From: Acidobacteriota bacterium | GTDB taxonomy: Bacteria; Acidobacteriota; Holophagae; Acanthopleuribacterales; Acanthopleuribacteraceae | DNA length: 64,000 bases | Reading direction: 5' to 3' | Assembly (NCBI GenBank): GCA_020439745.1 | Contig: JAGQSC010000015.1 | Location: 62,001 to 126,000 of the forward strand | Shown: in pieces, positions 1 to 64,000 of the stretch | Numbering within the stretch: position 1 is the stretch's first letter | Layout of the letters: each line of letters opens with the position of its first letter | Notes under the pieces: generated by a model | The model's database searches: none | What the model saw: the letters and a program-made list of their open reading frames with translations, nothing else | Told to the model about the DNA's origin: nothing | Made by a program: the position numbers and the translations under genes

Positions 1-2043
1 GATGAGAACGATCAACTGCTGGACCCCTTTGCGGGACCCGGCAACACGATCAATGCGACTTCCTATTGGCTGAACCAGCCAGACTACCTCAATTCCAGTC
101 TTTCGGCGGTGCTGACACACGGCGCGCCACCTGTGTTCGGATGTGCAGACGAAGAACAGAGCAATCTCAAAGACCACTTTGACGCAGGAGAGCCAGTGAT
201 TGTTGCCGTCTACTTCCGCGATCAAGTTCAAATACCGTACACCGTCCAGTTACTCGCACCCAATGGTTCCGTGTTTCGTGAATGGACCACAGAGTTGAGC
301 GGCGTAGAACACTACAACGCATCCTATTGGTACTGGACGCAAAGTCTTCCCGCTACGGTAACCGGTATTTGGAGTGTTCGAGTGCTTTACGATAACCAGA
401 CGATCACCCATTCGTTCAGCTATGGTTTCACACAGGAAGACGATGGCGATCTGTCAACACATGCGTCATTGCTCACCTTGAATGACGTTGTCGAGCGCAC
501 ACTGAATCGCGCGGACGACGTGGATTTTTTCCAAATTGATATCCGTGATTGGGGACTGCTGAATCTTCGGTTTGAGGGAACCATGCAAGCTGAGCTTGCG
601 GACAATCACGGCCAATTCATTCTAGCCTTAGGTGCCCAACAAGACCTGTTACTTAAGCCGGGGACATACCTTGTGTCCATCTTTGGTACCGAGACGTCTG
701 CATACCGTTTGACAACCTCATTTCGTCACAATCTCACGTATGTTGCGCCGCACCTGCCAGACCCGGAACTCGGTTGGCAAAGTGAAATTTGGTTGTTAGG
801 CGGCGCACACCGGAACGGATTCATCGAAACGACGTTGGTAGATGCAGCAGGCACGATTCAAAGCACGTCGCAAGACTTCTTGGTGAGCGGTTTGCCTGTG
901 GTCAAAGAGGGACGCTTTGGTGCCAGCACTTGGGCTGATATTCAGCCTCTAGCAAATCTAGATGGCCATATTCGCTTTGCCTTTAAGCGTTCTAGTGGTA
1001 GCGAGAAAACGGCTGTCCCTTTGCAGCTCATTACTGACGCCCATCAACATTTGGTGTTTCCCCATATTCCGGCCGATCGCATCCAATTCTGGTCTGGTTA
1101 CGCACTGGTAAATCCACAAAGCGACGACGCCCACATCCAGTGGACTGCTTGGGGTGAACAGGGCCAAAATCTCGACCACCTTGTGCAAGGTCCAACGATT
1201 TTGTCTGCACATGCCAAGGTCGTCTCGTTGTTCGAAGGATCCCTTTTCGACGATCAACAAGCTGAAGAAAAGATCGCATGGCTGGAGTTGAACTCGGATA
1301 TGCCACTGGTGGGATTTGAACTCTTTGGACGTCACGCGGCTTTTTCATCGGGCGAACTGGCGGGTATTCCCGCGCAACCGCTAATCCCCAGTCAGCCGTC
1401 GGACTGGGCTTTGCCCTTTGCACTTTCTACATTCAACTACCAAGGCTGCTCCGTACTCAACCCAAACGACCACCCAATCAATATGACGCTTTCAGTATAC
1501 GGATTTGATGGCAACCTCGTCGGGTCGTCTCAGTTGATGATTGGAGCGCGCCAAAAACTATTGGGATTGCTTCTACCAGACCGTTTCACATTTCCCGTCC
1601 AGGATCCTGTTTTGAATCTCAACGACGGGCATCAAGTTGCTTGGTTGCGTTTCCAGGCGACCGAGCCTTTGATGGTTTTTTCCCTCACAGGCGACAGCTA
1701 TGCCATTTTTGACGGGATCACCCCAATACTGGGCAAACCCAATCTGAACTTAGTCATTGGACCGCCTGGACTAACGAACAAAGCACAAGTTTGTAATCTA
1801 ACAAATCAATCAGCCGAAATCGTTTGCACGGTTCAGAGTGGAGACATCAGTCTATGGTCGAATTTCGTGACTTTACCCGCCTTCGGCTCCGTGCTACTGG
1901 ACATCCCCTCAGACTGGGAGGATGTGACCCATTTGCACATTAGTGGCCCCGATGACAGTCGCCTCTCAGCGGTTTTATGGCAGATGGACGAACGAGACGG
2001 CGGGAGCCTCATCGGCATCACACCTGCCAACGATTTTCAATAG
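1..2043 (+). CDS. Secreted beta-sandwich protein of unknown function (5'-truncated by window edge)
   Basis: The frame is open from base 1, so the true start lies left of the window; the GTG at 109 is only the first internal start. About 680 residues are visible. The N-terminal part, up to about residue 240, is rich in beta-strand and aromatic residues and resembles extracellular Ig-like/jelly-roll modules of secreted hydrolases. The second half contains at least three related segments with an asparagine-rich 'xxLxNPxxxxxxVxLxxxxxxG' pattern (for example ALVNPQSDD and SVLNPNDHP). A similar module occurs in the secreted protein at 46607-48049. No catalytic motif is visible. Its stop overlaps the 3' end of the convergent phospholipase-like gene by 7 bp. 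An extracellular location is inferred from composition only, because the signal peptide would lie outside the window. Confidence 0.75.
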   Translation, partial: DENDQLLDPFAGPGNTINATSYWLNQPDYLNSSLSAVLTHGAPPVFGCADEEQSNLKDHFDAGEPVIVAVYFRDQVQIPYTVQLLAPNGSVFREWTTELSGVEHYNASYWYWTQSLPATVTGIWSVRVLYDNQTITHSFSYGFTQEDDGDLSTHASLLTLNDVVERTLNRADDVDFFQIDIRDWGLLNLRFEGTMQAELADNHGQFILALGAQQDLLLKPGTYLVSIFGTETSAYRLTTSFRHNLTYVAPHLPDPELGWQSEIWLLGGAHRNGFIETTLVDAAGTIQSTSQDFLVSGLPVVKEGRFGASTWADIQPLANLDGHIRFAFKRSSGSEKTAVPLQLITDAHQHLVFPHIPADRIQFWSGYALVNPQSDDAHIQWTAWGEQGQNLDHLVQGPTILSAHAKVVSLFEGSLFDDQQAEEKIAWLELNSDMPLVGFELFGRHAAFSSGELAGIPAQPLIPSQPSDWALPFALSTFNYQGCSVLNPNDHPINMTLSVYGFDGNLVGSSQLMIGARQKLLGLLLPDRFTFPVQDPVLNLNDGHQVAWLRFQATEPLMVFSLTGDSYAIFDGITPILGKPNLNLVIGPPGLTNKAQVCNLTNQSAEIVCTVQSGDISLWSNFVTLPAFGSVLLDIPSDWEDVTHLHISGPDDSRLSAVLWQMDERDGGSLIGITPANDFQ

Positions 2044-5000
2044 CTTTGATAACTTACAGGGTTGGGACAAAGCTGTTCAGCGCGCGAGACAACCTCGCTG
2101 CGACTACCGACAAGTAACATCTGCATGTCGCGACCGTGAGCACCAATGGATTTCTTGGCGGCTTCGTACCAATCCTCAACAGTGAACGGTTTATTGGGAT
2201 TCGGTCTCGGACCCTGAAGGACCCAGTAAAAATAGGACCCGTCGCCACCCAACTTGAACAAACCCCATCGACTTGATCCCAGTGGGTTTCCCATAACCAT
2301 AATGCCACAGCCTCCGGAATTCTGTTGTGAGGTCGTGCCCATAGTTTGAGTCGGTTGAGAGAATGCCGAGCCAGTATTTCCTCGTGGTGACTCGCCTTGA
2401 ACGACACGCGCTACATCAATTAGGGTGCCCACCAGTTGTCCAGCCGCTTCGCGGTTCCTCGCCCTTCGCTCCTCACGCGCCATTCTGTCTTCTTCGGCAA
2501 TGCGTTCCTGCTCACGAACCCGCTCCTGTTCCCGAGCGATGCGATCTCGTTCCTGGCCGATCCGTTGGTCCAGGTCGTTGGCTTCTTCGTCAATGCATCG
2601 GGACCCTAACGCCCGGGCGGTGGAAAGACCTGCTCTCGCATCATCGAATCTGCCATCCACATAGTCCTGCCAGGCCTGATCCAGCGCGGCGCGAGCTTCC
2701 TGGTCCATAGCAGCTTGGCGTTGGTACTCAGCTCGAAGTCGCTCGATCTGCGGATCGGATGGGTTCAAACGTGCCGCTTCTCCCAACCAAGACAGTGCGC
2801 CTTGATAGTTACACCGTTCATGGACCAAAACCTGAGCTTCAGACACTGCACGACCGGCTGCCTGAGCAGAATCATCACTCACCGCGGGAGTAGGCTGGTT
2901 TGGCGTGGTGCCCGTAGGTTGAGGCGGCGGCGGTCCAGAGGAAGTCACAAGAGGGGGGTCCCATTTCACTTTGGCGCAGACGGCAGCACTTCTGGCCGCC
3001 TTTTCTGCTGGATCCACAAACAACTCTGCGGCATCTACCCAGGCCGATGCCTCGCTGGCAAGGTCTGCGTTCACTTCGGGAATGGCACTGGCATCACACC
3101 AATTCCCTTGCTCTGCCTCGTCCATGGCCGCCATTTCCTGACTCGCACGCTCCAATGATCGAGAAAGGGAGCCAAAGCCCAGTTCTTCCTGCCCATAGGA
3201 CTGCAATCGGGCCTGGGTCGTTTCCATGCGGCGGAGTTTGTCAACGGCATCCTTGCTTGGCAATGCTGGAACCAGTCGTTCCTTAGCTTCGGCAACCAAA
3301 GAGAAACCCTCAGCGACTAGACCATCGCGTTCCACGCCCAACCCTCGCAAGCCTGTCAATATGAATTGCGCCTGCCCTAACACACCGGCCCTTTCGGCAA
3401 GAAATGCATCCATGAGACTTCGATAGTCGCGGCACACCTCGTATTGACGGGATTTAAGCGCGAGGCGCGCCTTGAACAAGTCCTGAACGGCATCCGCGCT
3501 ATCCCTGGTGCTCAGGTAGGCTTCTCTTGCGGCAATCGCCTGGCGGCGCGCTTCGTCGGCACCCAACTCAGCCTGGTCTCGTAGCATCTGTGCGCGCTGA
3601 GGATCTGTGGCTGACATTAACTGGTCTGCAGCTTCACACGCTCGAAGTGCTGCGGCTTCTGCCGCATCTCTGGCTTGAACAACCCGTCGGCTGGACTGCT
3701 CGGCCATGGCCACAAGACCAGGCACAGCCGTCAACTGTTGCTGAAGGGATTGAAAATCAGAGGCCAAACTCGCTGGCGAAGCCGGCCCTCGCATGGCGGT
3801 TAATTGTCTTATCGCATCATTTCCTTCTGCTAATCGTTGCTTGGCTTCGCTGACAATGCCCGCCAAGCGGTCAAGTATCTCTCTAAGTCTCTGTTCAAGA
3901 TCACTCAGATCCACAGCTTGGGCAGTGTCCCCCTTGTCTTCATCGTCGTTCATGGCGGCTTCAACGCTGGAAGGCAATTCGAATTCGGTTCGATCGCTGT
4001 CTTCGACCACAGCTTTGGTTTTGGTGTCCTTAAGGACAGGCCAGCCTCCATGATTACTTTCAAACACCAATCCTTTGAGGTATGGCCCCGATATCAAGTG
4101 AGGAATCGGGTTCATCCCGCGAATCGTTGCGCTCAGTTCTGCCTGACTAGACTCCACACCCAAGGTACTAAATGGCAACTCAACTTCAATCGGCGCGAAA
4201 CCATGAAACGAGGTAATGGGTTTGCCGCCTGGCAACCACAAATCTTCGGCGCCAATATCCACTTTAATCTTGCCATTTTTCAGCTTGGATCCGCCTTCAC
4301 CCGCCAAGGCCCATTCAATCTCGATTTCCTGAAGAGCTTTGAACTTTTCCGACATGGCCGTTGAATTTGCCGAACCCATATTTTCATGCTCACCCGTATC
4401 CAAGTTGAGATCTTGAAAGAAACCGCCCGCATTCTTGTCTATGTTGATGGGCGGCGACGTCCCAGTGATTGACGGCCCCAACCGAACAAAATCCGCAATC
4501 AATTTTTCACGTGCCGCATCAATGGATGGATACCAGTCCGTGATATAGGCCAGCAGTAGGGATCCATCCAGCACCCACCATTCCAGTTCAGCACGTACGA
4601 TCACCTTCGACTTATCGGCTTCCACATGGATTCGAGCGTGATCCACGTGAATCATCAAGGGCTCAACTGCCCAATGATAAGCCCCACCCAAAGGCGTCTC
4701 CACGTTCATAGCCATGTCTGCTGTCACTGATACCACATTGCCACGTTGTTGACGGAACTTGTCGACCATAGACTGCGTGAATGCTTCCATCACGTACGAT
4801 GCAGCATCAAGGTCCTTGGTGATTCCCCAAGCCTTGCCCGAACCCAGCTTACGCATGAATTTACTGGCCAGCGCTTGGCCCTTTTCCTTGGTACCACGGT
4901 TCCAGTAATCGGGAAAAGCTGCCCCGAAGGCGTGGTTCACAAAGTCCGTGGGGAACCCAGCAGCCGGCGCAATATAAGACTCGGGCGGGTGGTCGGCAAT

Positions 5001-5513
5001 GCTGAACACGTGGGTCGATTCAAACGCCTCCATCTGTCTGTGCCATAAGGGGTTCACCTCGTAAAACCCACCATATTGATTGACGACCACATGCTCCATG
5101 CTGTCGACCCAATAGTGAGTCAGCCAGCCCAAGGCATAGGCCAGTTGTTGCTCCCTTTTAAGCGGGTCCTTTTCGGACGCAGCCAATCGAAGCATTTGGG
5201 TCAAAAGCTGACCCGTGCGACGGTAATGCGCATCCTTGGCCAAACTGAACCCGTATTTCAGGTATTCACGCTTGCCCAATTCACGTTCTTCATGATGTTT
5301 ATGAGAAAGAACGCCCACCAGATTGGTCAGCACATCAGGACCTGCAGCACCTGCCTTGTAAAAGTCCAGATTCCGATCAAGCAAGGCTTTTATTTGAGGT
5401 GGAGTGCGTGGATCATCCTTCACCAACAATGCCACGCGAATGTGATTAGCGATCTGACTACCTACGGCCCAGTTAGCAAGCCCTAACATCAGACACAAAA
5501 CCAGCTTCCTCAT
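2037..5513 (-). CDS. Exported zinc-dependent phospholipase C-like protein with long helical/coiled-coil tail
   Basis: The ATG at 5513 is preferred to the upstream GTG (5522) because AGGTGG sits 6 nt before it and the product then begins with a signal peptide (MRKLVLCLMLGLANWAVGS). Residues about 20-220 resemble the Zn_dep_PLPC family: a GPDVLT segment near 58 and LTHYWVDSMEH with His133, Asp137 and His141 as likely metal ligands. The middle (about 230-520) looks beta-rich. From about 545 to 1000 the sequence is Ala/Glu/Arg/Gln-rich and predicted coiled coil. A TPR-like segment follows, containing LGEAARLNPSDPQIERL, and then a very charged R/E helix. At about 1158 aa it is several times longer than typical family members. 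Substrate and role are unknown; periplasmic or surface placement is inferred from the signal peptide. Confidence 0.7.
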   Translation of the reverse strand: MRKLVLCLMLGLANWAVGSQIANHIRVALLVKDDPRTPPQIKALLDRNLDFYKAGAAGPDVLTNLVGVLSHKHHEERELGKREYLKYGFSLAKDAHYRRTGQLLTQMLRLAASEKDPLKREQQLAYALGWLTHYWVDSMEHVVVNQYGGFYEVNPLWHRQMEAFESTHVFSIADHPPESYIAPAAGFPTDFVNHAFGAAFPDYWNRGTKEKGQALASKFMRKLGSGKAWGITKDLDAASYVMEAFTQSMVDKFRQQRGNVVSVTADMAMNVETPLGGAYHWAVEPLMIHVDHARIHVEADKSKVIVRAELEWWVLDGSLLLAYITDWYPSIDAAREKLIADFVRLGPSITGTSPPINIDKNAGGFFQDLNLDTGEHENMGSANSTAMSEKFKALQEIEIEWALAGEGGSKLKNGKIKVDIGAEDLWLPGGKPITSFHGFAPIEVELPFSTLGVESSQAELSATIRGMNPIPHLISGPYLKGLVFESNHGGWPVLKDTKTKAVVEDSDRTEFELPSSVEAAMNDDEDKGDTAQAVDLSDLEQRLREILDRLAGIVSEAKQRLAEGNDAIRQLTAMRGPASPASLASDFQSLQQQLTAVPGLVAMAEQSSRRVVQARDAAEAAALRACEAADQLMSATDPQRAQMLRDQAELGADEARRQAIAAREAYLSTRDSADAVQDLFKARLALKSRQYEVCRDYRSLMDAFLAERAGVLGQAQFILTGLRGLGVERDGLVAEGFSLVAEAKERLVPALPSKDAVDKLRRMETTQARLQSYGQEELGFGSLSRSLERASQEMAAMDEAEQGNWCDASAIPEVNADLASEASAWVDAAELFVDPAEKAARSAAVCAKVKWDPPLVTSSGPPPPQPTGTTPNQPTPAVSDDSAQAAGRAVSEAQVLVHERCNYQGALSWLGEAARLNPSDPQIERLRAEYQRQAAMDQEARAALDQAWQDYVDGRFDDARAGLSTARALGSRCIDEEANDLDQRIGQERDRIAREQERVREQERIAEEDRMAREERRARNREAAGQLVGTLIDVARVVQGESPRGNTGSAFSQPTQTMGTTSQQNSGGCGIMVMGNPLGSSRWGLFKLGGDGSYFYWVLQGPRPNPNKPFTVEDWYEAAKKSIGAHGRDMQMLLVGSRSEVVSRAEQLCPNPVSYQSY

Positions 5514-5604
5514 GTTGACCACCTGTTGGTCCCACCCTATTCAAAAATTGAGAATTCGTCAAACCTTGGATGTGTTAGGGTAGGCACAAAAAGTGAGGTG
5601 AACC

Positions 5605-6162
5605 ATGGCGGTATCGCGCGAGGCACTGGAGGAAACATATCGCCTCATCTCGGACGACGAGTTATTGGACCGTATTACTTCGGGAACACTGACGGACGTG
5701 GCGCAGTTGGTGGCCGAAGCCGAAAGACAGAAAAGAGGTCTTCAAATCGAAGACACTGCTGAAGCACCTGCCGAAGAAGAAGTTGACGAATCAGCACACA
5801 TCGATTTGGACCAATACGCCCACCTAACCAGTTATCGCCGTTCAGATACAGCATATATGGTGTGCCAAGAGCTCGAACGTTTCGAGTTAGATGTTGTCGT
5901 CGCGGAAGCCGAATCGGGGGCGCTTGAATTAAGAGTCATCAAGTCACAGCTTGAAGAAGCACAGATCAAATTGGCTGCCATCGATACTGCTCAATTGGAA
6001 TCTGAAACTGTCCTCGATGAAGGCCAATGTCCAAGGTGTGGCAGTGACCGCAGCGTCCCTCACGAGCAGGGTGTTTTGCGTTCCCTATTTATTGCGATTG
6101 GTCTTGCCAACCCAACGGCGTATTTCTGTCAACAGTGTGAGCATTCCTGGCAGCTTGAATGA
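5605..6162 (+). CDS. DUF2007-like protein with C-terminal zinc ribbon
   Basis: The start ATG is preceded by GAGGTG. The 185-aa acidic cytoplasmic protein has three parts: a helical N-terminus with an acidic linker (about 50-65), a middle alpha/beta segment (about 72-125, DTAYMVCQELERFELDVVVAEAE) reminiscent of DUF2007 'putative signal transducing' domains, and a C-terminal zinc ribbon with CPRCGS and CQQCEHSW as the two knuckles. No membrane segment or signal peptide is present. It diverges from the phospholipase-like gene and is followed 50 bp later by the YHS gene on the same strand. The function is unknown; the zinc ribbon is read directly from the sequence, while the DUF2007 assignment is a weaker impression. 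Confidence 0.72.
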   Translation: MAVSREALEETYRLISDDELLDRITSGTLTDVAQLVAEAERQKRGLQIEDTAEAPAEEEVDESAHIDLDQYAHLTSYRRSDTAYMVCQELERFELDVVVAEAESGALELRVIKSQLEEAQIKLAAIDTAQLESETVLDEGQCPRCGSDRSVPHEQGVLRSLFIAIGLANPTAYFCQQCEHSWQLE

Positions 6163-6212
6163 TGACGGAATAGAAAAAACAATATGTGCGTTTGCGAGAC
6201 ATGGAGGCTTAC

Positions 6213-6617
6213 ATGTTCTTAATTTTTCTGCTTTGGACCGACCCGATCAATACCAATTTCCGAGGTGTGGCCGTCAAAGGGACAGATGTGGTTGCCTATT
6301 TCACGCAGTCTCAAGTGGTGGCTGGCCAAAAGCAATTCTCGGTGGAATGGCAAGGGGCAAAATGGTATTTTTCATCGGCAAAAAACAAGGAACTATTTAC
6401 CGCCGATCCCGAAAAATATGCACCTCAGTTTGGCGGATATTGTGCCTGGGCCGTGAGCCAAGGTTACACGGCAGGTATTGATCCTGAAGCCTGGGCGATC
6501 GTTGAGGGCAAGCTTTACCTCAACTATAGCCAGAGCGTTAAGGAAAAATGGTCGGCTGATCAAGCGGCGTTAATCAAAGCTGCTGAAACCAACTGGCCCC
6601 AGATACTTGCCAAGTAG
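6213..6617 (+). CDS. YHS domain-containing protein
   Basis: I start the gene at ATG 6213 because GGAGG lies 5 nt upstream; the longer GTG start at 6186 has no such site. The 134-aa product begins with a short hydrophobic stretch (MFLIFLLW), possibly a minimal signal sequence, and is then essentially one YHS domain. That domain holds 'VKGTDVVAYF', 'VEWQGAKWYFSSAKNKELFTADPEKYAPQFGGYC' in pieces, and an AWA...G segment. YHS domains of this type are found in putative metal-handling or copper-related periplasmic proteins. The Cys in GGYCAWA is conserved in that group. It abuts the convergent methyltransferase-like gene with no spacer. Confidence 0.8.
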   Translation: MFLIFLLWTDPINTNFRGVAVKGTDVVAYFTQSQVVAGQKQFSVEWQGAKWYFSSAKNKELFTADPEKYAPQFGGYCAWAVSQGYTAGIDPEAWAIVEGKLYLNYSQSVKEKWSADQAALIKAAETNWPQILAK

Positions 6618-7079
6618 TTACCAGACAAATGGCAAAATGCGTTTGGTGTCCGCCTTCCAATGCTCAAACGAGTCTGCAAAGGATGCCGCCATCAACCGGT
6701 CCTCTACAACACCTTGTCCCAAAATAACCAGTCCACAGGTGATGGCTATCATCCAATCTATTCTGGAGAGGGCAATAGCGAATCCTGACACGACGATCAG
6801 GTCGCCTAAGTACATCGGGTGCCGTATCCATCGGTAAAGCCCCCGATTGGTGACCAGCACTTCAGGTTGATGCATCTTCCCCGTCTCAGCTTTAAGGATG
6901 AAGTAGTGCCAAATATGGATCCCAGCCCCCAAACATACGATCAACTGAAACCAACCTGAATGCCGGATCGCCGATCCCTCAAGTGCGGCCTGCACAAAAC
7001 GGATCACCAATACCAATCCGAGCACGACTTTACACGCCCACAGGAAATAGTTCCGAATCATGTTGAACTTATGCCACAT
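6618..7079 (-). CDS. Isoprenylcysteine carboxyl methyltransferase (ICMT)-family membrane protein
   Basis: The 153-aa integral membrane protein has about four hydrophobic segments. It ends with the family signature: 'GLYRWIRHPMYLGDLIVV', a membrane hairpin, and a C-terminal amphipathic piece with ED..., F..W..... The RHPMYLG motif is the SAM/lipid-pocket signature of the ICMT/PEMT superfamily. Bacterial members methylate mostly unknown lipids or small substrates, so the substrate is not assigned. The start is uncertain: ATG 7079 overlaps the ABC transporter stop by 11 bp and has only GGGTG adjacent; ATG 7061 is an alternative. The overlap suggests translational coupling with the exporter. Confidence 0.75.
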   Translation of the reverse strand: MWHKFNMIRNYFLWACKVVLGLVLVIRFVQAALEGSAIRHSGWFQLIVCLGAGIHIWHYFILKAETGKMHQPEVLVTNRGLYRWIRHPMYLGDLIVVSGFAIALSRIDWMIAITCGLVILGQGVVEDRLMAASFADSFEHWKADTKRILPFVW

Positions 7080-8865
7080 CACCCGTTTGGATCTGCCAAA
7101 GTTGAAAATACCGTCCGCGTTCTGCCAGGAGCGCATCATGGTCACCCCATTCCTCGATCTTCCCATCGGCCAGAACATAGATCAAGTCAGCGTGCCGAAT
7201 CGTGCTCAATCTATGTGCGATCACGATGATCGTCCGATCATGCGCCAATCGATGCAACGATCGTTGAATCGCTGCCTCAGTCTCGTTGTCTACTGCTGAT
7301 GTCGCTTCATCCAATATCAGAATGGGTGCATTCTTGAGGAGTGCTCGAGCGATGGACAGTCGTTGACGTTGGCCTCCAGATAGTTTTTGACCTCGCTCAC
7401 CCACAACCGTATCGTAGCCATCTGGGAGCTGGCGAACAAAGCCATCTGCCTCAGCCGATTTGGCCGCTTCGATCATGTCAGCATCGGATGCATCTGGATT
7501 TCCGTACTTAAGGTTGTCGCGAATGGTGCCGTGAAACAGAAATACGTCCTGGCTGACTAAAGCCATGCGGCGACGCAAGTCAAACAGGGCGAGATCTTTA
7601 ATGTCGCGACCATCCAAAGTCACCGACCCCCCTTGCGGGTCATAAAAGCGCAGCATGAGCTTTACAAGGCTACTCTTTCCTGAACCCGTTCCACCTACCA
7701 GAGCGACAGTGGTTTTTCCTTGAATCTGCAGATCCAGCCCATCGAACACCCTTGTTCCATTGTCATAACTGAACTTGATGCGGTTGAAAGACACCGACCC
7801 GAAAGATGTGGTCAGCGACAACGCATCTTGAGCATCGCGTACAGAAAACGGCGTCTCCATGAGATTCAAGACACGACGCGTAGAGGCCATTGCCCGTTCA
7901 AACAGATCGACGGTTTGTCCCAGTCGCGTGAATGGCCAAAGAAATCGCTGAGTCAAAAAGATCAAGACGCTGTAGGCGCTCACTTGCAATTCGCCAGATA
8001 AGGTTTTGAATCCACCCCACACCATGGTGCCTAAGAATCCAGCAAGGATCGCCATGCGAATCACTGGAATAAATGCGGAACTCAAGCGAATGGCTTCCGC
8101 ATTGGCAGATTGATACGCAAGACTCAGCGCATTCATTCTCTGCTTCTCGGCCTGCTCAGCCGTGAAACTTTTGATCGTAGCAATGCCGCTTAAGTTATTG
8201 CTTAAGGTGCCGCCCAATTGTCCGGCGGCATCGCGAACGGCGGCGTATCGAGGACCCAAATTTCTCTGGAAGGCCCGGCTTCCAAAAAAGATGATGGGTA
8301 CCGGCATCACGGTAATCCATGCGATCTGCGGTTCCAATGCAAAGAATATGAGTCCGATAAGGACCGTGGATACTGTCAGTTGAATCAACTCGTTGGCACC
8401 TGTATCCAAGAACCGCTCCAACTGATTGATATCATCGTTGAGCGTGGACTGAATGTTCCCCACGTTTTGGTCCTCAAACCAGCTCATGTCCAGCTGTTGT
8501 ACACGTTCATAGCAGTCCATGCGCAAACTGTGTTGGAGAGACTGCGCGAGGCGGCGCCAGCTCACGGAATACAGATATTCAAACAGCGATTCCAATAGCC
8601 AAACAAGGAACGTGGCAGCGCCCAACACAAGTAGTTGCGTATTCAACGACTGAAACCCAATTGCTGCCAATAGACTGTCTTCTCTTTTGACCACTACGTC
8701 GACAGCCACACCAATCAACACTTCGGGAGCGATATCAAACAACTTGTTCAGTGTCGAATACAATGTCGCCAACCAGATACGAAGCCGCCAAGGTAGGCAG
8801 TATCGCCACAATCGACTCAATCCGCGCCCTTGAGACTGGGTCAGAGCGGCATTCCTTCCAACCAA
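7069..8865 (-). CDS. ABC exporter, fused permease-ATPase (MsbA/multidrug type)
   Basis: This is a half-transporter of about 598 aa. Residues about 20-320 form a six-helix ABC_membrane domain. Residues about 350-590 form the nucleotide-binding domain with Walker A GGTGSGKS, Q-loop VSQDVF, signature LSGGQ, Walker B ILILDEATS with its catalytic Glu, and switch His in AHRLS. Such proteins homodimerise in the inner membrane and export lipids, drugs or peptides; the substrate cannot be read here. The TTG start at 8865 overlaps the preceding gene by 25 bp. A TTG at 8820 with AAGGG 6 nt upstream is an equally credible start that avoids the overlap. It sits in a run with the DUF2461 gene upstream and the ICMT-like gene downstream. 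Confidence 0.9.
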   Translation of the reverse strand: MVGRNAALTQSQGRGLSRLWRYCLPWRLRIWLATLYSTLNKLFDIAPEVLIGVAVDVVVKREDSLLAAIGFQSLNTQLLVLGAATFLVWLLESLFEYLYSVSWRRLAQSLQHSLRMDCYERVQQLDMSWFEDQNVGNIQSTLNDDINQLERFLDTGANELIQLTVSTVLIGLIFFALEPQIAWITVMPVPIIFFGSRAFQRNLGPRYAAVRDAAGQLGGTLSNNLSGIATIKSFTAEQAEKQRMNALSLAYQSANAEAIRLSSAFIPVIRMAILAGFLGTMVWGGFKTLSGELQVSAYSVLIFLTQRFLWPFTRLGQTVDLFERAMASTRRVLNLMETPFSVRDAQDALSLTTSFGSVSFNRIKFSYDNGTRVFDGLDLQIQGKTTVALVGGTGSGKSSLVKLMLRFYDPQGGSVTLDGRDIKDLALFDLRRRMALVSQDVFLFHGTIRDNLKYGNPDASDADMIEAAKSAEADGFVRQLPDGYDTVVGERGQKLSGGQRQRLSIARALLKNAPILILDEATSAVDNETEAAIQRSLHRLAHDRTIIVIAHRLSTIRHADLIYVLADGKIEEWGDHDALLAERGRYFQLWQIQTGDVA

Positions 8866-9503
8866 TCAAAAAGCGGCCGGGCATCCTGATAGTGAGTTAG
8901 GAAAAATGCAAGGCAGCGATCATCGAATAGTTCTTCAGCCACAGGCATTGAACGCCAACAAGAAAGACCTTTGCAGCGCAGCCAATGACCCCGTGGATGA
9001 TCGCTTGCAAATCCGGAGGGGACACGTTTTAGATCGGGTTCGTAATAGTCAAATCCTTTGGCTTTCGTCTCTTCGACGACGTGATCCATTTGCGCCCCAT
9101 AAGGAGTATCCAAGGCTCTGCGGAATGCCAGAAGCTGATTCTTGTCGAACTCAAATATGCCTGTCCCCAATACACATCGTTCTGGTTCAAGGGAGAAAAA
9201 GAAAGCGGGATTACACCGATCCGATGCCGAAGACTTAATGGCAAAACGCAAATGGGTATTGTATGGGGTTTTATCTTTGCTGAAACGCACGTCGCGGTGA
9301 ATTCTGAACACTTTACCATTCATTTCGTGCCCAATCATGGTCGTCAGGGCGCTTTCCAAGGTCTCAACCAAAGACAACGCCGGAGCTTGCAGATGTTTCT
9401 TGTAGCGCTGCTGTTGTTGTTGAAACCATGAGCGATCGTTGTGGGCTTGCAATTCGCACAGGAAATGCCAGCCATCGAGACTCAAGCCGGAAAATGTCAT
9501 CAT
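8841..9503 (-). CDS. DUF2461 (TIGR02453) family protein
   Basis: The 220-aa soluble protein matches the DUF2461 family along its full length. The N-terminus 'FSGLSLDGWHFLCEL..HNDRSWF' and the diagnostic 'RIHRDVRFSKDKTPYNTHL' (about residues 68-86) are both present. The C-terminus carries a KGLSCWRSMP and LFDD..FF..HY segment as expected. The family is widespread and uncharacterised, so no biochemical role can be assigned. Its first codons overlap the stop of the upstream amidase gene (TAATGATG arrangement), indicating an operon. Two Met codons in tandem (9503 and 9500) leave the exact start open. Confidence 0.88.
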   Translation of the reverse strand: MMTFSGLSLDGWHFLCELQAHNDRSWFQQQQQRYKKHLQAPALSLVETLESALTTMIGHEMNGKVFRIHRDVRFSKDKTPYNTHLRFAIKSSASDRCNPAFFFSLEPERCVLGTGIFEFDKNQLLAFRRALDTPYGAQMDHVVEETKAKGFDYYEPDLKRVPSGFASDHPRGHWLRCKGLSCWRSMPVAEELFDDRCLAFFLTHYQDARPLFDWLEGMPL

Positions 9504-11401
9504 TACTCGGGCGTACGAGCAACGTGAGAGACATTAGACGCACTCACAACCTGGCTGACTTCCAGACCATAGGTTCGGTACAAGGCAGCTACGAAAGCAT
9601 CCGCCACGGATTGCCTGAACTCAGGCTTCGTCATCAGCTCTCTATCTTTCCCATTGGCTAGATTGCAGACTTCCACCAAACAGCGGGTGGGTACTCGATT
9701 GAATCTAAGCACAGCCGGAACAAACGGACGTGAATGGGCTTGCCGACGAATTACCGAACGAATAGGTTTACTGCGATGAACCTGAATATCGGACAGGCGA
9801 GCTTGTTGAACGAATGCCTCGGCAAAAGCCATACTGCGCGCCTGGGCGTCTTGCATGGTGGCCTTGTCAAAGGAGAACTGGTTGCCTTTGTACTCGGCGT
9901 ACCCACTTAGCCGACGATTGGGAGGACCCACTCTAGTCGGATAATAGCGCGCGTCCGGAATGTAGACCATGGCACCACGAAGGGATGGGTGAAGCGAGTC
10001 CGCATGAAAACTGGCAAACACCATATTTTCAGGTTTGACACCTCTTTTGATTAACTTATCGTATTGGTGATTTGCCAGCATCCATCGCAGATTGACACCA
10101 TCCGTCGTGACGCGACTGTGGTTCAACGGAAAAGGCGGATTCGTATTGAGTACCTCATCCTGATCCAAGCGGAACTTTGAGACATCTTGTGACCGGTAGG
10201 AAACCGACGGATCGAGGCTCGTGGCGATAATGACAGCTTGTGTTTCTCGTTCGAGACGTTCTTTGACGCGGCACAAGATGTCATACACATAATCATCTTC
10301 CCATACGTGTGAAAACTTGGCCCCTGTATCCCGTCCGCCATGGCCAGCATCCAGAATCACGTAAACACCATTCAAATTTCTCGATACGACTTTGGTTGCC
10401 ACCTGAGATACTTCTAGCAGGTTCTGCATGTAGGCCAAATATTCAGGATCATCTTGTTCGCGATATTCAGGCTCAAGTAGGTCATAGGGAATGCGAATCA
10501 CATGTCCAATGGGTAGATCTGTTTCATCTCGGATGCCATTGCGTTTGATGATGTCGCCAGCCACGCGATTGACGTCTTCACCGCTGACAAGACCGCAAAA
10601 CCGAACGACGACCGACGAATAGATGGCCTCACCACGTCGCAGCCTGTAGGCAGCATATTTGCCATATTGGTCGCTTCCGTACGTCAACATGCTTCGAAGC
10701 GCTGCTAACTCTGGACTGGGCTCAAGTTGCGGCGGTGGTGTCTTGGGCTTGAGCTGTGGGTCTACGCGGTGGGTCGTGGCTGGTGCATCGTCGGCACGAA
10801 TCACTTGGGTATCATGAATGGGCGTGTGGTCTGCCATGGCTGGATCAATATTGGGTTGTTCATCTTGCCAATCCGCTCGAATCAGGGCTTGATCCATCAA
10901 CGACAAGGGAATCAATACCGTGCTCCCTTTCTTAATCCGTGAAGCACTCAGGCCACTGGCGGCAGCGATCGCTTTGTAGTTCTTGCCGTCACCGGTAAAC
11001 CACGCAGAGATGGCCCAAAGCGTCTCATGTCCTGAGTAAGTGACCTCATGGCGATACATGTCACCTTGCGGCCCGTTTTTCGGCCAAAGGCGCTGGATAA
11101 CCATTCGGCGATAAATGGGAGATAACTCAGAAAATGGCACAAAGGCACGATTCGATGAAATGCGCTGTATGCTCTTTGGCAGTTTGTGGTTACCAAAGGT
11201 ACCCGTAAAAAAACGCAGTGCTTGGTCCATTTCAGATGCGCCTTTCACCCGGACATCCAAATGGAGACCGCGGTCTTTCTCGAGCGCAGCAAACGAAGCG
11301 TCATCCACCTTTCGCACCACCTGGTCGGAAGCAAACGTCGATACGCCCACCAACACCAGTAGTATTTGGATCGCTTTGAACAAACCTTCTCCCAGTCCCA
11401 C
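9503..11401 (-). CDS. LysM-like N-acetylmuramoyl-L-alanine amidase (Amidase_3)
   Basis: This is an exported cell-wall hydrolase of 632 aa that cleaves the lactyl amide between MurNAc and the stem peptide. It has a hydrophobic signal segment at about 8-25. A LysM-like repeat lies around 118-165 (YSGHETLWAISAWF...IAAASGLSASRIKKGSTVLIP), and a degenerate second LysM-like region around 265-315. The C-terminal Amidase_3 domain (about 350-610) has DAGHGG, FASFHADS, and a Glu in LVEVCNLAN, matching the zinc-binding His/Glu/His pattern and catalytic Glu of the family. The GTG start has no clear Shine-Dalgarno sequence. It lies between the heptosyltransferase genes and DUF2461 on the same strand, consistent with an envelope gene cluster. 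Confidence 0.9.
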   Translation of the reverse strand: MGLGEGLFKAIQILLVLVGVSTFASDQVVRKVDDASFAALEKDRGLHLDVRVKGASEMDQALRFFTGTFGNHKLPKSIQRISSNRAFVPFSELSPIYRRMVIQRLWPKNGPQGDMYRHEVTYSGHETLWAISAWFTGDGKNYKAIAAASGLSASRIKKGSTVLIPLSLMDQALIRADWQDEQPNIDPAMADHTPIHDTQVIRADDAPATTHRVDPQLKPKTPPPQLEPSPELAALRSMLTYGSDQYGKYAAYRLRRGEAIYSSVVVRFCGLVSGEDVNRVAGDIIKRNGIRDETDLPIGHVIRIPYDLLEPEYREQDDPEYLAYMQNLLEVSQVATKVVSRNLNGVYVILDAGHGGRDTGAKFSHVWEDDYVYDILCRVKERLERETQAVIIATSLDPSVSYRSQDVSKFRLDQDEVLNTNPPFPLNHSRVTTDGVNLRWMLANHQYDKLIKRGVKPENMVFASFHADSLHPSLRGAMVYIPDARYYPTRVGPPNRRLSGYAEYKGNQFSFDKATMQDAQARSMAFAEAFVQQARLSDIQVHRSKPIRSVIRRQAHSRPFVPAVLRFNRVPTRCLVEVCNLANGKDRELMTKPEFRQSVADAFVAALYRTYGLEVSQVVSASNVSHVARTPE

Positions 11402-11474
11402 AACGGTTTGGTTAACACCACTCTACATAATCATTGCAGTATGGACAAGAAATTTAGTAACGATATTATGAATC

Positions 11475-12476
11475 TTAGTATGTTTGGTATACAGTGATTG
11501 CCTGTTTTAATGCATGAATCACCCGATCAGTGGGTACAGATTTCATGCACATGTGATCAATGGGACAATCTCGTAAATGACATGGCCGACAATGGGCTTC
11601 ACCCGCAATTGTTGTGGCAAATGGGTTGTCGGGATAGGATTCCAATTCATCGGTAGGTCCAAAAATGGTCACCTGTGGACGTTGCCAGGCGGCGACCACA
11701 TGCATGAGCCCGGAGTCGTTACCGAGAAAGGCGTCGGCACTTGCCAGTAAAGCAATGCTTTCACGCAACGTCGTTTTGCCACAAAGGTTATAGACAGACG
11801 GGCATGCAGCTTGAATCTGCAAATTCACGTCTGATTCTTCGGCAACGCCCAGCAAAATCACTTGACCGCCCGCCTGTGTCACTCCTTTTGCTGCCTCGAC
11901 AAATCCTTTGATTGTCCATCGTTTGGCCGTGCCATAAGCAGCGCCCGCATGAAAAAAGACATGGGGCCTGGGAACGTGCTGCAAAAAACGGCGCGACACA
12001 TCCGACAGACTAGCGGGTATTCGGAGTTTCACCTCGATGTTTTCTGTCGAAACCCCAAGACCGGCTACCAAGTCGAGGTACCTATGTTTCTGATGGCGTT
12101 TGGTTTGACTTTGATCCACTCTTGATCCCAAAAGGCGTTTAACCACACTAAATCCGTAGACCTTGTTCACCCGCGCCAATTGCATCAACATAATGCCTCT
12201 CGCGTGCCGGGTAAAAACCAGACCTAGATCAAATTGTTCGGGGACCAATTTGCGACTAAAACGCCACAAACCTGTCAGACCTCGATCGTCCCCTTTCTCA
12301 TCAAAATCGATTACGCGATCAATGAGATCCGGTACAAACGACAATAAATCGCGCGCCCACGGCCGTGTAATGGCCACAATTTCAGCATCTGGATAGTGTC
12401 GCCGCACAGAAGCCAGCGCCGGCAAACTCATTACCACATCACCGATCCAGTTATTGCAGCGGACCGCTATCTTCAT
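11475..12476 (-). CDS. waaF: ADP-heptose:LPS heptosyltransferase II-like glycosyltransferase (GT9)
   Basis: The 333-aa GT9 protein is placed from ATG 12476, which overlaps the preceding gene's TGA as ATGA; the longer open frame to 12569 is a shadow of the neighbour. The N-terminus MKIAVRCNNWIGDVVMSLPAL is typical of WaaF. The sugar-nucleotide domain shows GAAYGTAKRW, LGNDSGLMHVVAAW and IFGPTD. A cysteine-rich C-terminal stretch (HCRPCHLRDCPIDHMCM) is common in this family. It probably adds the second heptose of the LPS inner core at the cytoplasmic face. Together with its coupled neighbour it shows that the organism makes a heptose-containing LPS core. Confidence 0.85.
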   Translation of the reverse strand: MKIAVRCNNWIGDVVMSLPALASVRRHYPDAEIVAITRPWARDLLSFVPDLIDRVIDFDEKGDDRGLTGLWRFSRKLVPEQFDLGLVFTRHARGIMLMQLARVNKVYGFSVVKRLLGSRVDQSQTKRHQKHRYLDLVAGLGVSTENIEVKLRIPASLSDVSRRFLQHVPRPHVFFHAGAAYGTAKRWTIKGFVEAAKGVTQAGGQVILLGVAEESDVNLQIQAACPSVYNLCGKTTLRESIALLASADAFLGNDSGLMHVVAAWQRPQVTIFGPTDELESYPDNPFATTIAGEAHCRPCHLRDCPIDHMCMKSVPTDRVIHALKQAITVYQTY

Positions 12477-13492
12477 ACAGGCCCCAACATCAGATCGACC
12501 TCTTTCACGATTCGACTCGGTGTGGTTGCGGTTTGGCAAATCAGGACTTGGCACGATCGGATCCGGCACGGAGCACAGGGAACGTTGGGGACCACCATAT
12601 GTTTTTGACTTAAAGGAGCCGCGAGTTGTGGGTCAGATGGACCCATGAGTGCGACTGTTGGGGTACCAAGAATAGAAGCCAAATGAAGCGGCCCTGTGTC
12701 GCATGCGACCAATCCTCGTGCTTTGCGCAGCACAGCGGCAAAAACCACGAGCGGCAGTCTCGGGAGACAACGCATCTCGCTCCCTAGTATCGAAGTGAGT
12801 TGATGACGGATGGCGTCATCTTGGGGCCCAAATGCAAATACGGGATGGTGTGCTTCCGTTTGGCGGTAGACATAAGCCCAATATTCGGCGGGCCACCTTT
12901 TGTTGCGGCCAAAATACGAGGTACCAGGGAAAAGAATCAAAGGTGGCGGTGTCAAGCATCCAGTTGCTTGGTCGTTTTCCTCGTCACTAAGCGATAGATC
13001 GGGATATATGGGCGACAGCTCTTCACCGGCGATCCAAGAGGACAACGCAAGATTTCGCTCATAACGCGAGACTCTGTGATCCTTCATCGCAAAACGATGT
13101 GTCAAAAGCCAACGGCTACCTTCCTTGCTGCCGCCGCGTTCGTAGCCCACGCGTACCGGTATCCCCGCAGCTTTCACCAGCAGGGCACTTTTCATGACAC
13201 CGTGGTAGTCAATGGCCACGTCAAACCGGCCTTCGCGAACGACACGAACCACGCGTTTCCACTCGCGGACCACCCGAGACAGTGAGCCCGACTTGACTTC
13301 CTCCCGCTTCATTTCTATGAGGTCCAATCCCGGTATTCGAGATAGGATCCCCATAGAACTATTTTCGACCAACCACGTGAAGGAAGTTCGCTGAAAACGG
13401 GTCATGAGGGGAAGTACAGCCGGTACCGTTCGAAAAACATCGCCAAGCGCCGATAGCCTGACTACCAACACCTTTTTGCCATCTAATTCCAT
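12473..13492 (-). CDS. Heptosyltransferase I-like glycosyltransferase (GT9)
   Basis: The 339-aa GT9 protein starts at ATG 13492, with GGGG 8 nt upstream and the typical KKVLVVRLSALGDVFRTVPAV N-terminus immediately after it. The acceptor and donor halves are recognisable: DYHGVMKSALL, FPGTSYFGRNKRWP, VACDTGPLHLASILGTPTVALMGPSDP, and a C-terminal Cys cluster CAPCRIRSC. It resembles WaaC but could equally be another core heptosyltransferase, so no symbol is given. It is translationally coupled to the downstream waaF-like gene. The region upstream is shared with the divergent hrcA promoter. Confidence 0.82.
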   Translation of the reverse strand: MELDGKKVLVVRLSALGDVFRTVPAVLPLMTRFQRTSFTWLVENSSMGILSRIPGLDLIEMKREEVKSGSLSRVVREWKRVVRVVREGRFDVAIDYHGVMKSALLVKAAGIPVRVGYERGGSKEGSRWLLTHRFAMKDHRVSRYERNLALSSWIAGEELSPIYPDLSLSDEENDQATGCLTPPPLILFPGTSYFGRNKRWPAEYWAYVYRQTEAHHPVFAFGPQDDAIRHQLTSILGSEMRCLPRLPLVVFAAVLRKARGLVACDTGPLHLASILGTPTVALMGPSDPQLAAPLSQKHMVVPNVPCAPCRIRSCQVLICQTATTPSRIVKEVDLMLGPV

Positions 13493-13549
13493 CGCATCAT
13501 CCCCGCGACGTATCATCCCTTTTAAGATCATGGGATGCAAGCCCACCTG

Positions 13550-13578
13550 TTGACATACCGACTCACCATTTCGATAAT
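13550..13578 (+). promoter_or_regulatory. Sigma-70-type promoter of the hrcA-grpE-dnaK-dnaJ operon
   Basis: A consensus -35 TTGACA (13550-13555) is separated by exactly 17 bp from GATAAT (13573-13578), one mismatch from the -10 consensus. It lies 21 bp upstream of the hrcA ATG, so the leader would be short. No heat-shock sigma-32-like box was noticed. Confidence 0.75.
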
Positions 13579-13587
13579 CGCTGGTGA
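13563..13587. promoter_or_regulatory. Inverted repeat over the hrcA -10/start region (candidate operator)
   Basis: Perfect 6-bp arms TCACCA (13563-13568) and TGGTGA (13582-13587) flank 13 bp containing the -10 box. A smaller dyad CGAT-A-ATCG (13572-13580) lies inside, off-centre by 1 bp. The position suits a repressor site. It does not match the CIRCE consensus (TTAGCACTC-N9-GAGTGCTAA), so assignment to HrcA is only a guess. Confidence 0.35.
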
Positions 13588-13598
13588 AGGGATTGGTC

Positions 13599-14633
13599 AT
13601 GGCCATCACACAAAGAGCGAAGCAAGTACTCTCTCAGGTTGTGGACGTTTACTATCACACGTGCGAACCCGTGGGCTCAACCAGTATTTGTCGAACACGT
13701 GTTTTGCCCTACTCGTCCGCCACGATCCGCGCCATTTTGGGTAAGCTGGAAGACCATGGGTTGGTCGTTCAGCCACACACATCGGCTGGTCGCGTACCCA
13801 CAGATCTAGGTTACCGCACCTACGTCGATGAGGTGACCGGTCGTTTTACACCTATCTGGAACTGGGACACAAGCCATGTAGACCGTCAATTTCAATCGGT
13901 AAAGGACGGCACACGATTGCTGGAATGGCTTGCCGTCTATCTACACGAAAAGACCGCAATGTTGAGCTTTTGCGCCCCTGCCCGACACGCGGCCTGGCGA
14001 TTACGTCATCTTGTCTTGGAGGATCTGGGCCAGGACAGAATCTTAGCCGTGCTCCTAACTGAAGGTGGACACGCCATCAAACATGTGCTGACCGTACCCG
14101 GCCTTAACTGCAGCGAATCGTTAATGAAGAAGCTCGAAAACTATATCAACATCCATTTCTCGGGTATGAGCCTTGTAGCAATGCGCCGTTCGTTAACGGG
14201 CACACCCGCCGCACAAGACAGGGAGCATGATTTGTTATTGACCAAGGTGGCGCGCGTGGTAAACACCTTGGAAGCCGACCTACAGCAACGATTAGATATT
14301 CAGTTCTTCGGCTTCTCCAACATGCTGGACATGCCTGAATTCAGGGAAGTTACCGCCATACGACGGCTTTATGCTTTGGTCGATCAACCCGAAAAGCTGC
14401 ATGCGATCACATCACGCCACACAGAAGACGATACGATTGTGATGCGGATCGGACGGGAGATTAATGATCCCGATTGTCGCGATTTCGCCATATGTATGAC
14501 CCGCATTTTCGACGGAACCAGTGTGCTGGGTTTCGTCGGTGTCGTGGGGCCAAGAAGAATGCCATATGCCGTGCTTTACCAGTTGTTGGCATATGCCCGT
14601 TACAAGTTTTCCCAGCGCAGACACGTCTGCTAA
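13599..14633 (+). CDS. hrcA: Heat-inducible transcription repressor HrcA
   Basis: The 344-aa repressor starts at ATG 13599 with AAGGG 8 nt upstream; the GTG at 13584 would be too close to the promoter. The N-terminal winged helix is typical: 'AITQRAKQVLSQVVDVYYHTCEPVGS', then 'SSATIRAILGKLEDHGLVVQPHTSAGRVPTDLGYRTYVD'. The C-terminal GAF-like/dimerisation region follows, ending in a conserved VGPRRMPYA segment (family VGPxRMxY). HrcA represses chaperone operons and is reactivated by GroEL. It is the first gene of a colinear set with grpE, dnaK and dnaJ. A CIRCE element, its usual operator, was not found upstream of hrcA or grpE. Confidence 0.93.
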   Translation: MAITQRAKQVLSQVVDVYYHTCEPVGSTSICRTRVLPYSSATIRAILGKLEDHGLVVQPHTSAGRVPTDLGYRTYVDEVTGRFTPIWNWDTSHVDRQFQSVKDGTRLLEWLAVYLHEKTAMLSFCAPARHAAWRLRHLVLEDLGQDRILAVLLTEGGHAIKHVLTVPGLNCSESLMKKLENYINIHFSGMSLVAMRRSLTGTPAAQDREHDLLLTKVARVVNTLEADLQQRLDIQFFGFSNMLDMPEFREVTAIRRLYALVDQPEKLHAITSRHTEDDTIVMRIGREINDPDCRDFAICMTRIFDGTSVLGFVGVVGPRRMPYAVLYQLLAYARYKFSQRRHVC

Positions 14634-14654
14634 TCCGCCAAGTGATTCGTGTTC

Positions 14655-14663
14655 TGCTATAAT
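14655..14663 (+). promoter_or_regulatory. Extended -10 promoter upstream of grpE
   Basis: TGC followed by a perfect TATAAT (14658-14663) forms an extended -10 element 30 bp upstream of the grpE ATG. No convincing -35 lies 17 bp upstream, which is usual for extended -10 promoters. It would allow grpE-dnaK-dnaJ expression independent of the hrcA promoter. Confidence 0.55.
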
Positions 14664-14693
14664 GCTGGATTGATTTATCGATAGGAGCGAGGC

Positions 14694-15347
14694 ATGAATT
14701 TGGAGGAGCAAAATATTCTTCCAGAACCAGATCAAACCGATATCGACGAAGCTGTAGAAACAGCAGTTGAGGTTACAGAAACGAACGAAGTCGAGGAACC
14801 GCGGTCCACAGGTGGTGCCGAATCCAACATGACCCTTTCTGAGGCCCAGGAACTCATCGCCCAACTGCGTGAAGGCAACCGAGTCCTGCGAGACAAATAC
14901 ATCCGCAGTCACGCCGATTTGGAGAATTTCAAACGGCGAATGGAACGAGATGCTGCCCTTAAGAACGACGAAACAAAGATGATGGTGTTACGTCAATGTC
15001 TCGATATCCTGGACAATTTCGACCGTGCCCTTGAAGCTATTGACGATCCATCGAGCCCTTTTGCGGTGGGCGTCCGTATGATCCATAAACAGTTTACTGA
15101 TTTCTTGTCTACCAATCGCGTTGAGGAAATACCCTCCGCAGGCAAGATGTTCGACCCCTATCTCCATGAAGCACTAGCCAAAGAGACGGTCAGTGATGTG
15201 CCTGAAAACACAATCACCGCCGTTTTTCAGAAGGGTTACTTGTATAAAGACAAGCTCTTGCGCGCCGCACAAGTCAAAGTGGCCGTGGCTCCCGAGCCCC
15301 CAAGTGAGGGGAGCCCCGAGACTGATGTGATGTTAACGGACTCTTGA
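14694..15347 (+). CDS. grpE: Nucleotide exchange factor GrpE
   Basis: This 217-aa DnaK co-chaperone releases ADP from DnaK. The start is supported by TAGGAG upstream. It has an acidic unstructured N-terminus (about 1-45) and a long helical dimerisation region (about 48-110) containing 'LRDKYIRSHADLENFKRRMERD'. The C-terminal beta-domain carries the family signature 'FDPYLHEALAKE' and 'NTITAVFQKGYLYKDKLLRAAQVKVA'. Only 13 bp separate it from dnaK. Confidence 0.96.
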   Translation: MNLEEQNILPEPDQTDIDEAVETAVEVTETNEVEEPRSTGGAESNMTLSEAQELIAQLREGNRVLRDKYIRSHADLENFKRRMERDAALKNDETKMMVLRQCLDILDNFDRALEAIDDPSSPFAVGVRMIHKQFTDFLSTNRVEEIPSAGKMFDPYLHEALAKETVSDVPENTITAVFQKGYLYKDKLLRAAQVKVAVAPEPPSEGSPETDVMLTDS

Positions 15348-15360
15348 GGAGATAGCAGTT

Positions 15361-17184
15361 ATGGGCAAAATCATTGGGATTGATTTGGGCACGACAAACT
15401 GTTGTGTCTGTGTCATGGAAGGTGGGAGTCCCAGCGTCATTCCCAACCGAGAAGGCAGTCGTACGACACCTTCGGTGGTGGGGTTCACTGAAAATGGCGA
15501 GCGCCTGATCGGTCATATTGCCCGACGCCAAGCCATCACCAATCCCAAGAACACAGTTTTTGCAGTCAAGCGTTTGATTGGTCATAAGTTTGAGCATGAA
15601 GAAACGGTCAAGGCACGTGAGCATCTGCCCTATGAGGTGGTTGCGGCCAGCAATGGCGACGCGTGGGTAAAAGTCCACGATCAAACCTATTCACCGCAAG
15701 AAATATCCGCCATGATCCTCAAGCACCTGAAAGAAGCTGCCGAGCATTACTTGGGCGAAGAAATCGAAGAAGCCATTATCACGGTCCCTGCCTATTTTGA
15801 CGATACGCAGCGTCAGGCCACTCGCGATTCCGGCACAATCGCCGGCTTGGATGTGAAACGAATCATCAACGAGCCGACAGCGGCGGCACTTGCCTATGGC
15901 CTGGAGCAGGACTTCAAAGGAAAAATTGCCGTATTTGACTTGGGTGGTGGCACTTTTGATATCTCGATCCTGGAAATGGTTGAAGGCGTTTTTGAAGTTA
16001 AATCCACTGCCGGCGATACGTTCCTCGGTGGTGAGGATTTTGACCGAGCAGTGCTTGAATGGATGGTGGAGAGCTTTCAGGAAGAAACCGGCATCAATCT
16101 GAAGTTCGACAAAATGGCATTGCAGCGACTTAAAGAGGCTGCTGAAAAGGCCAAGTGCGAGCTATCGTCTGTTGAAGATACTGAAATCACGTTGCCTTTT
16201 ATCTCGGCAGATGCGACCGGCGCAAAACACCTTAATTTGAAACTGGATCGCGCCAAGTTCAATGAGTTAATCACCCCAATCGTCGAACGCGTCCGAGCAC
16301 CCATTAACGATGCGTTGTCGTCTGCCAAGATGGATGTGGAAGATTTGGACAAAGTGGTTTTGGTGGGTGGTCAAACACGCACGCCACTCATTCATACAAT
16401 TGTTGAAGAGATCTTCAAGAAGCCACCTACCGTAGACGTGAACCCAGATGAGGTCGTCGGAATCGGGGCCTCGATTCAAGGTGCCATTCTCAAAGGTGAT
16501 GTGAAGGACATCGTCCTACTTGACGTGACGCCCTTGTCCCTGGGTATCGAGACACAAGGTGGACTCACCTACCGCATGATCGAAAAGAACTCCAACATTC
16601 CAACGGCTTTCACTCAAACGTTTACGACGGTTGCGGACAACCAAACCACGGTGAGTGTGCACATTCTTCAGGGCGAGAGCGAGATCTCAGAGAACAATAA
16701 GTCTCTAGCGCGCTTCGATCTGGTAGATATTCCGCCAGCGCCCAAAGGCGTACCTCAAATTGAAGTGACATTTGAAATCGATTCCAACGGTATCGTGCAT
16801 GTATCTGCCATCGACAAATTGTCGAATAAGAAACAGTCGATTAAGATCATGCCGTCCAGCGGCCTTTCTGGCGATGAGATTGAAAAAATCATCAAAAACG
16901 CGGAACGACATTCCGCTGATGATGCCCGACGTAAAGAGACCATCAAAAAACGCAACAAACTAGAAGGAATGGTGTACACGATTGAGCGGACCTTTTCGCA
17001 ATACGGCAACTACCTCAATGAAGCGGAAGCACAGCGCGTCCGCGATGTATTGGGTGCTGCCAAAAAAGCGTTGACCACCGAAGAGGAATACCCGATCGTG
17101 GAGGCTTTGGATGCAGTCACCAAGATTTCCAAGGTTTTGTCTGAGTTGATCATGTTCAATCCGAACCCGGATCGACACGCCTAA
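15361..17184 (+). CDS. dnaK: Chaperone protein DnaK (Hsp70)
   Basis: The 607-aa Hsp70 has the ATPase signatures [11 protein letters not shown] (residues 5-15), [14 protein letters not shown] and [13 protein letters not shown], the interdomain linker [19 protein letters not shown], and a substrate-binding domain beginning [16 protein letters not shown]. The helical lid is present ([20 protein letters not shown] onwards). The protein stops at NPNPDRHA and lacks the disordered glycine/acid-rich tail found on most bacterial DnaKs (E. coli is 638 aa). It folds nascent and heat-damaged proteins with GrpE and DnaJ, which flank it. Confidence 0.97.
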
Positions 17185-17215
17185 ACACTTCAAATAAAAA
17201 GTATTGAGTCGAGAC

Positions 17216-18331
17216 ATGTCCAAACGAGACTATTACGCCGTATTGGGAGTTGAGCGGAATGCCAACGCCCAAGAGATCAAGAAAGCCTATCGAGCGATGG
17301 CGCTGAAGTACCACCCCGACAAGAACCCAGACGACAAAGACGCCGAGGAGAAGTTCAAGGAAGCTGCCGAAGCGTATGCCGTGTTGTCAGATAGCGAAAA
17401 GAAGTCAATGTACGACCAGTTCGGCCATGCAGGTGTTGCTGCTGGCGTGGGTTCTGGCGGCTTCGATTCCAGCGTATTTTCCGGGTTTGAGGACATTTTG
17501 GGTGACTTTTTTGGGTTTGGTCGTCGAAGTCGTGGCGGCGGACCCAGACGCCAGCAAGGTCGAAGCCTGGAACAAGCCATGAGCATCACATTCATGGAAG
17601 CTTATGAGGGATGTCAAAAAGAGATTTCCATTACAAAACCAGAACATTGCGGAACATGCGATGGCACAGGCCTTAAGACAGGCGCCAAGCCTGCAACTTG
17701 TGCCACATGTGGTGGCATGGGCCAGGTACAGGTGCAGAGCGGCTTTTTTGCCATCAGCCGAACGTGCCACAGTTGTGGCGGTACGGGCCAACGAATTGAC
17801 CCAGGCGATCTTTGCACGACCTGTCGCGGTAACAAAACCGTCACGCAGACCCATGAGCTTACGGTCAATGTCGCTGCAGGTGTGGACACAGGCATGAGAC
17901 TTAAGGTCCGCGGTCAAGGCGAGCCAGGTTTGAACGGTGGCCCTCCGGGCGACCTCTACCTGGTGATTCACGTGGAACCCCATGAGTTTTTCAAGCGAGA
18001 CGGAGATCACCTATACGCACAGATTCCCATCTCGTTCAGTCAGGCAGCCCTGGGTACCGAGATTCCTTTGCCTACACTCCAAGGCGACGACAAGCTGAAG
18101 ATCCCTTCCGGTACTCAATCAGGCCAACGGTTTCGCGTCAAGCGGGCCGGTTTCTCTATATTGGGCCGCCCACAGAGTTTTGGCGACTTGATCATCGAAG
18201 CCGTTGTCGTGACACCCAAAAAGCTTGGGAAACGCGAACGGGAACTGCTGGAAGAACTCGCTGCCATTGAGGGCGACCAAGTCAACGAATCTCGATCGGT
18301 CTTTCAACGCGTCAAGGATCTATTCCACTAA
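17216..18331 (+). CDS. dnaJ: Chaperone protein DnaJ (Hsp40)
   Basis: The 371-aa type-I J protein stimulates DnaK ATPase and delivers substrates. ATG 17216 gives the canonical [13 protein letters not shown] start. The J domain has HPD at 33-35, followed by a Gly/Phe-rich region (about 75-110). The zinc region has [24 protein letters not shown] and CTTCRGNK; the last repeat has lost its final Gly. The two C-terminal substrate-binding barrels follow, including [15 protein letters not shown]. Its stop overlaps the 3' end of the convergent zinc-ribbon gene by 4 bp, and no terminator was seen between them. Confidence 0.96.
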
Positions 18332-18750
18332 TCCTCTTCGCGGACCTGCTTGTTCAGCCGCATTCTTTGCTCGAAGTACTTGCGCAGTTGAAATAATTCC
18401 TTGGCTTCATAGTATTTGGGGGATCCCGGCGGAAGGATCTGGGTCCGAGACGTCACCAGTCCCGAACGTATGAGCCCGCCCAAGGTGGATAGCTTGTATT
18501 CAATTCCTTCGCACGCAGGATGTTGAATCACCCATCCGTCACTGTCTTCACTAATCGTGGCATCGATATCAGCGGTTTCCTCACTGCGTTCGGAAAAAAC
18601 ACGGCAGTTCATACCATCTGACTTGTGCATGGAGAACTTTTCAGCGCACTTTCTGCAGGTCACTTTCAAACGAGCGTCAGGAACCTTGCCGTAATCCATA
18701 CTTGTGAGGTTTCCGCACGCCGGACAACGGATTTCAACTTTTAAAGGCAC
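18328..18750 (-). CDS. Zinc-ribbon protein (MJ0042-like finger), unknown function
   Basis: This is a 140-aa soluble protein starting at a GTG with AGGAGAG upstream. Its N-terminus holds a CPACG...CRKC zinc ribbon (about residues 9-36) followed by F, as in the MJ0042/'zinc-ribbon domain' fingers that precede many delta-proteobacterial and Acidobacterial proteins. A second alpha/beta segment (about 70-125, [38 protein letters not shown]) resembles GYF_2/DUF4339-type modules. The C-terminus is basic and helical. It is a possible nucleic-acid or regulatory protein; this is inference. Confidence 0.7.
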
Positions 18751-18813
18751 TTCTCTCTCCTCGCAGAAAAACTCCTTTGTTTATATACCTTTACTCTCAT
18801 GACTGCCCATGAG

Positions 18814-20769
18814 TCAAGCCAGTTTCAATAGGGATCTCGCTTTCCTCAGCACGGCCTCAGCATCTATTTCCTCATTACAATGCAGAATCCGATTGTCGCC
18901 ATGGGTGACAAAATGGTCGCCAATACCCATGCGGTGGACCGATACGTCATTGATCTGGCGCTGGTTAAGTGCTTCCATCACAGCCGACCCAAAACCACCT
19001 GCCAAACAACCATCCTCAAGTGTGATGATGAGGCGACTTGACGGTAATTCCTCGATGATCGTATCTAAGTCCAGTGGTTTTGCGAATCGGGCATTAATGA
19101 CACATGCATCCATTCCGTTCTCTTTGTCCAGGATCTCAGCGGCTTGCGTCAACGGGTGAATCACGGCGCCATAACCCAACAACATAAGGTCACTACCCTT
19201 GCGGACCACCTCAGCTTTGCCCCAAGGCAAGACCTTGGGCATTTCGTCCATGGCTACGCCACGACCTGCTCCTCTGGGGTATCGTACGGCCACAGGTCCG
19301 TTGTGATCGATTGCCGTGGCCACCATATGTTGCAATTCATTTTCATCCTTGGGTGCCATTAATGCCATATGAGGGATCAAACGGAGGTAGGCTATATCAA
19401 ATGTGCCGTGGTGTGTGGGTCCATCGGCACCGACCAAGCCACCACGGTCCAGACAAAAAGTGACATCCAGATCTTGAATACAGACATCATGAATAATCTG
19501 GTCATAGGCACGTTGTAGAAAGGTTGAATAGATGGCTGCAACAGGTTTGAGACCTCTTGTTGCCATGCCCGCCGCCAAAGTCACAGCATGTTGTTCTGCA
19601 ATTCCCACGTCATAGCAGCGATCGGGGTAGGTCGCTGCAAATGCATCCAAACCTGTACCCGAAGGCATTGCAGCGGTGATCCCAATGATGCGCTGATCCT
19701 GTGCCGCAAGCTTGATCATGGTCTGAGAAAAAACTTTGGTATAAGACGGAGGCGAGGCTGATTTTGCTTTCACAGCAATAGATTTCTCTCGTTTGGGAAG
19801 GTACCCCACACCGACGCCATGATAGGTTTCCGATTTTTCCTCAGCCTGAGGCAAACCCTTTCCCTTCACCGTACGCACATGGACCAAAACCGGTCCATCT
19901 GCTTGTTTAAATTGTTCAAATACCTTCACCAGCTGATCCACATGATGGCCGTTGATAGGGCCCACATAGTGATAACCGAGTTCTTGGAATAGCGAACCCG
20001 GCACCAACATGGTTTTCACAATGTGTTCCAGTTGATGGGCGCGCTTTGCGACATAGGATCCGATGCCCGGTATGGCTTTGATCGACTTCTCAATGCGCTC
20101 CCTGGTTCTGGTATAAAACTGGCCAGAAATAATCTGATTCAGGTAGCCACTCATAGCACCCACATTCGGTGATATCGACATGTCATTATCATTGAGAATA
20201 ACCATCATTTTGCGTTTGAGGTAGCCCAATTGATTCAGTGCTTCAAATGCCATACCCCCGGTCAAGGCACCATCACCTATCACCGCGATGACTGAGTGGT
20301 CTTCTCGTAACGTATCACGGGCAATTGCCATACCCAGCGCAGCAGAAATGGAGGTCGACGCGTGCCCCGCACCAAAGTGATCGTATTCGCTTTCGTCCCG
20401 TTTCAGAAAGCCCGAAATGCCACCATACTGACGCAAGCGATCGAATCGCTTGCGCCGTCCGGTTAGTATCTTATGGGGATAGGCTTGGTGGCCCACGTCC
20501 CACACAACGCGATCCTCAGTGAAATCGAATACGTAGTGCAACGCAATTGCCAACTCAACCGTTCCCAAATTTGAACCCAAATGCCCACCTGTCCGAGAGA
20601 GCGTTTGAATGATGTAGTCGCGGACTTCACCAGCAACTTTTGGCAAAGCATCAGGCGACAAACGCTTCAGATCACGTGGAGATTCAATGCGGTGAAGCAA
20701 CGGAAAGGCCTGTGCCTCCAAGTCTCCAAAGACATTGCGTTCAAAAAACTCAAGAACCGTATCACTCAT
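18814..20769 (-). CDS. dxs: 1-deoxy-D-xylulose-5-phosphate synthase
   Basis: This 651-aa thiamin-diphosphate enzyme condenses pyruvate and glyceraldehyde-3-phosphate in the first step of the MEP isoprenoid pathway. The ATG at 20769 (GGGAG 8 nt upstream) is preferred to the TTG at 20775. Key segments are GGHLGSNLGTVELAIALHYVFD, the ThDP-binding GDGALTGG...NDNDMS, and the transketolase pyrimidine region with FCLDRGGLVGADGPTHHG. The C-terminal transketolase domain includes LEDGCLAGGFGSAVME. It lies 2 bp after the ispA stop, and the xseA-xseB-ispA-dxs order is common in bacteria. Confidence 0.96.
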   Translation of the reverse strand: MSDTVLEFFERNVFGDLEAQAFPLLHRIESPRDLKRLSPDALPKVAGEVRDYIIQTLSRTGGHLGSNLGTVELAIALHYVFDFTEDRVVWDVGHQAYPHKILTGRRKRFDRLRQYGGISGFLKRDESEYDHFGAGHASTSISAALGMAIARDTLREDHSVIAVIGDGALTGGMAFEALNQLGYLKRKMMVILNDNDMSISPNVGAMSGYLNQIISGQFYTRTRERIEKSIKAIPGIGSYVAKRAHQLEHIVKTMLVPGSLFQELGYHYVGPINGHHVDQLVKVFEQFKQADGPVLVHVRTVKGKGLPQAEEKSETYHGVGVGYLPKREKSIAVKAKSASPPSYTKVFSQTMIKLAAQDQRIIGITAAMPSGTGLDAFAATYPDRCYDVGIAEQHAVTLAAGMATRGLKPVAAIYSTFLQRAYDQIIHDVCIQDLDVTFCLDRGGLVGADGPTHHGTFDIAYLRLIPHMALMAPKDENELQHMVATAIDHNGPVAVRYPRGAGRGVAMDEMPKVLPWGKAEVVRKGSDLMLLGYGAVIHPLTQAAEILDKENGMDACVINARFAKPLDLDTIIEELPSSRLIITLEDGCLAGGFGSAVMEALNQRQINDVSVHRMGIGDHFVTHGDNRILHCNEEIDAEAVLRKARSLLKLA

Positions 20770-20771
20770 AG

Positions 20772-21656
20772 TCAATGCTCCCTATTTCGGACAAACATGG
20801 CCAATGTTTCCAATAACTTCTCTTTTGGCGCGCATAATGTCAAGGCTTCCAATGCATCCGACAGTAAGCCATCAGCGAAATTTCGCGCTTCGACGACCCC
20901 TAATAACTTGGGAAACGTCGCCTTGTTCTGGTCCAGGTCTTTGCCTGCCGTTTTTCCCAGTTGAGCTGCGTCCCCCTCAATATCAAGCAGGTCATCAACC
21001 ACTTGAAAAAGAAGACCCAATGCACGGCCAAACTTGGTAACTGCTTTCATCTGAGCCTCGTTTGCCCCTGCCAGGTAGGCTCCCAACCGTACTGAGAAAA
21101 GAATCAGAGCGCCGGTTTTTCGTTCGTGCAGCAATTGCAGAGTCGCCAAATCCAGGTCCCGTCGACTGCCCTCCATGTCCATGACTTGACCTGCAACCAT
21201 TCCCCGTCGTCCACATGCGTTCGCAAATTCCTCAATGATCTTGATTCGTGCAGCATCCGTAAGATTGGGATGAGGAGCATGAGCCAAAACCTTAAATGCT
21301 TCAGTGTGAAGAGCATCTCCCGCTAGAATGGCGTTGGCTTCTCCAAAAACCTTATGATTGGTGGGTTTGCCTCGCCGTAAATCGTCGTTGTCCATCATCG
21401 GTAAATCATCGTGGATCAGCGAATAGGTGTGCAGAAACTCGAGTGCAATTGAAAATGGTAAGGCATCCTCTAGGGATCCGCCCAATTCTTGGCAGGTGGC
21501 CAAGACCAGCAAGGGTCGCATGCGTTTTCCACCTGCTAACACTGAATACTCCATGGCGCGATCTAATGGATGACAGGTATGGTCCTTGTCGCGAAAATAC
21601 TCGAGCAAGGCGTCGTCAACACGATCCACCATCGCGTCGATAGCGGTGTGATTCAT
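20772..21656 (-). CDS. ispA: Farnesyl diphosphate synthase-type polyprenyl synthetase
   Basis: This 294-aa trans-prenyltransferase makes short-chain prenyl diphosphates from IPP and DMAPP. It shows GGKRMRPLL, a first aspartate-rich motif DDLPMMDNDD with the two-residue insertion typical of bacterial (type II) FPP synthases, a tyrosine five residues before it that fits a C15 product, and the second motif QVVDDLLDIEG. Its start overlaps the xseB stop by 4 bp and dxs follows directly, so isoprenoid precursor supply and chain elongation are co-expressed. Confidence 0.93.
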   Translation of the reverse strand: MNHTAIDAMVDRVDDALLEYFRDKDHTCHPLDRAMEYSVLAGGKRMRPLLVLATCQELGGSLEDALPFSIALEFLHTYSLIHDDLPMMDNDDLRRGKPTNHKVFGEANAILAGDALHTEAFKVLAHAPHPNLTDAARIKIIEEFANACGRRGMVAGQVMDMEGSRRDLDLATLQLLHERKTGALILFSVRLGAYLAGANEAQMKAVTKFGRALGLLFQVVDDLLDIEGDAAQLGKTAGKDLDQNKATFPKLLGVVEARNFADGLLSDALEALTLCAPKEKLLETLAMFVRNREH

Positions 21657-21898
21657 CCTTCGTCCTCGCCTTCGAAGGGTCCTGCAGCCATAGTTCCGTC
21701 ACTTTGCTTGGCCAGAATCTCAATTTTTTGTTCAGCCTCACCTAACATCTTTACCAGTTCCGTGCGTAACACCACACCTTCCTCGTAAAGCGACATGGCC
21801 TTTTCCAAAGGTACGTCTTCCTTGTCCATCTGTTGCACAATCCCTTCGAGCTTCTTCAATTTGTCTTCGAAAGATTCCATCTTAGGCTTTTGCCCCAT
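21653..21898 (-). CDS. xseB: Exodeoxyribonuclease VII small subunit
   Basis: The 81-aa two-helix protein has the XseB pattern: 'SFEDKLKKLEGIVQQMDKEDVPLEKAMSLYEEGVVL...LGEAEQKIEIL'. I start it at the ATG at 21898, because AAGGA lies 6 nt upstream. The earlier TTG (21913) and ATG (21904) have poor spacing. It binds XseA and enables the exonuclease complex, which degrades single-stranded DNA to oligonucleotides. It sits between xseA and ispA. Confidence 0.93.
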   Translation of the reverse strand: MGQKPKMESFEDKLKKLEGIVQQMDKEDVPLEKAMSLYEEGVVLRTELVKMLGEAEQKIEILAKQSDGTMAAGPFEGEDEG

Positions 21899-21909
21899 GC
21901 CCATTCCTT

Positions 21910-23283
21910 TCAATCAAATAAGGGACGTTGTTCGGCGTGATCCAAGGCCACAACCCGTGCATCCAAACCGTCATCCGCTAATTGTATCCTTAACAGGTCT
22001 CCGTATGTGACATCGTCTCGTTTTCGAACGATACGTCCCTGAGTGTCAAAGACAACCGCAAATCCGCGTTCCAAAACCCGCCGTGGCGACAGGTCCATCA
22101 AACGGGAACGAGCCAGCTCCACCCTTTGATGGACGGAATGCACGGTTTCCCAAGCCAGGCGGTCAAGCACGTCGCTTAACCGCGTCAGGTCCCCTTGAAG
22201 CGCGCGGAACTGATACACGATCTGATCGAGCCTCAAGCGCGCGCTTAGGCGTTCCAACCTTCTTTTGCGAAGTTCCACCCACGAAACCAGGCTATGGTCA
22301 AGCCGCAGATCCAGGTCAACCATCTGGCGTTGAAGATCTTTAAGACGATGATGGAGTCGATCAAAACTGACATGTTTCTCCATGGCATGTAAGCGTTTCT
22401 GCCAAGACAAGAACCGTTTCTGCCACGACTCGTTCAAACTCCGTCCCAGCAATCGCACCAAATTGTGGTATTCCCCATAGCTCTTAACCACCAATTCAGC
22501 AGCGTGGGAGGGAGTTGCTGCGCGGACGTCGGCCACCAAGTCAGCGATCGTCACGTCCACTTCATGACCCACCGCGCTGATAATAGGTGTCCGTGCCGCA
22601 AATATCGCGCGGGCCACAGCCACTTCATTAAAGGCCCACAAATCTTCCTCTGAGCCACCTCCGCGGCCCACAATCAGCACGTCGCATCCGCACCCGTCCA
22701 ACGTCTCAATACCCTGCGCAATCTCTTGAGCGGCTCCCTCGCCTTGGACTCGGGCCGGATAAATGAGCAAGTGGACACCGGAGAATCTTTTCTTGATCAC
22801 GCGGATAATGTCGCGGATGGCTGCCCCTGTTGGTGAGGTAATGACACCCACTTTGCGCGGCAGAAACGGCAGCGATTTCTTGTGTTCCGCAGCAAACAGA
22901 CCCTCTTCCATGAGTTGAGCCTTTAACCGTTCAAAAGCCGCACGCATACGACCAATGCCCATTTCTTCCATGCGATTGACCATCAGCGAATACTCGCCAC
23001 GGGGGGCATAAACGTTGACACTTCCTTGAACCACCACCTCCATACCGTCTTTGGGTGTGAGCGTGAGTGATTGTGCTTGTGATCGCCACATGGTGGCCCG
23101 AATCTGTGCCTTTTGGTCCTTGAGACTGAAATAGAGATGGCCAGAACTGGCTCGGGTCATGTTTGAAATCTCGCCCGATAACCACAATTGAGGAAACGCG
23201 GGCTCAAGGTGGTCCTTGATCAGGAACGTAAGTTGACTGACCGAAAAGGGTTTTTCGCGTACCTGACCAAATCCATTGACCAT
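21910..23283 (-). CDS. xseA: Exodeoxyribonuclease VII large subunit
   Basis: This is the 457-aa catalytic subunit. It has an N-terminal OB fold (about 12-105; FSVSQLTFLIKDHLE, LWLSGEISN) and a nuclease domain with VGVITSPTGAAIRDI, RGGGSEEDLWAFN and AVGHEVDVTIADLVAD. A long coiled-coil region (about 290-400) follows, which recruits XseB. The start ATG has GGGGG upstream. It is the first gene of the leftward xseA-xseB-ispA-dxs operon. Confidence 0.96.
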   Translation of the reverse strand: MVNGFGQVREKPFSVSQLTFLIKDHLEPAFPQLWLSGEISNMTRASSGHLYFSLKDQKAQIRATMWRSQAQSLTLTPKDGMEVVVQGSVNVYAPRGEYSLMVNRMEEMGIGRMRAAFERLKAQLMEEGLFAAEHKKSLPFLPRKVGVITSPTGAAIRDIIRVIKKRFSGVHLLIYPARVQGEGAAQEIAQGIETLDGCGCDVLIVGRGGGSEEDLWAFNEVAVARAIFAARTPIISAVGHEVDVTIADLVADVRAATPSHAAELVVKSYGEYHNLVRLLGRSLNESWQKRFLSWQKRLHAMEKHVSFDRLHHRLKDLQRQMVDLDLRLDHSLVSWVELRKRRLERLSARLRLDQIVYQFRALQGDLTRLSDVLDRLAWETVHSVHQRVELARSRLMDLSPRRVLERGFAVVFDTQGRIVRKRDDVTYGDLLRIQLADDGLDARVVALDHAEQRPLFD

Positions 23284-23328
23284 AGACCCCCAATGCTAGC
23301 CCACCCTGGGGGGGCGGTCAATCAACCT

Positions 23329-23721
23329 TCAGGTCAAAGCCAATACGTGTTGATGCGTGTCCACGAAATGCCGAAATGAAGTCACCTTGCCATTGTCGAA
23401 GTGCCAAAGGTGCATGGCCAGATCGCGAATGCGTTTGCCCGTTGCGACAACCTCCAAGTCAACCCGCACGACGCATGCCACGCACCCCTCGCCCTCCAAA
23501 ACTTGTAACGGTTCGAATTGATGAAAGGCCAACTGCTCCAACGACTGAAAAAAGGACGCTACCTCTTCCCGGCCTTTACGATGTGTGAGCCAAGGAACAC
23601 CGCAGGGCGCCAACTCATCATCCCAAGAAACATCGTCGGCGAGTTGATCGAGAATAAAGGCAATATTACCTTCGCCAAACGCGGCATAAATACGCTGTAC
23701 CAAATTACTTGAATCTGACAT
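23329..23721 (-). CDS. SnoaL-like (NTF2-fold) protein
   Basis: The 130-aa soluble protein has an NTF2-like cone fold pattern: an N-terminal helix 'NLVQRIYAAFGEGNIAFILDQLADDVSWDDE', 'GREEVASFFQSL', and beta-strands ending in 'LAMHLWHFDNGKVTSFRHFVDT'. The family covers small-molecule isomerases and hydrolases as well as catalytically inert proteins; no catalytic assignment is possible. GGAGG lies 5 nt before the ATG. It is monocistronic or possibly read together with xseA, 45 bp downstream. Confidence 0.82.
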   Translation of the reverse strand: MSDSSNLVQRIYAAFGEGNIAFILDQLADDVSWDDELAPCGVPWLTHRKGREEVASFFQSLEQLAFHQFEPLQVLEGEGCVACVVRVDLEVVATGKRIRDLAMHLWHFDNGKVTSFRHFVDTHQHVLALT

Positions 23722-23822
23722 CGAACCTCCGGATCATCAAGCTGCCTGTGATACGTCTATTCAGGAGGTTTTGGATTACTACACATTGGCAATTGCATGC
23801 ACACGTCTTACAATGTGCCCTC

Positions 23823-24167
23823 ATGTCGGAGATCAAACGTCTCATCGCAAAAGCCGTGGTAATTCAAGTGATTGCATTGTCGCTTGCAGCGTGGTTCCAT
23901 CAGAAGCCACTGTTGCCCTTGTCCACTCAAGAAGCCGAGATTTTCGGTCAAACCCTAACCCTGATTCTCCTGGCGGGCGGTCTATGGGCCTATTTTCATG
24001 CACCCAAACGTCCCGTCCCCATGCTGGTACTTTTGATGATGGCGCAAGCCTGCCCCATTTACGCCGCCTTGGGTGGGCCGGTCAATAATCTTGTCGCTTA
24101 CGGCGCCATTGGACTTGTGGGTACGGCGTTGGCCATTTTTCGTCGGCATAAAGGGAGCACAGCTTGA
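23823..24167 (+). CDS. Small multi-pass membrane protein, unknown
   Basis: The product from ATG 23823 is 114 aa, with about four hydrophobic segments separated by short loops (AVVIQVIALSLAAWF, LTLILLAGGLWAYF, MLVLLMMAQACPIYAAL, LVAYGAIGLVGTALAIF). The open frame extends upstream to 23709, but that part overlaps the divergent gene's start and looks non-coding. No family is recognised. The stop codon overlaps the TTG start of the next membrane protein, so the two are almost certainly co-translated. Confidence 0.6.
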   Translation: MSEIKRLIAKAVVIQVIALSLAAWFHQKPLLPLSTQEAEIFGQTLTLILLAGGLWAYFHAPKRPVPMLVLLMMAQACPIYAALGGPVNNLVAYGAIGLVGTALAIFRRHKGSTA

Positions 24168-24829
24168 TCCAGCCAAAATTGAAAATGGTCATCTTCCTCC
24201 TTGCCTGTGGCCTAGTGCCTGCCTTGGTTGTCGCATTTGTATTTGAGATGCAGCAAGGTCGCCTTGCCGTGCAGGGCAGTGAATTGGCTAATCCGTTTGG
24301 TTCCAAAGAGCTACTCGCGGCCTTGACCTCGTTCTTCGCCCCACTGATGAGCCTCTATCCGCTTTCTGTCTTCCTACGCAAAAAATCGCCTAGCCTTGTT
24401 TACAGCATGATGCCGACGATCATGTACATGCCACCGCTGCTTGCCAGTATGTTCGTAGGCGCGAAATGGGACGGAGGGGTCCTAATATTCCTGGCCTGCC
24501 TGGTGGTCTGGCAAGCCAACCTGGCACTTTGGACGCGTCTGTTGCATCAAGGGTTGGGCGTGCGTTGGACAGTGGTCATATGGGCGGTTTCTTGGACGAT
24601 GCACGACTTTCTCCAGTACGTCCGCGACTACCTGGTTTCGTACTTCGAATGGTCGTTTCTATCTGTCCTGCCTTGGGCTAGTTGGCTGGTTCCGCCCGTT
24701 AATCATGCAACTGAATTGGCGGATTCCATGTTACTGCAGCGCCACTGGATGACAATGATGCCGATAGCCATTCAATTGTTCTTGTTGTTCGGATTGAACA
24801 CATGGCTCAGTCGTCGCCAAAACCCTTAA
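24164..24829 (+). CDS. Multi-pass membrane protein, unknown
   Basis: The 221-aa protein has about five to six transmembrane segments (KMVIFLLACGLVPALVVAFVF, MSLYPLSVFL, PTIMYMPPLLASMFV, GVLIFLACLVVW, TVVIWAVSWTM, and a C-terminal [10 protein letters not shown]). It starts at a TTG with GGGAG upstream that overlaps the previous stop (TTGA). The family is not recognised. Its 3' end overlaps the convergent sigma-54 regulator gene by 23 bp. Confidence 0.65.
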   Translation: MIQPKLKMVIFLLACGLVPALVVAFVFEMQQGRLAVQGSELANPFGSKELLAALTSFFAPLMSLYPLSVFLRKKSPSLVYSMMPTIMYMPPLLASMFVGAKWDGGVLIFLACLVVWQANLALWTRLLHQGLGVRWTVVIWAVSWTMHDFLQYVRDYLVSYFEWSFLSVLPWASWLVPPVNHATELADSMLLQRHWMTMMPIAIQLFLLFGLNTWLSRRQNP

Positions 24830-26153
24830 TGCGGTTATAAAGCGTTTTCACGCTAATCCCCAGTCTTGCTGCCGCCCGCTTCATATTGGTTTCTTCGCGT
24901 GTCACCAGCCGAATCAATTGACGTTCCGCTTCACGAGATAAGCGGGAAAGATTGACTTTGATCGTTTGCCCCAGATCAAGCTCAAAGTCTGCCATCACAT
25001 GGTCAGTCACCATATTGGTTGGAAAATGCTTGGGCGCCAAGGGCAACTGAGGACTGAGAATCATGGCGCGTTCAATGACATTTTCCAATTCACGTACGTT
25101 GCCTGGCCAGGCATATTGAGTCATCAAATCGAGGACAGCACGTGACAGTTCAGGTTGAGGATGACCTGCACGCTTGAGGAAGTGTTGCGCCAGATCAGGA
25201 ATATCCTCAGGTCTTTGCCGCAATGGCGGTAACTGTATGGGGAACACCGAGACCCGATAGAAAAGATCCTCACGGAAATGCCCTTCCCTCACGGCCAGGC
25301 TCAAGTTGCGATTGGTTGCACAAACTAATCTCACGTCTGCCTTGATGATTTTCTGACCGCCCACACGGCGAAACTCTGATTCTTGAATGAAACGGAGAAT
25401 CTTGGGCTGAAGCTCTAAAGGCATGTCCCCGATTTCGTCGAGAAACAGGGTACCCCCGTCCGCCAATTCAATGAGTCCTTGTTTGCGTCCCTGGGCACCT
25501 GTAAAGGCGCCACGTTCATATCCGAACATTTCGCTTTCAAGCAGGTCTCGAGGTAGGGCCGAGCAGTTGACCGCCAAAAAGGGACCATCGTGACGGTGAC
25601 TCTTTTCGTGCAGTCGCCTGGCGACGAGCTCTTTTCCGGTACCAGATTCACCTAGCAAAAGGCATGTGGCTTGGGAAGCAGCAACCCGGTCAACGAGCTG
25701 AAGAAGCTCTTGGATCACCGGCGAGCGTCCAACGATTTGTCGATCCGAGGTGTCGGATCTCTCTGATATTTGCTGGCTCCGTTCCAATTGTCGAAGATTC
25801 ATGGCCCGCTCTACGGTCATCGCAAGATGTTCAAGGTCAATGGGCTTCTCCAGGAAATCAAATGCGCCGAGTTTCATAGCCTTAACGGCCAATTTCACTT
25901 CACCAAATGCGGTCATCAGAATGACAGCAATTTGGTTGTCTTTGGAACGGATCTGCTCCAGAAAGGCGAGCCCATTCATGCCAGGTAACAAATAATCGAG
26001 CAGAAGAACTGCAAATTCGCGTTCAGAAAGCTGCTGTTCGGCGTCTTCGGCACTGCCCACCGCCGTTACGGCATATCCCTGTTGGGTCAAAAACGTCCGA
26101 TAAGCATCGCGCAATGCCATTCTATCTTCCACTAACAGGATACTTCCCTTCAC
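24807..26153 (-). CDS. Sigma-54-dependent response regulator (NtrC/PilR type)
   Basis: The 448-aa regulator has a receiver domain (phospho-acceptor Asp53 in LLLDYLLPG, Thr in LMTAFG, Lys in EKPI). Its AAA+ domain has Walker A GESGTGKE (168-175), an intact GAFTGA (215-220) for sigma-54 contact, Walker B GGTLFLDE and a WPGNVREL sensor II. The C-terminal Fis-type helix-turn-helix is [20 protein letters not shown]. It is encoded with its presumed kinase (4-bp overlap). Sigma-54 promoters with upstream dyads lie in front of the pilin genes a few kb away, so a PilR-like role is plausible but unproven; the kinase lacks the multi-helix PilS sensor domain. Confidence 0.93.
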
Positions 26154-27346
26154 GGCTCCCTCTCGTCTAAAGGCAATACGATACGTACGCGGGTCGGGTC
26201 GGGCATCACTTCCAGCTTTCCCTGATGGGACGAGACAATTTTTCGAGCGTGAAAGAGACCCAAACCGGTACCGTTGGGTTTACTGGTGACAAAGGGAACA
26301 AATAGCCGGTTTAGCACCTCTTTTGAAAATCCTGGACCGCGATCTTCCACTTCAATGACCCACTCGCCTTTTCGAGCCACCACCCGAATGGTGACAGCCT
26401 CTTCGTCACATGATTGAAGTGCATTCTCGACGATATTGTCCAATGCCAAATCCATTAGAACCGGATCCCAAGAAGCATGTCGATGTGGGGAAAGGTTTTC
26501 TTCTAAGACGATGCGATCAGCGTATCCCCGATTGCGCCACTTGGCGATGAATTCAACCAACCAATCATGCACGTCTACCTGAACCCACTGAGGCTGCTCT
26601 TGCTTTGCGAATCGCATAAATTGCTGCACAACTTGCAGTAACCGCTGAGATTCCGCCAATATGGGTTCCGCATTTTCGGATCCCGTACCCAGCTGAATCA
26701 TCTGCGCATGGGCCTGCACCACGCCCATGACATTCTTGACTTCATGAGCAATTCCCGAAGCCATCTCGCCCATCAAAGCCAGTTCCCGGTCGGTGGCCAA
26801 TCGTTGCTCCAAGGCAGCCATTTCTGTACGGTCGGAAATAATAATCAGCCGTCGATCACCGGGCAGCACCTTAAGACCCACAGACCATGACCTATTTCCG
26901 TTTTCATTGTCGTACCAAGCAAATTCGGTGTTGTCGCGGCCACTTTCGTACAACGACTGCACCACATTGAGTAACGGCTGCGAAATCGTACCCAAAGAAG
27001 CAGGTGTTTCGAAGTTCAGCCAAGTGAGCGCCGTACGATTGGCGTAGGCGATTGTGTAATCACGATCGGATTCCATTAACCCAAGCGGCATCTCTTCCAT
27101 AAGGGTCTTGTACATGGCAAAAAGATCTCTGTAAGCCTGTTGACTTGCTTCCAGTTCAGTCTGAGTCTCCTTGACGGTCACCATCCGTTCACGCAGCACA
27201 TCCACAAGAAGGTCACTTTTGTTTGGGACCTCCTCCCGTTTTTGCCAGTTTCGGAAACCCAGCTTCACCAAGCGAAACCCCAACAAAGCCACGGCAAATA
27301 TCAGGACAAAAACTGTCCCCAACCAGACAACAAAATGCGGTTCCAT
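26150..27346 (-). CDS. Sensor histidine kinase (PAS-HisKA-HATPase)
   Basis: The 398-aa kinase has a single N-terminal membrane helix (about 6-26), a coiled-coil linker (about 45-80) and a PAS-like domain (about 85-175). The DHp helix carries phospho-His201 in GIAHEVKNVMG. The ATPase domain has DNIVENALQS (N box), EVEDRGPGF (G1), FVPFVTSKPNGTGLGL (F and G2). With almost no periplasmic loop, it probably senses an intracellular or membrane signal through the PAS domain. The 4-bp overlap with the sigma-54 regulator makes that protein its likely partner. Confidence 0.92.
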   Translation of the reverse strand: MEPHFVVWLGTVFVLIFAVALLGFRLVKLGFRNWQKREEVPNKSDLLVDVLRERMVTVKETQTELEASQQAYRDLFAMYKTLMEEMPLGLMESDRDYTIAYANRTALTWLNFETPASLGTISQPLLNVVQSLYESGRDNTEFAWYDNENGNRSWSVGLKVLPGDRRLIIISDRTEMAALEQRLATDRELALMGEMASGIAHEVKNVMGVVQAHAQMIQLGTGSENAEPILAESQRLLQVVQQFMRFAKQEQPQWVQVDVHDWLVEFIAKWRNRGYADRIVLEENLSPHRHASWDPVLMDLALDNIVENALQSCDEEAVTIRVVARKGEWVIEVEDRGPGFSKEVLNRLFVPFVTSKPNGTGLGLFHARKIVSSHQGKLEVMPDPTRVRIVLPLDEREP

Positions 27347-27363
27347 AACCTATATTAAACCGA

Positions 27364-28470
27364 CTACAGCCAAAATGGTCCGGTCCCGCTGTACAGCCGC
27401 GCTGTCAGCAGAATCAAAGACCATTGAGCCAAGGCAATGCCCATGATCAAACACAGCACGCGACGCGCCTTGGGGGTTGGCGGAAACATCATGGAGTGGA
27501 GGTAAGGTAGCGATGCCAACACAACATGTACGGACATGGCAAGGGTCAAGAAGGTACCCCCATCTGAGGTTCCTTGATGGTGGTGCATGGACTGCGTCCA
27601 GTTACTCAAGACCTGCTCCGTGGCGAGCGCCACGATTATCGAAAAGAGCCATGGTCCTTTAACCGATATTTTGTTGGTCACGAATTTCATAAGTAGGATC
27701 ACTGCCACAACGAGTGTCGACACACCCAAACAAATTCTGAGGATCATCATCCAACTGCCTTGATCACCTCGCCACCCAAAAAACCACAATCCCAGTGCCT
27801 CAAGCACCAACGCGACACATACATAAGACACGAAAGCATGGGTTCGCGTGCGTCGATCGCCGGCATTGAGATATACAACCATGCAGAGCATGAGCCAACT
27901 GACCGGGTGTATCCCGCCAAGAATGCCGACAATTTTGCTCACGTTTTGCGGAGACACATCGTCCACCAGCAAAGTCCCAAATACTGGTAAGCGAATGGAC
28001 GAGTTGGCTAATGTGATGGGGGCCAAGCCTAAGCGCTGGCGAATATCGTTCTCAATGGGTTCCCGACTTTCAATTTCTTCGCCAAAGCCAGGATAAACAT
28101 GGGGATTCTCGCTACCCGCACCCACCACAATAAGCGGCGTAATCAATTCTGTTTGGTTGCAGGCCAGAAGCCATGATTGATAGGTGTTTAACCAGTCGGC
28201 AGGCATATTGGGGTGCACTTCGACCGTGATCCATCCTGTTTGTTGATATCGATGCTGTAGTTCGGCCATGATGGGATTCGCGATCGCACAGTGGGGGCAA
28301 CCCGCACGGTGAAAGTAAAGCATTGTCGGGGCACTGCGATCAGCGGCCGATCTGGTTTCAGGAATTTCTTGGCCCTTCTGCTGCTGGACCACCACCATCA
28401 TCCATGAAACACCGAAAACGAGAGGGATGGAGATCAGGAAATAGAGCATATAACGCGTACTGACCGTCAT
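27364..28470 (-). CDS. Thioredoxin-like (CPHC) polytopic membrane protein
   Basis: The 368-aa protein has an N-terminal anchor (about 8-28) followed by a thioredoxin-like domain (about 45-150): 'PTMLYFHRAGCPHCAIANPIMAELQHRY' with a CPHC redox motif at 58-61, and a TPLIVVG cis-proline-type segment. After about residue 175 there are roughly six membrane helices (including a VGILGGIHPVSWLMLCMVVYL segment). This resembles fusions of a redox domain with a membrane electron conduit, but the membrane half is not a clear DsbD/CcdA. It is divergent from, and 68 bp away from, a VKOR gene, suggesting partnership in disulfide chemistry outside the cytoplasm. Confidence 0.75.
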   Translation of the reverse strand: MTVSTRYMLYFLISIPLVFGVSWMMVVVQQQKGQEIPETRSAADRSAPTMLYFHRAGCPHCAIANPIMAELQHRYQQTGWITVEVHPNMPADWLNTYQSWLLACNQTELITPLIVVGAGSENPHVYPGFGEEIESREPIENDIRQRLGLAPITLANSSIRLPVFGTLLVDDVSPQNVSKIVGILGGIHPVSWLMLCMVVYLNAGDRRTRTHAFVSYVCVALVLEALGLWFFGWRGDQGSWMMILRICLGVSTLVVAVILLMKFVTNKISVKGPWLFSIIVALATEQVLSNWTQSMHHHQGTSDGGTFLTLAMSVHVVLASLPYLHSMMFPPTPKARRVLCLIMGIALAQWSLILLTARLYSGTGPFWL

Positions 28471-28538
28471 TCGCCGATTCTAACAACAACCGAGCACCAT
28501 TCACGCTAGAATCTAACGCACCAACGTTTGGATTTGAG

Positions 28539-29018
28539 ATGGAACTAAGAGCGAAGGCATCAATTTCCCTAGTCACAATGGGCATCGTCGCATCCGGTTA
28601 TTCCGTGTTTCATCACTACGCGATTCGTTATAGCGACTCCTTCACCAGCTTCTGCAATTTTTCAGAGGAACTCAACTGCGACGCAGTGGCCCTTCATGCT
28701 TCAAGTGAAGTTCTCGGCGTGCCCATCGCTGTGTACGGCTTATTGGCTTATGTGGCCGTGGGAAGCCTCATCATCGATATGGTGAGAAACGGCGAGTCCA
28801 GACTCCATTTCCTAGGACCACTGACCACTTGCATGTGTGTCTACTCCCTCTATCTCGCATATGTTTCCAAATTTGTCATTGGGAGCCTGTGCATCGTCTG
28901 CGCCGGTATGTATGCCATCAATCTGCTGCTCTTTTTGATTCAAGTCAGTTGGCACAGCACATTGACTGGTCTCGCCAGGTCATTCGGCAAACTATTTCGC
29001 GAGTTGCAAGCGAAGTGA
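28539..29018 (+). CDS. Vitamin K epoxide reductase (VKOR) family disulfide-generating protein
   Basis: The 159-aa four-helix membrane protein has the VKOR pattern: loop cysteines Cys39 and Cys47 (SFCNFSEELNCD), the SSEVLGVPIAVYG signature with the conserved Ser, and the quinone-proximal CIVC motif at 118-121. Bacterial VKORs re-oxidise a thioredoxin-like partner using quinone, replacing DsbB. No thioredoxin domain is fused to it; the divergently encoded CPHC protein is a natural partner. It lies directly upstream of the pilin genes, whose products carry a Cys pair. Confidence 0.9.
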   Translation: MELRAKASISLVTMGIVASGYSVFHHYAIRYSDSFTSFCNFSEELNCDAVALHASSEVLGVPIAVYGLLAYVAVGSLIIDMVRNGESRLHFLGPLTTCMCVYSLYLAYVSKFVIGSLCIVCAGMYAINLLLFLIQVSWHSTLTGLARSFGKLFRELQAK

Positions 29019-29021
29019 CTC

Positions 29022-29036
29022 TGACACGGAATGTCA
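29022..29036. promoter_or_regulatory. Upstream activator-like site 1 for pilin promoter (TGACAC-N5-GTCA)
   Basis: The site reads TGACAC-GGAAT-GTCA and includes a TGACA-N5-TGTCA dyad. It begins 4 bp after the VKOR stop and is about 140 bp upstream of the sigma-54 promoter. The same TGACAC-N5-GTCA pattern recurs 42 bp downstream (four helical turns), as expected for paired enhancer-binding-protein sites. Confidence 0.55.
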
Positions 29037-29063
29037 ACATCAGGTAAAACTCCCGCAAACTAG

Positions 29064-29078
29064 TGACACTATTCGTCA
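29064..29078. promoter_or_regulatory. Upstream activator-like site 2 for pilin promoter (TGACAC-N5-GTCA)
   Basis: The site reads TGACAC-TATTC-GTCA, the second copy of the motif, about 97 bp upstream of the -24 GG of the pilin promoter. This is the usual distance for a sigma-54 activator site. Confidence 0.55.
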
Positions 29079-29172
29079 CCCGGAATTCAAGAACTCGCCC
29101 AGGCAAACGGTGCTGTGCCCGCAAGATACTTGTTTTATTCTATTTATGTAACCAACAATTAGAGGGCCTAAC

Positions 29173-29190
29173 TTGGCCTACGAATTGCTT
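29173..29190 (+). promoter_or_regulatory. Sigma-54 (-24/-12) promoter of the first pilin gene
   Basis: TTGGCCTACGAATTGCTT has GG (29175-29176), exactly 10 bp, then GC (29187-29188), with TTGGC and TTGCTT both close to the RpoN consensus. A start near 29200 would give a leader of about 54 nt with AGGAGG before the pilin ATG. Confidence 0.75.
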
Positions 29191-29253
29191 CTTGGCATGC
29201 ATCTGACTTGCCCCGCGTAAGTCGGGACATTCTTCCAGGAGGAACGAACAAAT

Positions 29254-29715
29254 ATGAGAAACCGCGCATTCTCTCTGATTGAATTGATGGTTGTTATTGC
29301 AATTATCGCCATCTTGGCAGCTATCGCACTGCCGCTGTATCAAGATTTCACTTGCCGCACCAAAGCAAACGAACCCGTAAAGGCTTTTGCTGACGTTAAG
29401 GCTTCTTTCGCCACGATCGGTGACTATGATGATCCTCAGGTGATCATTTGGGCTGACCAAACCACGATCAATAACGGATTGGGTGTTGCCCTGCCCGGCG
29501 CTGGTCGTTGGGAATGGACAGGCACACCTGCCGGACCAAACCAAGTCAACTTGACTGCTACCTATTCAGGTTCACGCCCTGCGTGTTTGTCTAGTGGCCC
29601 CTTCAACTTCGTTATGCTGATCAACCGCGACTTGAACGATGGTATTCGCTTCCAAGTACTGATTTCAGCTAACAGTAAGTACGTGAAGACCACCAACCTG
29701 ACAGGCAACCTGTAA
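29254..29715 (+). CDS. Type IV pilin (major pilin candidate)
   Basis: The 153-aa type IVa pilin has a very short leader (MRNRA) followed by FSLIELMVVIAIIAILAAIALPLYQDF, with the essential Glu5. The residue before the cleavage site is Ala instead of the usual Gly. A Cys shortly after the hydrophobic helix (DFTCRTKANEP) and another in RPACL could form a disulfide. The strong AGGAGG, the sigma-54 promoter upstream and the terminator directly downstream suggest high, regulated, separate expression. It would be assembled by T4P machinery that is not encoded in this window. Confidence 0.9.
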   Translation: MRNRAFSLIELMVVIAIIAILAAIALPLYQDFTCRTKANEPVKAFADVKASFATIGDYDDPQVIIWADQTTINNGLGVALPGAGRWEWTGTPAGPNQVNLTATYSGSRPACLSSGPFNFVMLINRDLNDGIRFQVLISANSKYVKTTNLTGNL

Positions 29716-29744
29716 TCGACACATAAGATGTGATTCATACGGGG

Positions 29745-29783
29745 AACCGCTGTCTCTCACCAAGGTGGGGGGCGGCGGTTTTT
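29745..29783 (+). terminator. Rho-independent terminator between the two pilin genes
   Basis: A 17-nt arm (29745-29761) pairs with 29764-29780 over its full length when G-U wobbles are allowed (AACCGC... with ...GCGGTT), and is followed by a T run (29779-29783). It lies 30 bp after the first pilin stop and 31 bp before the second pilin ATG, so it probably limits expression of the second pilin. Confidence 0.8.
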
Positions 29784-29813
29784 CGTTTCTAGGGCATCTC
29801 GGGGAGGCTTCAG

Positions 29814-30278
29814 ATGCAAAAGCGTCAAGCATTTTCACTCATTGAATTAATGGTAGTGATTGCCATCATAGCGATCCTGGCTGCAATAGCGCTGCCGCTG
29901 TACCAGGACTTCACATGTAAGACGAAGGCTAATGAACCACTTAAAGCACTTGCGGATATCAAGGGTACCTTTGGCGGTGATATGAGTGGCGAGGATCTAG
30001 ACGACCCCACCAACGACTGGTCAAGCGGTACCGCCATTGGCAACACCCTTTCAGTGGCGTTGCCGAGCGCAGGCCGTTGGGATTATTCAGGCGTGGCCAC
30101 AACCAATGATTTGGTGATTACGATTTCATACGCAGCCAGCCGTCCCGCTTGTCTTCAGGGTTTTGTGTTTGATTATCATATCAACCGGACATCTAACGAC
30201 GGATTGCGTTTTCGCGTACCTGCTTCAAGTAATTCAAAGTACGTCCGGACCACGGAACTAACGGGCGGCATTAAGTAA
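29814..30278 (+). CDS. Type IV pilin paralogue
   Basis: This 154-aa pilin is nearly identical to its upstream neighbour over the first 40 residues (QAFSLIELMVVIAIIAIL, DFTCKTKANEPLKALAD) and diverges in the globular domain while keeping the RPACL Cys and the SNSKYVRTTELTGG end. This points to a tandem duplication followed by head-domain divergence. GGGGAGG precedes the ATG. No promoter was seen between the terminator and this gene, so it may depend on read-through. Cleavage again follows Ala. Confidence 0.88.
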   Translation: MQKRQAFSLIELMVVIAIIAILAAIALPLYQDFTCKTKANEPLKALADIKGTFGGDMSGEDLDDPTNDWSSGTAIGNTLSVALPSAGRWDYSGVATTNDLVITISYAASRPACLQGFVFDYHINRTSNDGLRFRVPASSNSKYVRTTELTGGIK

Positions 30279-30289
30279 AGGTACTGCCT

Positions 30290-30997
30290 TTAACGACCCC
30301 ACAGGTTGTACTTCAGTATGCAATAGAGGGCTCGAACGCCATCTTTCCAGCCAATCTTCTTACCTTCGTCATACGTGCGTCCGGCATAAGAAATGCCCAC
30401 TTCGTAGATTTTGACGTTTCGGATGCGGGCGAGTTTCGCCGTAATTTCAGGTTCGAAGCCGAAGCGATTCTCCTTGAGTTGGATCCCATCGAGTAGCGAC
30501 CGACGGATAAGTTTGTAACAGGTCTCCATGTCCGTGAGATTGAGGTTGGTGAACATATTGGATACCAGCGTCAGGAAACGGTTGCCGACACTGTGCCAGA
30601 AATAGAGCACGCGATGTTTGCTACCTGTCTGGAATCTGCTGCCGAAGACGACATCAGCGCCATTGGCTATCACTGGTTCCAACAGGATTCTAAACTCGGA
30701 AGGATCGTATTCGAGATCAGCATCCTGCACCACGACAAACTCTCCTTTAGCCTGTTTGAATCCAGTACGTAAAGCGGCACCCTTGCCACAATTGTGTTCA
30801 TGGTAGTAAACGGAAGCGCCTGAAGCTTCAAGCTTGGGTAATAGATCTCTAGTGCCGTCTGTTGAGCCATCGTCCACCAACACGATTTCCAGTTCGAATC
30901 CCATGTCCCTCAAATCCACGGCACGTACTTTGGAAACCAGGTCCAAGACCGTTTCACATTCGTTATAAACCGGGATGACGACACTCAGCTGGCGCAT
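30290..30997 (-). CDS. GT2 glycosyltransferase, dolichol-phosphate mannosyltransferase (DPM1)-like
   Basis: The 235-aa GT-A enzyme has '[18 protein letters not shown]', the nucleotide-binding DDGSTDGT, and the metal-binding QDADLEYDP. It lacks C-terminal membrane helices and resembles the DPM1/polyprenyl-phosphate glycosyltransferase subgroup, which loads a sugar onto a lipid carrier at the cytoplasmic face. The ATG at 30997 is preferred to the GTG at 31003. It converges on the second pilin (12-bp gap) and lies between pilin and minor-pilin genes, so a role in pilin or surface glycosylation is possible but not shown. Confidence 0.85.
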
Positions 30998-31060
30998 AAT
31001 CACACTCAGGTGTTTTGCACTATCCTACACGAAGAGAAGCCTTTAGGCGTAGTGTTTCGC

Positions 31061-31624
31061 TTAATTGAAATCCCGTGATCGGAGGCTGTCGCCAGTCATC
31101 ATGGTCAACAAGTTCAAAACGGCAACCTGCAAGTCTCGTTCTGTCATTTCCCGCTCATCCACACAGGCCCCATCACTGAGTGTAATGCGCCGGACCTCCC
31201 AACGAGGGTCTTCCGTGATGTTGTGGCGATCGATCATGTACTTGCCATCGCGCGCACTCAAGGTTACATGAGTGGTTCGGGTCAATGTGTAAAAGACGCC
31301 GTAAAACATCACTTCGTTGCTTGTGACACGACCCCAATCGATTTGAACCACGTCACTGTGCTCAGAGGTACTGCGCTGTGCCTTTTCGATCAGATCTTTG
31401 CTTGACACGTCGGCCGTGCAATTCATTCGGACTAACAGGCGCAGCGAGGTAGGAATGTACTCAACCCGTTTGAACTCGGCACTCCTTTTGTCGTTTTCAC
31501 CTGCTGTGCTACCGGGCCAAACACCATCCGATAAGCTGCGAACTTCCGACTTCGCTGGATACTTGGGCACGCTGTACACCTTGGGTCGGACTTGCAACAG
31601 CATGGCCAAGCAAAACGTCAACAT
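31061..31624 (-). CDS. Exported protein of unknown function
   Basis: I take the ATG at 31624 because GAGGTG lies 7 nt upstream and the product then starts with a signal-like stretch (MLTFCLAMLLQVRPKVYSV). The 187-aa remainder shows no familiar domain. It is a mixed alpha/beta sequence with two Cys (RMNCTADV, DGACVDE), which may pair. It follows pilY1 on the same strand, but a strong terminator lies between them, so it is probably not expressed by simple read-through from the pilus operon. Confidence 0.6.
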   Translation of the reverse strand: MLTFCLAMLLQVRPKVYSVPKYPAKSEVRSLSDGVWPGSTAGENDKRSAEFKRVEYIPTSLRLLVRMNCTADVSSKDLIEKAQRSTSEHSDVVQIDWGRVTSNEVMFYGVFYTLTRTTHVTLSARDGKYMIDRHNITEDPRWEVRRITLSDGACVDEREMTERDLQVAVLNLLTMMTGDSLRSRDFN

Positions 31625-31639
31625 AAGTTCACACCTCAC

Positions 31640-31687
31640 AAAAAAAATGGACGAGGCACGTCATGCTAAGCACAGCGCACCTCGTCC
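31640..31687 (-). terminator. Rho-independent terminator of the minor-pilin/pilY1 operon
   Basis: On the minus strand GGACGAGGTGC (31687-31677) pairs with GTGCCTCGTCC (31659-31649): eight perfect pairs, two wobbles and a G-C. The stem is followed by A and eight Ts (31647-31640). It begins 14 bp after the pilY1 stop. Confidence 0.9.
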
Positions 31688-31700
31688 GAGGAGTCAAGCC

Positions 31701-34700
31701 TTAAAGCGAACCATCGAGGAACGGCTCGGTCCAGCCAACGACGCCGAACACGTTGCCCAATTGGGCTGTCGTTTCCGGCGGCCGCTTTGCTTTTCCTTTG
31801 ATTGAAAATCCGCCTTCACCTCTAATGCTTGAATGGGCATTGATGACACCGTTGGTCACGGTAATCGGCGCGCGCACCGAACCAAATCCAAGAGCAGCTT
31901 GCAGGCCCGTATTGTCCGGGTCAGCTGGGTCAATGTCATCCAGACGGAACACATCGCGGAACAGATACAAGTTACCAGGATCGTCGGGGTCTGGATCACA
32001 GAAACTGAAGGTTTCACCGGTTGTGGTAGCCAGTACCAGCGATGAACCTACAAGTCTCGGTCGTGCGAATGCTTTGTGACCATCGGGGAGTTGGAAATCA
32101 CCCAAATAGGTCCAGGTTTGCACAGCCGCCGGGTCCGTATCGTGAATGTAGGCCACCAAGCGATTGGGCTCGCCACCCTCATCATCCACCAAAGGACTGT
32201 CACCACTTACGGCGACGACTAACGTCTTGCGTTCTGGCAGCGGCGCCACATTGGGTGTCAAGAAGAACCGCGCACCAGGGACACTCAAGGTCTGAACCAG
32301 GTTGAAATCCTTGAGCGATTGAGCGACCAGCAGGCCGTCCGAAGTCGCCGAATAAGACCAATCGACGTAACCGTTTTGATCTGAGTCAATCAACGCAGGC
32401 GCACCACCCATGGAACTACCGAAAGTACCCACATCCGTTCTGTCCAAGAGCGCGCCAGAATATGCATTCAAGTAATACATCGTGGCACGGTTTGTAGGTG
32501 AAGGTGTAATGCCTGAATTCATGGCCACGATCCACTCGGGACCTCCGGCCAACTCAGCCCATGCAATCGCGAGCGGGTGGATAATGTTGCCCATGGTCGG
32601 ATCAGTGAATTCCCACAAAGGCCGGGGATTATCCACCTGACTGATGTCGATGGCCCAAACCACATTACCTACGCGGCCATTTTCTGATCCACCGTTTTCG
32701 CCCTGAGCGACGACCGCCACACGACGCCATTCGGTTCCTTCACGAACCACGGCAACGATCGGTGTCGCATCGATCTTGGCAGAAACAGATTTCTTACCGG
32801 TTTTATTGTATTTAATATCTTCCAGCAGATTGTTGGGTATCATGCCCCAGACTTCTTCACCGGTTCCATAGTCGGTGTAACAACCATCTGCATAGGTATG
32901 AATGGGATCACATCGGCGACCCACCCAGGTGCCCGCATTGAGTGCGTGTAACATACCTGCCTCAGATCCCACCAGCACGCGGGTGGGCGTGTTCAATTGC
33001 GCAGGTTCTTGGACCCAATCAGAGTAGTCCTGTTTGATTTCAATTGGGACGCCCGTGCCAGTCAACCAGGTTGGAATACCGGGCGAACGAACGACTGCGA
33101 CGGTAGAGCGGTTAATCCCACCGAGCTTCCATTCACGTGGGTAACCGGGAATGGTCGTAACGCCATCCGAGATGGCTCCGTGGTACCCATAAACCCATTG
33201 GACCAACCAATCGGACGCAGGTACAGGCTCCAACGTCGAAGACGCTGGATTGTGGAAGTTGTCCGCCATGACGCCATCCACAATATCGTCCGAAAGTTCG
33301 AGTGCATTGATCACAGGAGGCGCAAGCCCAGGCGCAAAATCCTGGCGGACCAGCGAACCGAAAGCGTCCACAAATGTATAGATACGCCTATTCAACTGAT
33401 CACGCATGGCGATACCTGCATCCCAGAAAAACGGTTCACCAACACTGGGATCGCTGGAAGCTGAATCGAGAAAATCAAAACTGCTAGAGATGGTGTTCTC
33501 TGTCAGCGTGACACCGTGGTTGAATGAGTTAAACGCGTACATGTGGCCGCGATTCTTGCCCTTTTCCAGCCAGCCGAAGTCCGGCGTTTCCAAGGCACCG
33601 AAATAGTCCACATTGGAGCTGGAAATAACCGCAGAGTTAAAGAAGATATCGTGAACCAATGCCTCGTAGCCCACATCAGCCACCTCAACTTCTGGTACAA
33701 AAGTGTCTGAATCTGCCGTAGCCATCTCCACTTTCCAATAAAGTTCACGGGCACCTTCCTGATCTAGCTGTATGACTGCGTGGCGTGTGACCAAACCGTT
33801 GTCCACGGTTGTATCAAACACATCTGGCGTCCTCAGGTGCTCGCCACCGAGAAGGTAAATCCATTCCTGGTTTGAAGCCAGTCGGTAGGCGTAGTTGATG
33901 AACGTACCTTCCGTACCCCACAGATCATCGGTGAAATTATCCACGAATGTGAATTCAACCGTTGTAATGGAGACATCCTCAAACCGGTCTAGTCCGGTTG
34001 CAGCGTTCAAAGACTGTGCCGAACCGGAGGCTTCGCGCTTGACGTAGAACACCACGTCTTCATAGTCGCGGTCGCCACCGCCGTACAAATCCTCCCAACC
34101 TAACAGCCAGGCTTCGGGATCGGCCGAAGGTGCACCTACCATGAGGTGCGCCATGTTTCCGTTGATGGCACGGACGATTCCACTGTCACCTTCCGCACTC
34201 ATGTCGATACCATAGCGACCATTGATAATGGTATTGGCGTCAACTGGGGTTTCACTAAACCAGTCCGACAGACCTCGATACTGCACAATACGTTTGCTTG
34301 GGGTGAAGTTCTCCCATTTGTCGACCCATGCTTGATTGGCCGGATCAAAGGCTACCGGTGGCAATCCTTGAGTCACATCCACCACCTGATTCCAATCAAG
34401 ACCAAAAACAGCTTGGGCCAACAGGTTATGGTCGCCGACATTCTGATAGTTGGGGTACCAGTTCGTCCGGCCCGCCCAAGTACCGAAATTGTCGCCGGAA
34501 GTGGCACCATTGCGATTCGGCGTTGCCGGTGGGTTGTCCTGGTTAAACCCGGATTTGGAGTAGTAGGTGTTCACTTGCGATCCACCGCTTCCGTAAAAAA
34601 CCACCAAGAAGAAGGCGTACTCGCGGCCCCCCGAAACAGTCCCCTCGAACCATCGGTAGCGCCAGGCATTAATACCCATCGGATCCACAAATTTCACTTC

Positions 34701-35639
34701 GTCGGGAATCAGTGGGGAGGCCGAATTCGTTGTATTGTAGATGTCGTAATCAGGTCGCGCATTGGCGTTTCCGTAGATATCTGTAATGCCATAAGGCGCA
34801 TAATTTGAATAGGGTGATCCCACGTTGGTATCGCCATCATCGTCAGCCAATTTGAAAATCGTCGAACCGATCCAATGGAAATCGCCTGACGCGCCGGTTC
34901 CCGAGTAAAACCACCGCCCCAGAAGGCCCGGGAAATTATTATCGTTCCTGATGTGGTGTCGGGTGTTGTAGCCCTTGTTCAAGGCCATGGGCGGTATGCG
35001 ATTGAGACCGACACCGTATTCCAAAATATCGGGTACGTCGTTGTTGTTTTCATCGACATACAAATAGGCACCTGGATGTTCAAACTTACCACTGATGCGG
35101 TTTGAAGGTACAAACTCCCAGTAATCATTAGCGAAATTCCCAGCGGCTGCGGCGACCGCGCCATTTCGAAAAAGCGAAGGGTCCGCCGAATTGGTGACGC
35201 CCGCTGCAGCGGCATTGTCGGCCGTGTTCGGAATACCATCACCGTCGATATCGTCATCGTCCGCGTTGACGATGCCGTCTCCATCTAGGTCGTCGCGATC
35301 ACCGGTCTCGTAAAAATCGGGGAACCCGTTTTTGTTGGTATCGATATCCATAAAGAAGAAACCGAACAGGTGGTTGGCACCCGCACCCTCACTGAGGTAA
35401 TCCACCACAAATGGCTGATCCGTGGGGAATACAATCAAGTCCGTATTGATGGCACCACCTACGTCCGGGGCAATGGAATCACCAAACAAAAGGCCTTGTC
35501 CACCGCCGACAAAATCCGCGTCAGAAAATCCGCCATCGTTGTATTGAATGTTGTCGGTTGCGCAACGCGGCGCCTCTTCGTCCTGAGCCAAGGCGGTCCA
35601 GTTCACAAAAATCAAGATTAAAAGTGCGAATGTTTTCAT
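31701..35639 (-). CDS. PilY1-like type IV pilus tip adhesin with DUF4114 and calcium motifs
   Basis: The 1312-aa exported protein (signal peptide MKTFALLILIFVNWTALAQ; GGGAGG upstream of ATG 35639) has an N-terminal region with thrombospondin-3-like calcium loops (DLDGDG, DIDGDG, about 117-142) and a DUF4114 signature near 517-535 (DLYGGGDRDYEDVVFYVKR). The C-terminal PilY1/PilC-type beta-propeller (about 880-1300) includes VLVGSEAGMLHALNA and EVWGMIPNNLL. Its calcium loop DSDQNGYVD (about 1085-1093) matches the regulatory site of PilY1. PilY1 sits at the pilus tip with minor pilins and controls retraction and adhesion. It is the last gene of the fimT/pilV/pilW/pilX/pilY1 operon. Confidence 0.88.
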   Translation of the reverse strand: MKTFALLILIFVNWTALAQDEEAPRCATDNIQYNDGGFSDADFVGGGQGLLFGDSIAPDVGGAINTDLIVFPTDQPFVVDYLSEGAGANHLFGFFFMDIDTNKNGFPDFYETGDRDDLDGDGIVNADDDDIDGDGIPNTADNAAAAGVTNSADPSLFRNGAVAAAAGNFANDYWEFVPSNRISGKFEHPGAYLYVDENNNDVPDILEYGVGLNRIPPMALNKGYNTRHHIRNDNNFPGLLGRWFYSGTGASGDFHWIGSTIFKLADDDGDTNVGSPYSNYAPYGITDIYGNANARPDYDIYNTTNSASPLIPDEVKFVDPMGINAWRYRWFEGTVSGGREYAFFLVVFYGSGGSQVNTYYSKSGFNQDNPPATPNRNGATSGDNFGTWAGRTNWYPNYQNVGDHNLLAQAVFGLDWNQVVDVTQGLPPVAFDPANQAWVDKWENFTPSKRIVQYRGLSDWFSETPVDANTIINGRYGIDMSAEGDSGIVRAINGNMAHLMVGAPSADPEAWLLGWEDLYGGGDRDYEDVVFYVKREASGSAQSLNAATGLDRFEDVSITTVEFTFVDNFTDDLWGTEGTFINYAYRLASNQEWIYLLGGEHLRTPDVFDTTVDNGLVTRHAVIQLDQEGARELYWKVEMATADSDTFVPEVEVADVGYEALVHDIFFNSAVISSSNVDYFGALETPDFGWLEKGKNRGHMYAFNSFNHGVTLTENTISSSFDFLDSASSDPSVGEPFFWDAGIAMRDQLNRRIYTFVDAFGSLVRQDFAPGLAPPVINALELSDDIVDGVMADNFHNPASSTLEPVPASDWLVQWVYGYHGAISDGVTTIPGYPREWKLGGINRSTVAVVRSPGIPTWLTGTGVPIEIKQDYSDWVQEPAQLNTPTRVLVGSEAGMLHALNAGTWVGRRCDPIHTYADGCYTDYGTGEEVWGMIPNNLLEDIKYNKTGKKSVSAKIDATPIVAVVREGTEWRRVAVVAQGENGGSENGRVGNVVWAIDISQVDNPRPLWEFTDPTMGNIIHPLAIAWAELAGGPEWIVAMNSGITPSPTNRATMYYLNAYSGALLDRTDVGTFGSSMGGAPALIDSDQNGYVDWSYSATSDGLLVAQSLKDFNLVQTLSVPGARFFLTPNVAPLPERKTLVVAVSGDSPLVDDEGGEPNRLVAYIHDTDPAAVQTWTYLGDFQLPDGHKAFARPRLVGSSLVLATTTGETFSFCDPDPDDPGNLYLFRDVFRLDDIDPADPDNTGLQAALGFGSVRAPITVTNGVINAHSSIRGEGGFSIKGKAKRPPETTAQLGNVFGVVGWTEPFLDGSL

Positions 35640-35656
35640 GTTTGCCTCCCAGGGTC

Positions 35657-36373
35657 TCATGGCGTCCACGCCGTCATATCTTGGTTGGTGTCGCGAAACA
35701 GGTCGAGACTTGAATGCTCACCCAGGGATCCCCGACCGGTGTTGTCCTGGTCATAAGCACTACCCTCGGTGCCCACGTTCTGGGCAATCGATACTTCCGT
35801 AACGCCCGTAATACCCACAAGATGCGAAACCGTTGCGATGGGATTGACGTCACCTGCCTGGAAAATCTGAATGGTCATGACAATCTTCCCATCAGTATCC
35901 CAGCTTCCATCCATTTCATCCATGCCATCAAAAGGAACCACGCCTGTAAAGAAATAGGCAGGATCATCTGGATTGTTCTTCACATAAACCTTGTAGTCCA
36001 GGTCAATCACACCGGCATTCTGTGATACTTGACCTTCTGAGAATAGGATACCGTACTCCGAAAACTCGGGCGTGGCACTGAAGTTACCTTTCAACAGACC
36101 GCCAAAACGCCAATCGGGCATCACATCGGTTCGCACATCAAGCAAAGGCGGTGGTGAGACGGGCTGAATATAGTAGTCAGCCAAATTCGCCCTTAATTCG
36201 TTGAGAATCAATTCACCTGAGACGCGATAGTAGGTGTGCAATTTGACACCCGCATTCAATGTGGATTGGGAGCGTGTATCTACGGTAAATCCAATAATCA
36301 GAGTCAAAAAAATCAAGAGCGACAGCAAAACAACGATTAACGTGGCGCCGCGTTCATGGAGTGTATTTTTCAC
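35657..36373 (-). CDS. Minor pilin PilX-like protein
   Basis: The 238-aa protein starts at GTG 36373, 6 nt after AGGAG; the ATG at 36379 touches the SD and is unlikely. Its N-terminus 'HERGATLIVVLLSLLIFLTLIIGF' is the PilX pattern, with hydrophobic helix residues GATLI in place of FTLIE and no Glu5. The remainder is a soluble beta-rich head (GVPFDGMDEMDGSW-type loops). It lies between pilW and pilY1, exactly where PilX is found in other operons, and would form part of the tip/priming complex. Confidence 0.8.
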   Translation of the reverse strand: MKNTLHERGATLIVVLLSLLIFLTLIIGFTVDTRSQSTLNAGVKLHTYYRVSGELILNELRANLADYYIQPVSPPPLLDVRTDVMPDWRFGGLLKGNFSATPEFSEYGILFSEGQVSQNAGVIDLDYKVYVKNNPDDPAYFFTGVVPFDGMDEMDGSWDTDGKIVMTIQIFQAGDVNPIATVSHLVGITGVTEVSIAQNVGTEGSAYDQDNTGRGSLGEHSSLDLFRDTNQDMTAWTP

Positions 36374-36384
36374 GTTCATCTCCT

Positions 36385-37647
36385 TTAGAGATTGCCGATG
36401 GGCAAGTGTTGATTCTTGATGCGGAACTGATTGGCCATCGACCTTATTTTCGTGCCACCCGTTCCACCAGCACCGGTATCGGACGTGTCGGTCATCAGCG
36501 ATTCAAAGCTCACCGATGCCCGCACGGATACTGTATGCCGTCCCATATAGGCACGAGCTGAATCACGATCGGGATCTATGTCGTCCATGTCTGAGAACCA
36601 CGATGCGGGATCAGCTACCGAAACTGAGCCATCCCATCGATCGCCGGAACCAGGAACCACATCCAGTCCAACTTCCAAATCAAAAGCTGTTACGTTCGAG
36701 GCCAGAATCATGTCCACGCCGTTCTCTTCTCGAATCAATGTGTTTGCGTCTAATCGGTATGTCACCCGATGATAGGCAGCCTGGCGTCCCAACTTTCGAG
36801 CCAACCACGTGTCTCCAGCCGGTCGAATACGCCCTTTTTTTGAGCCATCGTCACTTTGGAGGAAATTCAGGGGACAGGAATAAAAAGGATCCGGCTCGGT
36901 ATAAGGAGTACGTACGTTACCACCAAAATCATTGACAAACACCGGACCACCGAGCGCCACTCGGACGGCCGATTCATAACAGACAAACTGAGGGTCGGGA
37001 TTGGTTTCTTCCCGATCGGCTACTTGAACCAGCATGGCTCCATTGCCTATACCACCATCGGTAAAGTGTGACTCATCGGTAAACGCTGTGGCACCCAACG
37101 AGTTGATGTACTGGTCAACTGAAACGTTATAAACGGCATTCACGCAGTAAATCAGTAAAATGTCTCCCGGCTGAAGGTTGGCCAGGCCCGGGTCGTTGGG
37201 GAGTGAACTCATTAAGATGAGGTTAGGTATGGCTGGCGGCCAAAGCTCAGGGCCAGTAGAGCCAGGCCAATCCACTACAAAAGTGGGGTTGGTGTCATCT
37301 CCACCTGCCAACATGTCATAGTCAAAATATTGAATCACAAATTCAGAGTTACCCGAATCGTCGTCAAGCGACGAGATCCCAAAAAACAGCTCTTCGCTGG
37401 TAAGCGTGGGGTTATTGAAGTGGATTTGAAGGGGGTTGAGGTCACCGACACCTTGGCTGGCCTTATACAGATCGTTTTGAAGAATCTGAAAAACGCCGCG
37501 AATGTTGTTGGTCAAATCCGAACTGCGCGCCGCATTGCGCGCCCCAGAATTGATCACGTTGAAGGCAGCGGCTACGCCGGCAATGACAATCAACGACAAG
37601 GCCATTCCGATCAGAATCTCAATTAATGTAAAAGCCTTTGATCTCAC
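36385..37647 (-). CDS. Minor pilin PilW-like protein
   Basis: The 420-aa prepilin-like protein has leader MRSKA followed by FTLIEILIGMALSLIVIAGVAAAF, a canonical type IV N-methylation motif with Glu5, and then a large soluble domain of about 390 residues with several Cys (LIYCVNAV, FVCYESA, FYSCPLNF). Size and position identify it as PilW-like. The GTG start overlaps the pilV stop as GTGA, implying coupled translation. It contributes to the minor-pilin complex that primes pilus assembly and carries PilY1. Confidence 0.85.
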   Translation of the reverse strand: MRSKAFTLIEILIGMALSLIVIAGVAAAFNVINSGARNAARSSDLTNNIRGVFQILQNDLYKASQGVGDLNPLQIHFNNPTLTSEELFFGISSLDDDSGNSEFVIQYFDYDMLAGGDDTNPTFVVDWPGSTGPELWPPAIPNLILMSSLPNDPGLANLQPGDILLIYCVNAVYNVSVDQYINSLGATAFTDESHFTDGGIGNGAMLVQVADREETNPDPQFVCYESAVRVALGGPVFVNDFGGNVRTPYTEPDPFYSCPLNFLQSDDGSKKGRIRPAGDTWLARKLGRQAAYHRVTYRLDANTLIREENGVDMILASNVTAFDLEVGLDVVPGSGDRWDGSVSVADPASWFSDMDDIDPDRDSARAYMGRHTVSVRASVSFESLMTDTSDTGAGGTGGTKIRSMANQFRIKNQHLPIGNL

Positions 37648-38120
37648 GGCCCACCCACCAGGTCTTCACCGTAGGTCTGCGCGATGGAGGCGTTGAGCAC
37701 GAACGCGAATTGGTTGGGGTCGGTCACATCTTTCCCATAACCGCCACGTTCAAATTCAGCGCGCCAACCAGTCCAATTCACGCGTATTTCCACTTGAACC
37801 AGGCTAGGCGAAGCCGCGATGACTTCAACCGAAGGCACATAGTAAACGCTGGGATCTGCCGGATCGGCGACAAAATTACCTTCAAAATCGGCATGAAAAC
37901 GATCGCCCATGGTCGGCGCAACCAATGCAATATCATCAAAATTGTGGCCATCCAATTCATCCAGAATGGCCTGAGCCACCATCATGGCAGCGGTGTCATT
38001 GCGGGAACTCGTAGCTTGGAAGATGGTCCGCTGGAAGGCAACAGCCAAACCCATGATACCCACCATCAAAATAACCAATGAAATCATCACCTCAATCAGT
38101 GAAAATGCTTGGTTGCGCAT
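37644..38120 (-). CDS. Minor pilin PilV-like protein
   Basis: The 158-aa prepilin starts at ATG 38120, whose A is also the last base of the preceding stop (TGATG); the longer frame to 38138 overlaps the upstream gene. MRNQA-FSLIEVMISLVILMVGIMGLAVAFQ is a PilV-type N-terminus (EVMISLVILMVGIMGLA). The C-terminal head is a short beta-rich domain. It is encoded second in the minor-pilin operon. Confidence 0.87.
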   Translation of the reverse strand: MRNQAFSLIEVMISLVILMVGIMGLAVAFQRTIFQATSSRNDTAAMMVAQAILDELDGHNFDDIALVAPTMGDRFHADFEGNFVADPADPSVYYVPSVEVIAASPSLVQVEIRVNWTGWRAEFERGGYGKDVTDPNQFAFVLNASIAQTYGEDLVGGP

Positions 38121-38707
38121 CAATCGATCCATTCCCAACCTCCACCAGCCTCGCGGATCGCCATCTTTACGTCGCCCAACATGGACACGTAGACAGCGCC
38201 GGCGAATCCATCGCTGTTCAATAGATAAAAGGCACCTTGTGCCGGGGCCCCAGCGTCAGCTCTCACTAAACCTGTCGGTGAAATGTAGAATCTGCCCGCT
38301 GGGAAGTCGTCAATGTCGTCTGCATGCCCGCTCCAATGGGAAATAGCCGGCACGTCACCTGAAGCCACAGTCGTTTGACGCACGCCCCGGTAATTGAAAG
38401 CTACAGGCGCGCCCAATGCTTCGCCTACTATTAATTCTTCGTCCTTGTCGCCAAACGTGCCGTCGCGGTCAATATCCGAAACCACATACATGCGGTCATT
38501 GCGGAAATTGAACTCCACGGGTAGCGAGTTGGCTATGGCCTGACCACGGGCCGTTTGAATGGAACCCTTAATGGCCATCAATTCTGCTGAAAGGTTGGAT
38601 TGACGCATCACCGTATCGGACATGCGAAATCCAATAAGCGCCAGGATTGATATCAAAACTAATACAATCCCAACTTCTAACATGCTGTAAGCGCGTTTAG
38701 TCTGCAT
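38120..38707 (-). CDS. Minor pilin FimT/GspH-like protein
   Basis: The 195-aa prepilin starts at ATG 38707, with GGAGG 5 nt upstream. The leader QTKRA precedes YSMLEVGIVLVLISILALIGF, with Glu5 kept and Tyr in place of Phe1. The body has the FimT/GspH arrangement: an extended helix (MAIKGSIQTARGQAIANSLPVEFNF) and then beta-strands with ISPTGLVRADAGA. It is the first gene of the operon and lies directly downstream of a -24/-12 sigma-54 promoter. Confidence 0.85.
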   Translation of the reverse strand: MQTKRAYSMLEVGIVLVLISILALIGFRMSDTVMRQSNLSAELMAIKGSIQTARGQAIANSLPVEFNFRNDRMYVVSDIDRDGTFGDKDEELIVGEALGAPVAFNYRGVRQTTVASGDVPAISHWSGHADDIDDFPAGRFYISPTGLVRADAGAPAQGAFYLLNSDGFAGAVYVSMLGDVKMAIREAGGGWEWID

Positions 38708-38730
38708 TGGTGCCTCCGGTACCCTATAGA

Positions 38731-38746
38731 GCAAGAGCAATACCAG
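38731..38746 (-). promoter_or_regulatory. Sigma-54 promoter of the minor-pilin operon
   Basis: On the minus strand CTGGTATTGCTCTTGC has GG (38744-38743), 10 bp, then GC (38732-38731), with a perfect TTGC at -12. The -24 element TGGTAT is weaker than TGGCAC. The predicted start near 38719 would leave only a short leader containing the GGAGG of the fimT-like gene. Confidence 0.5.
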
Positions 38747-38812
38747 GAGCTAACTAGCTTGAAATAAAAGTCTTGTAGTCCAGGAAAGACACACCCACGC
38801 CCATGACTCGGC

Positions 38813-38829
38813 AAAACCAAGCCTCCTGG
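38813..38829 (-). terminator. Weak terminator-like hairpin after argS
   Basis: On the minus strand CCAGG-AGG-CTTGG forms a 5-bp stem (one G-U) followed by TTTT. It lies about 15 bp after the argS stop. The short stem makes this only a candidate. Confidence 0.3.
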
Positions 38830-38844
38830 GTGCATAAATTTGCA

Positions 38845-40950
38845 CTACATGCGCTCAAGTGGTGGAATGCCCAAAAGGTGCAAGCCAGTCGCCAAAATTT
38901 CACCTGTTGCGCGGACCAAATTGGCCCGCGCGGCTTTCAAAGGCACAGTATCGGCGCGCAGGACCGAACACTGGTCAAACATGCGGCTGAACGCCCGCGC
39001 AAGGTCGTAAAGATAAGCGCACAGTTCTCGGGGTCGATGACCTTCTCGAGTGGAGGCAACCACGTCCTGGAACCGACCCAATTGATCGATTAACTGGCCT
39101 TCCGCCTCGTGGCTCAACAAGGTGTAATCAGCGCTTAAGACGTCCCAGGTACCCACCTTTTTGAGAATGGATTGGGTCCGCGCATAGGCGTACATCAAGT
39201 AGGGGCCCGTATTACCGGTTTGGGAGGTCCATTCCTCCAAATCGAAGACAATCATGCGATTGTGGTCCTGATTCAACATGCCGTATTTGATGGTGGCGAT
39301 AGCAATAGCGTGGGCGGCATCGTCGATTTCACGGTCGGACCAGTCTCCTCGATATTTTTCCAAGAATTCGGATTTGATCCGCTGATCCAACAGTTCGCGC
39401 AGCTGTGAAAACAAAATCACGTTTCCGGCGCGCGAACTCATCTTTCCATCACGAAGAACCACCAATCCGTACGCGAGGTGGTAACACTGTTTCGCCTGTT
39501 CAAAACCCATTAACTCCAGAGTTTTGAACACCTGCTGAAAGTGGAGTGACTGGGACACATCCACCACATAGATGGACTCGTCGATACCAAACTCATCAAA
39601 TTTGCGCCTGGCTAAGGCTAGATCCTTGGTCGCATACAAACCCGTGCCATCCGACTTGAGCAGCATCAGAAATGGCAGTCCTTCCAATTCGGCACCCACG
39701 GTTCCCTGAGATCGAACGAGCACACCTTTTTGCAGGTATTCCTCCACCATTGCCTTGCCTTCATCGCCCACGTCAGATTCAAAAAAGAAGTGATCAAAGT
39801 GGCAATCCAGCCATTGGTAAATTTCATAGAACTCATCCATGGACCACTGCTTGGTCTTTTGCCAAAGGGCGGTGATTTCTGGTTCTCCCGATTCAAGTCG
39901 CTTTAAGGTCTCAGACACCTCATTCAGCCGCTGCTGCATGGTGCCGGCCACGTTCTCATTTGGCTTGCGGGCAAACACATCGGCAATAGGGGTGCCAACA
40001 GATATCGTAGGTTCAAGCACAAAAACGGCCTCACGATTATCGTTCAGACCGAGCTCCGCACCGCTAAGGATCATCCCCTCACTGAGGACACCGTCCTTAT
40101 CAACACGTTCGATGACCCGGCCTCCGACGCGTGACCCTAGCGACGCATAAGCCACACGGTCACCTACTTCGAAGCCAGTACCCCCACAAACTACAAGACA
40201 GGTTTCGTGCCCCAAATCCAAGGTCACAACCGTCCATTCAGGTCGTGATGGGTGCTGGTCCTTTTCCATCACTTGTGCCACATGAACCCCAAGCAGGGGA
40301 CAACGCGTTAGCAAATCAAAGTCCAATAACTCAGTCGCTTTGAAGTAAAGCGTCCCCAAGAATTCCCCGCGATGCTGCTCGGGGATTTCCCCACTGAAAT
40401 GACGTTCCAGGTACCATAAACATTTGGCAATATGGGTCCCGACGTCTCCAATGTAGTTGGCGGCCACGACTGGAAAACCGCACCAGCGATAAATTCGCAC
40501 CAACGCATCACCCAGTGCCACGTTGCGCATGTGCCCAACATGAAAGGCCTTATGGGTATTGGGCTGCGAATACTCAATCATGACGCGGTGATCGATGCGC
40601 GCACGAGGCTTAGTAAACGAGCCGTCCATGATCTGCGGGATCAAGCTCTTTGCCTGGCCAGCTCGATTGATGCGCGCATTGAGATAGGGACCCACCTGAC
40701 TGACTTCGGCAATCATGGGTTCCGAGTCGACCACATCCCGCAGCCCATCAATGAGTGCTGCCGCAATCACAGCTGGCGGCTTGCGCAACGGTTTGGCCAA
40801 TCTAAAACAAGGGAACGCGAGATCGCCTAGTTCCCGATCTTTGGGTGCCTCGACCCATGAGGCCACCAAATCCACATCTCCCTCAAATTCAGGATGGTAT
40901 GCTTGAATTACAGCCAGTAGATGTTTCGCGAATATGTGCTCAAAAGACAT
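38845..40950 (-). CDS. argS: Arginyl-tRNA synthetase with inserted tRNA-binding OB fold
   Basis: The 701-aa class I enzyme charges tRNA-Arg. ATG 40950 is chosen (GGAGG 6 nt upstream). Visible parts are the N-terminal Add-1 domain, HVGH of the HIGH box (137-140, EYSQPNTHKAFHVGHMRN), a KMSSR box (503-507), and the C-terminal DALR domain (GNTGPYLMYAYARTQSI onward). Unlike usual bacterial ArgRS (about 550-590 aa), residues about 218-328 form an extra module with EMAP-II/PheT-type tRNA_bind features: 'QHPSRPEWTVVTLDLG', CLVVCGG, 'VGDRVAYASLGSRVGG', SEGMILSGAELGL. The insert lies between HIGH and KMSK, so it probably adds a general tRNA-docking surface. The rest of the enzyme looks intact. Confidence 0.95.
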   Translation of the reverse strand: MSFEHIFAKHLLAVIQAYHPEFEGDVDLVASWVEAPKDRELGDLAFPCFRLAKPLRKPPAVIAAALIDGLRDVVDSEPMIAEVSQVGPYLNARINRAGQAKSLIPQIMDGSFTKPRARIDHRVMIEYSQPNTHKAFHVGHMRNVALGDALVRIYRWCGFPVVAANYIGDVGTHIAKCLWYLERHFSGEIPEQHRGEFLGTLYFKATELLDFDLLTRCPLLGVHVAQVMEKDQHPSRPEWTVVTLDLGHETCLVVCGGTGFEVGDRVAYASLGSRVGGRVIERVDKDGVLSEGMILSGAELGLNDNREAVFVLEPTISVGTPIADVFARKPNENVAGTMQQRLNEVSETLKRLESGEPEITALWQKTKQWSMDEFYEIYQWLDCHFDHFFFESDVGDEGKAMVEEYLQKGVLVRSQGTVGAELEGLPFLMLLKSDGTGLYATKDLALARRKFDEFGIDESIYVVDVSQSLHFQQVFKTLELMGFEQAKQCYHLAYGLVVLRDGKMSSRAGNVILFSQLRELLDQRIKSEFLEKYRGDWSDREIDDAAHAIAIATIKYGMLNQDHNRMIVFDLEEWTSQTGNTGPYLMYAYARTQSILKKVGTWDVLSADYTLLSHEAEGQLIDQLGRFQDVVASTREGHRPRELCAYLYDLARAFSRMFDQCSVLRADTVPLKAARANLVRATGEILATGLHLLGIPPLERM

Positions 40951-41033
40951 GGTCATCCTCCATGACGGCTGCCCAGCCTGGACCTAAAGGCCCGAATGTA
41001 GCAAAACGGCCCGACCCCGTCCAGCCTCGAAGG

Positions 41034-41062
41034 CTGACAGCAACCGCGTTCCGGGGTATGAT
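41034..41062 (+). promoter_or_regulatory. Sigma-70 promoter of pssA
   Basis: CTGACA (41034-41039), 17 bp, TATGAT (41057-41062): each box has one mismatch from consensus. It is followed by GGGGGGAG and the pssA ATG at 41090. Confidence 0.7.
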
Positions 41063-41089
41063 CCCAATAATATTCAGGGGGGAGCCATC

Positions 41090-41866
41090 ATGGTCAAAAG
41101 ACCTCGACGCAACGTAAAAATTATTTTCCCAAGCTTGATCACAAGTTTCAGCATGATCAGCGGTTTTGCTGCCATTCTGTTCGCCATTGACGATAAGGTA
41201 TGGATTTCCAGCTACTTGATACTCGTGGCATCAGTCCTCGATGGACTTGATGGCAAAGTTGCTCGCCTCACCAATACCGCCAGCGAGTTTGGCATCCAAT
41301 ATGACTCGATGTCCGATTTGGTGGCTTTCGGCGTGGCACCAGCCGTGATTTATTACTGTCACTTCATATACCATCGCCCTGTAGACCAATTGTTTATCCT
41401 TCTGCCCATTATGTTTCTCCTATGCGGGGCGATCCGACTTGCTCGATTCAACGTGACTGCGTCTATCTATGGCAAAGCCTTCTTTACAGGCATGCCCATA
41501 CCTGCCGCAGCCGTGATCCTTTCGTTGTGGCCACCTCTTGAGCGATGGGCCGAGTTACACAGTAGTTGGGCACCGCTGAAATCGGCATTGGCTTATGAAA
41601 ACAGTTTTCCTATCAGCGTGGTATTCGTGGTCATTTTGAGTCTCTCCATGATCTCAACCCTAAAATTTGACACGTTTGATCAATTCTGGTTCAAAAAGTA
41701 CCGCAACAAATCCACCCGATACTCTGTATTTGCATTGTTTCACGCACTCATATTGATCCACTTCATCATTTATATGACGGCGGTGTCGATTTACTACATG
41801 GTGGCCATGTACGGTCGGGCACTGGTTCAAAAGGTATCGAGAAGCGAACAGATCACTTCGAGTTAA
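41090..41866 (+). CDS. pssA: CDP-diacylglycerol-serine O-phosphatidyltransferase
   Basis: This 258-aa polytopic inner-membrane enzyme makes phosphatidylserine from CDP-diacylglycerol and serine, the route to phosphatidylethanolamine. The CDP-alcohol phosphotransferase signature DG-x2-AR-x8-G-x3-D-x3-D is complete (DGLDGKVARLTN...FGIQYDSMSD, about residues 51-76). About eight membrane segments follow, with MPIPAAA in the middle as in type II PssA proteins. Its start has a strong GGGGGGAG. The 3' end overlaps the convergent binding-protein gene by 14 bp. Confidence 0.92.
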   Translation: MVKRPRRNVKIIFPSLITSFSMISGFAAILFAIDDKVWISSYLILVASVLDGLDGKVARLTNTASEFGIQYDSMSDLVAFGVAPAVIYYCHFIYHRPVDQLFILLPIMFLLCGAIRLARFNVTASIYGKAFFTGMPIPAAAVILSLWPPLERWAELHSSWAPLKSALAYENSFPISVVFVVILSLSMISTLKFDTFDQFWFKKYRNKSTRYSVFALFHALILIHFIIYMTAVSIYYMVAMYGRALVQKVSRSEQITSS

Positions 41867-42674
41867 AGACCATAGCCTTTCGCACGACTTGCTCAAGGTC
41901 CACCAACTCAGCTTCATCTAAGGGATCAATGCCTTCGATGCCAATGCGGTTCAGAACGCGTGGATCCTTGATTTCGAGTAATGTCTGCTCTATTCCCCGT
42001 CGCGTGAAAGGGATCAGGTCACGGCGAATCACCCACAATCGATTGGGCGCTTTGCATTCTGCCAAAACACGAAAGGGATGATCTGGCTTTGTGACAAATG
42101 ACTTGGGCAGGATACCCGCTTGGTACCGACCCATCTGGATCATCTCGGACATACGCTCAAAATTGTCAAAGCTCTTCAAGGTTACTTGCTCACGGTTCAA
42201 GCCCACTTTCGCCATCTCGGCTCGCGCACACCAATCAAAAAGAGGGTCGTTGGCCGGCCCTAACGCAAAGGACCGCCCCTGTAACTGGTCCAGTCTCTGA
42301 ATCGAAACACTGATGGGCGTCACGATTACGGCTTCATCCACCACGTTGACGTAGCGAATTTCGGCGCCAACGATGTCAACAGGGAGCCCTCGGCTGCGCA
42401 TCACCAAATACGTAATGGGACTCACCACAGCCACATCAATGGATCCATTCGCAAAGCCCGAAGTGATGTCGCTTTCTCGTTCTAGGATACGCAGCTTTAC
42501 ATCGCCCTGAATGCCTTCATTCGTGATCGACTCTTTGAGTCGTTCCACCAACTCTGTGTAACGCCCAAAGACGTTTGAAGCGCGTTCCCTAGAAGCTACG
42601 CCCATATTGACGATTTCATAGTGTTGCGCGAGCAATGCGCCTGAACTGATCAAGGCAAAAAATAGACGAATCAT
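41853..42674 (-). CDS. PhnD-like periplasmic substrate-binding protein
   Basis: The 273-aa exported protein (signal peptide MIRLFFALISSGALLAQ) has the PhnD/phosphonate-binding layout: 'NMGVASRERASNVFGRYTELVERL', 'GSIDVAVVSPITYLVMR', and a 'RSFALGPANDPLFDWCARAEM' segment, where family members usually have F-x-D-P-x-S-x-S. No ABC permease or ATPase gene is adjacent, so it may be an orphan binding protein or sensor input. The ligand is not predictable. Confidence 0.8.
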   Translation of the reverse strand: MIRLFFALISSGALLAQHYEIVNMGVASRERASNVFGRYTELVERLKESITNEGIQGDVKLRILERESDITSGFANGSIDVAVVSPITYLVMRSRGLPVDIVGAEIRYVNVVDEAVIVTPISVSIQRLDQLQGRSFALGPANDPLFDWCARAEMAKVGLNREQVTLKSFDNFERMSEMIQMGRYQAGILPKSFVTKPDHPFRVLAECKAPNRLWVIRRDLIPFTRRGIEQTLLEIKDPRVLNRIGIEGIDPLDEAELVDLEQVVRKAMVFNSK

Positions 42675-42711
42675 AAAACCACTCCGAAGAATGATCTTAT
42701 CACGGGCTGCT

Positions 42712-43686
42712 TTAAAAGATCCCGACTGCCGATCGCACCCGTGCCATCGTCTCCGAGGCAGTCGTGCGGGCCTTCAAGCCACATGTTTTCAGGACGTCAA
42801 TCACATCATCCGGATGAGAAGCCAGTTGTAGATATTTTTCGCGGAAGGGACCAAAGTAGGCCTTGAGTTTGGCCAGCAGTTCCAATTTGGCATGTCCGTA
42901 TCCATATCCGCCTGCTCGATAACGCTCCGCCATCTCGGCCTGCTCGTCAGCTGTCGCAAAGAACTTATACAACGCAAAAACATTGCAAGTGTCAGGATCT
43001 TTGGGTTCATCGAGGCCTTTTGAGTCCGTGACGATGGACATTACCTGGGCCTTCAATTCCTTATCGGAACCGAACATATCTATGGTGTTGTTGTAAGACT
43101 TGCTCATTTTTTGGCCGTCGATTCCCGGAATCACAGCCACCTCATCCCTGATGACCGCATCGGGCACCACCAATGTGTCGCCATAAGTGAGATTGAATTT
43201 GATGGCTACATCGCGGCACACTTCAAGGTGCTGCTTTTGATCGGCGCCCACCGGTACGTAATGTGAATCGTAGATCAGGATATCGGCTGCCTGGAGTACA
43301 GGATAGGCAAACAATCCATGGTTAGATTGGATGCCTCTGGCCACTTTGTCTTTGTAGCTCACGCACCGCTGCAATAATCCCATGGGCGTAAGTGTGGAGA
43401 GGATCCAAGTTAACTCGCACACTTCAGGCACGTCGGACTGAAGGAACAGCAAGGACCGCTTTGGATCCAGGCCCAGCGCCAGATACGTCCGAGCCACATC
43501 CAAGGTCAACTCACGCAGCGTGTCGGCATCATTAATCGTGGTTAACGAATGATAGTTGGCCAGGAAGAAAAATCGATCCACGTGGGGATCGTCTTGAGAT
43601 GCAATGTGTTGCCGAATAGCACCCAAATAGTTGCCAATATGCAATCTGCCAGAGGGTTGTATGCCAGAAAGTACGCGTTTCATCAT
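42712..43686 (-). CDS. trpS: Tryptophanyl-tRNA synthetase
   Basis: The 324-aa class Ic synthetase has 'LSGIQPSGRLHIGNYLGAI' (HIGH box as HIGN) and KMSKS in 'DGQKMSKSYNNTI'. The intervening GADQKQHLEVCRDVAIKFN contacts Trp/ATP in the family. Tandem ATGs at 43686 and 43683 are both possible starts; the upstream extension to 43734 overlaps the uracil-DNA glycosylase gene and is non-coding in this frame. The gene follows ung by 20 bp on the same strand. The C-terminus is normal. Confidence 0.95.
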   Translation of the reverse strand: MMKRVLSGIQPSGRLHIGNYLGAIRQHIASQDDPHVDRFFFLANYHSLTTINDADTLRELTLDVARTYLALGLDPKRSLLFLQSDVPEVCELTWILSTLTPMGLLQRCVSYKDKVARGIQSNHGLFAYPVLQAADILIYDSHYVPVGADQKQHLEVCRDVAIKFNLTYGDTLVVPDAVIRDEVAVIPGIDGQKMSKSYNNTIDMFGSDKELKAQVMSIVTDSKGLDEPKDPDTCNVFALYKFFATADEQAEMAERYRAGGYGYGHAKLELLAKLKAYFGPFREKYLQLASHPDDVIDVLKTCGLKARTTASETMARVRSAVGIF

Positions 43687-43706
43687 AGCGGCCGATTCTA
43701 GCAAAT

Positions 43707-44471
43707 CTATGTGGCACCATCCAAGTAAAGCCACGAAAACCCCGTCTTGGTTTCAATCTCTTGGAAAGGAGAGAATCGAGGTTTGCTCGAATCACAAAAT
43801 TGGTGAAAATAGGTGGGATGGCCAGCCGCAATAACACGTTCTTGCGGGACACGCGCCTTTTGTAAACAGGCTTGCGCCTTGCGGCCCCATGCAACAAACC
43901 AGACATGAGTCATCTCAGAAAGCGCGCGCAATAAACTTGTGGTCCAAGCGCGCCAAAACTTATGATGGGCACGGCGATCCCCATGGCTGGTGTACGTCAA
44001 AGAAGCATTCATTAGTAACACGCCCTGTTGCATCCAGTAGCGAAACAAGTCCGTCGGCGTGCCAGCCCGACCACGCAATCGAGTTCTCACTTCACAAAGC
44101 GGCGTTCCGTATTCGGCAAATCCATGGTTAATCGCCAGTGCCTTGAGAATATTCCCCGAACAATTGCCAGCAATTGGCTGATCCCAGGTCAGGTGCTGAC
44201 GATCCCAGAAGGCGACCCCACACGCACTGGTCACACGCGGATAGGGTTCTTCTCCCAGCAAAACAACTTTGATACGTTCGGGTGGCACCCAATGAAACGC
44301 GTTAAATACCAAAGGTGCAACTGGACACAATTCAGAGCGACCCATCCATTGGCTGATATCGAGCGCCGGTGCCAACTGCCGCCACGCCTTAGGCCAATCA
44401 GGCCTGCCAAGCGCCCATTGCTCATGTTCTACCGGCCATAAACTGAATGGCAATTCATTTTCACCTTGCAT
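43707..44471 (-). CDS. Divergent uracil-DNA glycosylase (family 1-like) with altered catalytic box
   Basis: The 254-aa protein aligns by eye with Ung-type glycosylases along its length: 'RIKVVLLGEEPYP' (73-78), GVAFWD, 'VLLMNASLTYTSHGDRRAHHKFW' with the uracil-reading Asn155, 'VWFVAWGRKAQ', and a HPT at 218-220. The water-activating motif GQDPYH reads GEEPYP, so the catalytic Asp is Glu and the following His is Pro. The HPSPL loop is HPTYF, losing the minor-groove Leu. It could be a glycosylase with changed activity, a lesion- or uracil-binding protein, or an inactive paralogue. It is followed closely by trpS. Confidence 0.85.
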   Translation of the reverse strand: MQGENELPFSLWPVEHEQWALGRPDWPKAWRQLAPALDISQWMGRSELCPVAPLVFNAFHWVPPERIKVVLLGEEPYPRVTSACGVAFWDRQHLTWDQPIAGNCSGNILKALAINHGFAEYGTPLCEVRTRLRGRAGTPTDLFRYWMQQGVLLMNASLTYTSHGDRRAHHKFWRAWTTSLLRALSEMTHVWFVAWGRKAQACLQKARVPQERVIAAGHPTYFHQFCDSSKPRFSPFQEIETKTGFSWLYLDGAT

Positions 44472-44677
44472 TGACGTCCGATTCCAGCTAGATTTTTGCC
44501 CGGGAACTCTCTAAACTACGAGGCGAATCACGGGTTTGCTTCCGCGTTTGAGCATAACCCGAAACCGTAAGCGGTCATCCTTATTAACCGCAGAGATTAA
44601 CAAAAAGCCGCGCGCTCGAATGATCAGCACGATTGGATAGGTGGGACGCGTCCGGCACAAAGACTCGGAGGAATTCG

Positions 44678-46546
44678 ATGAGTAAAGTGAACATTGCATG
44701 TCTGATTGCGCCCATGATTGACACAGAAGGGCCCATGAATGTCAGCGGCAACGCACGTCTGGACGGCGCCAAGCGCATCATTGGTAAATATGGTGAAATC
44801 GCACTTGAAACAGCGATTACGTTTGGCACGGAACACCCCAATCAGATCCATTTGGACTTACTCAGTGTGGGTGACGAAAAGTCCGTTACGGCCATTCAAC
44901 AGAACGCCATTGCCATGATACAACCCGCCGCCCATCCAGGAACATTGGGTGTCCACGCCCTAAACGTTGACAATCTGGATGACCTGGACCCGTACGCAGT
45001 CGCCGAAATGCTGGTGGGCATGATCCAGAAGCTGGAAAACAAACCGGATCTGATTTTTGTCGGCCGCGAGTCATTTGACTACGCCCATGGCATTGTAGGA
45101 CCCACGATCGCACAAAGCCTGGGCATGCCCTTTTATTCAGGAATTTGTGAAATCGCATTTAACAGCGATTTCGAATCGGTGACCGCCACCTTCCAACAGG
45201 GCAATGACAAATTGGTCTATGACGTGCCACTCCCCGCAGTGTTTGGAACGACCGACTGGCTCAATGGCAAAGACAGTGCCCGCTTTACGTCTTTAAAAGG
45301 CGTCATGATGGCTAAGCGCTTCCAGCGCAACATCATGTCGCTGTCTGAACTAGGCGTATCTCAAGAAGGGAACAAGACCCAGATCCTTGGCATTGAACCC
45401 GTCAAATCTGATCGCAAAAACCGTCGCTTGGAAGATGGAGAAGCCGCAGACAAAGTGACACAAGCTATGAATTGGATGGTGCAAGAAGACAAAGCACTGT
45501 CTATTGGTTCTTCTGGCGGCAGTGGATCCCAAGGGGATGCCACCGTCCAATGGACCGACTCATCAAATATATCGGTAGAGGGTGAAATCCTACTCATCGC
45601 TGATCACGATAACAGCCATCTGCACCGGTCCACCTTGCAAGCGATCCAGGCACTCAAATCCGTGGTCGAAAAGAGTGGCAAACAAATCACGCTTGCACTA
45701 CTTTCCCAAGACCATAGCAAGGTTGGGGGACTCACGGGCTTGGACGTAGCCAAAGTGGTTGGCATGAGCGCACCAGACTTTGAACGGCCTTCGATCGCTG
45801 CAGTCATCAACGCAATCAAACCACTTGGCCAACCGGCAATCGTGGCCGTGGTTGCTGATGACTTTGGCCGTGATTTTGCCGCGGCATTTGCTGCCGCCCA
45901 TGGAGGCGCGGCTCTGCAAGACACGGTAGATCTTGACTGGGCTGACGGCCGTTTGGTGAGCCATCGTATCGTCTCCAACGCCCGTTTTGTGGTTCAGGAA
46001 GCCATTGTTCCAGGTGTGGTAGTCCAAGTTGCCAGCATTCGCGCAACCGCCTTCGACCCCGCCGAACCGACAGGGTCACCCCAATATCTACAAACCCAGG
46101 CGCCAGCGTTTGACGCTCAAGCAACTGTCAAAGAGTTTGTGGCCGGTGTCGCTGCCAAAGGTATTCCCCTTAACGAGGCACGTATTGTCATCGCAGGTGG
46201 AAGGGGCATGAAGGGTGCCGAGAACTTCAACCATCTCTACGAATTGGCTGATCTCTTGGGCGGTGCCGTGGGTGCATCCCGTGCTGTTACCGATCTGGGA
46301 TGGGTACCTCACAACCTCCAAATCGGTCAGACTGGTACTACGGTCGCGCCTGATGTCTATATTGCCATCGGTATTTCAGGAGCGATCCAGCACCTGACAG
46401 GCATGTTGGATTCCAAATACATCGTCGCCATCAATTCAGATGCTGAAGCGCCGATCCATCAGCATGCCGATATCTCCATTATCGATAAGTGGGAAAACGT
46501 GATGGGACCTCTGGTGGAAGCTTTTAGAAGCGCTTTAGGCAAGTAA
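44678..46546 (+). CDS. Fused electron transfer flavoprotein EtfB-EtfA
   Basis: The single 622-aa polypeptide joins both ETF subunits. ATG 44678 has GGAGG 6 nt upstream. Residues about 1-270 match the beta subunit ([10 protein letters not shown]..., [25 protein letters not shown]). A Gly/Ser-rich linker lies near 285-300. Residues about 305-622 match the alpha subunit, with the FAD-binding GGRGMKG (507-513), [22 protein letters not shown] and '[15 protein letters not shown]'. ETF passes electrons from flavin dehydrogenases to ETF:quinone oxidoreductase, or works in bifurcation with NADH. Two separate genes are the rule. A terminator follows directly. Confidence 0.92.
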
Positions 46547-46567
46547 ACAAACGACCCCTAACCAAGA

Positions 46568-46592
46568 GGGTGCCGAAAACGGCACCCTTTTT
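46568..46592 (+). terminator. Rho-independent terminator after the fused etf gene
   Basis: GGGTGCCG (46568-46575), loop AAAA, CGGCACCC (46580-46587), then TTTTT. The stem is a perfect 8 bp. It lies between convergent genes. Confidence 0.93.
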
Positions 46593-46606
46593 CTTATGAA
46601 AAAGCA

Positions 46607-48049
46607 TCAGTTGTAAATGCCCGGCAAGTACACAGTCAGGGATTGGCCATTCAGGGTCACCACGGCCGTATTGCAATCGCCCGTGCCAAAATCGATGGAA
46701 CCGCTGGCAGCAACGCCATATTGGGCGGTCACCCGCAACGTGCCAGAAGTTGGCCAGGGGCACATCTCGAACGCATAAATTAAGGGATCAGAGGCATCGA
46801 TCAACGCTTCCAATGAGGCGTAATAGCCGGTGCTAACCGCCACCGAGTAATGGCCATAGGCCTCGTAGTAGTCGCCCTTTTTGTTGACGTTCACATAGGC
46901 TTGCGATTCAAACGATCCATACAGCCGATAAAAAGGCACGCTTCCTTGCGCCTGCCATGCACCGCTCAGCGTGAAGTTGCTCGATTTGGTGGACCCTTCC
47001 ACATGGGTTTCGCCCGCAATCACCAGCTCGGAACCCAAATATTTCGTGACGAACTTATCAAAGACCAAATGACCGTTCATCCAGCCACCCGTCTGAATAG
47101 TCCCTTCCCGCTCCATATTGAGCCGGATCGCACCCGAATGATAAACGCCAATCAGGGATGTGCAGCCGCTACCCCAATCAAAATCAGCCGTAATAAATGA
47201 GGCAGCGTTGGCGATATTGACATCTACATTTACCTCGGGACAGGCCCTCTGCTTACTAAAATCGAGTACATCTTCCGTCGCACCGGCATACGAGTAAGCC
47301 GACGTAGACGCGTTCTCCATGGTAATCAGCAAAGGCGCCAGATCTTCAGGCTCAAGCTCCCATGAAGGGACCGCCAACATGGCGCTCGGTTCACGTAACT
47401 GGTTGAAATTGAAAGCCATCCCTAAAATCAAGCCATCCGACTGAATACGCAAGTAACTAGATTCAGTCACCCCGGCAAAGAGGCTATCCATGGTGTCGGC
47501 AAAGGGCAATCCAGGCTCAATCATCATGGTTGACTCACCCAGTGGAACCCCAGAGCCACCAAATGCGGTCAGCGTGACATGTGCCGGGTAATCACCGATG
47601 TTCACCAAGACAGGCGCTGAAGCGCCTCCCGAACTGTACGGCATGAACGGAATCAACCAGTTGGGCCCGGCATCTGACAGCATAACTGCATGCGCCAAAG
47701 CTGGCGAGTCGCCACTACTGGTGTTGGTGGACGATATTTTGGCTGCAGCGCTTAGACGGTCACTTTCACTGTAAACATACACGCAATACCCACTTCCCGA
47801 TCCCAGTGACTCAAAGAGACTACCAGCCTGTACACGGTAATGTCCGTACGCCGGGACCTGAATGCCCGATACTGTCTCCGATTGACCATCCGGTCGAACG
47901 GCCACTAAGGTCACCGTCACGTCCACATCACTGTGGTTGTTGATGGCGATCTCGCTGGCCCAAGCTCCGTCTTTGTTGGCTACCCAAGGTAGCAACCATT
48001 CACCAGCCAGCGATAACCAACTGCACATGAGCATCATGCCAATTTTCAT
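46607..48049 (-). CDS. Secreted protein of unknown function with repeated beta modules
   Basis: ATG 48049 (AGGAGG 5 nt upstream) gives a 480-aa protein with a signal peptide ending near GEWLLPW. Residues about 22-230 contain two related beta-sandwich modules ('WASEIAINNHSDVDVTVTLVAVRPDGQ' and 'SAPVLVNIGDYPAHVTLTAFGGSG' in corresponding positions), akin to those in the protein at the left window edge. The second half (about 260-480) is a different beta-rich domain with Cys pairs and tandem-like strands (SGAWQAQGSVPFYRLYGSF). No enzyme motif is seen. It is the last gene of a leftward run with the vWA protein. Confidence 0.65.
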   Translation of the reverse strand: MKIGMMLMCSWLSLAGEWLLPWVANKDGAWASEIAINNHSDVDVTVTLVAVRPDGQSETVSGIQVPAYGHYRVQAGSLFESLGSGSGYCVYVYSESDRLSAAAKISSTNTSSGDSPALAHAVMLSDAGPNWLIPFMPYSSGGASAPVLVNIGDYPAHVTLTAFGGSGVPLGESTMMIEPGLPFADTMDSLFAGVTESSYLRIQSDGLILGMAFNFNQLREPSAMLAVPSWELEPEDLAPLLITMENASTSAYSYAGATEDVLDFSKQRACPEVNVDVNIANAASFITADFDWGSGCTSLIGVYHSGAIRLNMEREGTIQTGGWMNGHLVFDKFVTKYLGSELVIAGETHVEGSTKSSNFTLSGAWQAQGSVPFYRLYGSFESQAYVNVNKKGDYYEAYGHYSVAVSTGYYASLEALIDASDPLIYAFEMCPWPTSGTLRVTAQYGVAASGSIDFGTGDCNTAVVTLNGQSLTVYLPGIYN

Positions 48050-48114
48050 AGGAACCTCCTGTCCCATGAAGCATGCCGGTCATATGTGAATGAATTTTGA
48101 TACGAACGTGATTC

Positions 48115-50268
48115 TTATTTAGCGTTGATCGTCACAATGTCGTCACCGGTCACGTACACTTCCTGACTGAAAGAACCTATGGTCACTCGGTAAGTGCCCA
48201 CAGGCACCTCCACCCTATCGCCATTTTCGAAGCCACCCGCCACTTTTTGGCCCGACTGATCGAGCACTTCAAAGGGCCGACGCGTTGCCTGCACCATGGA
48301 AAGTGACAGCTCACCGGCGTTCTTGGCATCAAAGAAAGCGCCACCGCTGACGCCTGCCCAAAACTCAAACTCCTGGCGCAGTTCTGCGGAGTCAATGGCA
48401 AAACCCACGATGTTCACGCGCACATCCATGCCCGCGGCCCGAAGCGCGCGGATGGTAGCAGCTGGGTCACCGCCACAGGTTTCCTCGCCGTCAGTAAGAA
48501 GAATCACCGTTCTTTGCCCAGACACGCCGCTCAGATCTTGGGCCACCAACGCCAATGAATCAGCAATCGGTGTCTTCGCCAGATTCATCGCCTCAATGGT
48601 CTGGATCTTCTGTTTGGCCTGACTGCGTGTCAACGGCGCCAACGTCAACTCTAGATCTGTCCGACAGGTATCGGCTTCTCGATGACCAAACACCCTCATC
48701 GCCAAAAGCGTCCCCTCTGGAATGGTCTCATCGACCAACGAAATCAGCACCTGCTTGGCAATATCTATGCGTCGTTTTCCGTCCAATCGCTGTAACATGC
48801 TGCCTGAAGCATCAAGAATCAGCTCGATGGCATCTTCCGAACCCACACCTGCCGTCTTTGAGGACGATACTACTTGAATGAATCCCGGTCTTTCGGCGGC
48901 CGGTGCAACTTGAAGGGCTCGGGTTGCCAAGACAAGGTACGACTGACCCGTTTGATATCGCAGTTCATAATTCCCAGGCTCGCTGGGCGCATGCAGGCGC
49001 AAGGGATTGCCAAGATGCACAAACCGATAACTAGGCCAGGTTTTTGCATCGGAGCCCATGGGCGCAACAGCAATGAAATCGCGATCATTGCCGGGTCCCT
49101 CCCATGACACTTCAAAGTAGGAACCCGCCTCAACCTGGCCCGGGGCTTGTAACGAGGCGCTCACCGCAGTGACCACCAGTGGCTCTGCCGCCAGGGTGGC
49201 ATAAGTCTGTCCCGTCGCGTAACGCACTTCATATCGGCCCGGTTGATCTGGGGCAGGTAAGGACACGGGGTTACCTTTCGACGTGAATCGATATTTTTCA
49301 TAGCTTCTTTCGGGTGCATCCGCTGCCACGATCGTAATGAAATCACGGGGGTTATCCGGACCTGACCAGCGGATCTCAACGGGCGATCCTGCCGTCACTT
49401 GCTTTGCAAATTGCAAGGTGGCAGATGAGGCTGTCACCTCAAGGGGAATTGCCGAAAGCGTGTTGGAACCCTCCGTGTTGTAACGAATTTCATAGGTGCC
49501 GGGTTGATCGGGTGCGAGCAACGAGATGGGGTTGCCTATATGGGTGTAGGCATATTTTCCATACCGCTTGGGTCCAGCATCTTTCTCGACGATGGTGATG
49601 TAGTCACCTCGATTGTCAGGTCCTTCCCAATGGATGACCACTTCACCGCCCGCCAACGCAGTATTTGGCGCGGTTAATGAAGCACTGGTCGCGGTCACTT
49701 CGATGGTCATTGAAGCGAGTGTCAGATATTTTTGACCCGTCAAATATCTAATCTCATAAGTTCCCGCAGTGTCCGGTGCGCGCAATTTGACCGGGTTACC
49801 TCGACTGGTGTACTGGTAGTCTTTATACGTGCGTTCTGCAGCACCTTTGGCAACCACTGTGATGAAGTCACGGGGATTGTTGGGACCCTCCCATTGGACG
49901 GTCATTTCTGAGCCGGCCGCCACTGGAGTTTGCGTCGATAGTGACGCTGTCACCGGCACGACCAGCAATGGCTTGGCAGCCAAGGTCGGATAGCCCGATT
50001 CGCCGCTCAGATATCTAATCTCATACTTGCCAGGCACTTCTGGGGCCAAAGCAGACCATTTCTGTTGGGAGTTGTATTGATAACGGTCGTACTTACCGGC
50101 CGGCGTGTCTTGCGACACAATGGTGACGAATTCTTTCTTGCTAGAACCACCGGACCAGGTGACTTCAAAAGCCGCACCCGCCGAAACCTCGTCGGGAGCC
50201 TGAATCACAATTTGCCCATTGGCGTTTTGAACACCGGCCCATAAGAAAACACATAACAAACGGTTCAT
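48115..50268 (-). CDS. Exported vWA-domain protein with five tandem Ig-like repeats
   Basis: The 717-aa protein has a signal peptide (MNRLLCVFLWAGVQNANG), then five tandem repeats of about 86-92 residues (about 20-460). Each repeat has the pattern V-x-W-x-G-P-x-N-x-x-D-(F/Y)-I-T-(I/V)-V, a GNP turn, AP-x-x-PG-x-YE(I/V)RY and TLA. A von Willebrand factor A domain follows (about 478-650) with a complete MIDAS: DASGS (486-490), the Thr in LAKTPIADS, and LLTDGEE. The C-terminus has a short beta domain. MIDAS vWA domains bind ligands through divalent metal. The repeats are read from sequence; their binding role is unknown. Confidence 0.82.
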   Translation of the reverse strand: MNRLLCVFLWAGVQNANGQIVIQAPDEVSAGAAFEVTWSGGSSKKEFVTIVSQDTPAGKYDRYQYNSQQKWSALAPEVPGKYEIRYLSGESGYPTLAAKPLLVVPVTASLSTQTPVAAGSEMTVQWEGPNNPRDFITVVAKGAAERTYKDYQYTSRGNPVKLRAPDTAGTYEIRYLTGQKYLTLASMTIEVTATSASLTAPNTALAGGEVVIHWEGPDNRGDYITIVEKDAGPKRYGKYAYTHIGNPISLLAPDQPGTYEIRYNTEGSNTLSAIPLEVTASSATLQFAKQVTAGSPVEIRWSGPDNPRDFITIVAADAPERSYEKYRFTSKGNPVSLPAPDQPGRYEVRYATGQTYATLAAEPLVVTAVSASLQAPGQVEAGSYFEVSWEGPGNDRDFIAVAPMGSDAKTWPSYRFVHLGNPLRLHAPSEPGNYELRYQTGQSYLVLATRALQVAPAAERPGFIQVVSSSKTAGVGSEDAIELILDASGSMLQRLDGKRRIDIAKQVLISLVDETIPEGTLLAMRVFGHREADTCRTDLELTLAPLTRSQAKQKIQTIEAMNLAKTPIADSLALVAQDLSGVSGQRTVILLTDGEETCGGDPAATIRALRAAGMDVRVNIVGFAIDSAELRQEFEFWAGVSGGAFFDAKNAGELSLSMVQATRRPFEVLDQSGQKVAGGFENGDRVEVPVGTYRVTIGSFSQEVYVTGDDIVTINAK

Positions 50269-50284
50269 TTGGATCAACTCCCGC

Positions 50285-50887
50285 TTAGGTGGTCGGCTGT
50301 GATTTGGCTTCGGCTACGTCCCGAAGATTGAGTTTTTCGCAATAACACCCGTGACAACAAGGGAGATACTTTTCTTCAGCGCCCAGATCCACGGATGGCC
50401 CCGCTAATGTGGGCGCTCCAGCACATAACTTCAAATTGAAGATGGCTTTTTTGTTGCAATAGTGGCAAACCGTTTTGATTTCCTCAATGGAGTCCGCTAC
50501 TTCCAACAGGCGCCTGCTCCCCTCAAAGAGTTGGGTGCGGAAGTCCGTTCGCAATCCATAACAAATAACAGGCACGTTTTGCGCACGTGTGAGTCGGCGC
50601 AATTGACTCACCACCGATTCGCTGAGGAATTGAACTTCGTCAACCAGCACACAGTCACATGTTCCCAGCTGTTCCATATCCAATACGGAATGGGGTTCGA
50701 TCAACAGGTCCGCTTCTTTTTCAAGGCCAGCACGCGAACGAATCATGCCTTCACCAAAGCGAATATCCAGCTTCGGCTTGATAAGCATCACCGTTTTGCC
50801 CTGTTGTCGGTAATTGTGGGCAACGGCCAGCAAATTCAAAGTCTTGGCACTGCCCACCGTGCCATAGCGAAAGTAGAGCTTGGCCAA
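50285..50887 (-). CDS. tdk: Thymidine kinase (type II)
   Basis: The 200-aa enzyme phosphorylates thymidine with ATP in the pyrimidine salvage pathway. The TTG start at 50887 has AGGAG 6 nt upstream. The P-loop is GTVGSAKT (9-16), with Ala where Walker A normally has Gly before Lys. Walker B is 'CVLVDEVQFL', containing the catalytic Glu region, followed by 'VICYGLRTDF'. The lasso and zinc site are 'CHYCNKKAIFNLKL...' and 'CCHGCY'. Genes on both sides are secreted proteins, so it looks like an inserted housekeeping gene in an otherwise surface-protein run. Confidence 0.88.
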   Translation of the reverse strand: MAKLYFRYGTVGSAKTLNLLAVAHNYRQQGKTVMLIKPKLDIRFGEGMIRSRAGLEKEADLLIEPHSVLDMEQLGTCDCVLVDEVQFLSESVVSQLRRLTRAQNVPVICYGLRTDFRTQLFEGSRRLLEVADSIEEIKTVCHYCNKKAIFNLKLCAGAPTLAGPSVDLGAEEKYLPCCHGCYCEKLNLRDVAEAKSQPTT

Positions 50888-50888
50888 C

Positions 50889-53045
50889 CTATTCTCCTGC
50901 CGGAGGGTAGGATTGATTCAAAAAGTATCTGAACCAAAACGCGTGTTCCCCGTCGGCTTGATGACGGGCTTGGCTGATGCGGTGTCGCGAACCTGGGTAC
51001 AACATGAACTCGAATTGAATGCCGGCTGCGGTTAGTTTATCGACGAGTTGTAGCGAGTTTTGGGCATGCACATTGTCATCCACCTCGCCGTGGATGAGAC
51101 GCAATTTGCCTTTGATCTTGTCCGCCACTTGCAACAAGGATCCCGCTTTGTATCCTTCAGGATTGTCTTGTGGCGTATCCATGTAGCGTTCCGTATACAC
51201 TGAGTCATACAAGGCCCAATCGGTTACCGGCGCACCGGCTACACCGTGGGTAAAATGATCGGATGCTTTGCTCAAAGCGAGCAGCGTCATGTAACCACCA
51301 TAACTATGTCCGGTAATGCCAATCCTGGAAGCGTCGATATACGGCTTCTCGCGCAGCCAGTCAACCGCTCGAGACAAGTCCTTCACTTCCCAGTGACTGA
51401 ATTTGCGATGCATGAGTGACACACCCTTTTTCCCGAAATGACCCGAGGCGCGGTGGTCCACACTGATGGTGATCACACCATGATTGGCGTAATAGTGGTC
51501 CGCCCAAGTTCGGGCTCCTCTACCAAAACGACCAAAGCTATTCACAACCGTAGGTGCGTTGGGCCCGGAATAGATACGAAAAATAACCGCGTACTTGGTC
51601 GCACCACTGGTATCGAAGTCACTGGGCACGAGCCACCAAGCGGGCAGGTCATATCCGTCCTCAGTGGGAATACGAAAATACTCGAGTTTGCCCGTTTTGT
51701 ATTCGTCCACAACCGGGTTACCGCGTTGCTCGATTTCGCGAAGCAAAGTGCCATCTGCTTTGTACACGGCCACATTTCCCGCTTGCCAAAAGTCGCTGAA
51801 CTCATCCACATAATGAGCAAAGTCGGGCGAAAAGCTGATGCGGTGACTGCCACCTGAAGCCGTCACTTGTGTGGTTTTCTTGCCTTTCAAATCGACGACC
51901 ATCAGGTCACGATTTGCGGAATCACTATGGTTCGCCATGAAAAAGACGCGCTTGTTGGCCTCGTCCACACCAAGAATCTCCAGGACTTCCCAGTTGCCTG
52001 AAGTGAGGCGATGGCGCAGTTTCCCTTCCATGTCATGCAGATACAAATGGCGATACCCATCTTTATCGGATCGCAGGATGAAGCCACTACCGTCTTCCAA
52101 ATAGGTAATGTCATCAAAGAACTCAACCCAGGTGGGCTGCTTCTCTTCGTAAACCGATTTCTTGGAGCCATTGGCCACATCACAAGCAAAGATCACCAAA
52201 TGATTCTGGTCACGATTGAGCCACTGGACGTGTAAAGTCTTGCTGTCGGGCGTCCAAAACGGCCAGGCCAGGTACGCATCATCATGCTCGTCAATATCCA
52301 TCCAAACCGTTTTGCCTGTTTTGATGTCGACGACGCCCATCTTCACCAGCGGATTCACTTCACCTGACTTTGGATAATAGGTGGTTTCCCACGATCCGTA
52401 CTGGCCCTCGGAGTGGTAGATTTGAAATTGCTTGACTGGCCCATCGTCAAATCGCAAAAATGCAATTTTCGAACTGTCAGGGCTCCACCAATAGGCCTTG
52501 TAACGCGAAGCGCGGCCGAGGATCTCCTCAAAATAGACCCAACTTGCCCAACCGTTGTAAACGGTATCTGAACCGTCCGTGGTGAGTTGGGTTTCCAGGC
52601 CCGTTGCCGTGTCTACCACAAAAAGGTTCCCATCCCGCGTATAAGCCACTTTCTGATCGTCGGGCGAGAACCAGGGGTTTTGCTCCTCTCCAGCGCTCGC
52701 TGTATAGGCTCGCTCTGACCCGTCATCCAGATTGCGAATGATCAGATCGCCCGCGACGATCTCTGCCATTTTCCCGCGGTCTGTCGATAGTGCTGGTTCG
52801 CCATAGCCGAACTGCCTGGGAACTTTGGATTGATAGGGCTGTTGCTCTCCCGATGAAATATCGTAGGAAAAGCTTTGTCCCATCCCAAATGCACCTTCAG
52901 TTATGGCAATATGGGTCGCATCAATCCATCCTGATACGTTCTTCTGAGCAAGCATCATGGGCGGACCTTCGTTTCTGAAAGCCATCTCAAACGTTACGTC
53001 CTTCTTCTCACCATCGAAACACAGCAGTAACAAAAGCCAGATCAT
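50889..53045 (-). CDS. Dipeptidyl peptidase IV-type serine peptidase (S9)
   Basis: The 718-aa exported enzyme has an N-terminal signal (MIWLLLLLCF), an eight-bladed DPP-IV propeller (about 40-480) and an alpha/beta-hydrolase C-terminus. The double-Glu motif 'WASWVYFEEIL', which anchors the substrate amino terminus in DPP-IV, is present. The catalytic triad is visible as Ser in GHSYGG, Asp in HGEVDDNVH and His in PGSRHRI. It would release N-terminal dipeptides from proline-containing peptides in the periplasm or outside. GAGGG lies 7 nt before the ATG. Its stop is 1 bp from the tdk start. Confidence 0.92.
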   Translation of the reverse strand: MIWLLLLLCFDGEKKDVTFEMAFRNEGPPMMLAQKNVSGWIDATHIAITEGAFGMGQSFSYDISSGEQQPYQSKVPRQFGYGEPALSTDRGKMAEIVAGDLIIRNLDDGSERAYTASAGEEQNPWFSPDDQKVAYTRDGNLFVVDTATGLETQLTTDGSDTVYNGWASWVYFEEILGRASRYKAYWWSPDSSKIAFLRFDDGPVKQFQIYHSEGQYGSWETTYYPKSGEVNPLVKMGVVDIKTGKTVWMDIDEHDDAYLAWPFWTPDSKTLHVQWLNRDQNHLVIFACDVANGSKKSVYEEKQPTWVEFFDDITYLEDGSGFILRSDKDGYRHLYLHDMEGKLRHRLTSGNWEVLEILGVDEANKRVFFMANHSDSANRDLMVVDLKGKKTTQVTASGGSHRISFSPDFAHYVDEFSDFWQAGNVAVYKADGTLLREIEQRGNPVVDEYKTGKLEYFRIPTEDGYDLPAWWLVPSDFDTSGATKYAVIFRIYSGPNAPTVVNSFGRFGRGARTWADHYYANHGVITISVDHRASGHFGKKGVSLMHRKFSHWEVKDLSRAVDWLREKPYIDASRIGITGHSYGGYMTLLALSKASDHFTHGVAGAPVTDWALYDSVYTERYMDTPQDNPEGYKAGSLLQVADKIKGKLRLIHGEVDDNVHAQNSLQLVDKLTAAGIQFEFMLYPGSRHRISQARHQADGEHAFWFRYFLNQSYPPAGE

Positions 53046-53191
53046 TGCACATCCCTCGAAATCGTATCCCCGTAACCTAGCACAAACCCCTAAACTGCGT
53101 TAAGCGCTCAGTTCCAATGTGCAAAACGCTAAACCTTTTCGATCAAACGCACGAAGAAAAAGACAGTCACCATTCTCTGAAGGAGGAGAAC

Positions 53192-54406
53192 ATGTATCGC
53201 ATCCGCTTTGTACGGTTGCTGGCCATTACTGTATGCACAGCTCCGATCGTTACCCTGGCCGGTGAGGATTGGCCACAGTTCCGTGGACCTAACCGCAATG
53301 GAATGTCCGTCGAGACGTCACTTCAGTCTAGTTGGGCGCCGGAAGGGCCCAAGGAAGTGTGGCGTCAGCCATTGGGCGAAGGTTATTCGGCGATTTGCCG
53401 CGTGGGAGATCGGCTGTATACCATGTATGCCGCGGAAAACGACGGGAAAGCCGAAGAAATGGCAGTCGCCTTGGATGCGGCAACCGGTACCGAGATTTGG
53501 CGAACGCCTTTGTGTGAAAGGTACGACACGGAGTTTGGCAACGGCCCCCGGTCCACGCCCACCGTCGTGGGCGACAAATTGTACGTGTTGACCGCAAGGG
53601 GCGACCTCGCAGCACTCAAGACGGAAGACGGATCGGTGGTTTGGCAGTTCAGCGCACCTGAGAAGCTGGGCAGTTCCATTCCCGGCTGGGGTTACTCTAC
53701 ATCGCCCGTTGTGGATGGTTCGACCGTGATTGTGGATCTGGGAGGCACCGAGAGCCGTGCGACTTGTGGCATAGATGCCAGTAGCGGCGACATCAAATGG
53801 CACTATGACAGTGGTCGGGCCATGTATAATTCACTGCTGCCGATTGAAGTGGATGGTAAGCAGCAGTTTGTAACCGTATATCTCGGCAAACTCGTAGGTA
53901 TCTCGCCTCAGGGTGAAGAGCTTTGGCAACACCCCTGGCCGCAGGCCGAAACCCACGCCATGCCCGTTCTGATTCCACCTAACCGTATCTTCGCTTCGGG
54001 CGTGGAAGGCGCAGGAGCGGCTGTGGTTGAGCTCAACGGTAATGAGCCCAAAGAGATTTGGAAGTCTCCGGTCATGCGCAACCATTTCTCGACTTCGATC
54101 TATTACGCAGACCACATCTTCGGATTCGACAATGCCACACTCAAATGCATATCGGCCACCGATGGGTCGCTGGCTTGGGCCAAACGCGGGTTTGGCAAGG
54201 GTTCCATGATTATGGCCAACGGGCAAATCTACCTGTTGTCAGATCGCGGAGCCTTGGTGTTGTTCGATGCCACCAAAGACGGATTCCAGCAAAAAGGCAA
54301 AGTGCAAGCCCTTCAAGGCAGATGTTGGACGGCACCGTCCCTTTCCCATGGACGCCTATACCTGCGCAACCACGAAGAAGTCGTGTGTTACGACATATCG
54401 TCTTGA
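53192..54406 (+). CDS. Exported PQQ-like beta-propeller protein
   Basis: Beginning at ATG 53192 (AGGAGGAGAAC immediately upstream) the 404-aa product has a signal peptide (MYRIRFVRLLAITVCTAPIVTLA). The mature protein opens with EDWPQFRGPNRNGMS, a signature of PQQ-repeat lipoprotein-like proteins. Repeated 'ALDAATGTEIWRTPL', 'LKTEDGSVVWQF' and 'CISATDGSLAWAKRGF' blades give a beta-propeller of the BamB/quinoprotein type. None of the metal or PQQ ligands of a dehydrogenase is evident, so it is likely structural or binding. It lies in an operon with the next two genes. Confidence 0.85.
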   Translation: MYRIRFVRLLAITVCTAPIVTLAGEDWPQFRGPNRNGMSVETSLQSSWAPEGPKEVWRQPLGEGYSAICRVGDRLYTMYAAENDGKAEEMAVALDAATGTEIWRTPLCERYDTEFGNGPRSTPTVVGDKLYVLTARGDLAALKTEDGSVVWQFSAPEKLGSSIPGWGYSTSPVVDGSTVIVDLGGTESRATCGIDASSGDIKWHYDSGRAMYNSLLPIEVDGKQQFVTVYLGKLVGISPQGEELWQHPWPQAETHAMPVLIPPNRIFASGVEGAGAAVVELNGNEPKEIWKSPVMRNHFSTSIYYADHIFGFDNATLKCISATDGSLAWAKRGFGKGSMIMANGQIYLLSDRGALVLFDATKDGFQQKGKVQALQGRCWTAPSLSHGRLYLRNHEEVVCYDISS

Positions 54407-54417
54407 AAGGTGGCACC

Positions 54418-55563
54418 ATGAAAAATATCGCCTTCATGTTTTTTTGTCTCAGTCTCATTGGTAATGATGCCCACGAAGTGCTCGCCAAGTACCGAGAAGC
54501 CCGCGGTGGCGCTAACTGGGACAAAATCCAAACGATTAAGATCACGGGCACGTTCACGTCGTTTAGTGTGGTTTCTCCATTCACAATCCTACGCAAGCGA
54601 CCCGATTTCTACTTTGTCGACCAGGAAATGAACAATCACCCGGTAACCATCGGTCACGACGGCAAGACGAGCTGGTGGGTCAACCAGATGTTGAATGTGG
54701 GGGCCACTGAGGTGGCGGGATTGGATTTACAGGTCCTCAAACGGGACGTCCACTTCATCAGTCGCCTGTACGACTGCGAAAAAGAGGGATTCTCGGTCGC
54801 CATGGGAGCCGCTACGGAAGTCGACGGACTGCCCTGTGTCTCGCTGGTCATCACCCGCGGCGAAGAAACCGAAACATGGTTTCTGGACCCTGAGACGTAC
54901 CTCGAAATCGCCTGTGACTCCGCAGGTTCAGATTTCGGAAGCCCTGCCCCGCAGAGAACCTTTTTTGACGATTTTCGCGAAGTGAACGGGGTGATGATCC
55001 CGCACTACGTGGAGGCCCAGTTCTACACCAGAAATCGCGTCATGGAAGTGGATGCAGTAGAAGTGAATTTGACGGTTGATGACGCGGTATTTGCCATGCC
55101 TCTACCGCCTGGGATGGATGTTCTGAAACACCTCGAAGGCTCGTTTGCCGTGTCGTTCACACCCATAAGTCGCCGTGGACCCGGAGAACCCGTGGCCCTC
55201 GAATCTACCATCCAGTCCGAACTGAGGGGCGGCTTGTTGCAGGAACGCTACGTGGACCAGGACGGCGACTCCATCGTACGCCAATACACCTACGATCCCT
55301 ATGACAAGACCTACCGGGTGCTGCAAATCGATAGTCGCCAAACCCAGATGAGCGTCATGGAAGGCTCGCTGAATGAAGAAGGCGTGTTGGTGGTGGACAA
55401 CCTCAAATCCGATACACCGTCAGAGTCATTTGGGCAAAAGTTCTTTTTGAAATTGAGCCTGAGCAACATCGCCGAAACCGGCTTTCAATTGGACTACGAG
55501 ATGTCTCGCGACGAAGGGAAAACCTGGTTTCCTGTCGGCAAGGCGGCCTACACCCGGAAATGA
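54418..55563 (+). CDS. Exported LolA-like protein with second lipocalin-like domain
   Basis: The real start is ATG 54418 (GGTGG upstream), which gives a signal peptide (MKNIAFMFFCLSLIG); the longer open frame back to 54058 overlaps the PQQ gene. The product is 381 aa. The first half (about 20-225) begins AHEVLAKYREARGGANWDKI and has the 'outer membrane lipoprotein-sorting' strand pattern (TGTFTSF, RPDFYFVDQE, DGKTSWWVN, LDPETYLEI). The second half (about 230-381) resembles a DUF1579-like domain (YTYDPYDKTYRVLQID, EGSLNEEGVL). The ligand is unknown. It is 11 bp from the PQQ gene and is followed by a terminator. Confidence 0.7.
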   Translation: MKNIAFMFFCLSLIGNDAHEVLAKYREARGGANWDKIQTIKITGTFTSFSVVSPFTILRKRPDFYFVDQEMNNHPVTIGHDGKTSWWVNQMLNVGATEVAGLDLQVLKRDVHFISRLYDCEKEGFSVAMGAATEVDGLPCVSLVITRGEETETWFLDPETYLEIACDSAGSDFGSPAPQRTFFDDFREVNGVMIPHYVEAQFYTRNRVMEVDAVEVNLTVDDAVFAMPLPPGMDVLKHLEGSFAVSFTPISRRGPGEPVALESTIQSELRGGLLQERYVDQDGDSIVRQYTYDPYDKTYRVLQIDSRQTQMSVMEGSLNEEGVLVVDNLKSDTPSESFGQKFFLKLSLSNIAETGFQLDYEMSRDEGKTWFPVGKAAYTRK

Positions 55564-55572
55564 TACATGAGT

Positions 55573-55604
55573 AAGGCCCGAAGCCTCGGTTTCGGGCCTT
55601 TGTT
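55573..55604 (+). terminator. Rho-independent terminator after the LolA-like gene
   Basis: AAGGCCCGAA (55573-55582) pairs with TTCGGGCCTT (55591-55600) across an 8-nt loop, followed by a short T-rich run (TTTGTT). Confidence 0.85.
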
Positions 55605-55673
55605 GCGCAAAATCACAATCTAACTCGTCGCATTGTGCTATCACAGGTCATACGTTGAAAGTCGAGGACCCTT

Positions 55674-57983
55674 ATGGCGCTGCTCTTGTGTTTTTTGCTC
55701 GTAGGCCAAGATCTGAAAGTGGGTGGTCCCCTACCCAATCCCATCGTCTTTGCCACCCAAGTCCCCATCCCCGGTGATTTCGTGACGATTGGTTCCACCT
55801 TTGGTAATCACCAGGCAGATATGGCGTCAGTGGGTCGTGGTGGCGACCTTTACATCGTTTATCCCACAGGTACCATTAAGAACCTGACTCAGGTCGCGGG
55901 ATACGGCATGTCCGGTCATCAGGGCAGCACCGCCATCGCCGTCCGTGATCCGCATGTCCACTGGGACGGCACGAAGGTCATTTTTAGTATGGCGATTGGT
56001 GCACCGACACAATTCATTTACGAAGACTATTTTTGGCAGCTGTATGAAGTCACAGGATTGGGAGAATTTGAGACCCCAGTCATCACACTGGTTCCCAACC
56101 AACCCAGCAACGCCAACAACATTCAGCCGATTTACGGCAGTGATGATCGCATCATCTTTGCCTCAGACCGTCCCTTCCGAGGGATGGCGCACCTCTACCC
56201 CCTCTTGGATGAGTATGAAGAGGCCGCAACAGTGAACGGATTGTGGAGCCTGGATCCCGTATCAGGTGACCTGTTCCGCATCAACCACACCCCATCTGGA
56301 GCATTCACGCCCTTTTTAGATAGCTCGGGCAGAATCATTTTCACGAGATGGGACCACCTGCAACGAGACCAACAAGCCGATGCCGACGAGTTAAGTACAA
56401 CGGGAACTATTTATGGCACCTTCAACTACTCCGATGAAACGGCCGGAGCCTCTCTCAACGACAGTCGCGAGGAGTTCTTTCCTGAACCCCGAGCCGTACG
56501 AACCGACTTGCTGGCAGGTACCAATCTGGAAGGCCACAGTTTCAATTTGTTCTTCCCCTGGCAGATCATGGAAGACGGGACAGCCGAAGAGACCCTGAAC
56601 CATATTGGCCGCCACGAGCTTTCCAATTACTTCAATCGCAGCATGAACGACGATCCCAACCTGGACGAGTTTATTGCCTCAGTTTCGGGCCGCTTCAACA
56701 CCAACGAGATCCTGAATTTCTTTCATCTGCGAGAAGATCCCACCCAAGCCGGCCGTTTCATTGGGGTGGATGCACCCGAGTTTCAGTCACACGCTTCGGG
56801 TCAATTGATTGCCATCAACGGTGGAGAAACCACGAATCCCGATCTGATGGCCATTACCTATGTCACACACCCTGATACAGCTGATGTCACCAACACGCCT
56901 GATCCCACACACACCGGACTCTACCGCGACCCCATTTATTTGTCGGACGGATCCATCCTCGCTGTCCATACGCCGGAGACACGAGCCGACGAAAATGAAG
57001 GATCCAGAGCCTTGCCTTCATCGCGTTACGACTTCCGCATCAAGCGTATTGTCCAGAACGGTGCCTACTTCGAGGCAGGAACACCCATCACCACTGGAAT
57101 CACCAAATCGATTACTTACTATGATCCAGATGTGCTGGTTACTTATAACGGTGAGTTCTGGGAGCTTTATCCGGTCGAGTTGGTGGCCCGTACGCGGCCT
57201 AGCCGAACACCGGCCGCTTTGGAGGCGCCGGAAACACAGATCTTCAACGAAGAGAACGTCGACATCCAACAGTTCAAACAGTGGATGGCCGATGAGGGTT
57301 TGGCCCTTGCCGTGAGCCGCAACGTGACCACTCGAGATCATGCCGATCAGCAACAACCCTACAACCTCAGGGTTCCAGGGGGCGCACAAACCATTAGTTC
57401 GGGTGGCACGGTATATGACATCAGCCATCTGCAGTTCTTTCAAGCCGACCATTTGAGGGGCATCGGTGGCCTGGCCACGCCCTCCCCTGGTCGACGCGTT
57501 TTGGCGCAACCCATGCACGATCCTGCCGTGAACAATCCTCCGGGCGGGGGACCCCCGGGCAGTGTAGCCTTGGATCAAGACGGTTCCATGGCCGCCTTCG
57601 TGCCAGCCCATCGGGCCATGTCCTGGCAGTTAACGGCGCCGGACACCACACCGGTGGTTCGGGAACGCTACTGGGTCAATTTCCAGCCCGGCGAAATTCG
57701 CGTATGTGCCAGTTGTCACGGTATCAACACCACCCATCAATCGGGTGGTGGCGTACCTCAGAACCCACCCGAAGCCCTGCGCACGTTACTGCAGTATTGG
57801 AAGACCATCAACTGTGCGGCCTCAGGACCAGACGTCAACCAAAGCGGCCGCGTGGAAGTGCTTGACGCCGTTCCTGTGATCAACAACCTTGCGAGCGCAG
57901 GTCCCTACGACCTGAACTGCGACGGCACCGTGGACGCCCAAGACCTGGGTCTTATCCTAGAAGCCTGGCCCCAAACCCCGTAA
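55674..57983 (+). CDS. Exported beta-propeller with single c-type haem site and C-terminal dockerin-like repeat
   Basis: The 769-aa protein has a short signal (MALLLCFLLVGQ) and GAGG upstream. The body (about 30-640) looks like a PD40/WD40-type propeller similar to the middle domain of hydrazine synthase alpha-like proteins (DDRIIFASDRPF, SGRIIFTRWDHLQRDQQ, DGSILAVHTPE). A haem-c attachment site CASCH (678-682) follows. The end (720-767) has two dockerin-type calcium loops, DVNQSGRVEVLD and DLNCDGTVDAQD, each with DxNxxGxxxxxD spacing. No cohesin was seen in the window. Electron transfer or sugar-oxidising function is possible; this is inference. Confidence 0.82.
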   Translation: MALLLCFLLVGQDLKVGGPLPNPIVFATQVPIPGDFVTIGSTFGNHQADMASVGRGGDLYIVYPTGTIKNLTQVAGYGMSGHQGSTAIAVRDPHVHWDGTKVIFSMAIGAPTQFIYEDYFWQLYEVTGLGEFETPVITLVPNQPSNANNIQPIYGSDDRIIFASDRPFRGMAHLYPLLDEYEEAATVNGLWSLDPVSGDLFRINHTPSGAFTPFLDSSGRIIFTRWDHLQRDQQADADELSTTGTIYGTFNYSDETAGASLNDSREEFFPEPRAVRTDLLAGTNLEGHSFNLFFPWQIMEDGTAEETLNHIGRHELSNYFNRSMNDDPNLDEFIASVSGRFNTNEILNFFHLREDPTQAGRFIGVDAPEFQSHASGQLIAINGGETTNPDLMAITYVTHPDTADVTNTPDPTHTGLYRDPIYLSDGSILAVHTPETRADENEGSRALPSSRYDFRIKRIVQNGAYFEAGTPITTGITKSITYYDPDVLVTYNGEFWELYPVELVARTRPSRTPAALEAPETQIFNEENVDIQQFKQWMADEGLALAVSRNVTTRDHADQQQPYNLRVPGGAQTISSGGTVYDISHLQFFQADHLRGIGGLATPSPGRRVLAQPMHDPAVNNPPGGGPPGSVALDQDGSMAAFVPAHRAMSWQLTAPDTTPVVRERYWVNFQPGEIRVCASCHGINTTHQSGGGVPQNPPEALRTLLQYWKTINCAASGPDVNQSGRVEVLDAVPVINNLASAGPYDLNCDGTVDAQDLGLILEAWPQTP

Positions 57984-58243
57984 TAAAAGGTTTCACTCGA
58001 ACTGACCTTATTGCACATTACTCACGTCTTTTCTGTTTGACCCCTCAAATTCCGCTTCGAACATGGTCAATCATATGTTGGTTGGCTAGGAGTGCATTTC
58101 TTTGTTCATATTCTTCTATTCAAATCTTCTTGTGTTCCTCACCGTTAAAGATAAATGCGCACCTCCTATAACCAAATATCCACGCTTTCGCTGAGACGGA
58201 AATCTGTGGTTCTGGCAACGTTGCACTGTCTCCATAATCTCGG

Positions 58244-59596
58244 TCATTGTTGCTTGCCCGCTTCCTTCTTCAGAGCATAGATGATTTGAGCTCTCGTAAT
58301 GCCCAATAACTCAGCAGCTTTCGTTTGATTGTTGCCCGTCTGTTTCATAGCTTCCTTGATCAATCGTTCTTGCATTCGTTCCAAGTTCAGGTCGACCAAG
58401 TTAAGGCTCGGTATCACCGGATCACCCTGAACTAGCCATCTTGCCAACACACGGCTGTCCAAGGATTCGTCAGTGGAGAATATCAAACACCGCTCAATCA
58501 CATTGCTCAATTCCCTCAGATTGCCCGGCCACTGGTGCGCCAAGAGCATTTCTTCGGCATCTTTCATGATCGTGGGAACACGAACATTGAGTTTTTGAGC
58601 CGTGCTCTCCGCAAACATCTTGGCCAAGACCGGAATATCTTCTCGACGTTCGCGAAGCGGCGGAAGCTCCAAATGAACCACGTTAATCCGATAATACAGA
58701 TCACGGCGGAACTTCCCATCCTCCACCAACTGCGGGAGGTCTGCATTGGTGGCCGCAATCACGCGTAAGTTCACACTGAGCTCATCCACGCCGCCCACAC
58801 GGCGGAACTTCTGACTATCCAAAAATCCCAGCAGTTTGGCCTGTGTTTGTAACGTCATCTCACCAATCTCGTCGAGAAACAAGGTTCCCCCATGAGCCCG
58901 TTCAGCCAGCCCCTCCTTGTCGCTCTTGGCATCGGTAAATGCGCCCTTTTCGTGTCCAAACAACTCACTTTCCAGCAGTTCCGAAGACAAAGTCGTGCAG
59001 GTTACATGCACATAGGGAAAAGAGGCCCGCGCACTGCTGTAGTGAATGAGTTCGGCAAGGAAACTCTTACCGACGCCGCTTTCCCCCGTAATCAATAGCG
59101 TGTCCCCACTGCTTGCCGCAAAACGCTTAGCGGTGTTAAAGACCAATTCCATAGATTTGGATCGGAACCTGAGACGATCAAATCCATAGTACTGCTTGCG
59201 TTTTTCGTGAACTTGACTCATCGCCAGCCTGGTTTCGCTCATCTGCAGCGCAATCTTCATTTTCAACTTCAGGAGTGAAGGAATAATGGGCTTTTCCAAG
59301 TAGTCAAAGGCGCCTTTGTTCATGGCTTCCACGCCCGCGTCGGTGGAGCCATGAGCCGTCATGAAGAAGAAAAGTGGCATGCGGTCCTTGGAGATCGTCT
59401 GGATTACGTCAAAGCCTGAACCATCCGGTAATCTAAAATCCACCATTGCCAATGCATAGCGTGTTTTTTCAATTGCGGTAACGGCCGCAGAAACTGAGCC
59501 TACTTGTTCGGACTGAACACCCAATTCGGCGGCTAGTTTCCGAATGATCACACCAACCCCAGGATCATCATCAATCACCAATACGGAACGAGCCAC
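58244..59596 (-). CDS. Sigma-54-dependent response regulator 2 (NtrC-type)
   Basis: The 450-aa regulator has a receiver domain (acidic DDD at 9-11, phospho-Asp53 in MVDFRLPDG, Thr in FMTAHG, Lys in LEKPI), a AAA+ domain with GESGVGKS (171-178), a GAFTDA variant of the sigma-54 contact loop (218-223, usually GAFTGA), a [12 protein letters not shown] Walker B, and a WPGNLREL segment. The Fis-type helix-turn-helix is 'NNQTKAAELLGITRAQIIYAL'. It is transcribed divergently from the metalloprotease, whose upstream region holds a sigma-54 promoter and a perfect inverted repeat. No cognate kinase gene is directly adjacent. Confidence 0.93.
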   Translation of the reverse strand: MARSVLVIDDDPGVGVIIRKLAAELGVQSEQVGSVSAAVTAIEKTRYALAMVDFRLPDGSGFDVIQTISKDRMPLFFFMTAHGSTDAGVEAMNKGAFDYLEKPIIPSLLKLKMKIALQMSETRLAMSQVHEKRKQYYGFDRLRFRSKSMELVFNTAKRFAASSGDTLLITGESGVGKSFLAELIHYSSARASFPYVHVTCTTLSSELLESELFGHEKGAFTDAKSDKEGLAERAHGGTLFLDEIGEMTLQTQAKLLGFLDSQKFRRVGGVDELSVNLRVIAATNADLPQLVEDGKFRRDLYYRINVVHLELPPLRERREDIPVLAKMFAESTAQKLNVRVPTIMKDAEEMLLAHQWPGNLRELSNVIERCLIFSTDESLDSRVLARWLVQGDPVIPSLNLVDLNLERMQERLIKEAMKQTGNNQTKAAELLGITRAQIIYALKKEAGKQQ

Positions 59597-59623
59597 GGGT
59601 CACCTTCCTCTAGATTGCACCTC

Positions 59624-59660
59624 TGTAGAATATTGTCGGAAAATTGTCGACTATTCTACA
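59624..59660. promoter_or_regulatory. Perfect 9-bp inverted repeat, candidate activator site
   Basis: TGTAGAATA (59624-59632) and TATTCTACA (59652-59660) form perfect arms around 19 bp, which contain a TTGTCG direct repeat (59633-59638 as TTGTCG and 59644-59649). The site sits 28-64 bp upstream of the regulator start codon and about 53 bp upstream of the -24 element of the divergent gene, as expected for an enhancer-binding-protein site. Confidence 0.6.
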
Positions 59661-59710
59661 ACAGAAAAAACACCGAATATGTAAACACCATGAATTAAAA
59701 GCCTTAATAG

Positions 59711-59727
59711 TTGGCAAGACCCATGCT
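59711..59727 (+). promoter_or_regulatory. Sigma-54 promoter of the metalloprotease/diguanylate cyclase operon
   Basis: TTGGCAAGACCCATGCT has GG (59713-59714), 10 bp, GC (59725-59726). TTGGCA matches the -24 consensus perfectly and ATGCT is close to TTGCT. The predicted start near 59738 gives about 55 nt of leader with GAGGAG before the ATG at 59794. Confidence 0.75.
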
Positions 59728-59793
59728 CTTTTAGTGTTTCTGCCGAACGGATTTTTCCATGTTCCCGGCAACTATCACACTGAGGAGTTAGTC

Positions 59794-60948
59794 ATGACGA
59801 ATGCCATATTCGCACTAATGCTATTTTTTGGAGCTAACGGCGATGAATTCATCCAAAGCGTGTTTTTTGACCGTTCCGCCGGACCAGAAATCATATCTGC
59901 ATTTCGCGTTGAGCTCGACGCCGCCTTGCTTGAGGGCGATGTCACATCCTTTCGCCTGTCGTTGCCAGAGGGTACGACGGAGGTGGTGCATCGCGTCTCC
60001 AGTCAACATAATCTGAACGGTACGACCAGTTGGCAAGGTATATGGACGGTGAATCACGTGGCCGCACCGGTTATCTTAACGACAAAAAACGGTTGCGTTT
60101 CTGGACTCATCTATCTAAGCAATCGTGTCGTCCAAATTCGACCCACGATTGACGGAAACATCCTGGAAGAATTGGATCACAATAGCTTCGACGGCTGCGA
60201 AACCGATGAGTCAGGATTCCAGCCAGCCAAAGTTAATCCTCTCCCCAACAACATACACTCGGTTGAGTTGGACGTCTTAATCGTGTACACCCCGGACGCG
60301 GAACAGGCGGTGGGTGGATCGGATGGCATGGATGTGCTGGTACAGAACGCAATGGACATCACCAATTATGCGTTTCTCAAGAGCCAGATTGACGCACGCG
60401 TCCGTTTGGTGCACGCAAGATCCATAAACTACCCTGAAACAGGCAACTTGGAAGACGACCTTAATTGGCTAAAAAACGATCCAGCTTGTCGGTCGATGCG
60501 TGCAGAAGTGGGCGCCGATTTTGTCGGACTAATCGTTGAGAACGCTGGTAATTCGTGCGGTCGAGCGTTTGTTCAAAGGTCAACCACTGTTCCATTTTCA
60601 GAATCTGCCTTCCAAGTCACAGCTCGTTCCTGCACCGTAGGCAACCTATCATTTACCCACGAATTGGCCCACAACTTGGGTTGTGAGCACAATCCCGAGT
60701 CCAGTGATGCCTATCCCAATCGAGGGTCCTACCCTTGGTCGTTTGGCCATTACGTGAACGGTGTGTTTCGAACCGTCATGTCTTATTCCGCAGCTTGCAC
60801 GAACGGTTGTCCGAGAATTCCCCTCTTTTCAAATGCAGCCATCCTCGTAGACGGGTTCCCGGCTGGTATCCCTAATCAACGTGAAAACTACCGCGTCATT
60901 AATCAGACCTCACCCAGCGCAGCCAAATTTCGACAATCTACCAAGTAG
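59794..60948 (+). CDS. Secreted reprolysin-like zinc metalloprotease (metzincin)
   Basis: ATG 59794 is chosen (GAGGAG upstream; signal MTNAIFALMLFFGANG), giving 384 aa. A propeptide of about 140 residues precedes the catalytic domain. The zinc signature HELAHNLGCEH is at 289-299, with the methionine turn VMSYS about 30 residues later, diagnostic of metzincins of the M12B/reprolysin-like type. A cysteine-rich exit (CTNGCPRI) follows. It would act outside the cell on proteins. Together with the next gene it forms an operon controlled by sigma-54. Confidence 0.9.
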   Translation: MTNAIFALMLFFGANGDEFIQSVFFDRSAGPEIISAFRVELDAALLEGDVTSFRLSLPEGTTEVVHRVSSQHNLNGTTSWQGIWTVNHVAAPVILTTKNGCVSGLIYLSNRVVQIRPTIDGNILEELDHNSFDGCETDESGFQPAKVNPLPNNIHSVELDVLIVYTPDAEQAVGGSDGMDVLVQNAMDITNYAFLKSQIDARVRLVHARSINYPETGNLEDDLNWLKNDPACRSMRAEVGADFVGLIVENAGNSCGRAFVQRSTTVPFSESAFQVTARSCTVGNLSFTHELAHNLGCEHNPESSDAYPNRGSYPWSFGHYVNGVFRTVMSYSAACTNGCPRIPLFSNAAILVDGFPAGIPNQRENYRVINQTSPSAAKFRQSTK

Positions 60949-60971
60949 TCGATGGTCGAGGATCAACAAAG

Positions 60972-62810
60972 ATGGCCAATCACAAGAACATCGAAATAGC
61001 CCATCACTTGGACAACAAGAATGCAGCAACCCTTAGAATCGTGGGGCTCGTGGTGGTGCCAGTGTTTGTGATGCTTAGCCTTCGGGATATGCTCACACTT
61101 CATGGAACATCCCTGATTTTCGCCCTGACTGGAAACACATTGATCATAGCAGCGGGGCTCGTGATGCGAGGTTGGGTTCGCAAGCACGACGTTCGTCACA
61201 GTCACCATTGGAGCTTCATGCTATTTGGACTGATATTGTTCAAGGGAATCTGCATGATTGTCATGACCAACGACGAGTTTGCTTCTTGGAACATCATGCT
61301 GCTTCATGTACTGACGTCTATGGTTATGGTAAGTCTCGTCCACTATCTTTCATTCTTCACGCTCCTGGTTTTGGGTTGGGGATTCGCCCTCTATCTGGTC
61401 GGCGATTCGCCCCTCACTCACCCGTTATTCCTGACCAGCCTGGGAGGTGGCTTCGCCATTTTCGTCATCCAGAAAGACGCCTTTTTGAAATCAGTTTCGA
61501 TCCTCATCAACCATCAAAAACAGCAGCATGACTTGCGCCAATTCAAGGACCAAGCCCATTGCTTTATTCACCACGTTAAGACGGACCTCAGCTTTACGTA
61601 CGTCAATAGCTATTGGAAACGCCGGCTGGGTTACACAGACGAAGAGATAGCCACCCTAAGCCTCAAGGACATATTGCCCGACCACCAGCGACACCTGGCA
61701 GCAGTTCTCCTCGACCAAATGAGCTCGGGTACACACGCACCCATGCTCAAGATTCAATTCAAATGCAAAAACGGCACGCTGATCCATGTCGAAGGCACCG
61801 CGCAGTTCTTTGACAATGAAGGCATTCGTGAGTCTCGCGGTATCTTTTTGGATGTGACTGAGAGCAGGCGCGCACAGATACAGTTGATGGTGAGTGAACA
61901 CCGATTCAGACTCTTAGCGGACAACGTTCAGGAGGCCTTCTGGTTGTTTGACCGGTCCAGCTGTCAGTTTGTTTACGTGAATCAGGCTTTCAAGACACTC
62001 ACCGGTTACTCACCACAGGCACTCATCAAGGACCCTCGCTTGGTATTCAAGATCATGGAAGCACCCCACCTGAATGAACTTAAGGAACACTATGAGACAC
62101 TGGACAACACAAACGTGCTCAAATTAGAACATACCATTCGACATAGAGATGGATCCATTCGCTGGGTATCGTTGACGGCTAAAGTCCTATGCAACGCTGA
62201 AGGGCAACCCCATCAAATCGTCGGTATCAGCCATGACATCACTGAACTCAAAATGATGCAGGAGCAACTGGAACGCCTTTCGCGCATTGACGGGCTGACG
62301 GGCCTTATGAATCGCCGAGGCATGGATGAGTTTTTGGAGCGAGAGTGGCGCCGGCAACATCGCGCCGACGAGTGGATTTCATTGTTGATGTGCGACGTCG
62401 ATCTCTTTAAGTCTTACAACGACAGATATGGCCATCAGGCTGGTGATGCCTGTCTTCGAGTCCTGGCTTGCACCCTTTCATCCTCATTGCAACGTCCCTC
62501 AGATATTGCAGCACGTTACGGAGGTGAGGAATTTTGCGTCATTTTGCCGAAGACCAATAGCAAGGGTGCGCGACACATCGCCGAAATCATTCGCAAGAAC
62601 GTAGCAGCCCTGAACGTGGAGCACGAGGTTTCTACGTATGGCAAAGTGACCCTGAGTATCGGGGTTAGTAGTTGTCGCGTGCGAACATGTGCCGACTACA
62701 ACGTGTTGCTCCAAGCAGCCGATCAGGCTCTATACGCCGCAAAATCCGCCGGACGCAACCAAGTGTGTGAAAAGCCGTTGCGCATTGAAAATGTCACATG
62801 GGTTTCATGA
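60972..62810 (+). CDS. Membrane PAS-PAS diguanylate cyclase
   Basis: The 612-aa protein has about six N-terminal membrane helices (20-170), two PAS domains (about 195-300 and 310-428, the second with VYVNQAFKTLTGYSPQAL and the PAC segment GQPHQIVGISHDITE), and a GGDEF domain (about 438-600). The active site is RYGGEEF (517-521). An intact RxxD inhibitory site (RPSD, 508-511) sits five residues before it. The GGDEF sequence fits an active cyclase making c-di-GMP from two GTP, in response to a membrane signal. It lies 23 bp after the metalloprotease gene, so c-di-GMP output and protease secretion share a promoter. Confidence 0.93.
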   Translation: MANHKNIEIAHHLDNKNAATLRIVGLVVVPVFVMLSLRDMLTLHGTSLIFALTGNTLIIAAGLVMRGWVRKHDVRHSHHWSFMLFGLILFKGICMIVMTNDEFASWNIMLLHVLTSMVMVSLVHYLSFFTLLVLGWGFALYLVGDSPLTHPLFLTSLGGGFAIFVIQKDAFLKSVSILINHQKQQHDLRQFKDQAHCFIHHVKTDLSFTYVNSYWKRRLGYTDEEIATLSLKDILPDHQRHLAAVLLDQMSSGTHAPMLKIQFKCKNGTLIHVEGTAQFFDNEGIRESRGIFLDVTESRRAQIQLMVSEHRFRLLADNVQEAFWLFDRSSCQFVYVNQAFKTLTGYSPQALIKDPRLVFKIMEAPHLNELKEHYETLDNTNVLKLEHTIRHRDGSIRWVSLTAKVLCNAEGQPHQIVGISHDITELKMMQEQLERLSRIDGLTGLMNRRGMDEFLEREWRRQHRADEWISLLMCDVDLFKSYNDRYGHQAGDACLRVLACTLSSSLQRPSDIAARYGGEEFCVILPKTNSKGARHIAEIIRKNVAALNVEHEVSTYGKVTLSIGVSSCRVRTCADYNVLLQAADQALYAAKSAGRNQVCEKPLRIENVTWVS

Positions 62811-64000
62811 TCTATCTTTGCCATTGCCCCAGTAATCCAGTGCCTGGCGCAAAGCGACGGGGTCAATGGGCTTGCTCAAGAAGTCGTTCATCCCCGCCGC
62901 CAAAACCTGGTCGTGGTGTTGCTCCAAAGCATGTGCCGTCAATGCGATCAGGGGAATTTCCGGCTGTCTCACCTGGCTGGTTCCCGACCTGATGTGTGAG
63001 GCAACCTGAATGCCATCCATGACAGGCATCTGGATATCCAAAAGGACCACATCAAACAGGGTTTTACACAAATACTGCAGGGTTTCCAAGCCATTCTCGG
63101 CCAAAGTGACGTTATGCCCCATTCCCTTGAGTATTTCACGTATGACCATCCGATTGATGGGACTGTCTTCGGCTACCAGCACGTCCAGAGACCGCTTGCC
63201 TTTCTTGATTCGAGGCTGGGGTTCAGTCGGTTCAAGCGCCGGTGTCAGTGCCACTAATGCATTCAACAAAACATCCTTGGCTACGGGTTTGCGAATGTAC
63301 ATATCGGCAATATGGTCATCAGACCCACTTGAAGAATCAAGCATGATCGTCTTCTGGACTCTACCTGGAAATTCCAAGCTAATTCGTCGAAGTAGCTGGT
63401 CGCCATCCAGATCGGGCATCAATCGGTCAGTGATCAACAAATCAAAGGCATGCCGGTCGTTCGCAAGGTAATCGAGCAAAGCCTGGCCCGATGCGAAAAA
63501 CACGGGTTGAATGGACCAGATAGATAAAAGATCGGTCAGTATTCGTCCGTGGACTGGGTTGTCATCCACCAATGCAACCTGCAAGTCTGCCATACGTTTG
63601 CGATTCCTTGTGTCCAACTCACGGCCGATTTCCAGCGTCACCTCAATACAAAATTTGGATCCAACCCCCAACTCGCTTTCACACCACACACGACCTCCCA
63701 TCAGCTCAACCAGTTGTCGCACAATGGCTAAGCCCAAGCCCGTGCTTCCATTCAGATTCGCGGCATTACCCACCTGATGAAACAACTGGAAAACCCGACC
63801 GATGTCTTCTTGCGCGATCCCACAACCCGTGTCGCTAACCTCCATTTGGATTCTTGCAGCATGATCCGTTGCGGTGATCAGTCTTGCAGCAACACTCACT
63901 TCCCCGCTGTCCGTAAACTTAATAGCATTGCCAATCAGATTATTGAGCACCTGGCGCAAGCGCGCTGAATCACCGACCAGGACGTCGGGTAAACTGTGGT
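62805..64000 (-). CDS. Hybrid histidine kinase/response regulator, 5'-truncated by window edge
   Basis: The frame stays open through the right edge; the visible N-terminus reads LVGDSARLRQVLNNLIGNAIKFT, the N box of a HATPase domain, so the sensor and dimerisation parts lie outside. The visible 398 residues contain the ATPase C-terminus (VSDTGCGI, GSTGLGLAIVRQLVELMGG), a first receiver (LQVALVDDNPVHGRILTDLL, Asp in LITDRLMPD), and a second receiver (LDVLVAEDSPINRMVIREIL, Asp in VVLLDIQMPVMDG, Lys in FLSKPID). It is a BarA/TorS-like phosphorelay kinase. Its 3' end overlaps the convergent cyclase gene by 6 bp. Confidence 0.92.
   Translation of the reverse strand, partial: HSLPDVLVGDSARLRQVLNNLIGNAIKFTDSGEVSVAARLITATDHAARIQMEVSDTGCGIAQEDIGRVFQLFHQVGNAANLNGSTGLGLAIVRQLVELMGGRVWCESELGVGSKFCIEVTLEIGRELDTRNRKRMADLQVALVDDNPVHGRILTDLLSIWSIQPVFFASGQALLDYLANDRHAFDLLITDRLMPDLDGDQLLRRISLEFPGRVQKTIMLDSSSGSDDHIADMYIRKPVAKDVLLNALVALTPALEPTEPQPRIKKGKRSLDVLVAEDSPINRMVIREILKGMGHNVTLAENGLETLQYLCKTLFDVVLLDIQMPVMDGIQVASHIRSGTSQVRQPEIPLIALTAHALEQHHDQVLAAGMNDFLSKPIDPVALRQALDYWGNGKDRS

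Follow-up and report, generated by a model that had tools for sequence, protein, structure and literature searches.

EMAP-type OB folds of the tRNA_bind superfamily (PF01588) are known as protein tails, as free proteins or within PheT, the beta subunit of the class II phenylalanyl-tRNA synthetase (PheRS). In Trbp111, the MetRS C-terminal domain, Arc1p and EMAPII the domain is terminal or stands alone, and those of Trbp111 and MetRS dimerise. In PheRS the B2 domain is an internal insertion in B1, not a terminal tail. The canonical class I arginyl-tRNA synthetases (ArgRSs) of yeast (1F7U), E. coli (5B63) and N. gonorrhoeae (6AO8) are without such a domain and have a short Ins-1 loop, in a region that lies near the tRNA acceptor arm in the yeast complex; their N-terminal domain reads position 20 of tRNA-Arg in the known complexes. 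Arginine activation by ArgRS requires tRNA, including A76 (PMC9976931). Trbp111 grips the 3' CA end of tRNA through S82, M85, R75, I77, F78 and K33, of which R75, K33 and F78 are the most harmful to binding when lost, and a Ser/Met site holds A76 in both Trbp111 and Arc1p (PMC11286949). In B. subtilis, YtpR, which is a separate protein, forms a complex with GatB according to crosslinking (PMC10090944). In the 2024 AARS Online domain table, MetRS, PheRS beta and TyrRS are the enzymes entered with the EMAP-type OB; ArgRS is not among them.

Here we describe an ArgRS with a domain of this superfamily between its HIGH and KMSKS halves, encoded in a window of 64,000 nucleotides (the whole stretch of DNA that was analysed) from an Acidobacteriota bacterium of the family Acanthopleuribacteraceae. 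The preliminary description of this DNA had stated that no ArgRS was known to carry the domain inside its catalytic region; the AARS Online table and our full-text searches of open-licence papers agree with it, and in that literature the insert-bearing subfamily was found nowhere.

The argS product and its inserted domain

The argS product (Table 1) matches the full-length class I ArgRS profile TIGR00456 at 374 bits (NCBIfam cut-off 262), carries the complete Pfam set PF03485, PF00750 and PF05746, and is the single ArgRS match in a genome that is 97% complete. Its N-terminal, catalytic, KMSKS and DALR regions all match those of the canonical enzymes. The HVGH and KMSSR motifs lie at the residues given in the preliminary description, which had left out the strand (minus). 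The tRNA-Arg genes of the same genome comprise five anticodons and have the usual A20, C35 and A73. Judged from its sequence, the protein is a catalytically complete ArgRS, predicted to charge tRNA-Arg. Rfam gave no match around argS.

Table 1. Features of the argS locus, in window coordinates
Feature	Residues	Coordinates	Strand	Basis or remark
argS, arginyl-tRNA synthetase (ArgRS), 701 aa		38845..40950	minus	Sole ArgRS of the genome; start ATG at 40950, stop ends at 38845; second in-frame ATG two codons upstream
ArgRS N-terminal domain, PF03485	19-93	40672..40896	minus	Pfam
HIGH motif, HVGH	137-140	40531..40542	minus	Invariant among 15 homologues
Insert, between helix 194-208 and helix 334-353	about 209-332	39955..40326	minus	Alignment with insert-free sister ArgRS, and DSSP
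tRNA_bind OB domain, PF01588, PheT-B2/YtpR type	222-320	39991..40287	minus	Pfam, NCBIfam, domain tree, Foldseek
Putative remodelled 3'-end pocket segment, KDGVLSEG (K285, G287, S290, G292)	285-292	40075..40098	minus	S290 corresponds to Trbp111 S82
KMSKS motif, KMSSR	503-507	39430..39444	minus	Conserved among 15 homologues
DALR anticodon-binding domain, PF05746	585-701	38848..39198	minus	Pfam

The Pfam match to the ArgRS catalytic domain is split, and a tRNA_bind match sits in the gap. PF01588 scored 31.9 bits on the whole protein (E 1.4e-7) and 37.1 bits on the segment alone (E 3.3e-9), both above the gathering cut-off of 27 bits, and was found in 15/15 homologues at E <= 0.01; the top NCBIfam families of the segment were PheT (6e-17) and YtpR (6e-12). 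The nearest relatives of the enzyme are insert-free ArgRSs of Bdellovibrionota, up to about 49% identical over residues 343-701, and in alignment with these the insert of about 120 residues stands where they have a loop of about 8-10 residues. The helix before it closes the GEFLGxLYxxATELLD segment and the helix after it is EVSxxLKxLE. The extra segment noticed earlier between the HIGH and KMSSR boxes is confirmed, with the refined limits given in Table 1. PMC10810186 lists a helical insertion module specific to ArgRS, and the insertion point falls inside it. The same insert is present at the same point in all 15 aligned proteins, among them those of the complete Sulfidibacter corallicola chromosome and the Acanthopleuribacter pedis isolate genome; the isolate genomes, together with 29 distinct sequences, rule out an assembly artefact or contamination.

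AlphaFold2, run with 15 homologues, modelled the whole protein at a mean pLDDT of 90, with about 94-97 across most of the insert. Foldseek searches of the PDB with this model retrieved ArgRSs, yeast ArgRS with tRNA (1F7U) first, and for the insert region PheRS beta (4P71, 1.8 Å over 111 columns) and YtpR (1.6 Å over 106 columns, with 32% identity in the structure match). Modelled in isolation (pLDDT 94), the domain matched the B2 domain of PheRS beta with a TM of 0.84, at 1.6-1.9 Å and about 30% identity; its best structural matches were all PheRS beta and YtpR, and the TM against Trbp111 and MetRS-C was about 0.6. The insert is an OB fold, as the preliminary description had supposed, and belongs to the PheT kind.

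Several neighbouring genes of the window are recorded here in their own right. A single 637-aa protein at 44633-46546 has halves that match ETF beta and ETF alpha, a fused EtfB-EtfA. The uracil-DNA glycosylase-like protein at 43707-44471 scores far below the family cut-offs and has GEEPYP in place of the usual GQDPYH; it is possibly a divergent or inactive UNG. Downstream of argS on the same strand, positions 31701-38740 hold pilin-like genes (two with an N_methyl signature) and a gene for a 1322-aa DUF4114 protein; the region resembles a cluster of type IV minor pilins.

Distribution and origin of the insert-bearing ArgRS

The insert was found in all seven sampled genomes of Acanthopleuribacteraceae, including the cultured S. 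corallicola and A. pedis. No carrier was found among the other sampled members of the class or phylum, and a further scan gave 2/396, both from the genus of the window genome. Outside the phylum, carriers occur in 10 of 369 sampled Bdellovibrionota genomes (the phylum of a Bdellovibrionaceae MAG), most other genomes of that phylum with close matches having the insert-free sister enzyme, in 3 of 246 from the phylum of a Planctomycetota MAG, and in 9 of the 46 genomes of a small further phylum. In total there are 29 distinct insert-bearing sequences from about four phyla (the window genome and at least 28 other sampled genomes); the contig scan used two peptide patterns only and may have missed further carriers. 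The viral contigs yielded no relative of this ArgRS. The insert-bearing enzyme is the sole ArgRS found in 8/9 distant carriers. These data establish a real, rare subfamily spread over several phyla and too patchy to be a widespread feature of ArgRS, a possibility that the preliminary description had left to a survey. A further, distant ArgRS-like gene with no matching insert is present in two carriers (G004:C40:4185-5192 and G415:C149:2121-3620, frames of 624 and 630 aa), where contamination is possible; in one carrier MAG (L060, G682:C430:12406-14519) the ArgRS is split over two overlapping frames, by a frameshift or a sequencing error.

In an ArgRS tree built without the insert columns, a single branch (SH-aLRT 99) sets the 29 carriers apart, with the insert-free Bdellovibrionota enzymes as their neighbours. 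In a tree of tRNA_bind domains all 29 inserts group in a single clade (99/97) next to PheT-B2/YtpR (100/99), apart from the MetRS, Trbp111/Trbp-like and CsaA domains of the same genomes. The earlier assignment to an EMAP-II/PheT-type domain is thus narrowed to the PheT-B2/YtpR branch, as distinct from the MetRS/Trbp111 branch; an origin of the latter type is ruled out by the domain tree and the fold scores. The tRNA_bind superfamily had been named rightly, but the PheT copy, being internal in B1, is not the terminal extension that the preliminary description had made it. The window genome has three tRNA_bind proteins in total, the other two being a free-standing Trbp-like protein and a MetRS that has the domain at its C terminus (L001, G000:C16:146778-147062; L002, G000:C58:252347-252607).

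The window ArgRS is 47-55% identical to carriers of other phyla, compared with 29-36% to its own class outside the family. An AU test did not exclude vertical descent in Acanthopleuribacteraceae (p 0.22), owing to the great distance of the Holophagae outgroup, and the argument for horizontal transfer is therefore made from this identity contrast and the patchy distribution. The simplest account would be a single insertion event, after which the gene was transferred as a whole. We regard the fold, position and history of the insert as close to certain.

The PheT of the window genome (L130, G000:C51:88385-90271), like that of other Holophagae (L131, L132, L134, L128), starts at about profile position 157-161, the N-terminal region with B2 being missing. 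A domain swap, in which ArgRS acquired the B2 that the host PheT had lost, would fit the absence of the first ~157 profile positions, B2 included, from the Acanthopleuribacteraceae PheT. The distribution contradicts it, since an insert-free genome of the same class (G008) also lacks that region of PheT, the Bdellovibrionota carriers G410-G412 retain a full PheT, and one insert clade is common to all carriers; we consider such a swap extremely improbable.

Pocket residues and candidate roles of the domain

The insert is under purifying selection, with a low dN/dS (0.13/1.39 in the nearest pair), but no part of the enzyme is less conserved: its mean identity among carriers is about 35%, and that of the catalytic halves 57-62%. 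S290, the equivalent of S82 in Trbp111, is invariant in 29/29 inserts, as are G287, G292 and E299. The M85 position is hydrophobic in every insert (Met, Leu, Val or Phe; M in 17) and the I77 position is Lys or Arg in 26 of them. The R75 and F78/Arg positions vary and K33 is kept in 8/29; the Arg that PheT has at the F78 position (10/10) is gone from the ArgRS insert together with the ADK motif. Two basic positions are specific to the inserts, R278 (Arg in 26, Lys in 3) and K285 (Lys in 20, Arg in 6), and the mean net charge is -3.7, versus about +1 in Trbp-like proteins. The 3'-CA pocket appears to have been remodelled, being neither intact nor simply erased.

We propose that an OB domain of PheT-B2/YtpR type was inserted once into the loop of the Ins-1 helical module, between the HIGH and KMSKS halves, and that the chimeric argS then spread horizontally among Bdellovibrionota, Acanthopleuribacteraceae and at least two other phyla. 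The domain would lie close to where the tRNA acceptor arm enters and would touch the acceptor end of tRNA-Arg at an additional point through the remodelled pocket (the invariant Ser, the hydrophobic Met/Leu/Val and the new Lys/Arg), which may help to seat the tRNA 3' end or hand it over in an enzyme whose activation of arginine depends on bound tRNA. That contact with the acceptor end is what the insert does has, in our estimate, about an even chance of being right; the tRNA contact, the part contacted and the catalytic effect are all proposed from the pocket residues and the position of the domain. Against it stand the loss of the R75, K33 and F78/Arg counterparts and the negative mean charge; moreover, we know of no established tRNA contact by the B2 domain of PheRS. 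The whole account, with single insertion, gene transfer and acceptor-end contact by the remodelled pocket, we hold to be evenly balanced between true and false. A more specific version seems unlikely to us: the OB domain could be a second, non-catalytic site for the 3' end of tRNA-Arg, where A76 is parked or from which it is passed on, so that arginine activation depends on tRNA in an altered way; it would be placed like the CP1 of Ile/Val/LeuRS but without editing.

The same residues bear on other readings. The cis-acting, non-specific tRNA docking suggested in the preliminary description is doubtful, as the 3'-end pocket is only partly conserved and the insert mildly acidic. A Trbp111-like capture of any tRNA at its 3' CA end would suit a member of the same superfamily in which the counterparts of S82 and M85 are mostly kept; it is doubtful because the remaining pocket residues (the R75, K33 and F78/Arg counterparts) have changed and the average charge of the insert is negative, and we give it little probability. 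The acidic charge and the lost basic residues would sit more easily with a protein-docking or dimerisation module by which ArgRS would pair with itself or with a different protein of translation, and the nearest stand-alone relative, YtpR, is complexed with GatB (PMC10090944), Foldseek matching the insert to YtpR in a YtpR-GatB model. If only a distant protein surface mattered, however, the invariant Ser and Gly of the nucleotide pocket would be unexpected; we rate such docking as plausible, though not probable.

The domain might also be a structural passenger, compact and with its ends close together in a tolerant loop, kept only since its loss would disturb folding. The low identity of the insert, the unchanged catalytic scaffold and the degraded donor-type pocket are as a passenger would have them. 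Yet the insert is retained in 29/29 clade members, with no loss seen among the sampled genomes of four phyla, it evolves under purifying selection and a few of its pocket positions are invariant, and we think a mere passenger rather unlikely. Compensation for an odd tRNA-Arg is ruled out for the window genome: the tRNA-Arg genes are ordinary, so there is no identity defect for the insert to compensate.

Implications for ArgRS and its hosts

An EMAP-type OB domain here sits in the catalytic region of a class I synthetase, fixed in a family and carried between phyla within an essential single-copy gene. It is a natural experiment in how synthetases acquire modules for tRNA binding, set in an enzyme whose amino-acid activation depends on tRNA. 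The insert is also an annotation warning, because generic ArgRS models pass over the OB domain, and a marker of gene transfer among Acidobacteriota and Bdellovibrionota. With cultured hosts in S. corallicola and A. pedis, and with the insert-free sister enzymes as matched controls, the role of the domain is directly measurable.

Follow-up and report, generated by a model that had tools for sequence, protein, structure and literature searches.

A Glu-Glu form of the catalytic doublet, conserved within one genus, in a divergent Ung-like protein of Acidobacteriota

How could a uracil-DNA glycosylase function when the motif 1 aspartate, better known than any other catalytic residue of Ung, has been replaced? 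This question is raised by an ung-like gene of an Acidobacteriota bacterium classified under the Acanthopleuribacteraceae, which lies in the 64-kb stretch of DNA that we have analysed as a whole (hereafter the window). Its product, reading ...VVLLGEEPYPRVTSACGVAF...GVLLMNASLT...WGRKAQ...GHPTYFHQFCD in the ORF translation, shows G73-EEPYP in place of GQDPYH, with Glu at the position of the catalytic Asp, as the initial annotation had pointed out and as our alignments bear out. The features of the locus are collected in table 1.

Table 1. Features of the ung-like gene and its neighbours, in window coordinates
Feature	Position	Strand	Basis
ung-like gene, NsaUNG-like protein of predicted Ung fold, 254 aa	43707..44471	(-)	ORF, NCBIfam ung models, AlphaFold2 model
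Motif 1, water-activating box, G73-E-E-P-Y-P78 replacing GQDPYH	44238..44255	(-)	Sequence; sister L019 identical
Extended motif 1 (residues 69-90), retaining Y77 for thymine exclusion and F88 for uracil stacking	44202..44267	(-)	Alignments
Segment between motifs 1 and 3, residues 92-145	44037..44198	(-)	Alignments
Motif 3, residues 150-160, GVLLMNASLTY, uracil-specificity Asn N155	43992..44024	(-)	Alignment
Equivalent of the Gly-Ser loop, W195-G-R-K198, with Arg (Lys in sister) for Ser	43878..43889	(-)	Alignment
Motif 2 / intercalation loop, H218-PTYFHQFCD227, retaining the catalytic His and with F222 at the HPSPL Leu position	43791..43820	(-)	Alignment; same in sister
trpS, whose start lies some 23 bp past the ung-like stop codon	42712..43683	(-)	Pfam tRNA-synt_1b; sister synteny in L019
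Electron-transfer-flavoprotein gene, divergent, conserved neighbour	44633..46546	(+)	Pfam ETF; sister L019

By sequence comparison, the window protein is homologous to Ung far beyond chance. It is matched by the NCBIfam ung models with E values from 1e-23 to 1e-14, all below their curated cut-offs (for TIGR00628, 80.3 bits vs. a cut-off of 185.75), and by Ung sequences of the PDB at E 2e-14, while having no match to the Pfam UDG model or to the family-4 models TIGR00758 and TIGR03914. An AlphaFold2 model obtained from 50 sequences (the window protein, its sister and 48 viral relatives) reached a pLDDT of 82 and a pTM of 0.84; an earlier structure prediction from two sequences, with a pLDDT of 52, was set aside. 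Foldseek ranked the UNG of Nitratifractor salsuginis, 5x3g, first for this model (E 8e-10), and its superposition with human UNG by VIA-align gave a Z score of 21.2 at 2.5 A over 203 aligned residues, with Z around 21 also for 5x3h and 5x3g and many Ungs tied. The fold predicted by the model is the alpha/beta fold of Ung, and the Ung signature that had been recognised at the outset is indeed retained, with N155, WGRKAQ and HPT in place and a Z score of about 21.

The correspondence with canonical family 1 enzymes such as those of E. coli and human extends beyond the fold to the residues of the pocket. Alignment equates D64, Y66, F77, N123 and H187 of E. coli with E75, Y77, F88, N155 and H218, respectively, so that all four pocket residues outside the doublet are kept, including the Asn of the LLLN motif (N155) and the catalytic His of HPSPL (H218). 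In family 1 enzymes the equivalents of Y77, F88, N155 and H218 exclude thymine, stack on uracil, form hydrogen bonds with uracil and stabilise the leaving anion, respectively. The differences lie elsewhere: the canonical box GQDPY(H/P) is absent, its Tyr being kept while Asp and Gln are both changed to Glu, WGSH has become WGRK and the Pro-rich loop is missing. Among the other equivalent positions, E. coli Q63 corresponds to E74, H67 to P78 and L191 to F222. The HPSPL loop, previously described as lost, is better defined as rewritten: HPSPL with its intercalating Leu is absent, but H218-P219 persist in HPTYF, and F222 aligns with the Leu.

Which of these changes are truly unusual? The initial annotation had listed the replacement of Asp, that of the box His and the loss of HPSPL side by side, yet two thirds of this surprise is ordinary diversity. 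GQDPYP is the commonest form of the box among the homologues we gathered (52 of 95 distinct sequences, a count biased by one search pattern that contained PYP), HPSPL is widely replaced among them by HPASA, HPAYY and similar forms, and most of the phage Ung relatives gathered have both changes. Among eukaryotic viruses, mimivirus UNG has the box GQDPYP (PMC5538708), and vaccinia UDG (D4) has GIDPYP and no Leu, yet has been described as highly uracil-specific (PMC1936997). These viral enzymes thus share the box Pro with the window protein, and D4 the absence of Leu as well, but both keep the catalytic Asp. That residue is present in 92 of the 97 aligned homologue rows, the five exceptions being the window protein and its sister (Glu), the viral contig L083 (Glu) and two ADP-ribosyltransferase fusions (Asn). 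Judged from these alignments, only the change of Asp to Glu, with that of the preceding Gln to Glu, is really rare. The change is notable because it affects the very doublet by which families 1 and 4 are told apart, Gln-Asp in the former and Glu-Gly in the latter, the residues of which co-vary, strongly for the family-1 pair (PMC5387724). As a separate observation, L083:1869-2555 on an IMG/VR viral contig represents an independent change of Asp to Glu in a viral Ung, with the box GNEPYN, and is close to L054, which has GQDPYY.

The Glu-Glu doublet of the window is not an isolated occurrence. A second species of the genus, represented by the 'Holophagae bacterium' MAG contig JAJCXM010000004.1 (genome G001, locus L019), has a homologue which is also of 254 residues and is 48% identical to the window protein across its full length, with GEEPYPRV and HPTYFHQFCD identical in the two proteins. 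Along VVLLGEEPYPRV, nine of the 12 codons differ between window and sister, all nine synonymously and with no amino-acid change, while 20 of the 22 residues of the extended motif 1 are common to both. Identity amounts to 47/56 in four motif segments, chosen by us from the known motifs, vs. 70/186 elsewhere (P 5e-10). This combination of mostly synonymous codon changes and concentrated identity indicates that selection maintains the active site as we find it. The possibility of a sequencing error at the motif, raised by the initial annotation, is excluded, as is an error of assembly, since the independently assembled sister carries the same box and loop in different synonymous codons. Since this unusual active site is found again in the sister species, the gene probably encodes a functional but retuned repair enzyme, not a broken one.

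Gene order is conserved too, for in L019 the homologue is flanked on one side by the divergent electron-transfer-flavoprotein gene and on the other by trpS and a third conserved gene. Given that this order is kept in the sister, the ung-like gene and trpS are probably co-transcribed. The gene has the base composition of its host; PADLOC gives no match for it as an anti-phage defence component, and no partner gene specific to its family was seen near the locus. At 48115-50277 of the window (- strand), a 720-aa ORF opens with five copies of a repeat of some 90 residues (EVTWSGP...DFITIV...YEIRYL), after which comes an apparent VWA domain, both recognised by eye.

The relatives of the two proteins are found outside the genus. 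Trees built from 74 and 35 proteins both place the window protein and its sister in a clade with good support (96/95 and, once the N. salsuginis enzyme, NsaUNG, is included, 100/99), and the clade, of nine members in the latter tree, stands apart from canonical and phage Ungs. It encompasses proteins from Sinorhizobium pSymA and Variovorax, two copies from the acidobacterium G121, the ADP-ribosyltransferase fusions and NsaUNG; branching inside it is uncertain, the branch of NsaUNG being long and drawn from the part of its sequence that appears in the HMMER output. In alignments, motifs 1 and 3 of the members are separated by an extra segment, located in the same region from which the Pro-rich loop is missing. 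In the window protein this segment (residues 92-145) is longer than in canonical Ung and devoid of the PPPPS loop, and it is common to NsaUNG and to the Sinorhizobium, Variovorax and fusion relatives.

NsaUNG, with the box GQDPYPRPES (PDB 5x3g/5x3h; Li et al.), shares with the window protein the context PYPR-x-ES-x-x-G-x-AF, the extra segment, the lack of HPSPL and an H-x-x-x-W segment; it differs in having GQDPYP with the catalytic Asp, and across the fold the two proteins are about 21-23% identical. It is also the best PDB match of the sister protein (5x3g, E 1e-20, the next enzyme following at 2e-15). NsaUNG is reportedly an 'unconventional family 1' enzyme, said to be active on uracil, specific for it and not inhibited by Ugi. 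The window protein thus has the extra segment, the box Pro and the absence of HPSPL that characterise the NsaUNG-like subgroup, but not its QD doublet, which is EE here; this doublet is not constant in the subgroup either, since the fusion members carry QN. The initial annotation had considered that a conserved clade with the same box might prove to be an ordinary UDG: a clade with this box does exist, known from two species of one genus, with no further member in samples of 396 and 395 Acidobacteriota genomes that largely overlap, and a literature search brought to light no family-1 enzyme assayed with a Glu-Glu doublet. GEEPYP is a conserved, genus-level variant within a known divergent subgroup of Ung.

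Two other origins were considered and rejected. An origin in the canonical ung of the same taxonomic family, which is restricted to genomes G003 and G004, is contradicted by the position of these two genes in the canonical clade. A phage or plasmid origin of the window copy finds only distant relatives (about 22-33% identical) among phage and plasmid protein records and viral contigs, and the host base composition and conserved chromosomal neighbours speak against it.

Other members of this broader clade deserve mention in their own right. Apart from NsaUNG, the closest box context outside the genus (GQNPYPRVESATG) is that of the Ung-like domains fused to ADP-ribosyltransferases, which differ from the window protein in being part of a large protein and in having Asn for Asp. 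L120:1-3081 (G151, Acidobacteriota) combines a GQNPYP Ung-like domain with the ADP-ribosyltransferase PF01129 and a VWA domain, and L159:4125-6530 (WP_251091506.1, Streptomyces sp. Caat 7-52 plasmid NZ_CP098484.1) combines GQNPYP with PF01129 and a Macro domain; Ung domains 69-73% identical to this type occur also in Nonomuraea, Embleya and another Streptomyces. Such fusions are absent from PADLOC, our literature search found nothing on them, and they may link ADP-ribosylation with the recognition of DNA bases. In two unrelated bacteria, Ung-like genes of the same clade adjoin genes of the amidohydrolase family (L161:5100-5960 and L161:9999-11099 of G121; L160:2800-3663 of the Variovorax sp. 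RA8 plasmid), and the two genes of G121, one with GNDPYT, lie about 4 kb apart.

The evidence has to be considered alongside the other uracil repair enzymes of the organism. No other UDG gene is present in the window, as initially noted, the two Pfam-UDG matches of the genome lying on other contigs. The search for a canonical ung elsewhere in the source genome, which had been suggested, found none, and the suggested comparison with family 4 revealed a family-4 UDG (TIGR00758 above cut-off), present in all seven genomes of the taxonomic family. Owing to this enzyme, uracil repair is probably independent of the ung-like gene, which would not be its sole provider. Family 4 UDGs carry an Fe-S cluster. 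The family-4 UDGa of Thermus thermophilus resembles the window protein in having Glu first in the doublet, and its G42E mutant has the Glu-Glu doublet itself, but it has GEAPG/GEGPG and Glu47 for Tyr66, unlike the window protein with its Tyr77 and its profile matches to ung models. The motif GE(A/G)PG of family 4 and UdgX is also absent, since Tyr-Pro, not Gly, follows the box Pro. A third small protein of the UDG superfamily is encoded in the same genome (L002:1456-1986, contig C63; 176 aa), which is weakly family-4-like and has GQAPG and HPSPRN.

What, then, does the protein do? We lean slightly towards a divergent, NsaUNG-like monofunctional uracil-DNA glycosylase in which Glu75 positions the water. 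N155 and the backbone of motif 1 would read uracil, Y77 would keep thymine out and H218 would stabilise the leaving uracilate, while Glu75, in the role of Asp64, would position the water and balance the oxocarbenium ion, probably at a slower rate; F222 or Y221 could serve as an aromatic wedge instead of Leu191. The protein would then act as a second uracil-removal enzyme beside the family-4 UDG. Excision via Glu75 appears the most likely function since the pocket residues are kept and since, in Thermus family 4, the G42D and G42E substitutions at the Asp-equivalent position, the latter giving the same Glu-Glu doublet, kept more activity than other residues, His contributing more than water positioning in that family (PMC5387724). 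The existence of active Ungs with a box Pro and without Leu, vaccinia (PMC1936997) and, for the box Pro, mimivirus, also counts in its favour. Against Glu75 catalysis stand the near invariance of Asp in the alignment (92/97) and the strong co-variation of the Gln-Asp pair (PMC5387724); the Glu side chain is one carbon longer and water placement could fail, and the Asn of the related fusion domains suggests that this region of the clade tolerates the loss of Asp. Moreover, the family-4 UDG already covers uracil repair, which weakens the case for a second enzyme.

Altered chemistry or substrate, a binder devoid of catalysis and a decoy for DNA damage, the functions put forward by the initial annotation, may each still apply. 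The replacement of a nearly invariant Asp, the Asn of the nearest out-group domains, the availability of a family-4 UDG for actual repair and the precedent of vaccinia Ung for a role independent of catalysis (PMC1936997) would all suit a protein that binds uracil-containing or damaged DNA with little or no catalysis, its pocket still recognising uracil or an abasic site but, with the carboxylate misplaced, mainly holding or marking the site or serving as a scaffold for replication or repair. We consider this unlikely, though deserving attention, for Glu preserves the charge, a pure binder would have no need of H218, the second key catalytic residue, which is retained here, and no family-specific partner gene was seen nearby. 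With similar reserve we entertain a broader proposition, that a family-1-type Ung whose Gln-Asp has become Glu-Glu, halfway to the doublet of family 4, has a changed water step or a changed base and is retained for this use alongside the family-4 enzyme. That the protein is a glycosylase for another substrate (hypoxanthine, xanthine, or a pyrimidine in oxidised or modified form), comparable to the broad-range families 2, 3, 5 and 6, seems quite improbable: the rewritten doublet, the lost Pro-rich loop, the Arg or Lys for Ser in the Gly-Ser loop, the aromatic wedge and the coverage of plain uracil by another UDG would agree with it, but Y77, F88 and N155 are the specificity residues of strict uracil enzymes, and NsaUNG, too, is said to be uracil-specific. 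The similarly changed vaccinia Ung is described in the same terms (PMC1936997). Degeneration of the gene, or an error, is hardly credible despite a motif off consensus at three positions, given that a pocket so strictly conserved speaks against decay, that motif, loop and synteny are shared with a species whose assembly is independent and whose motif changes are mostly synonymous, and that the ORF is intact in both, which refutes it for the motif.

A smaller, practical consequence is that annotation pipelines overlook the protein when they use Pfam, and that its ung score falls short of the cut-off. For enzymology, the interest lies in which doublet has changed, since Gln-Asp vs. Glu-Gly constitutes a marked catalytic divide between families 1 and 4 (PMC5387724). 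A natural and selectively maintained Glu-Glu doublet makes it testable whether Glu can replace Asp in Ung, or whether an Ung can be retained solely as a binding protein.
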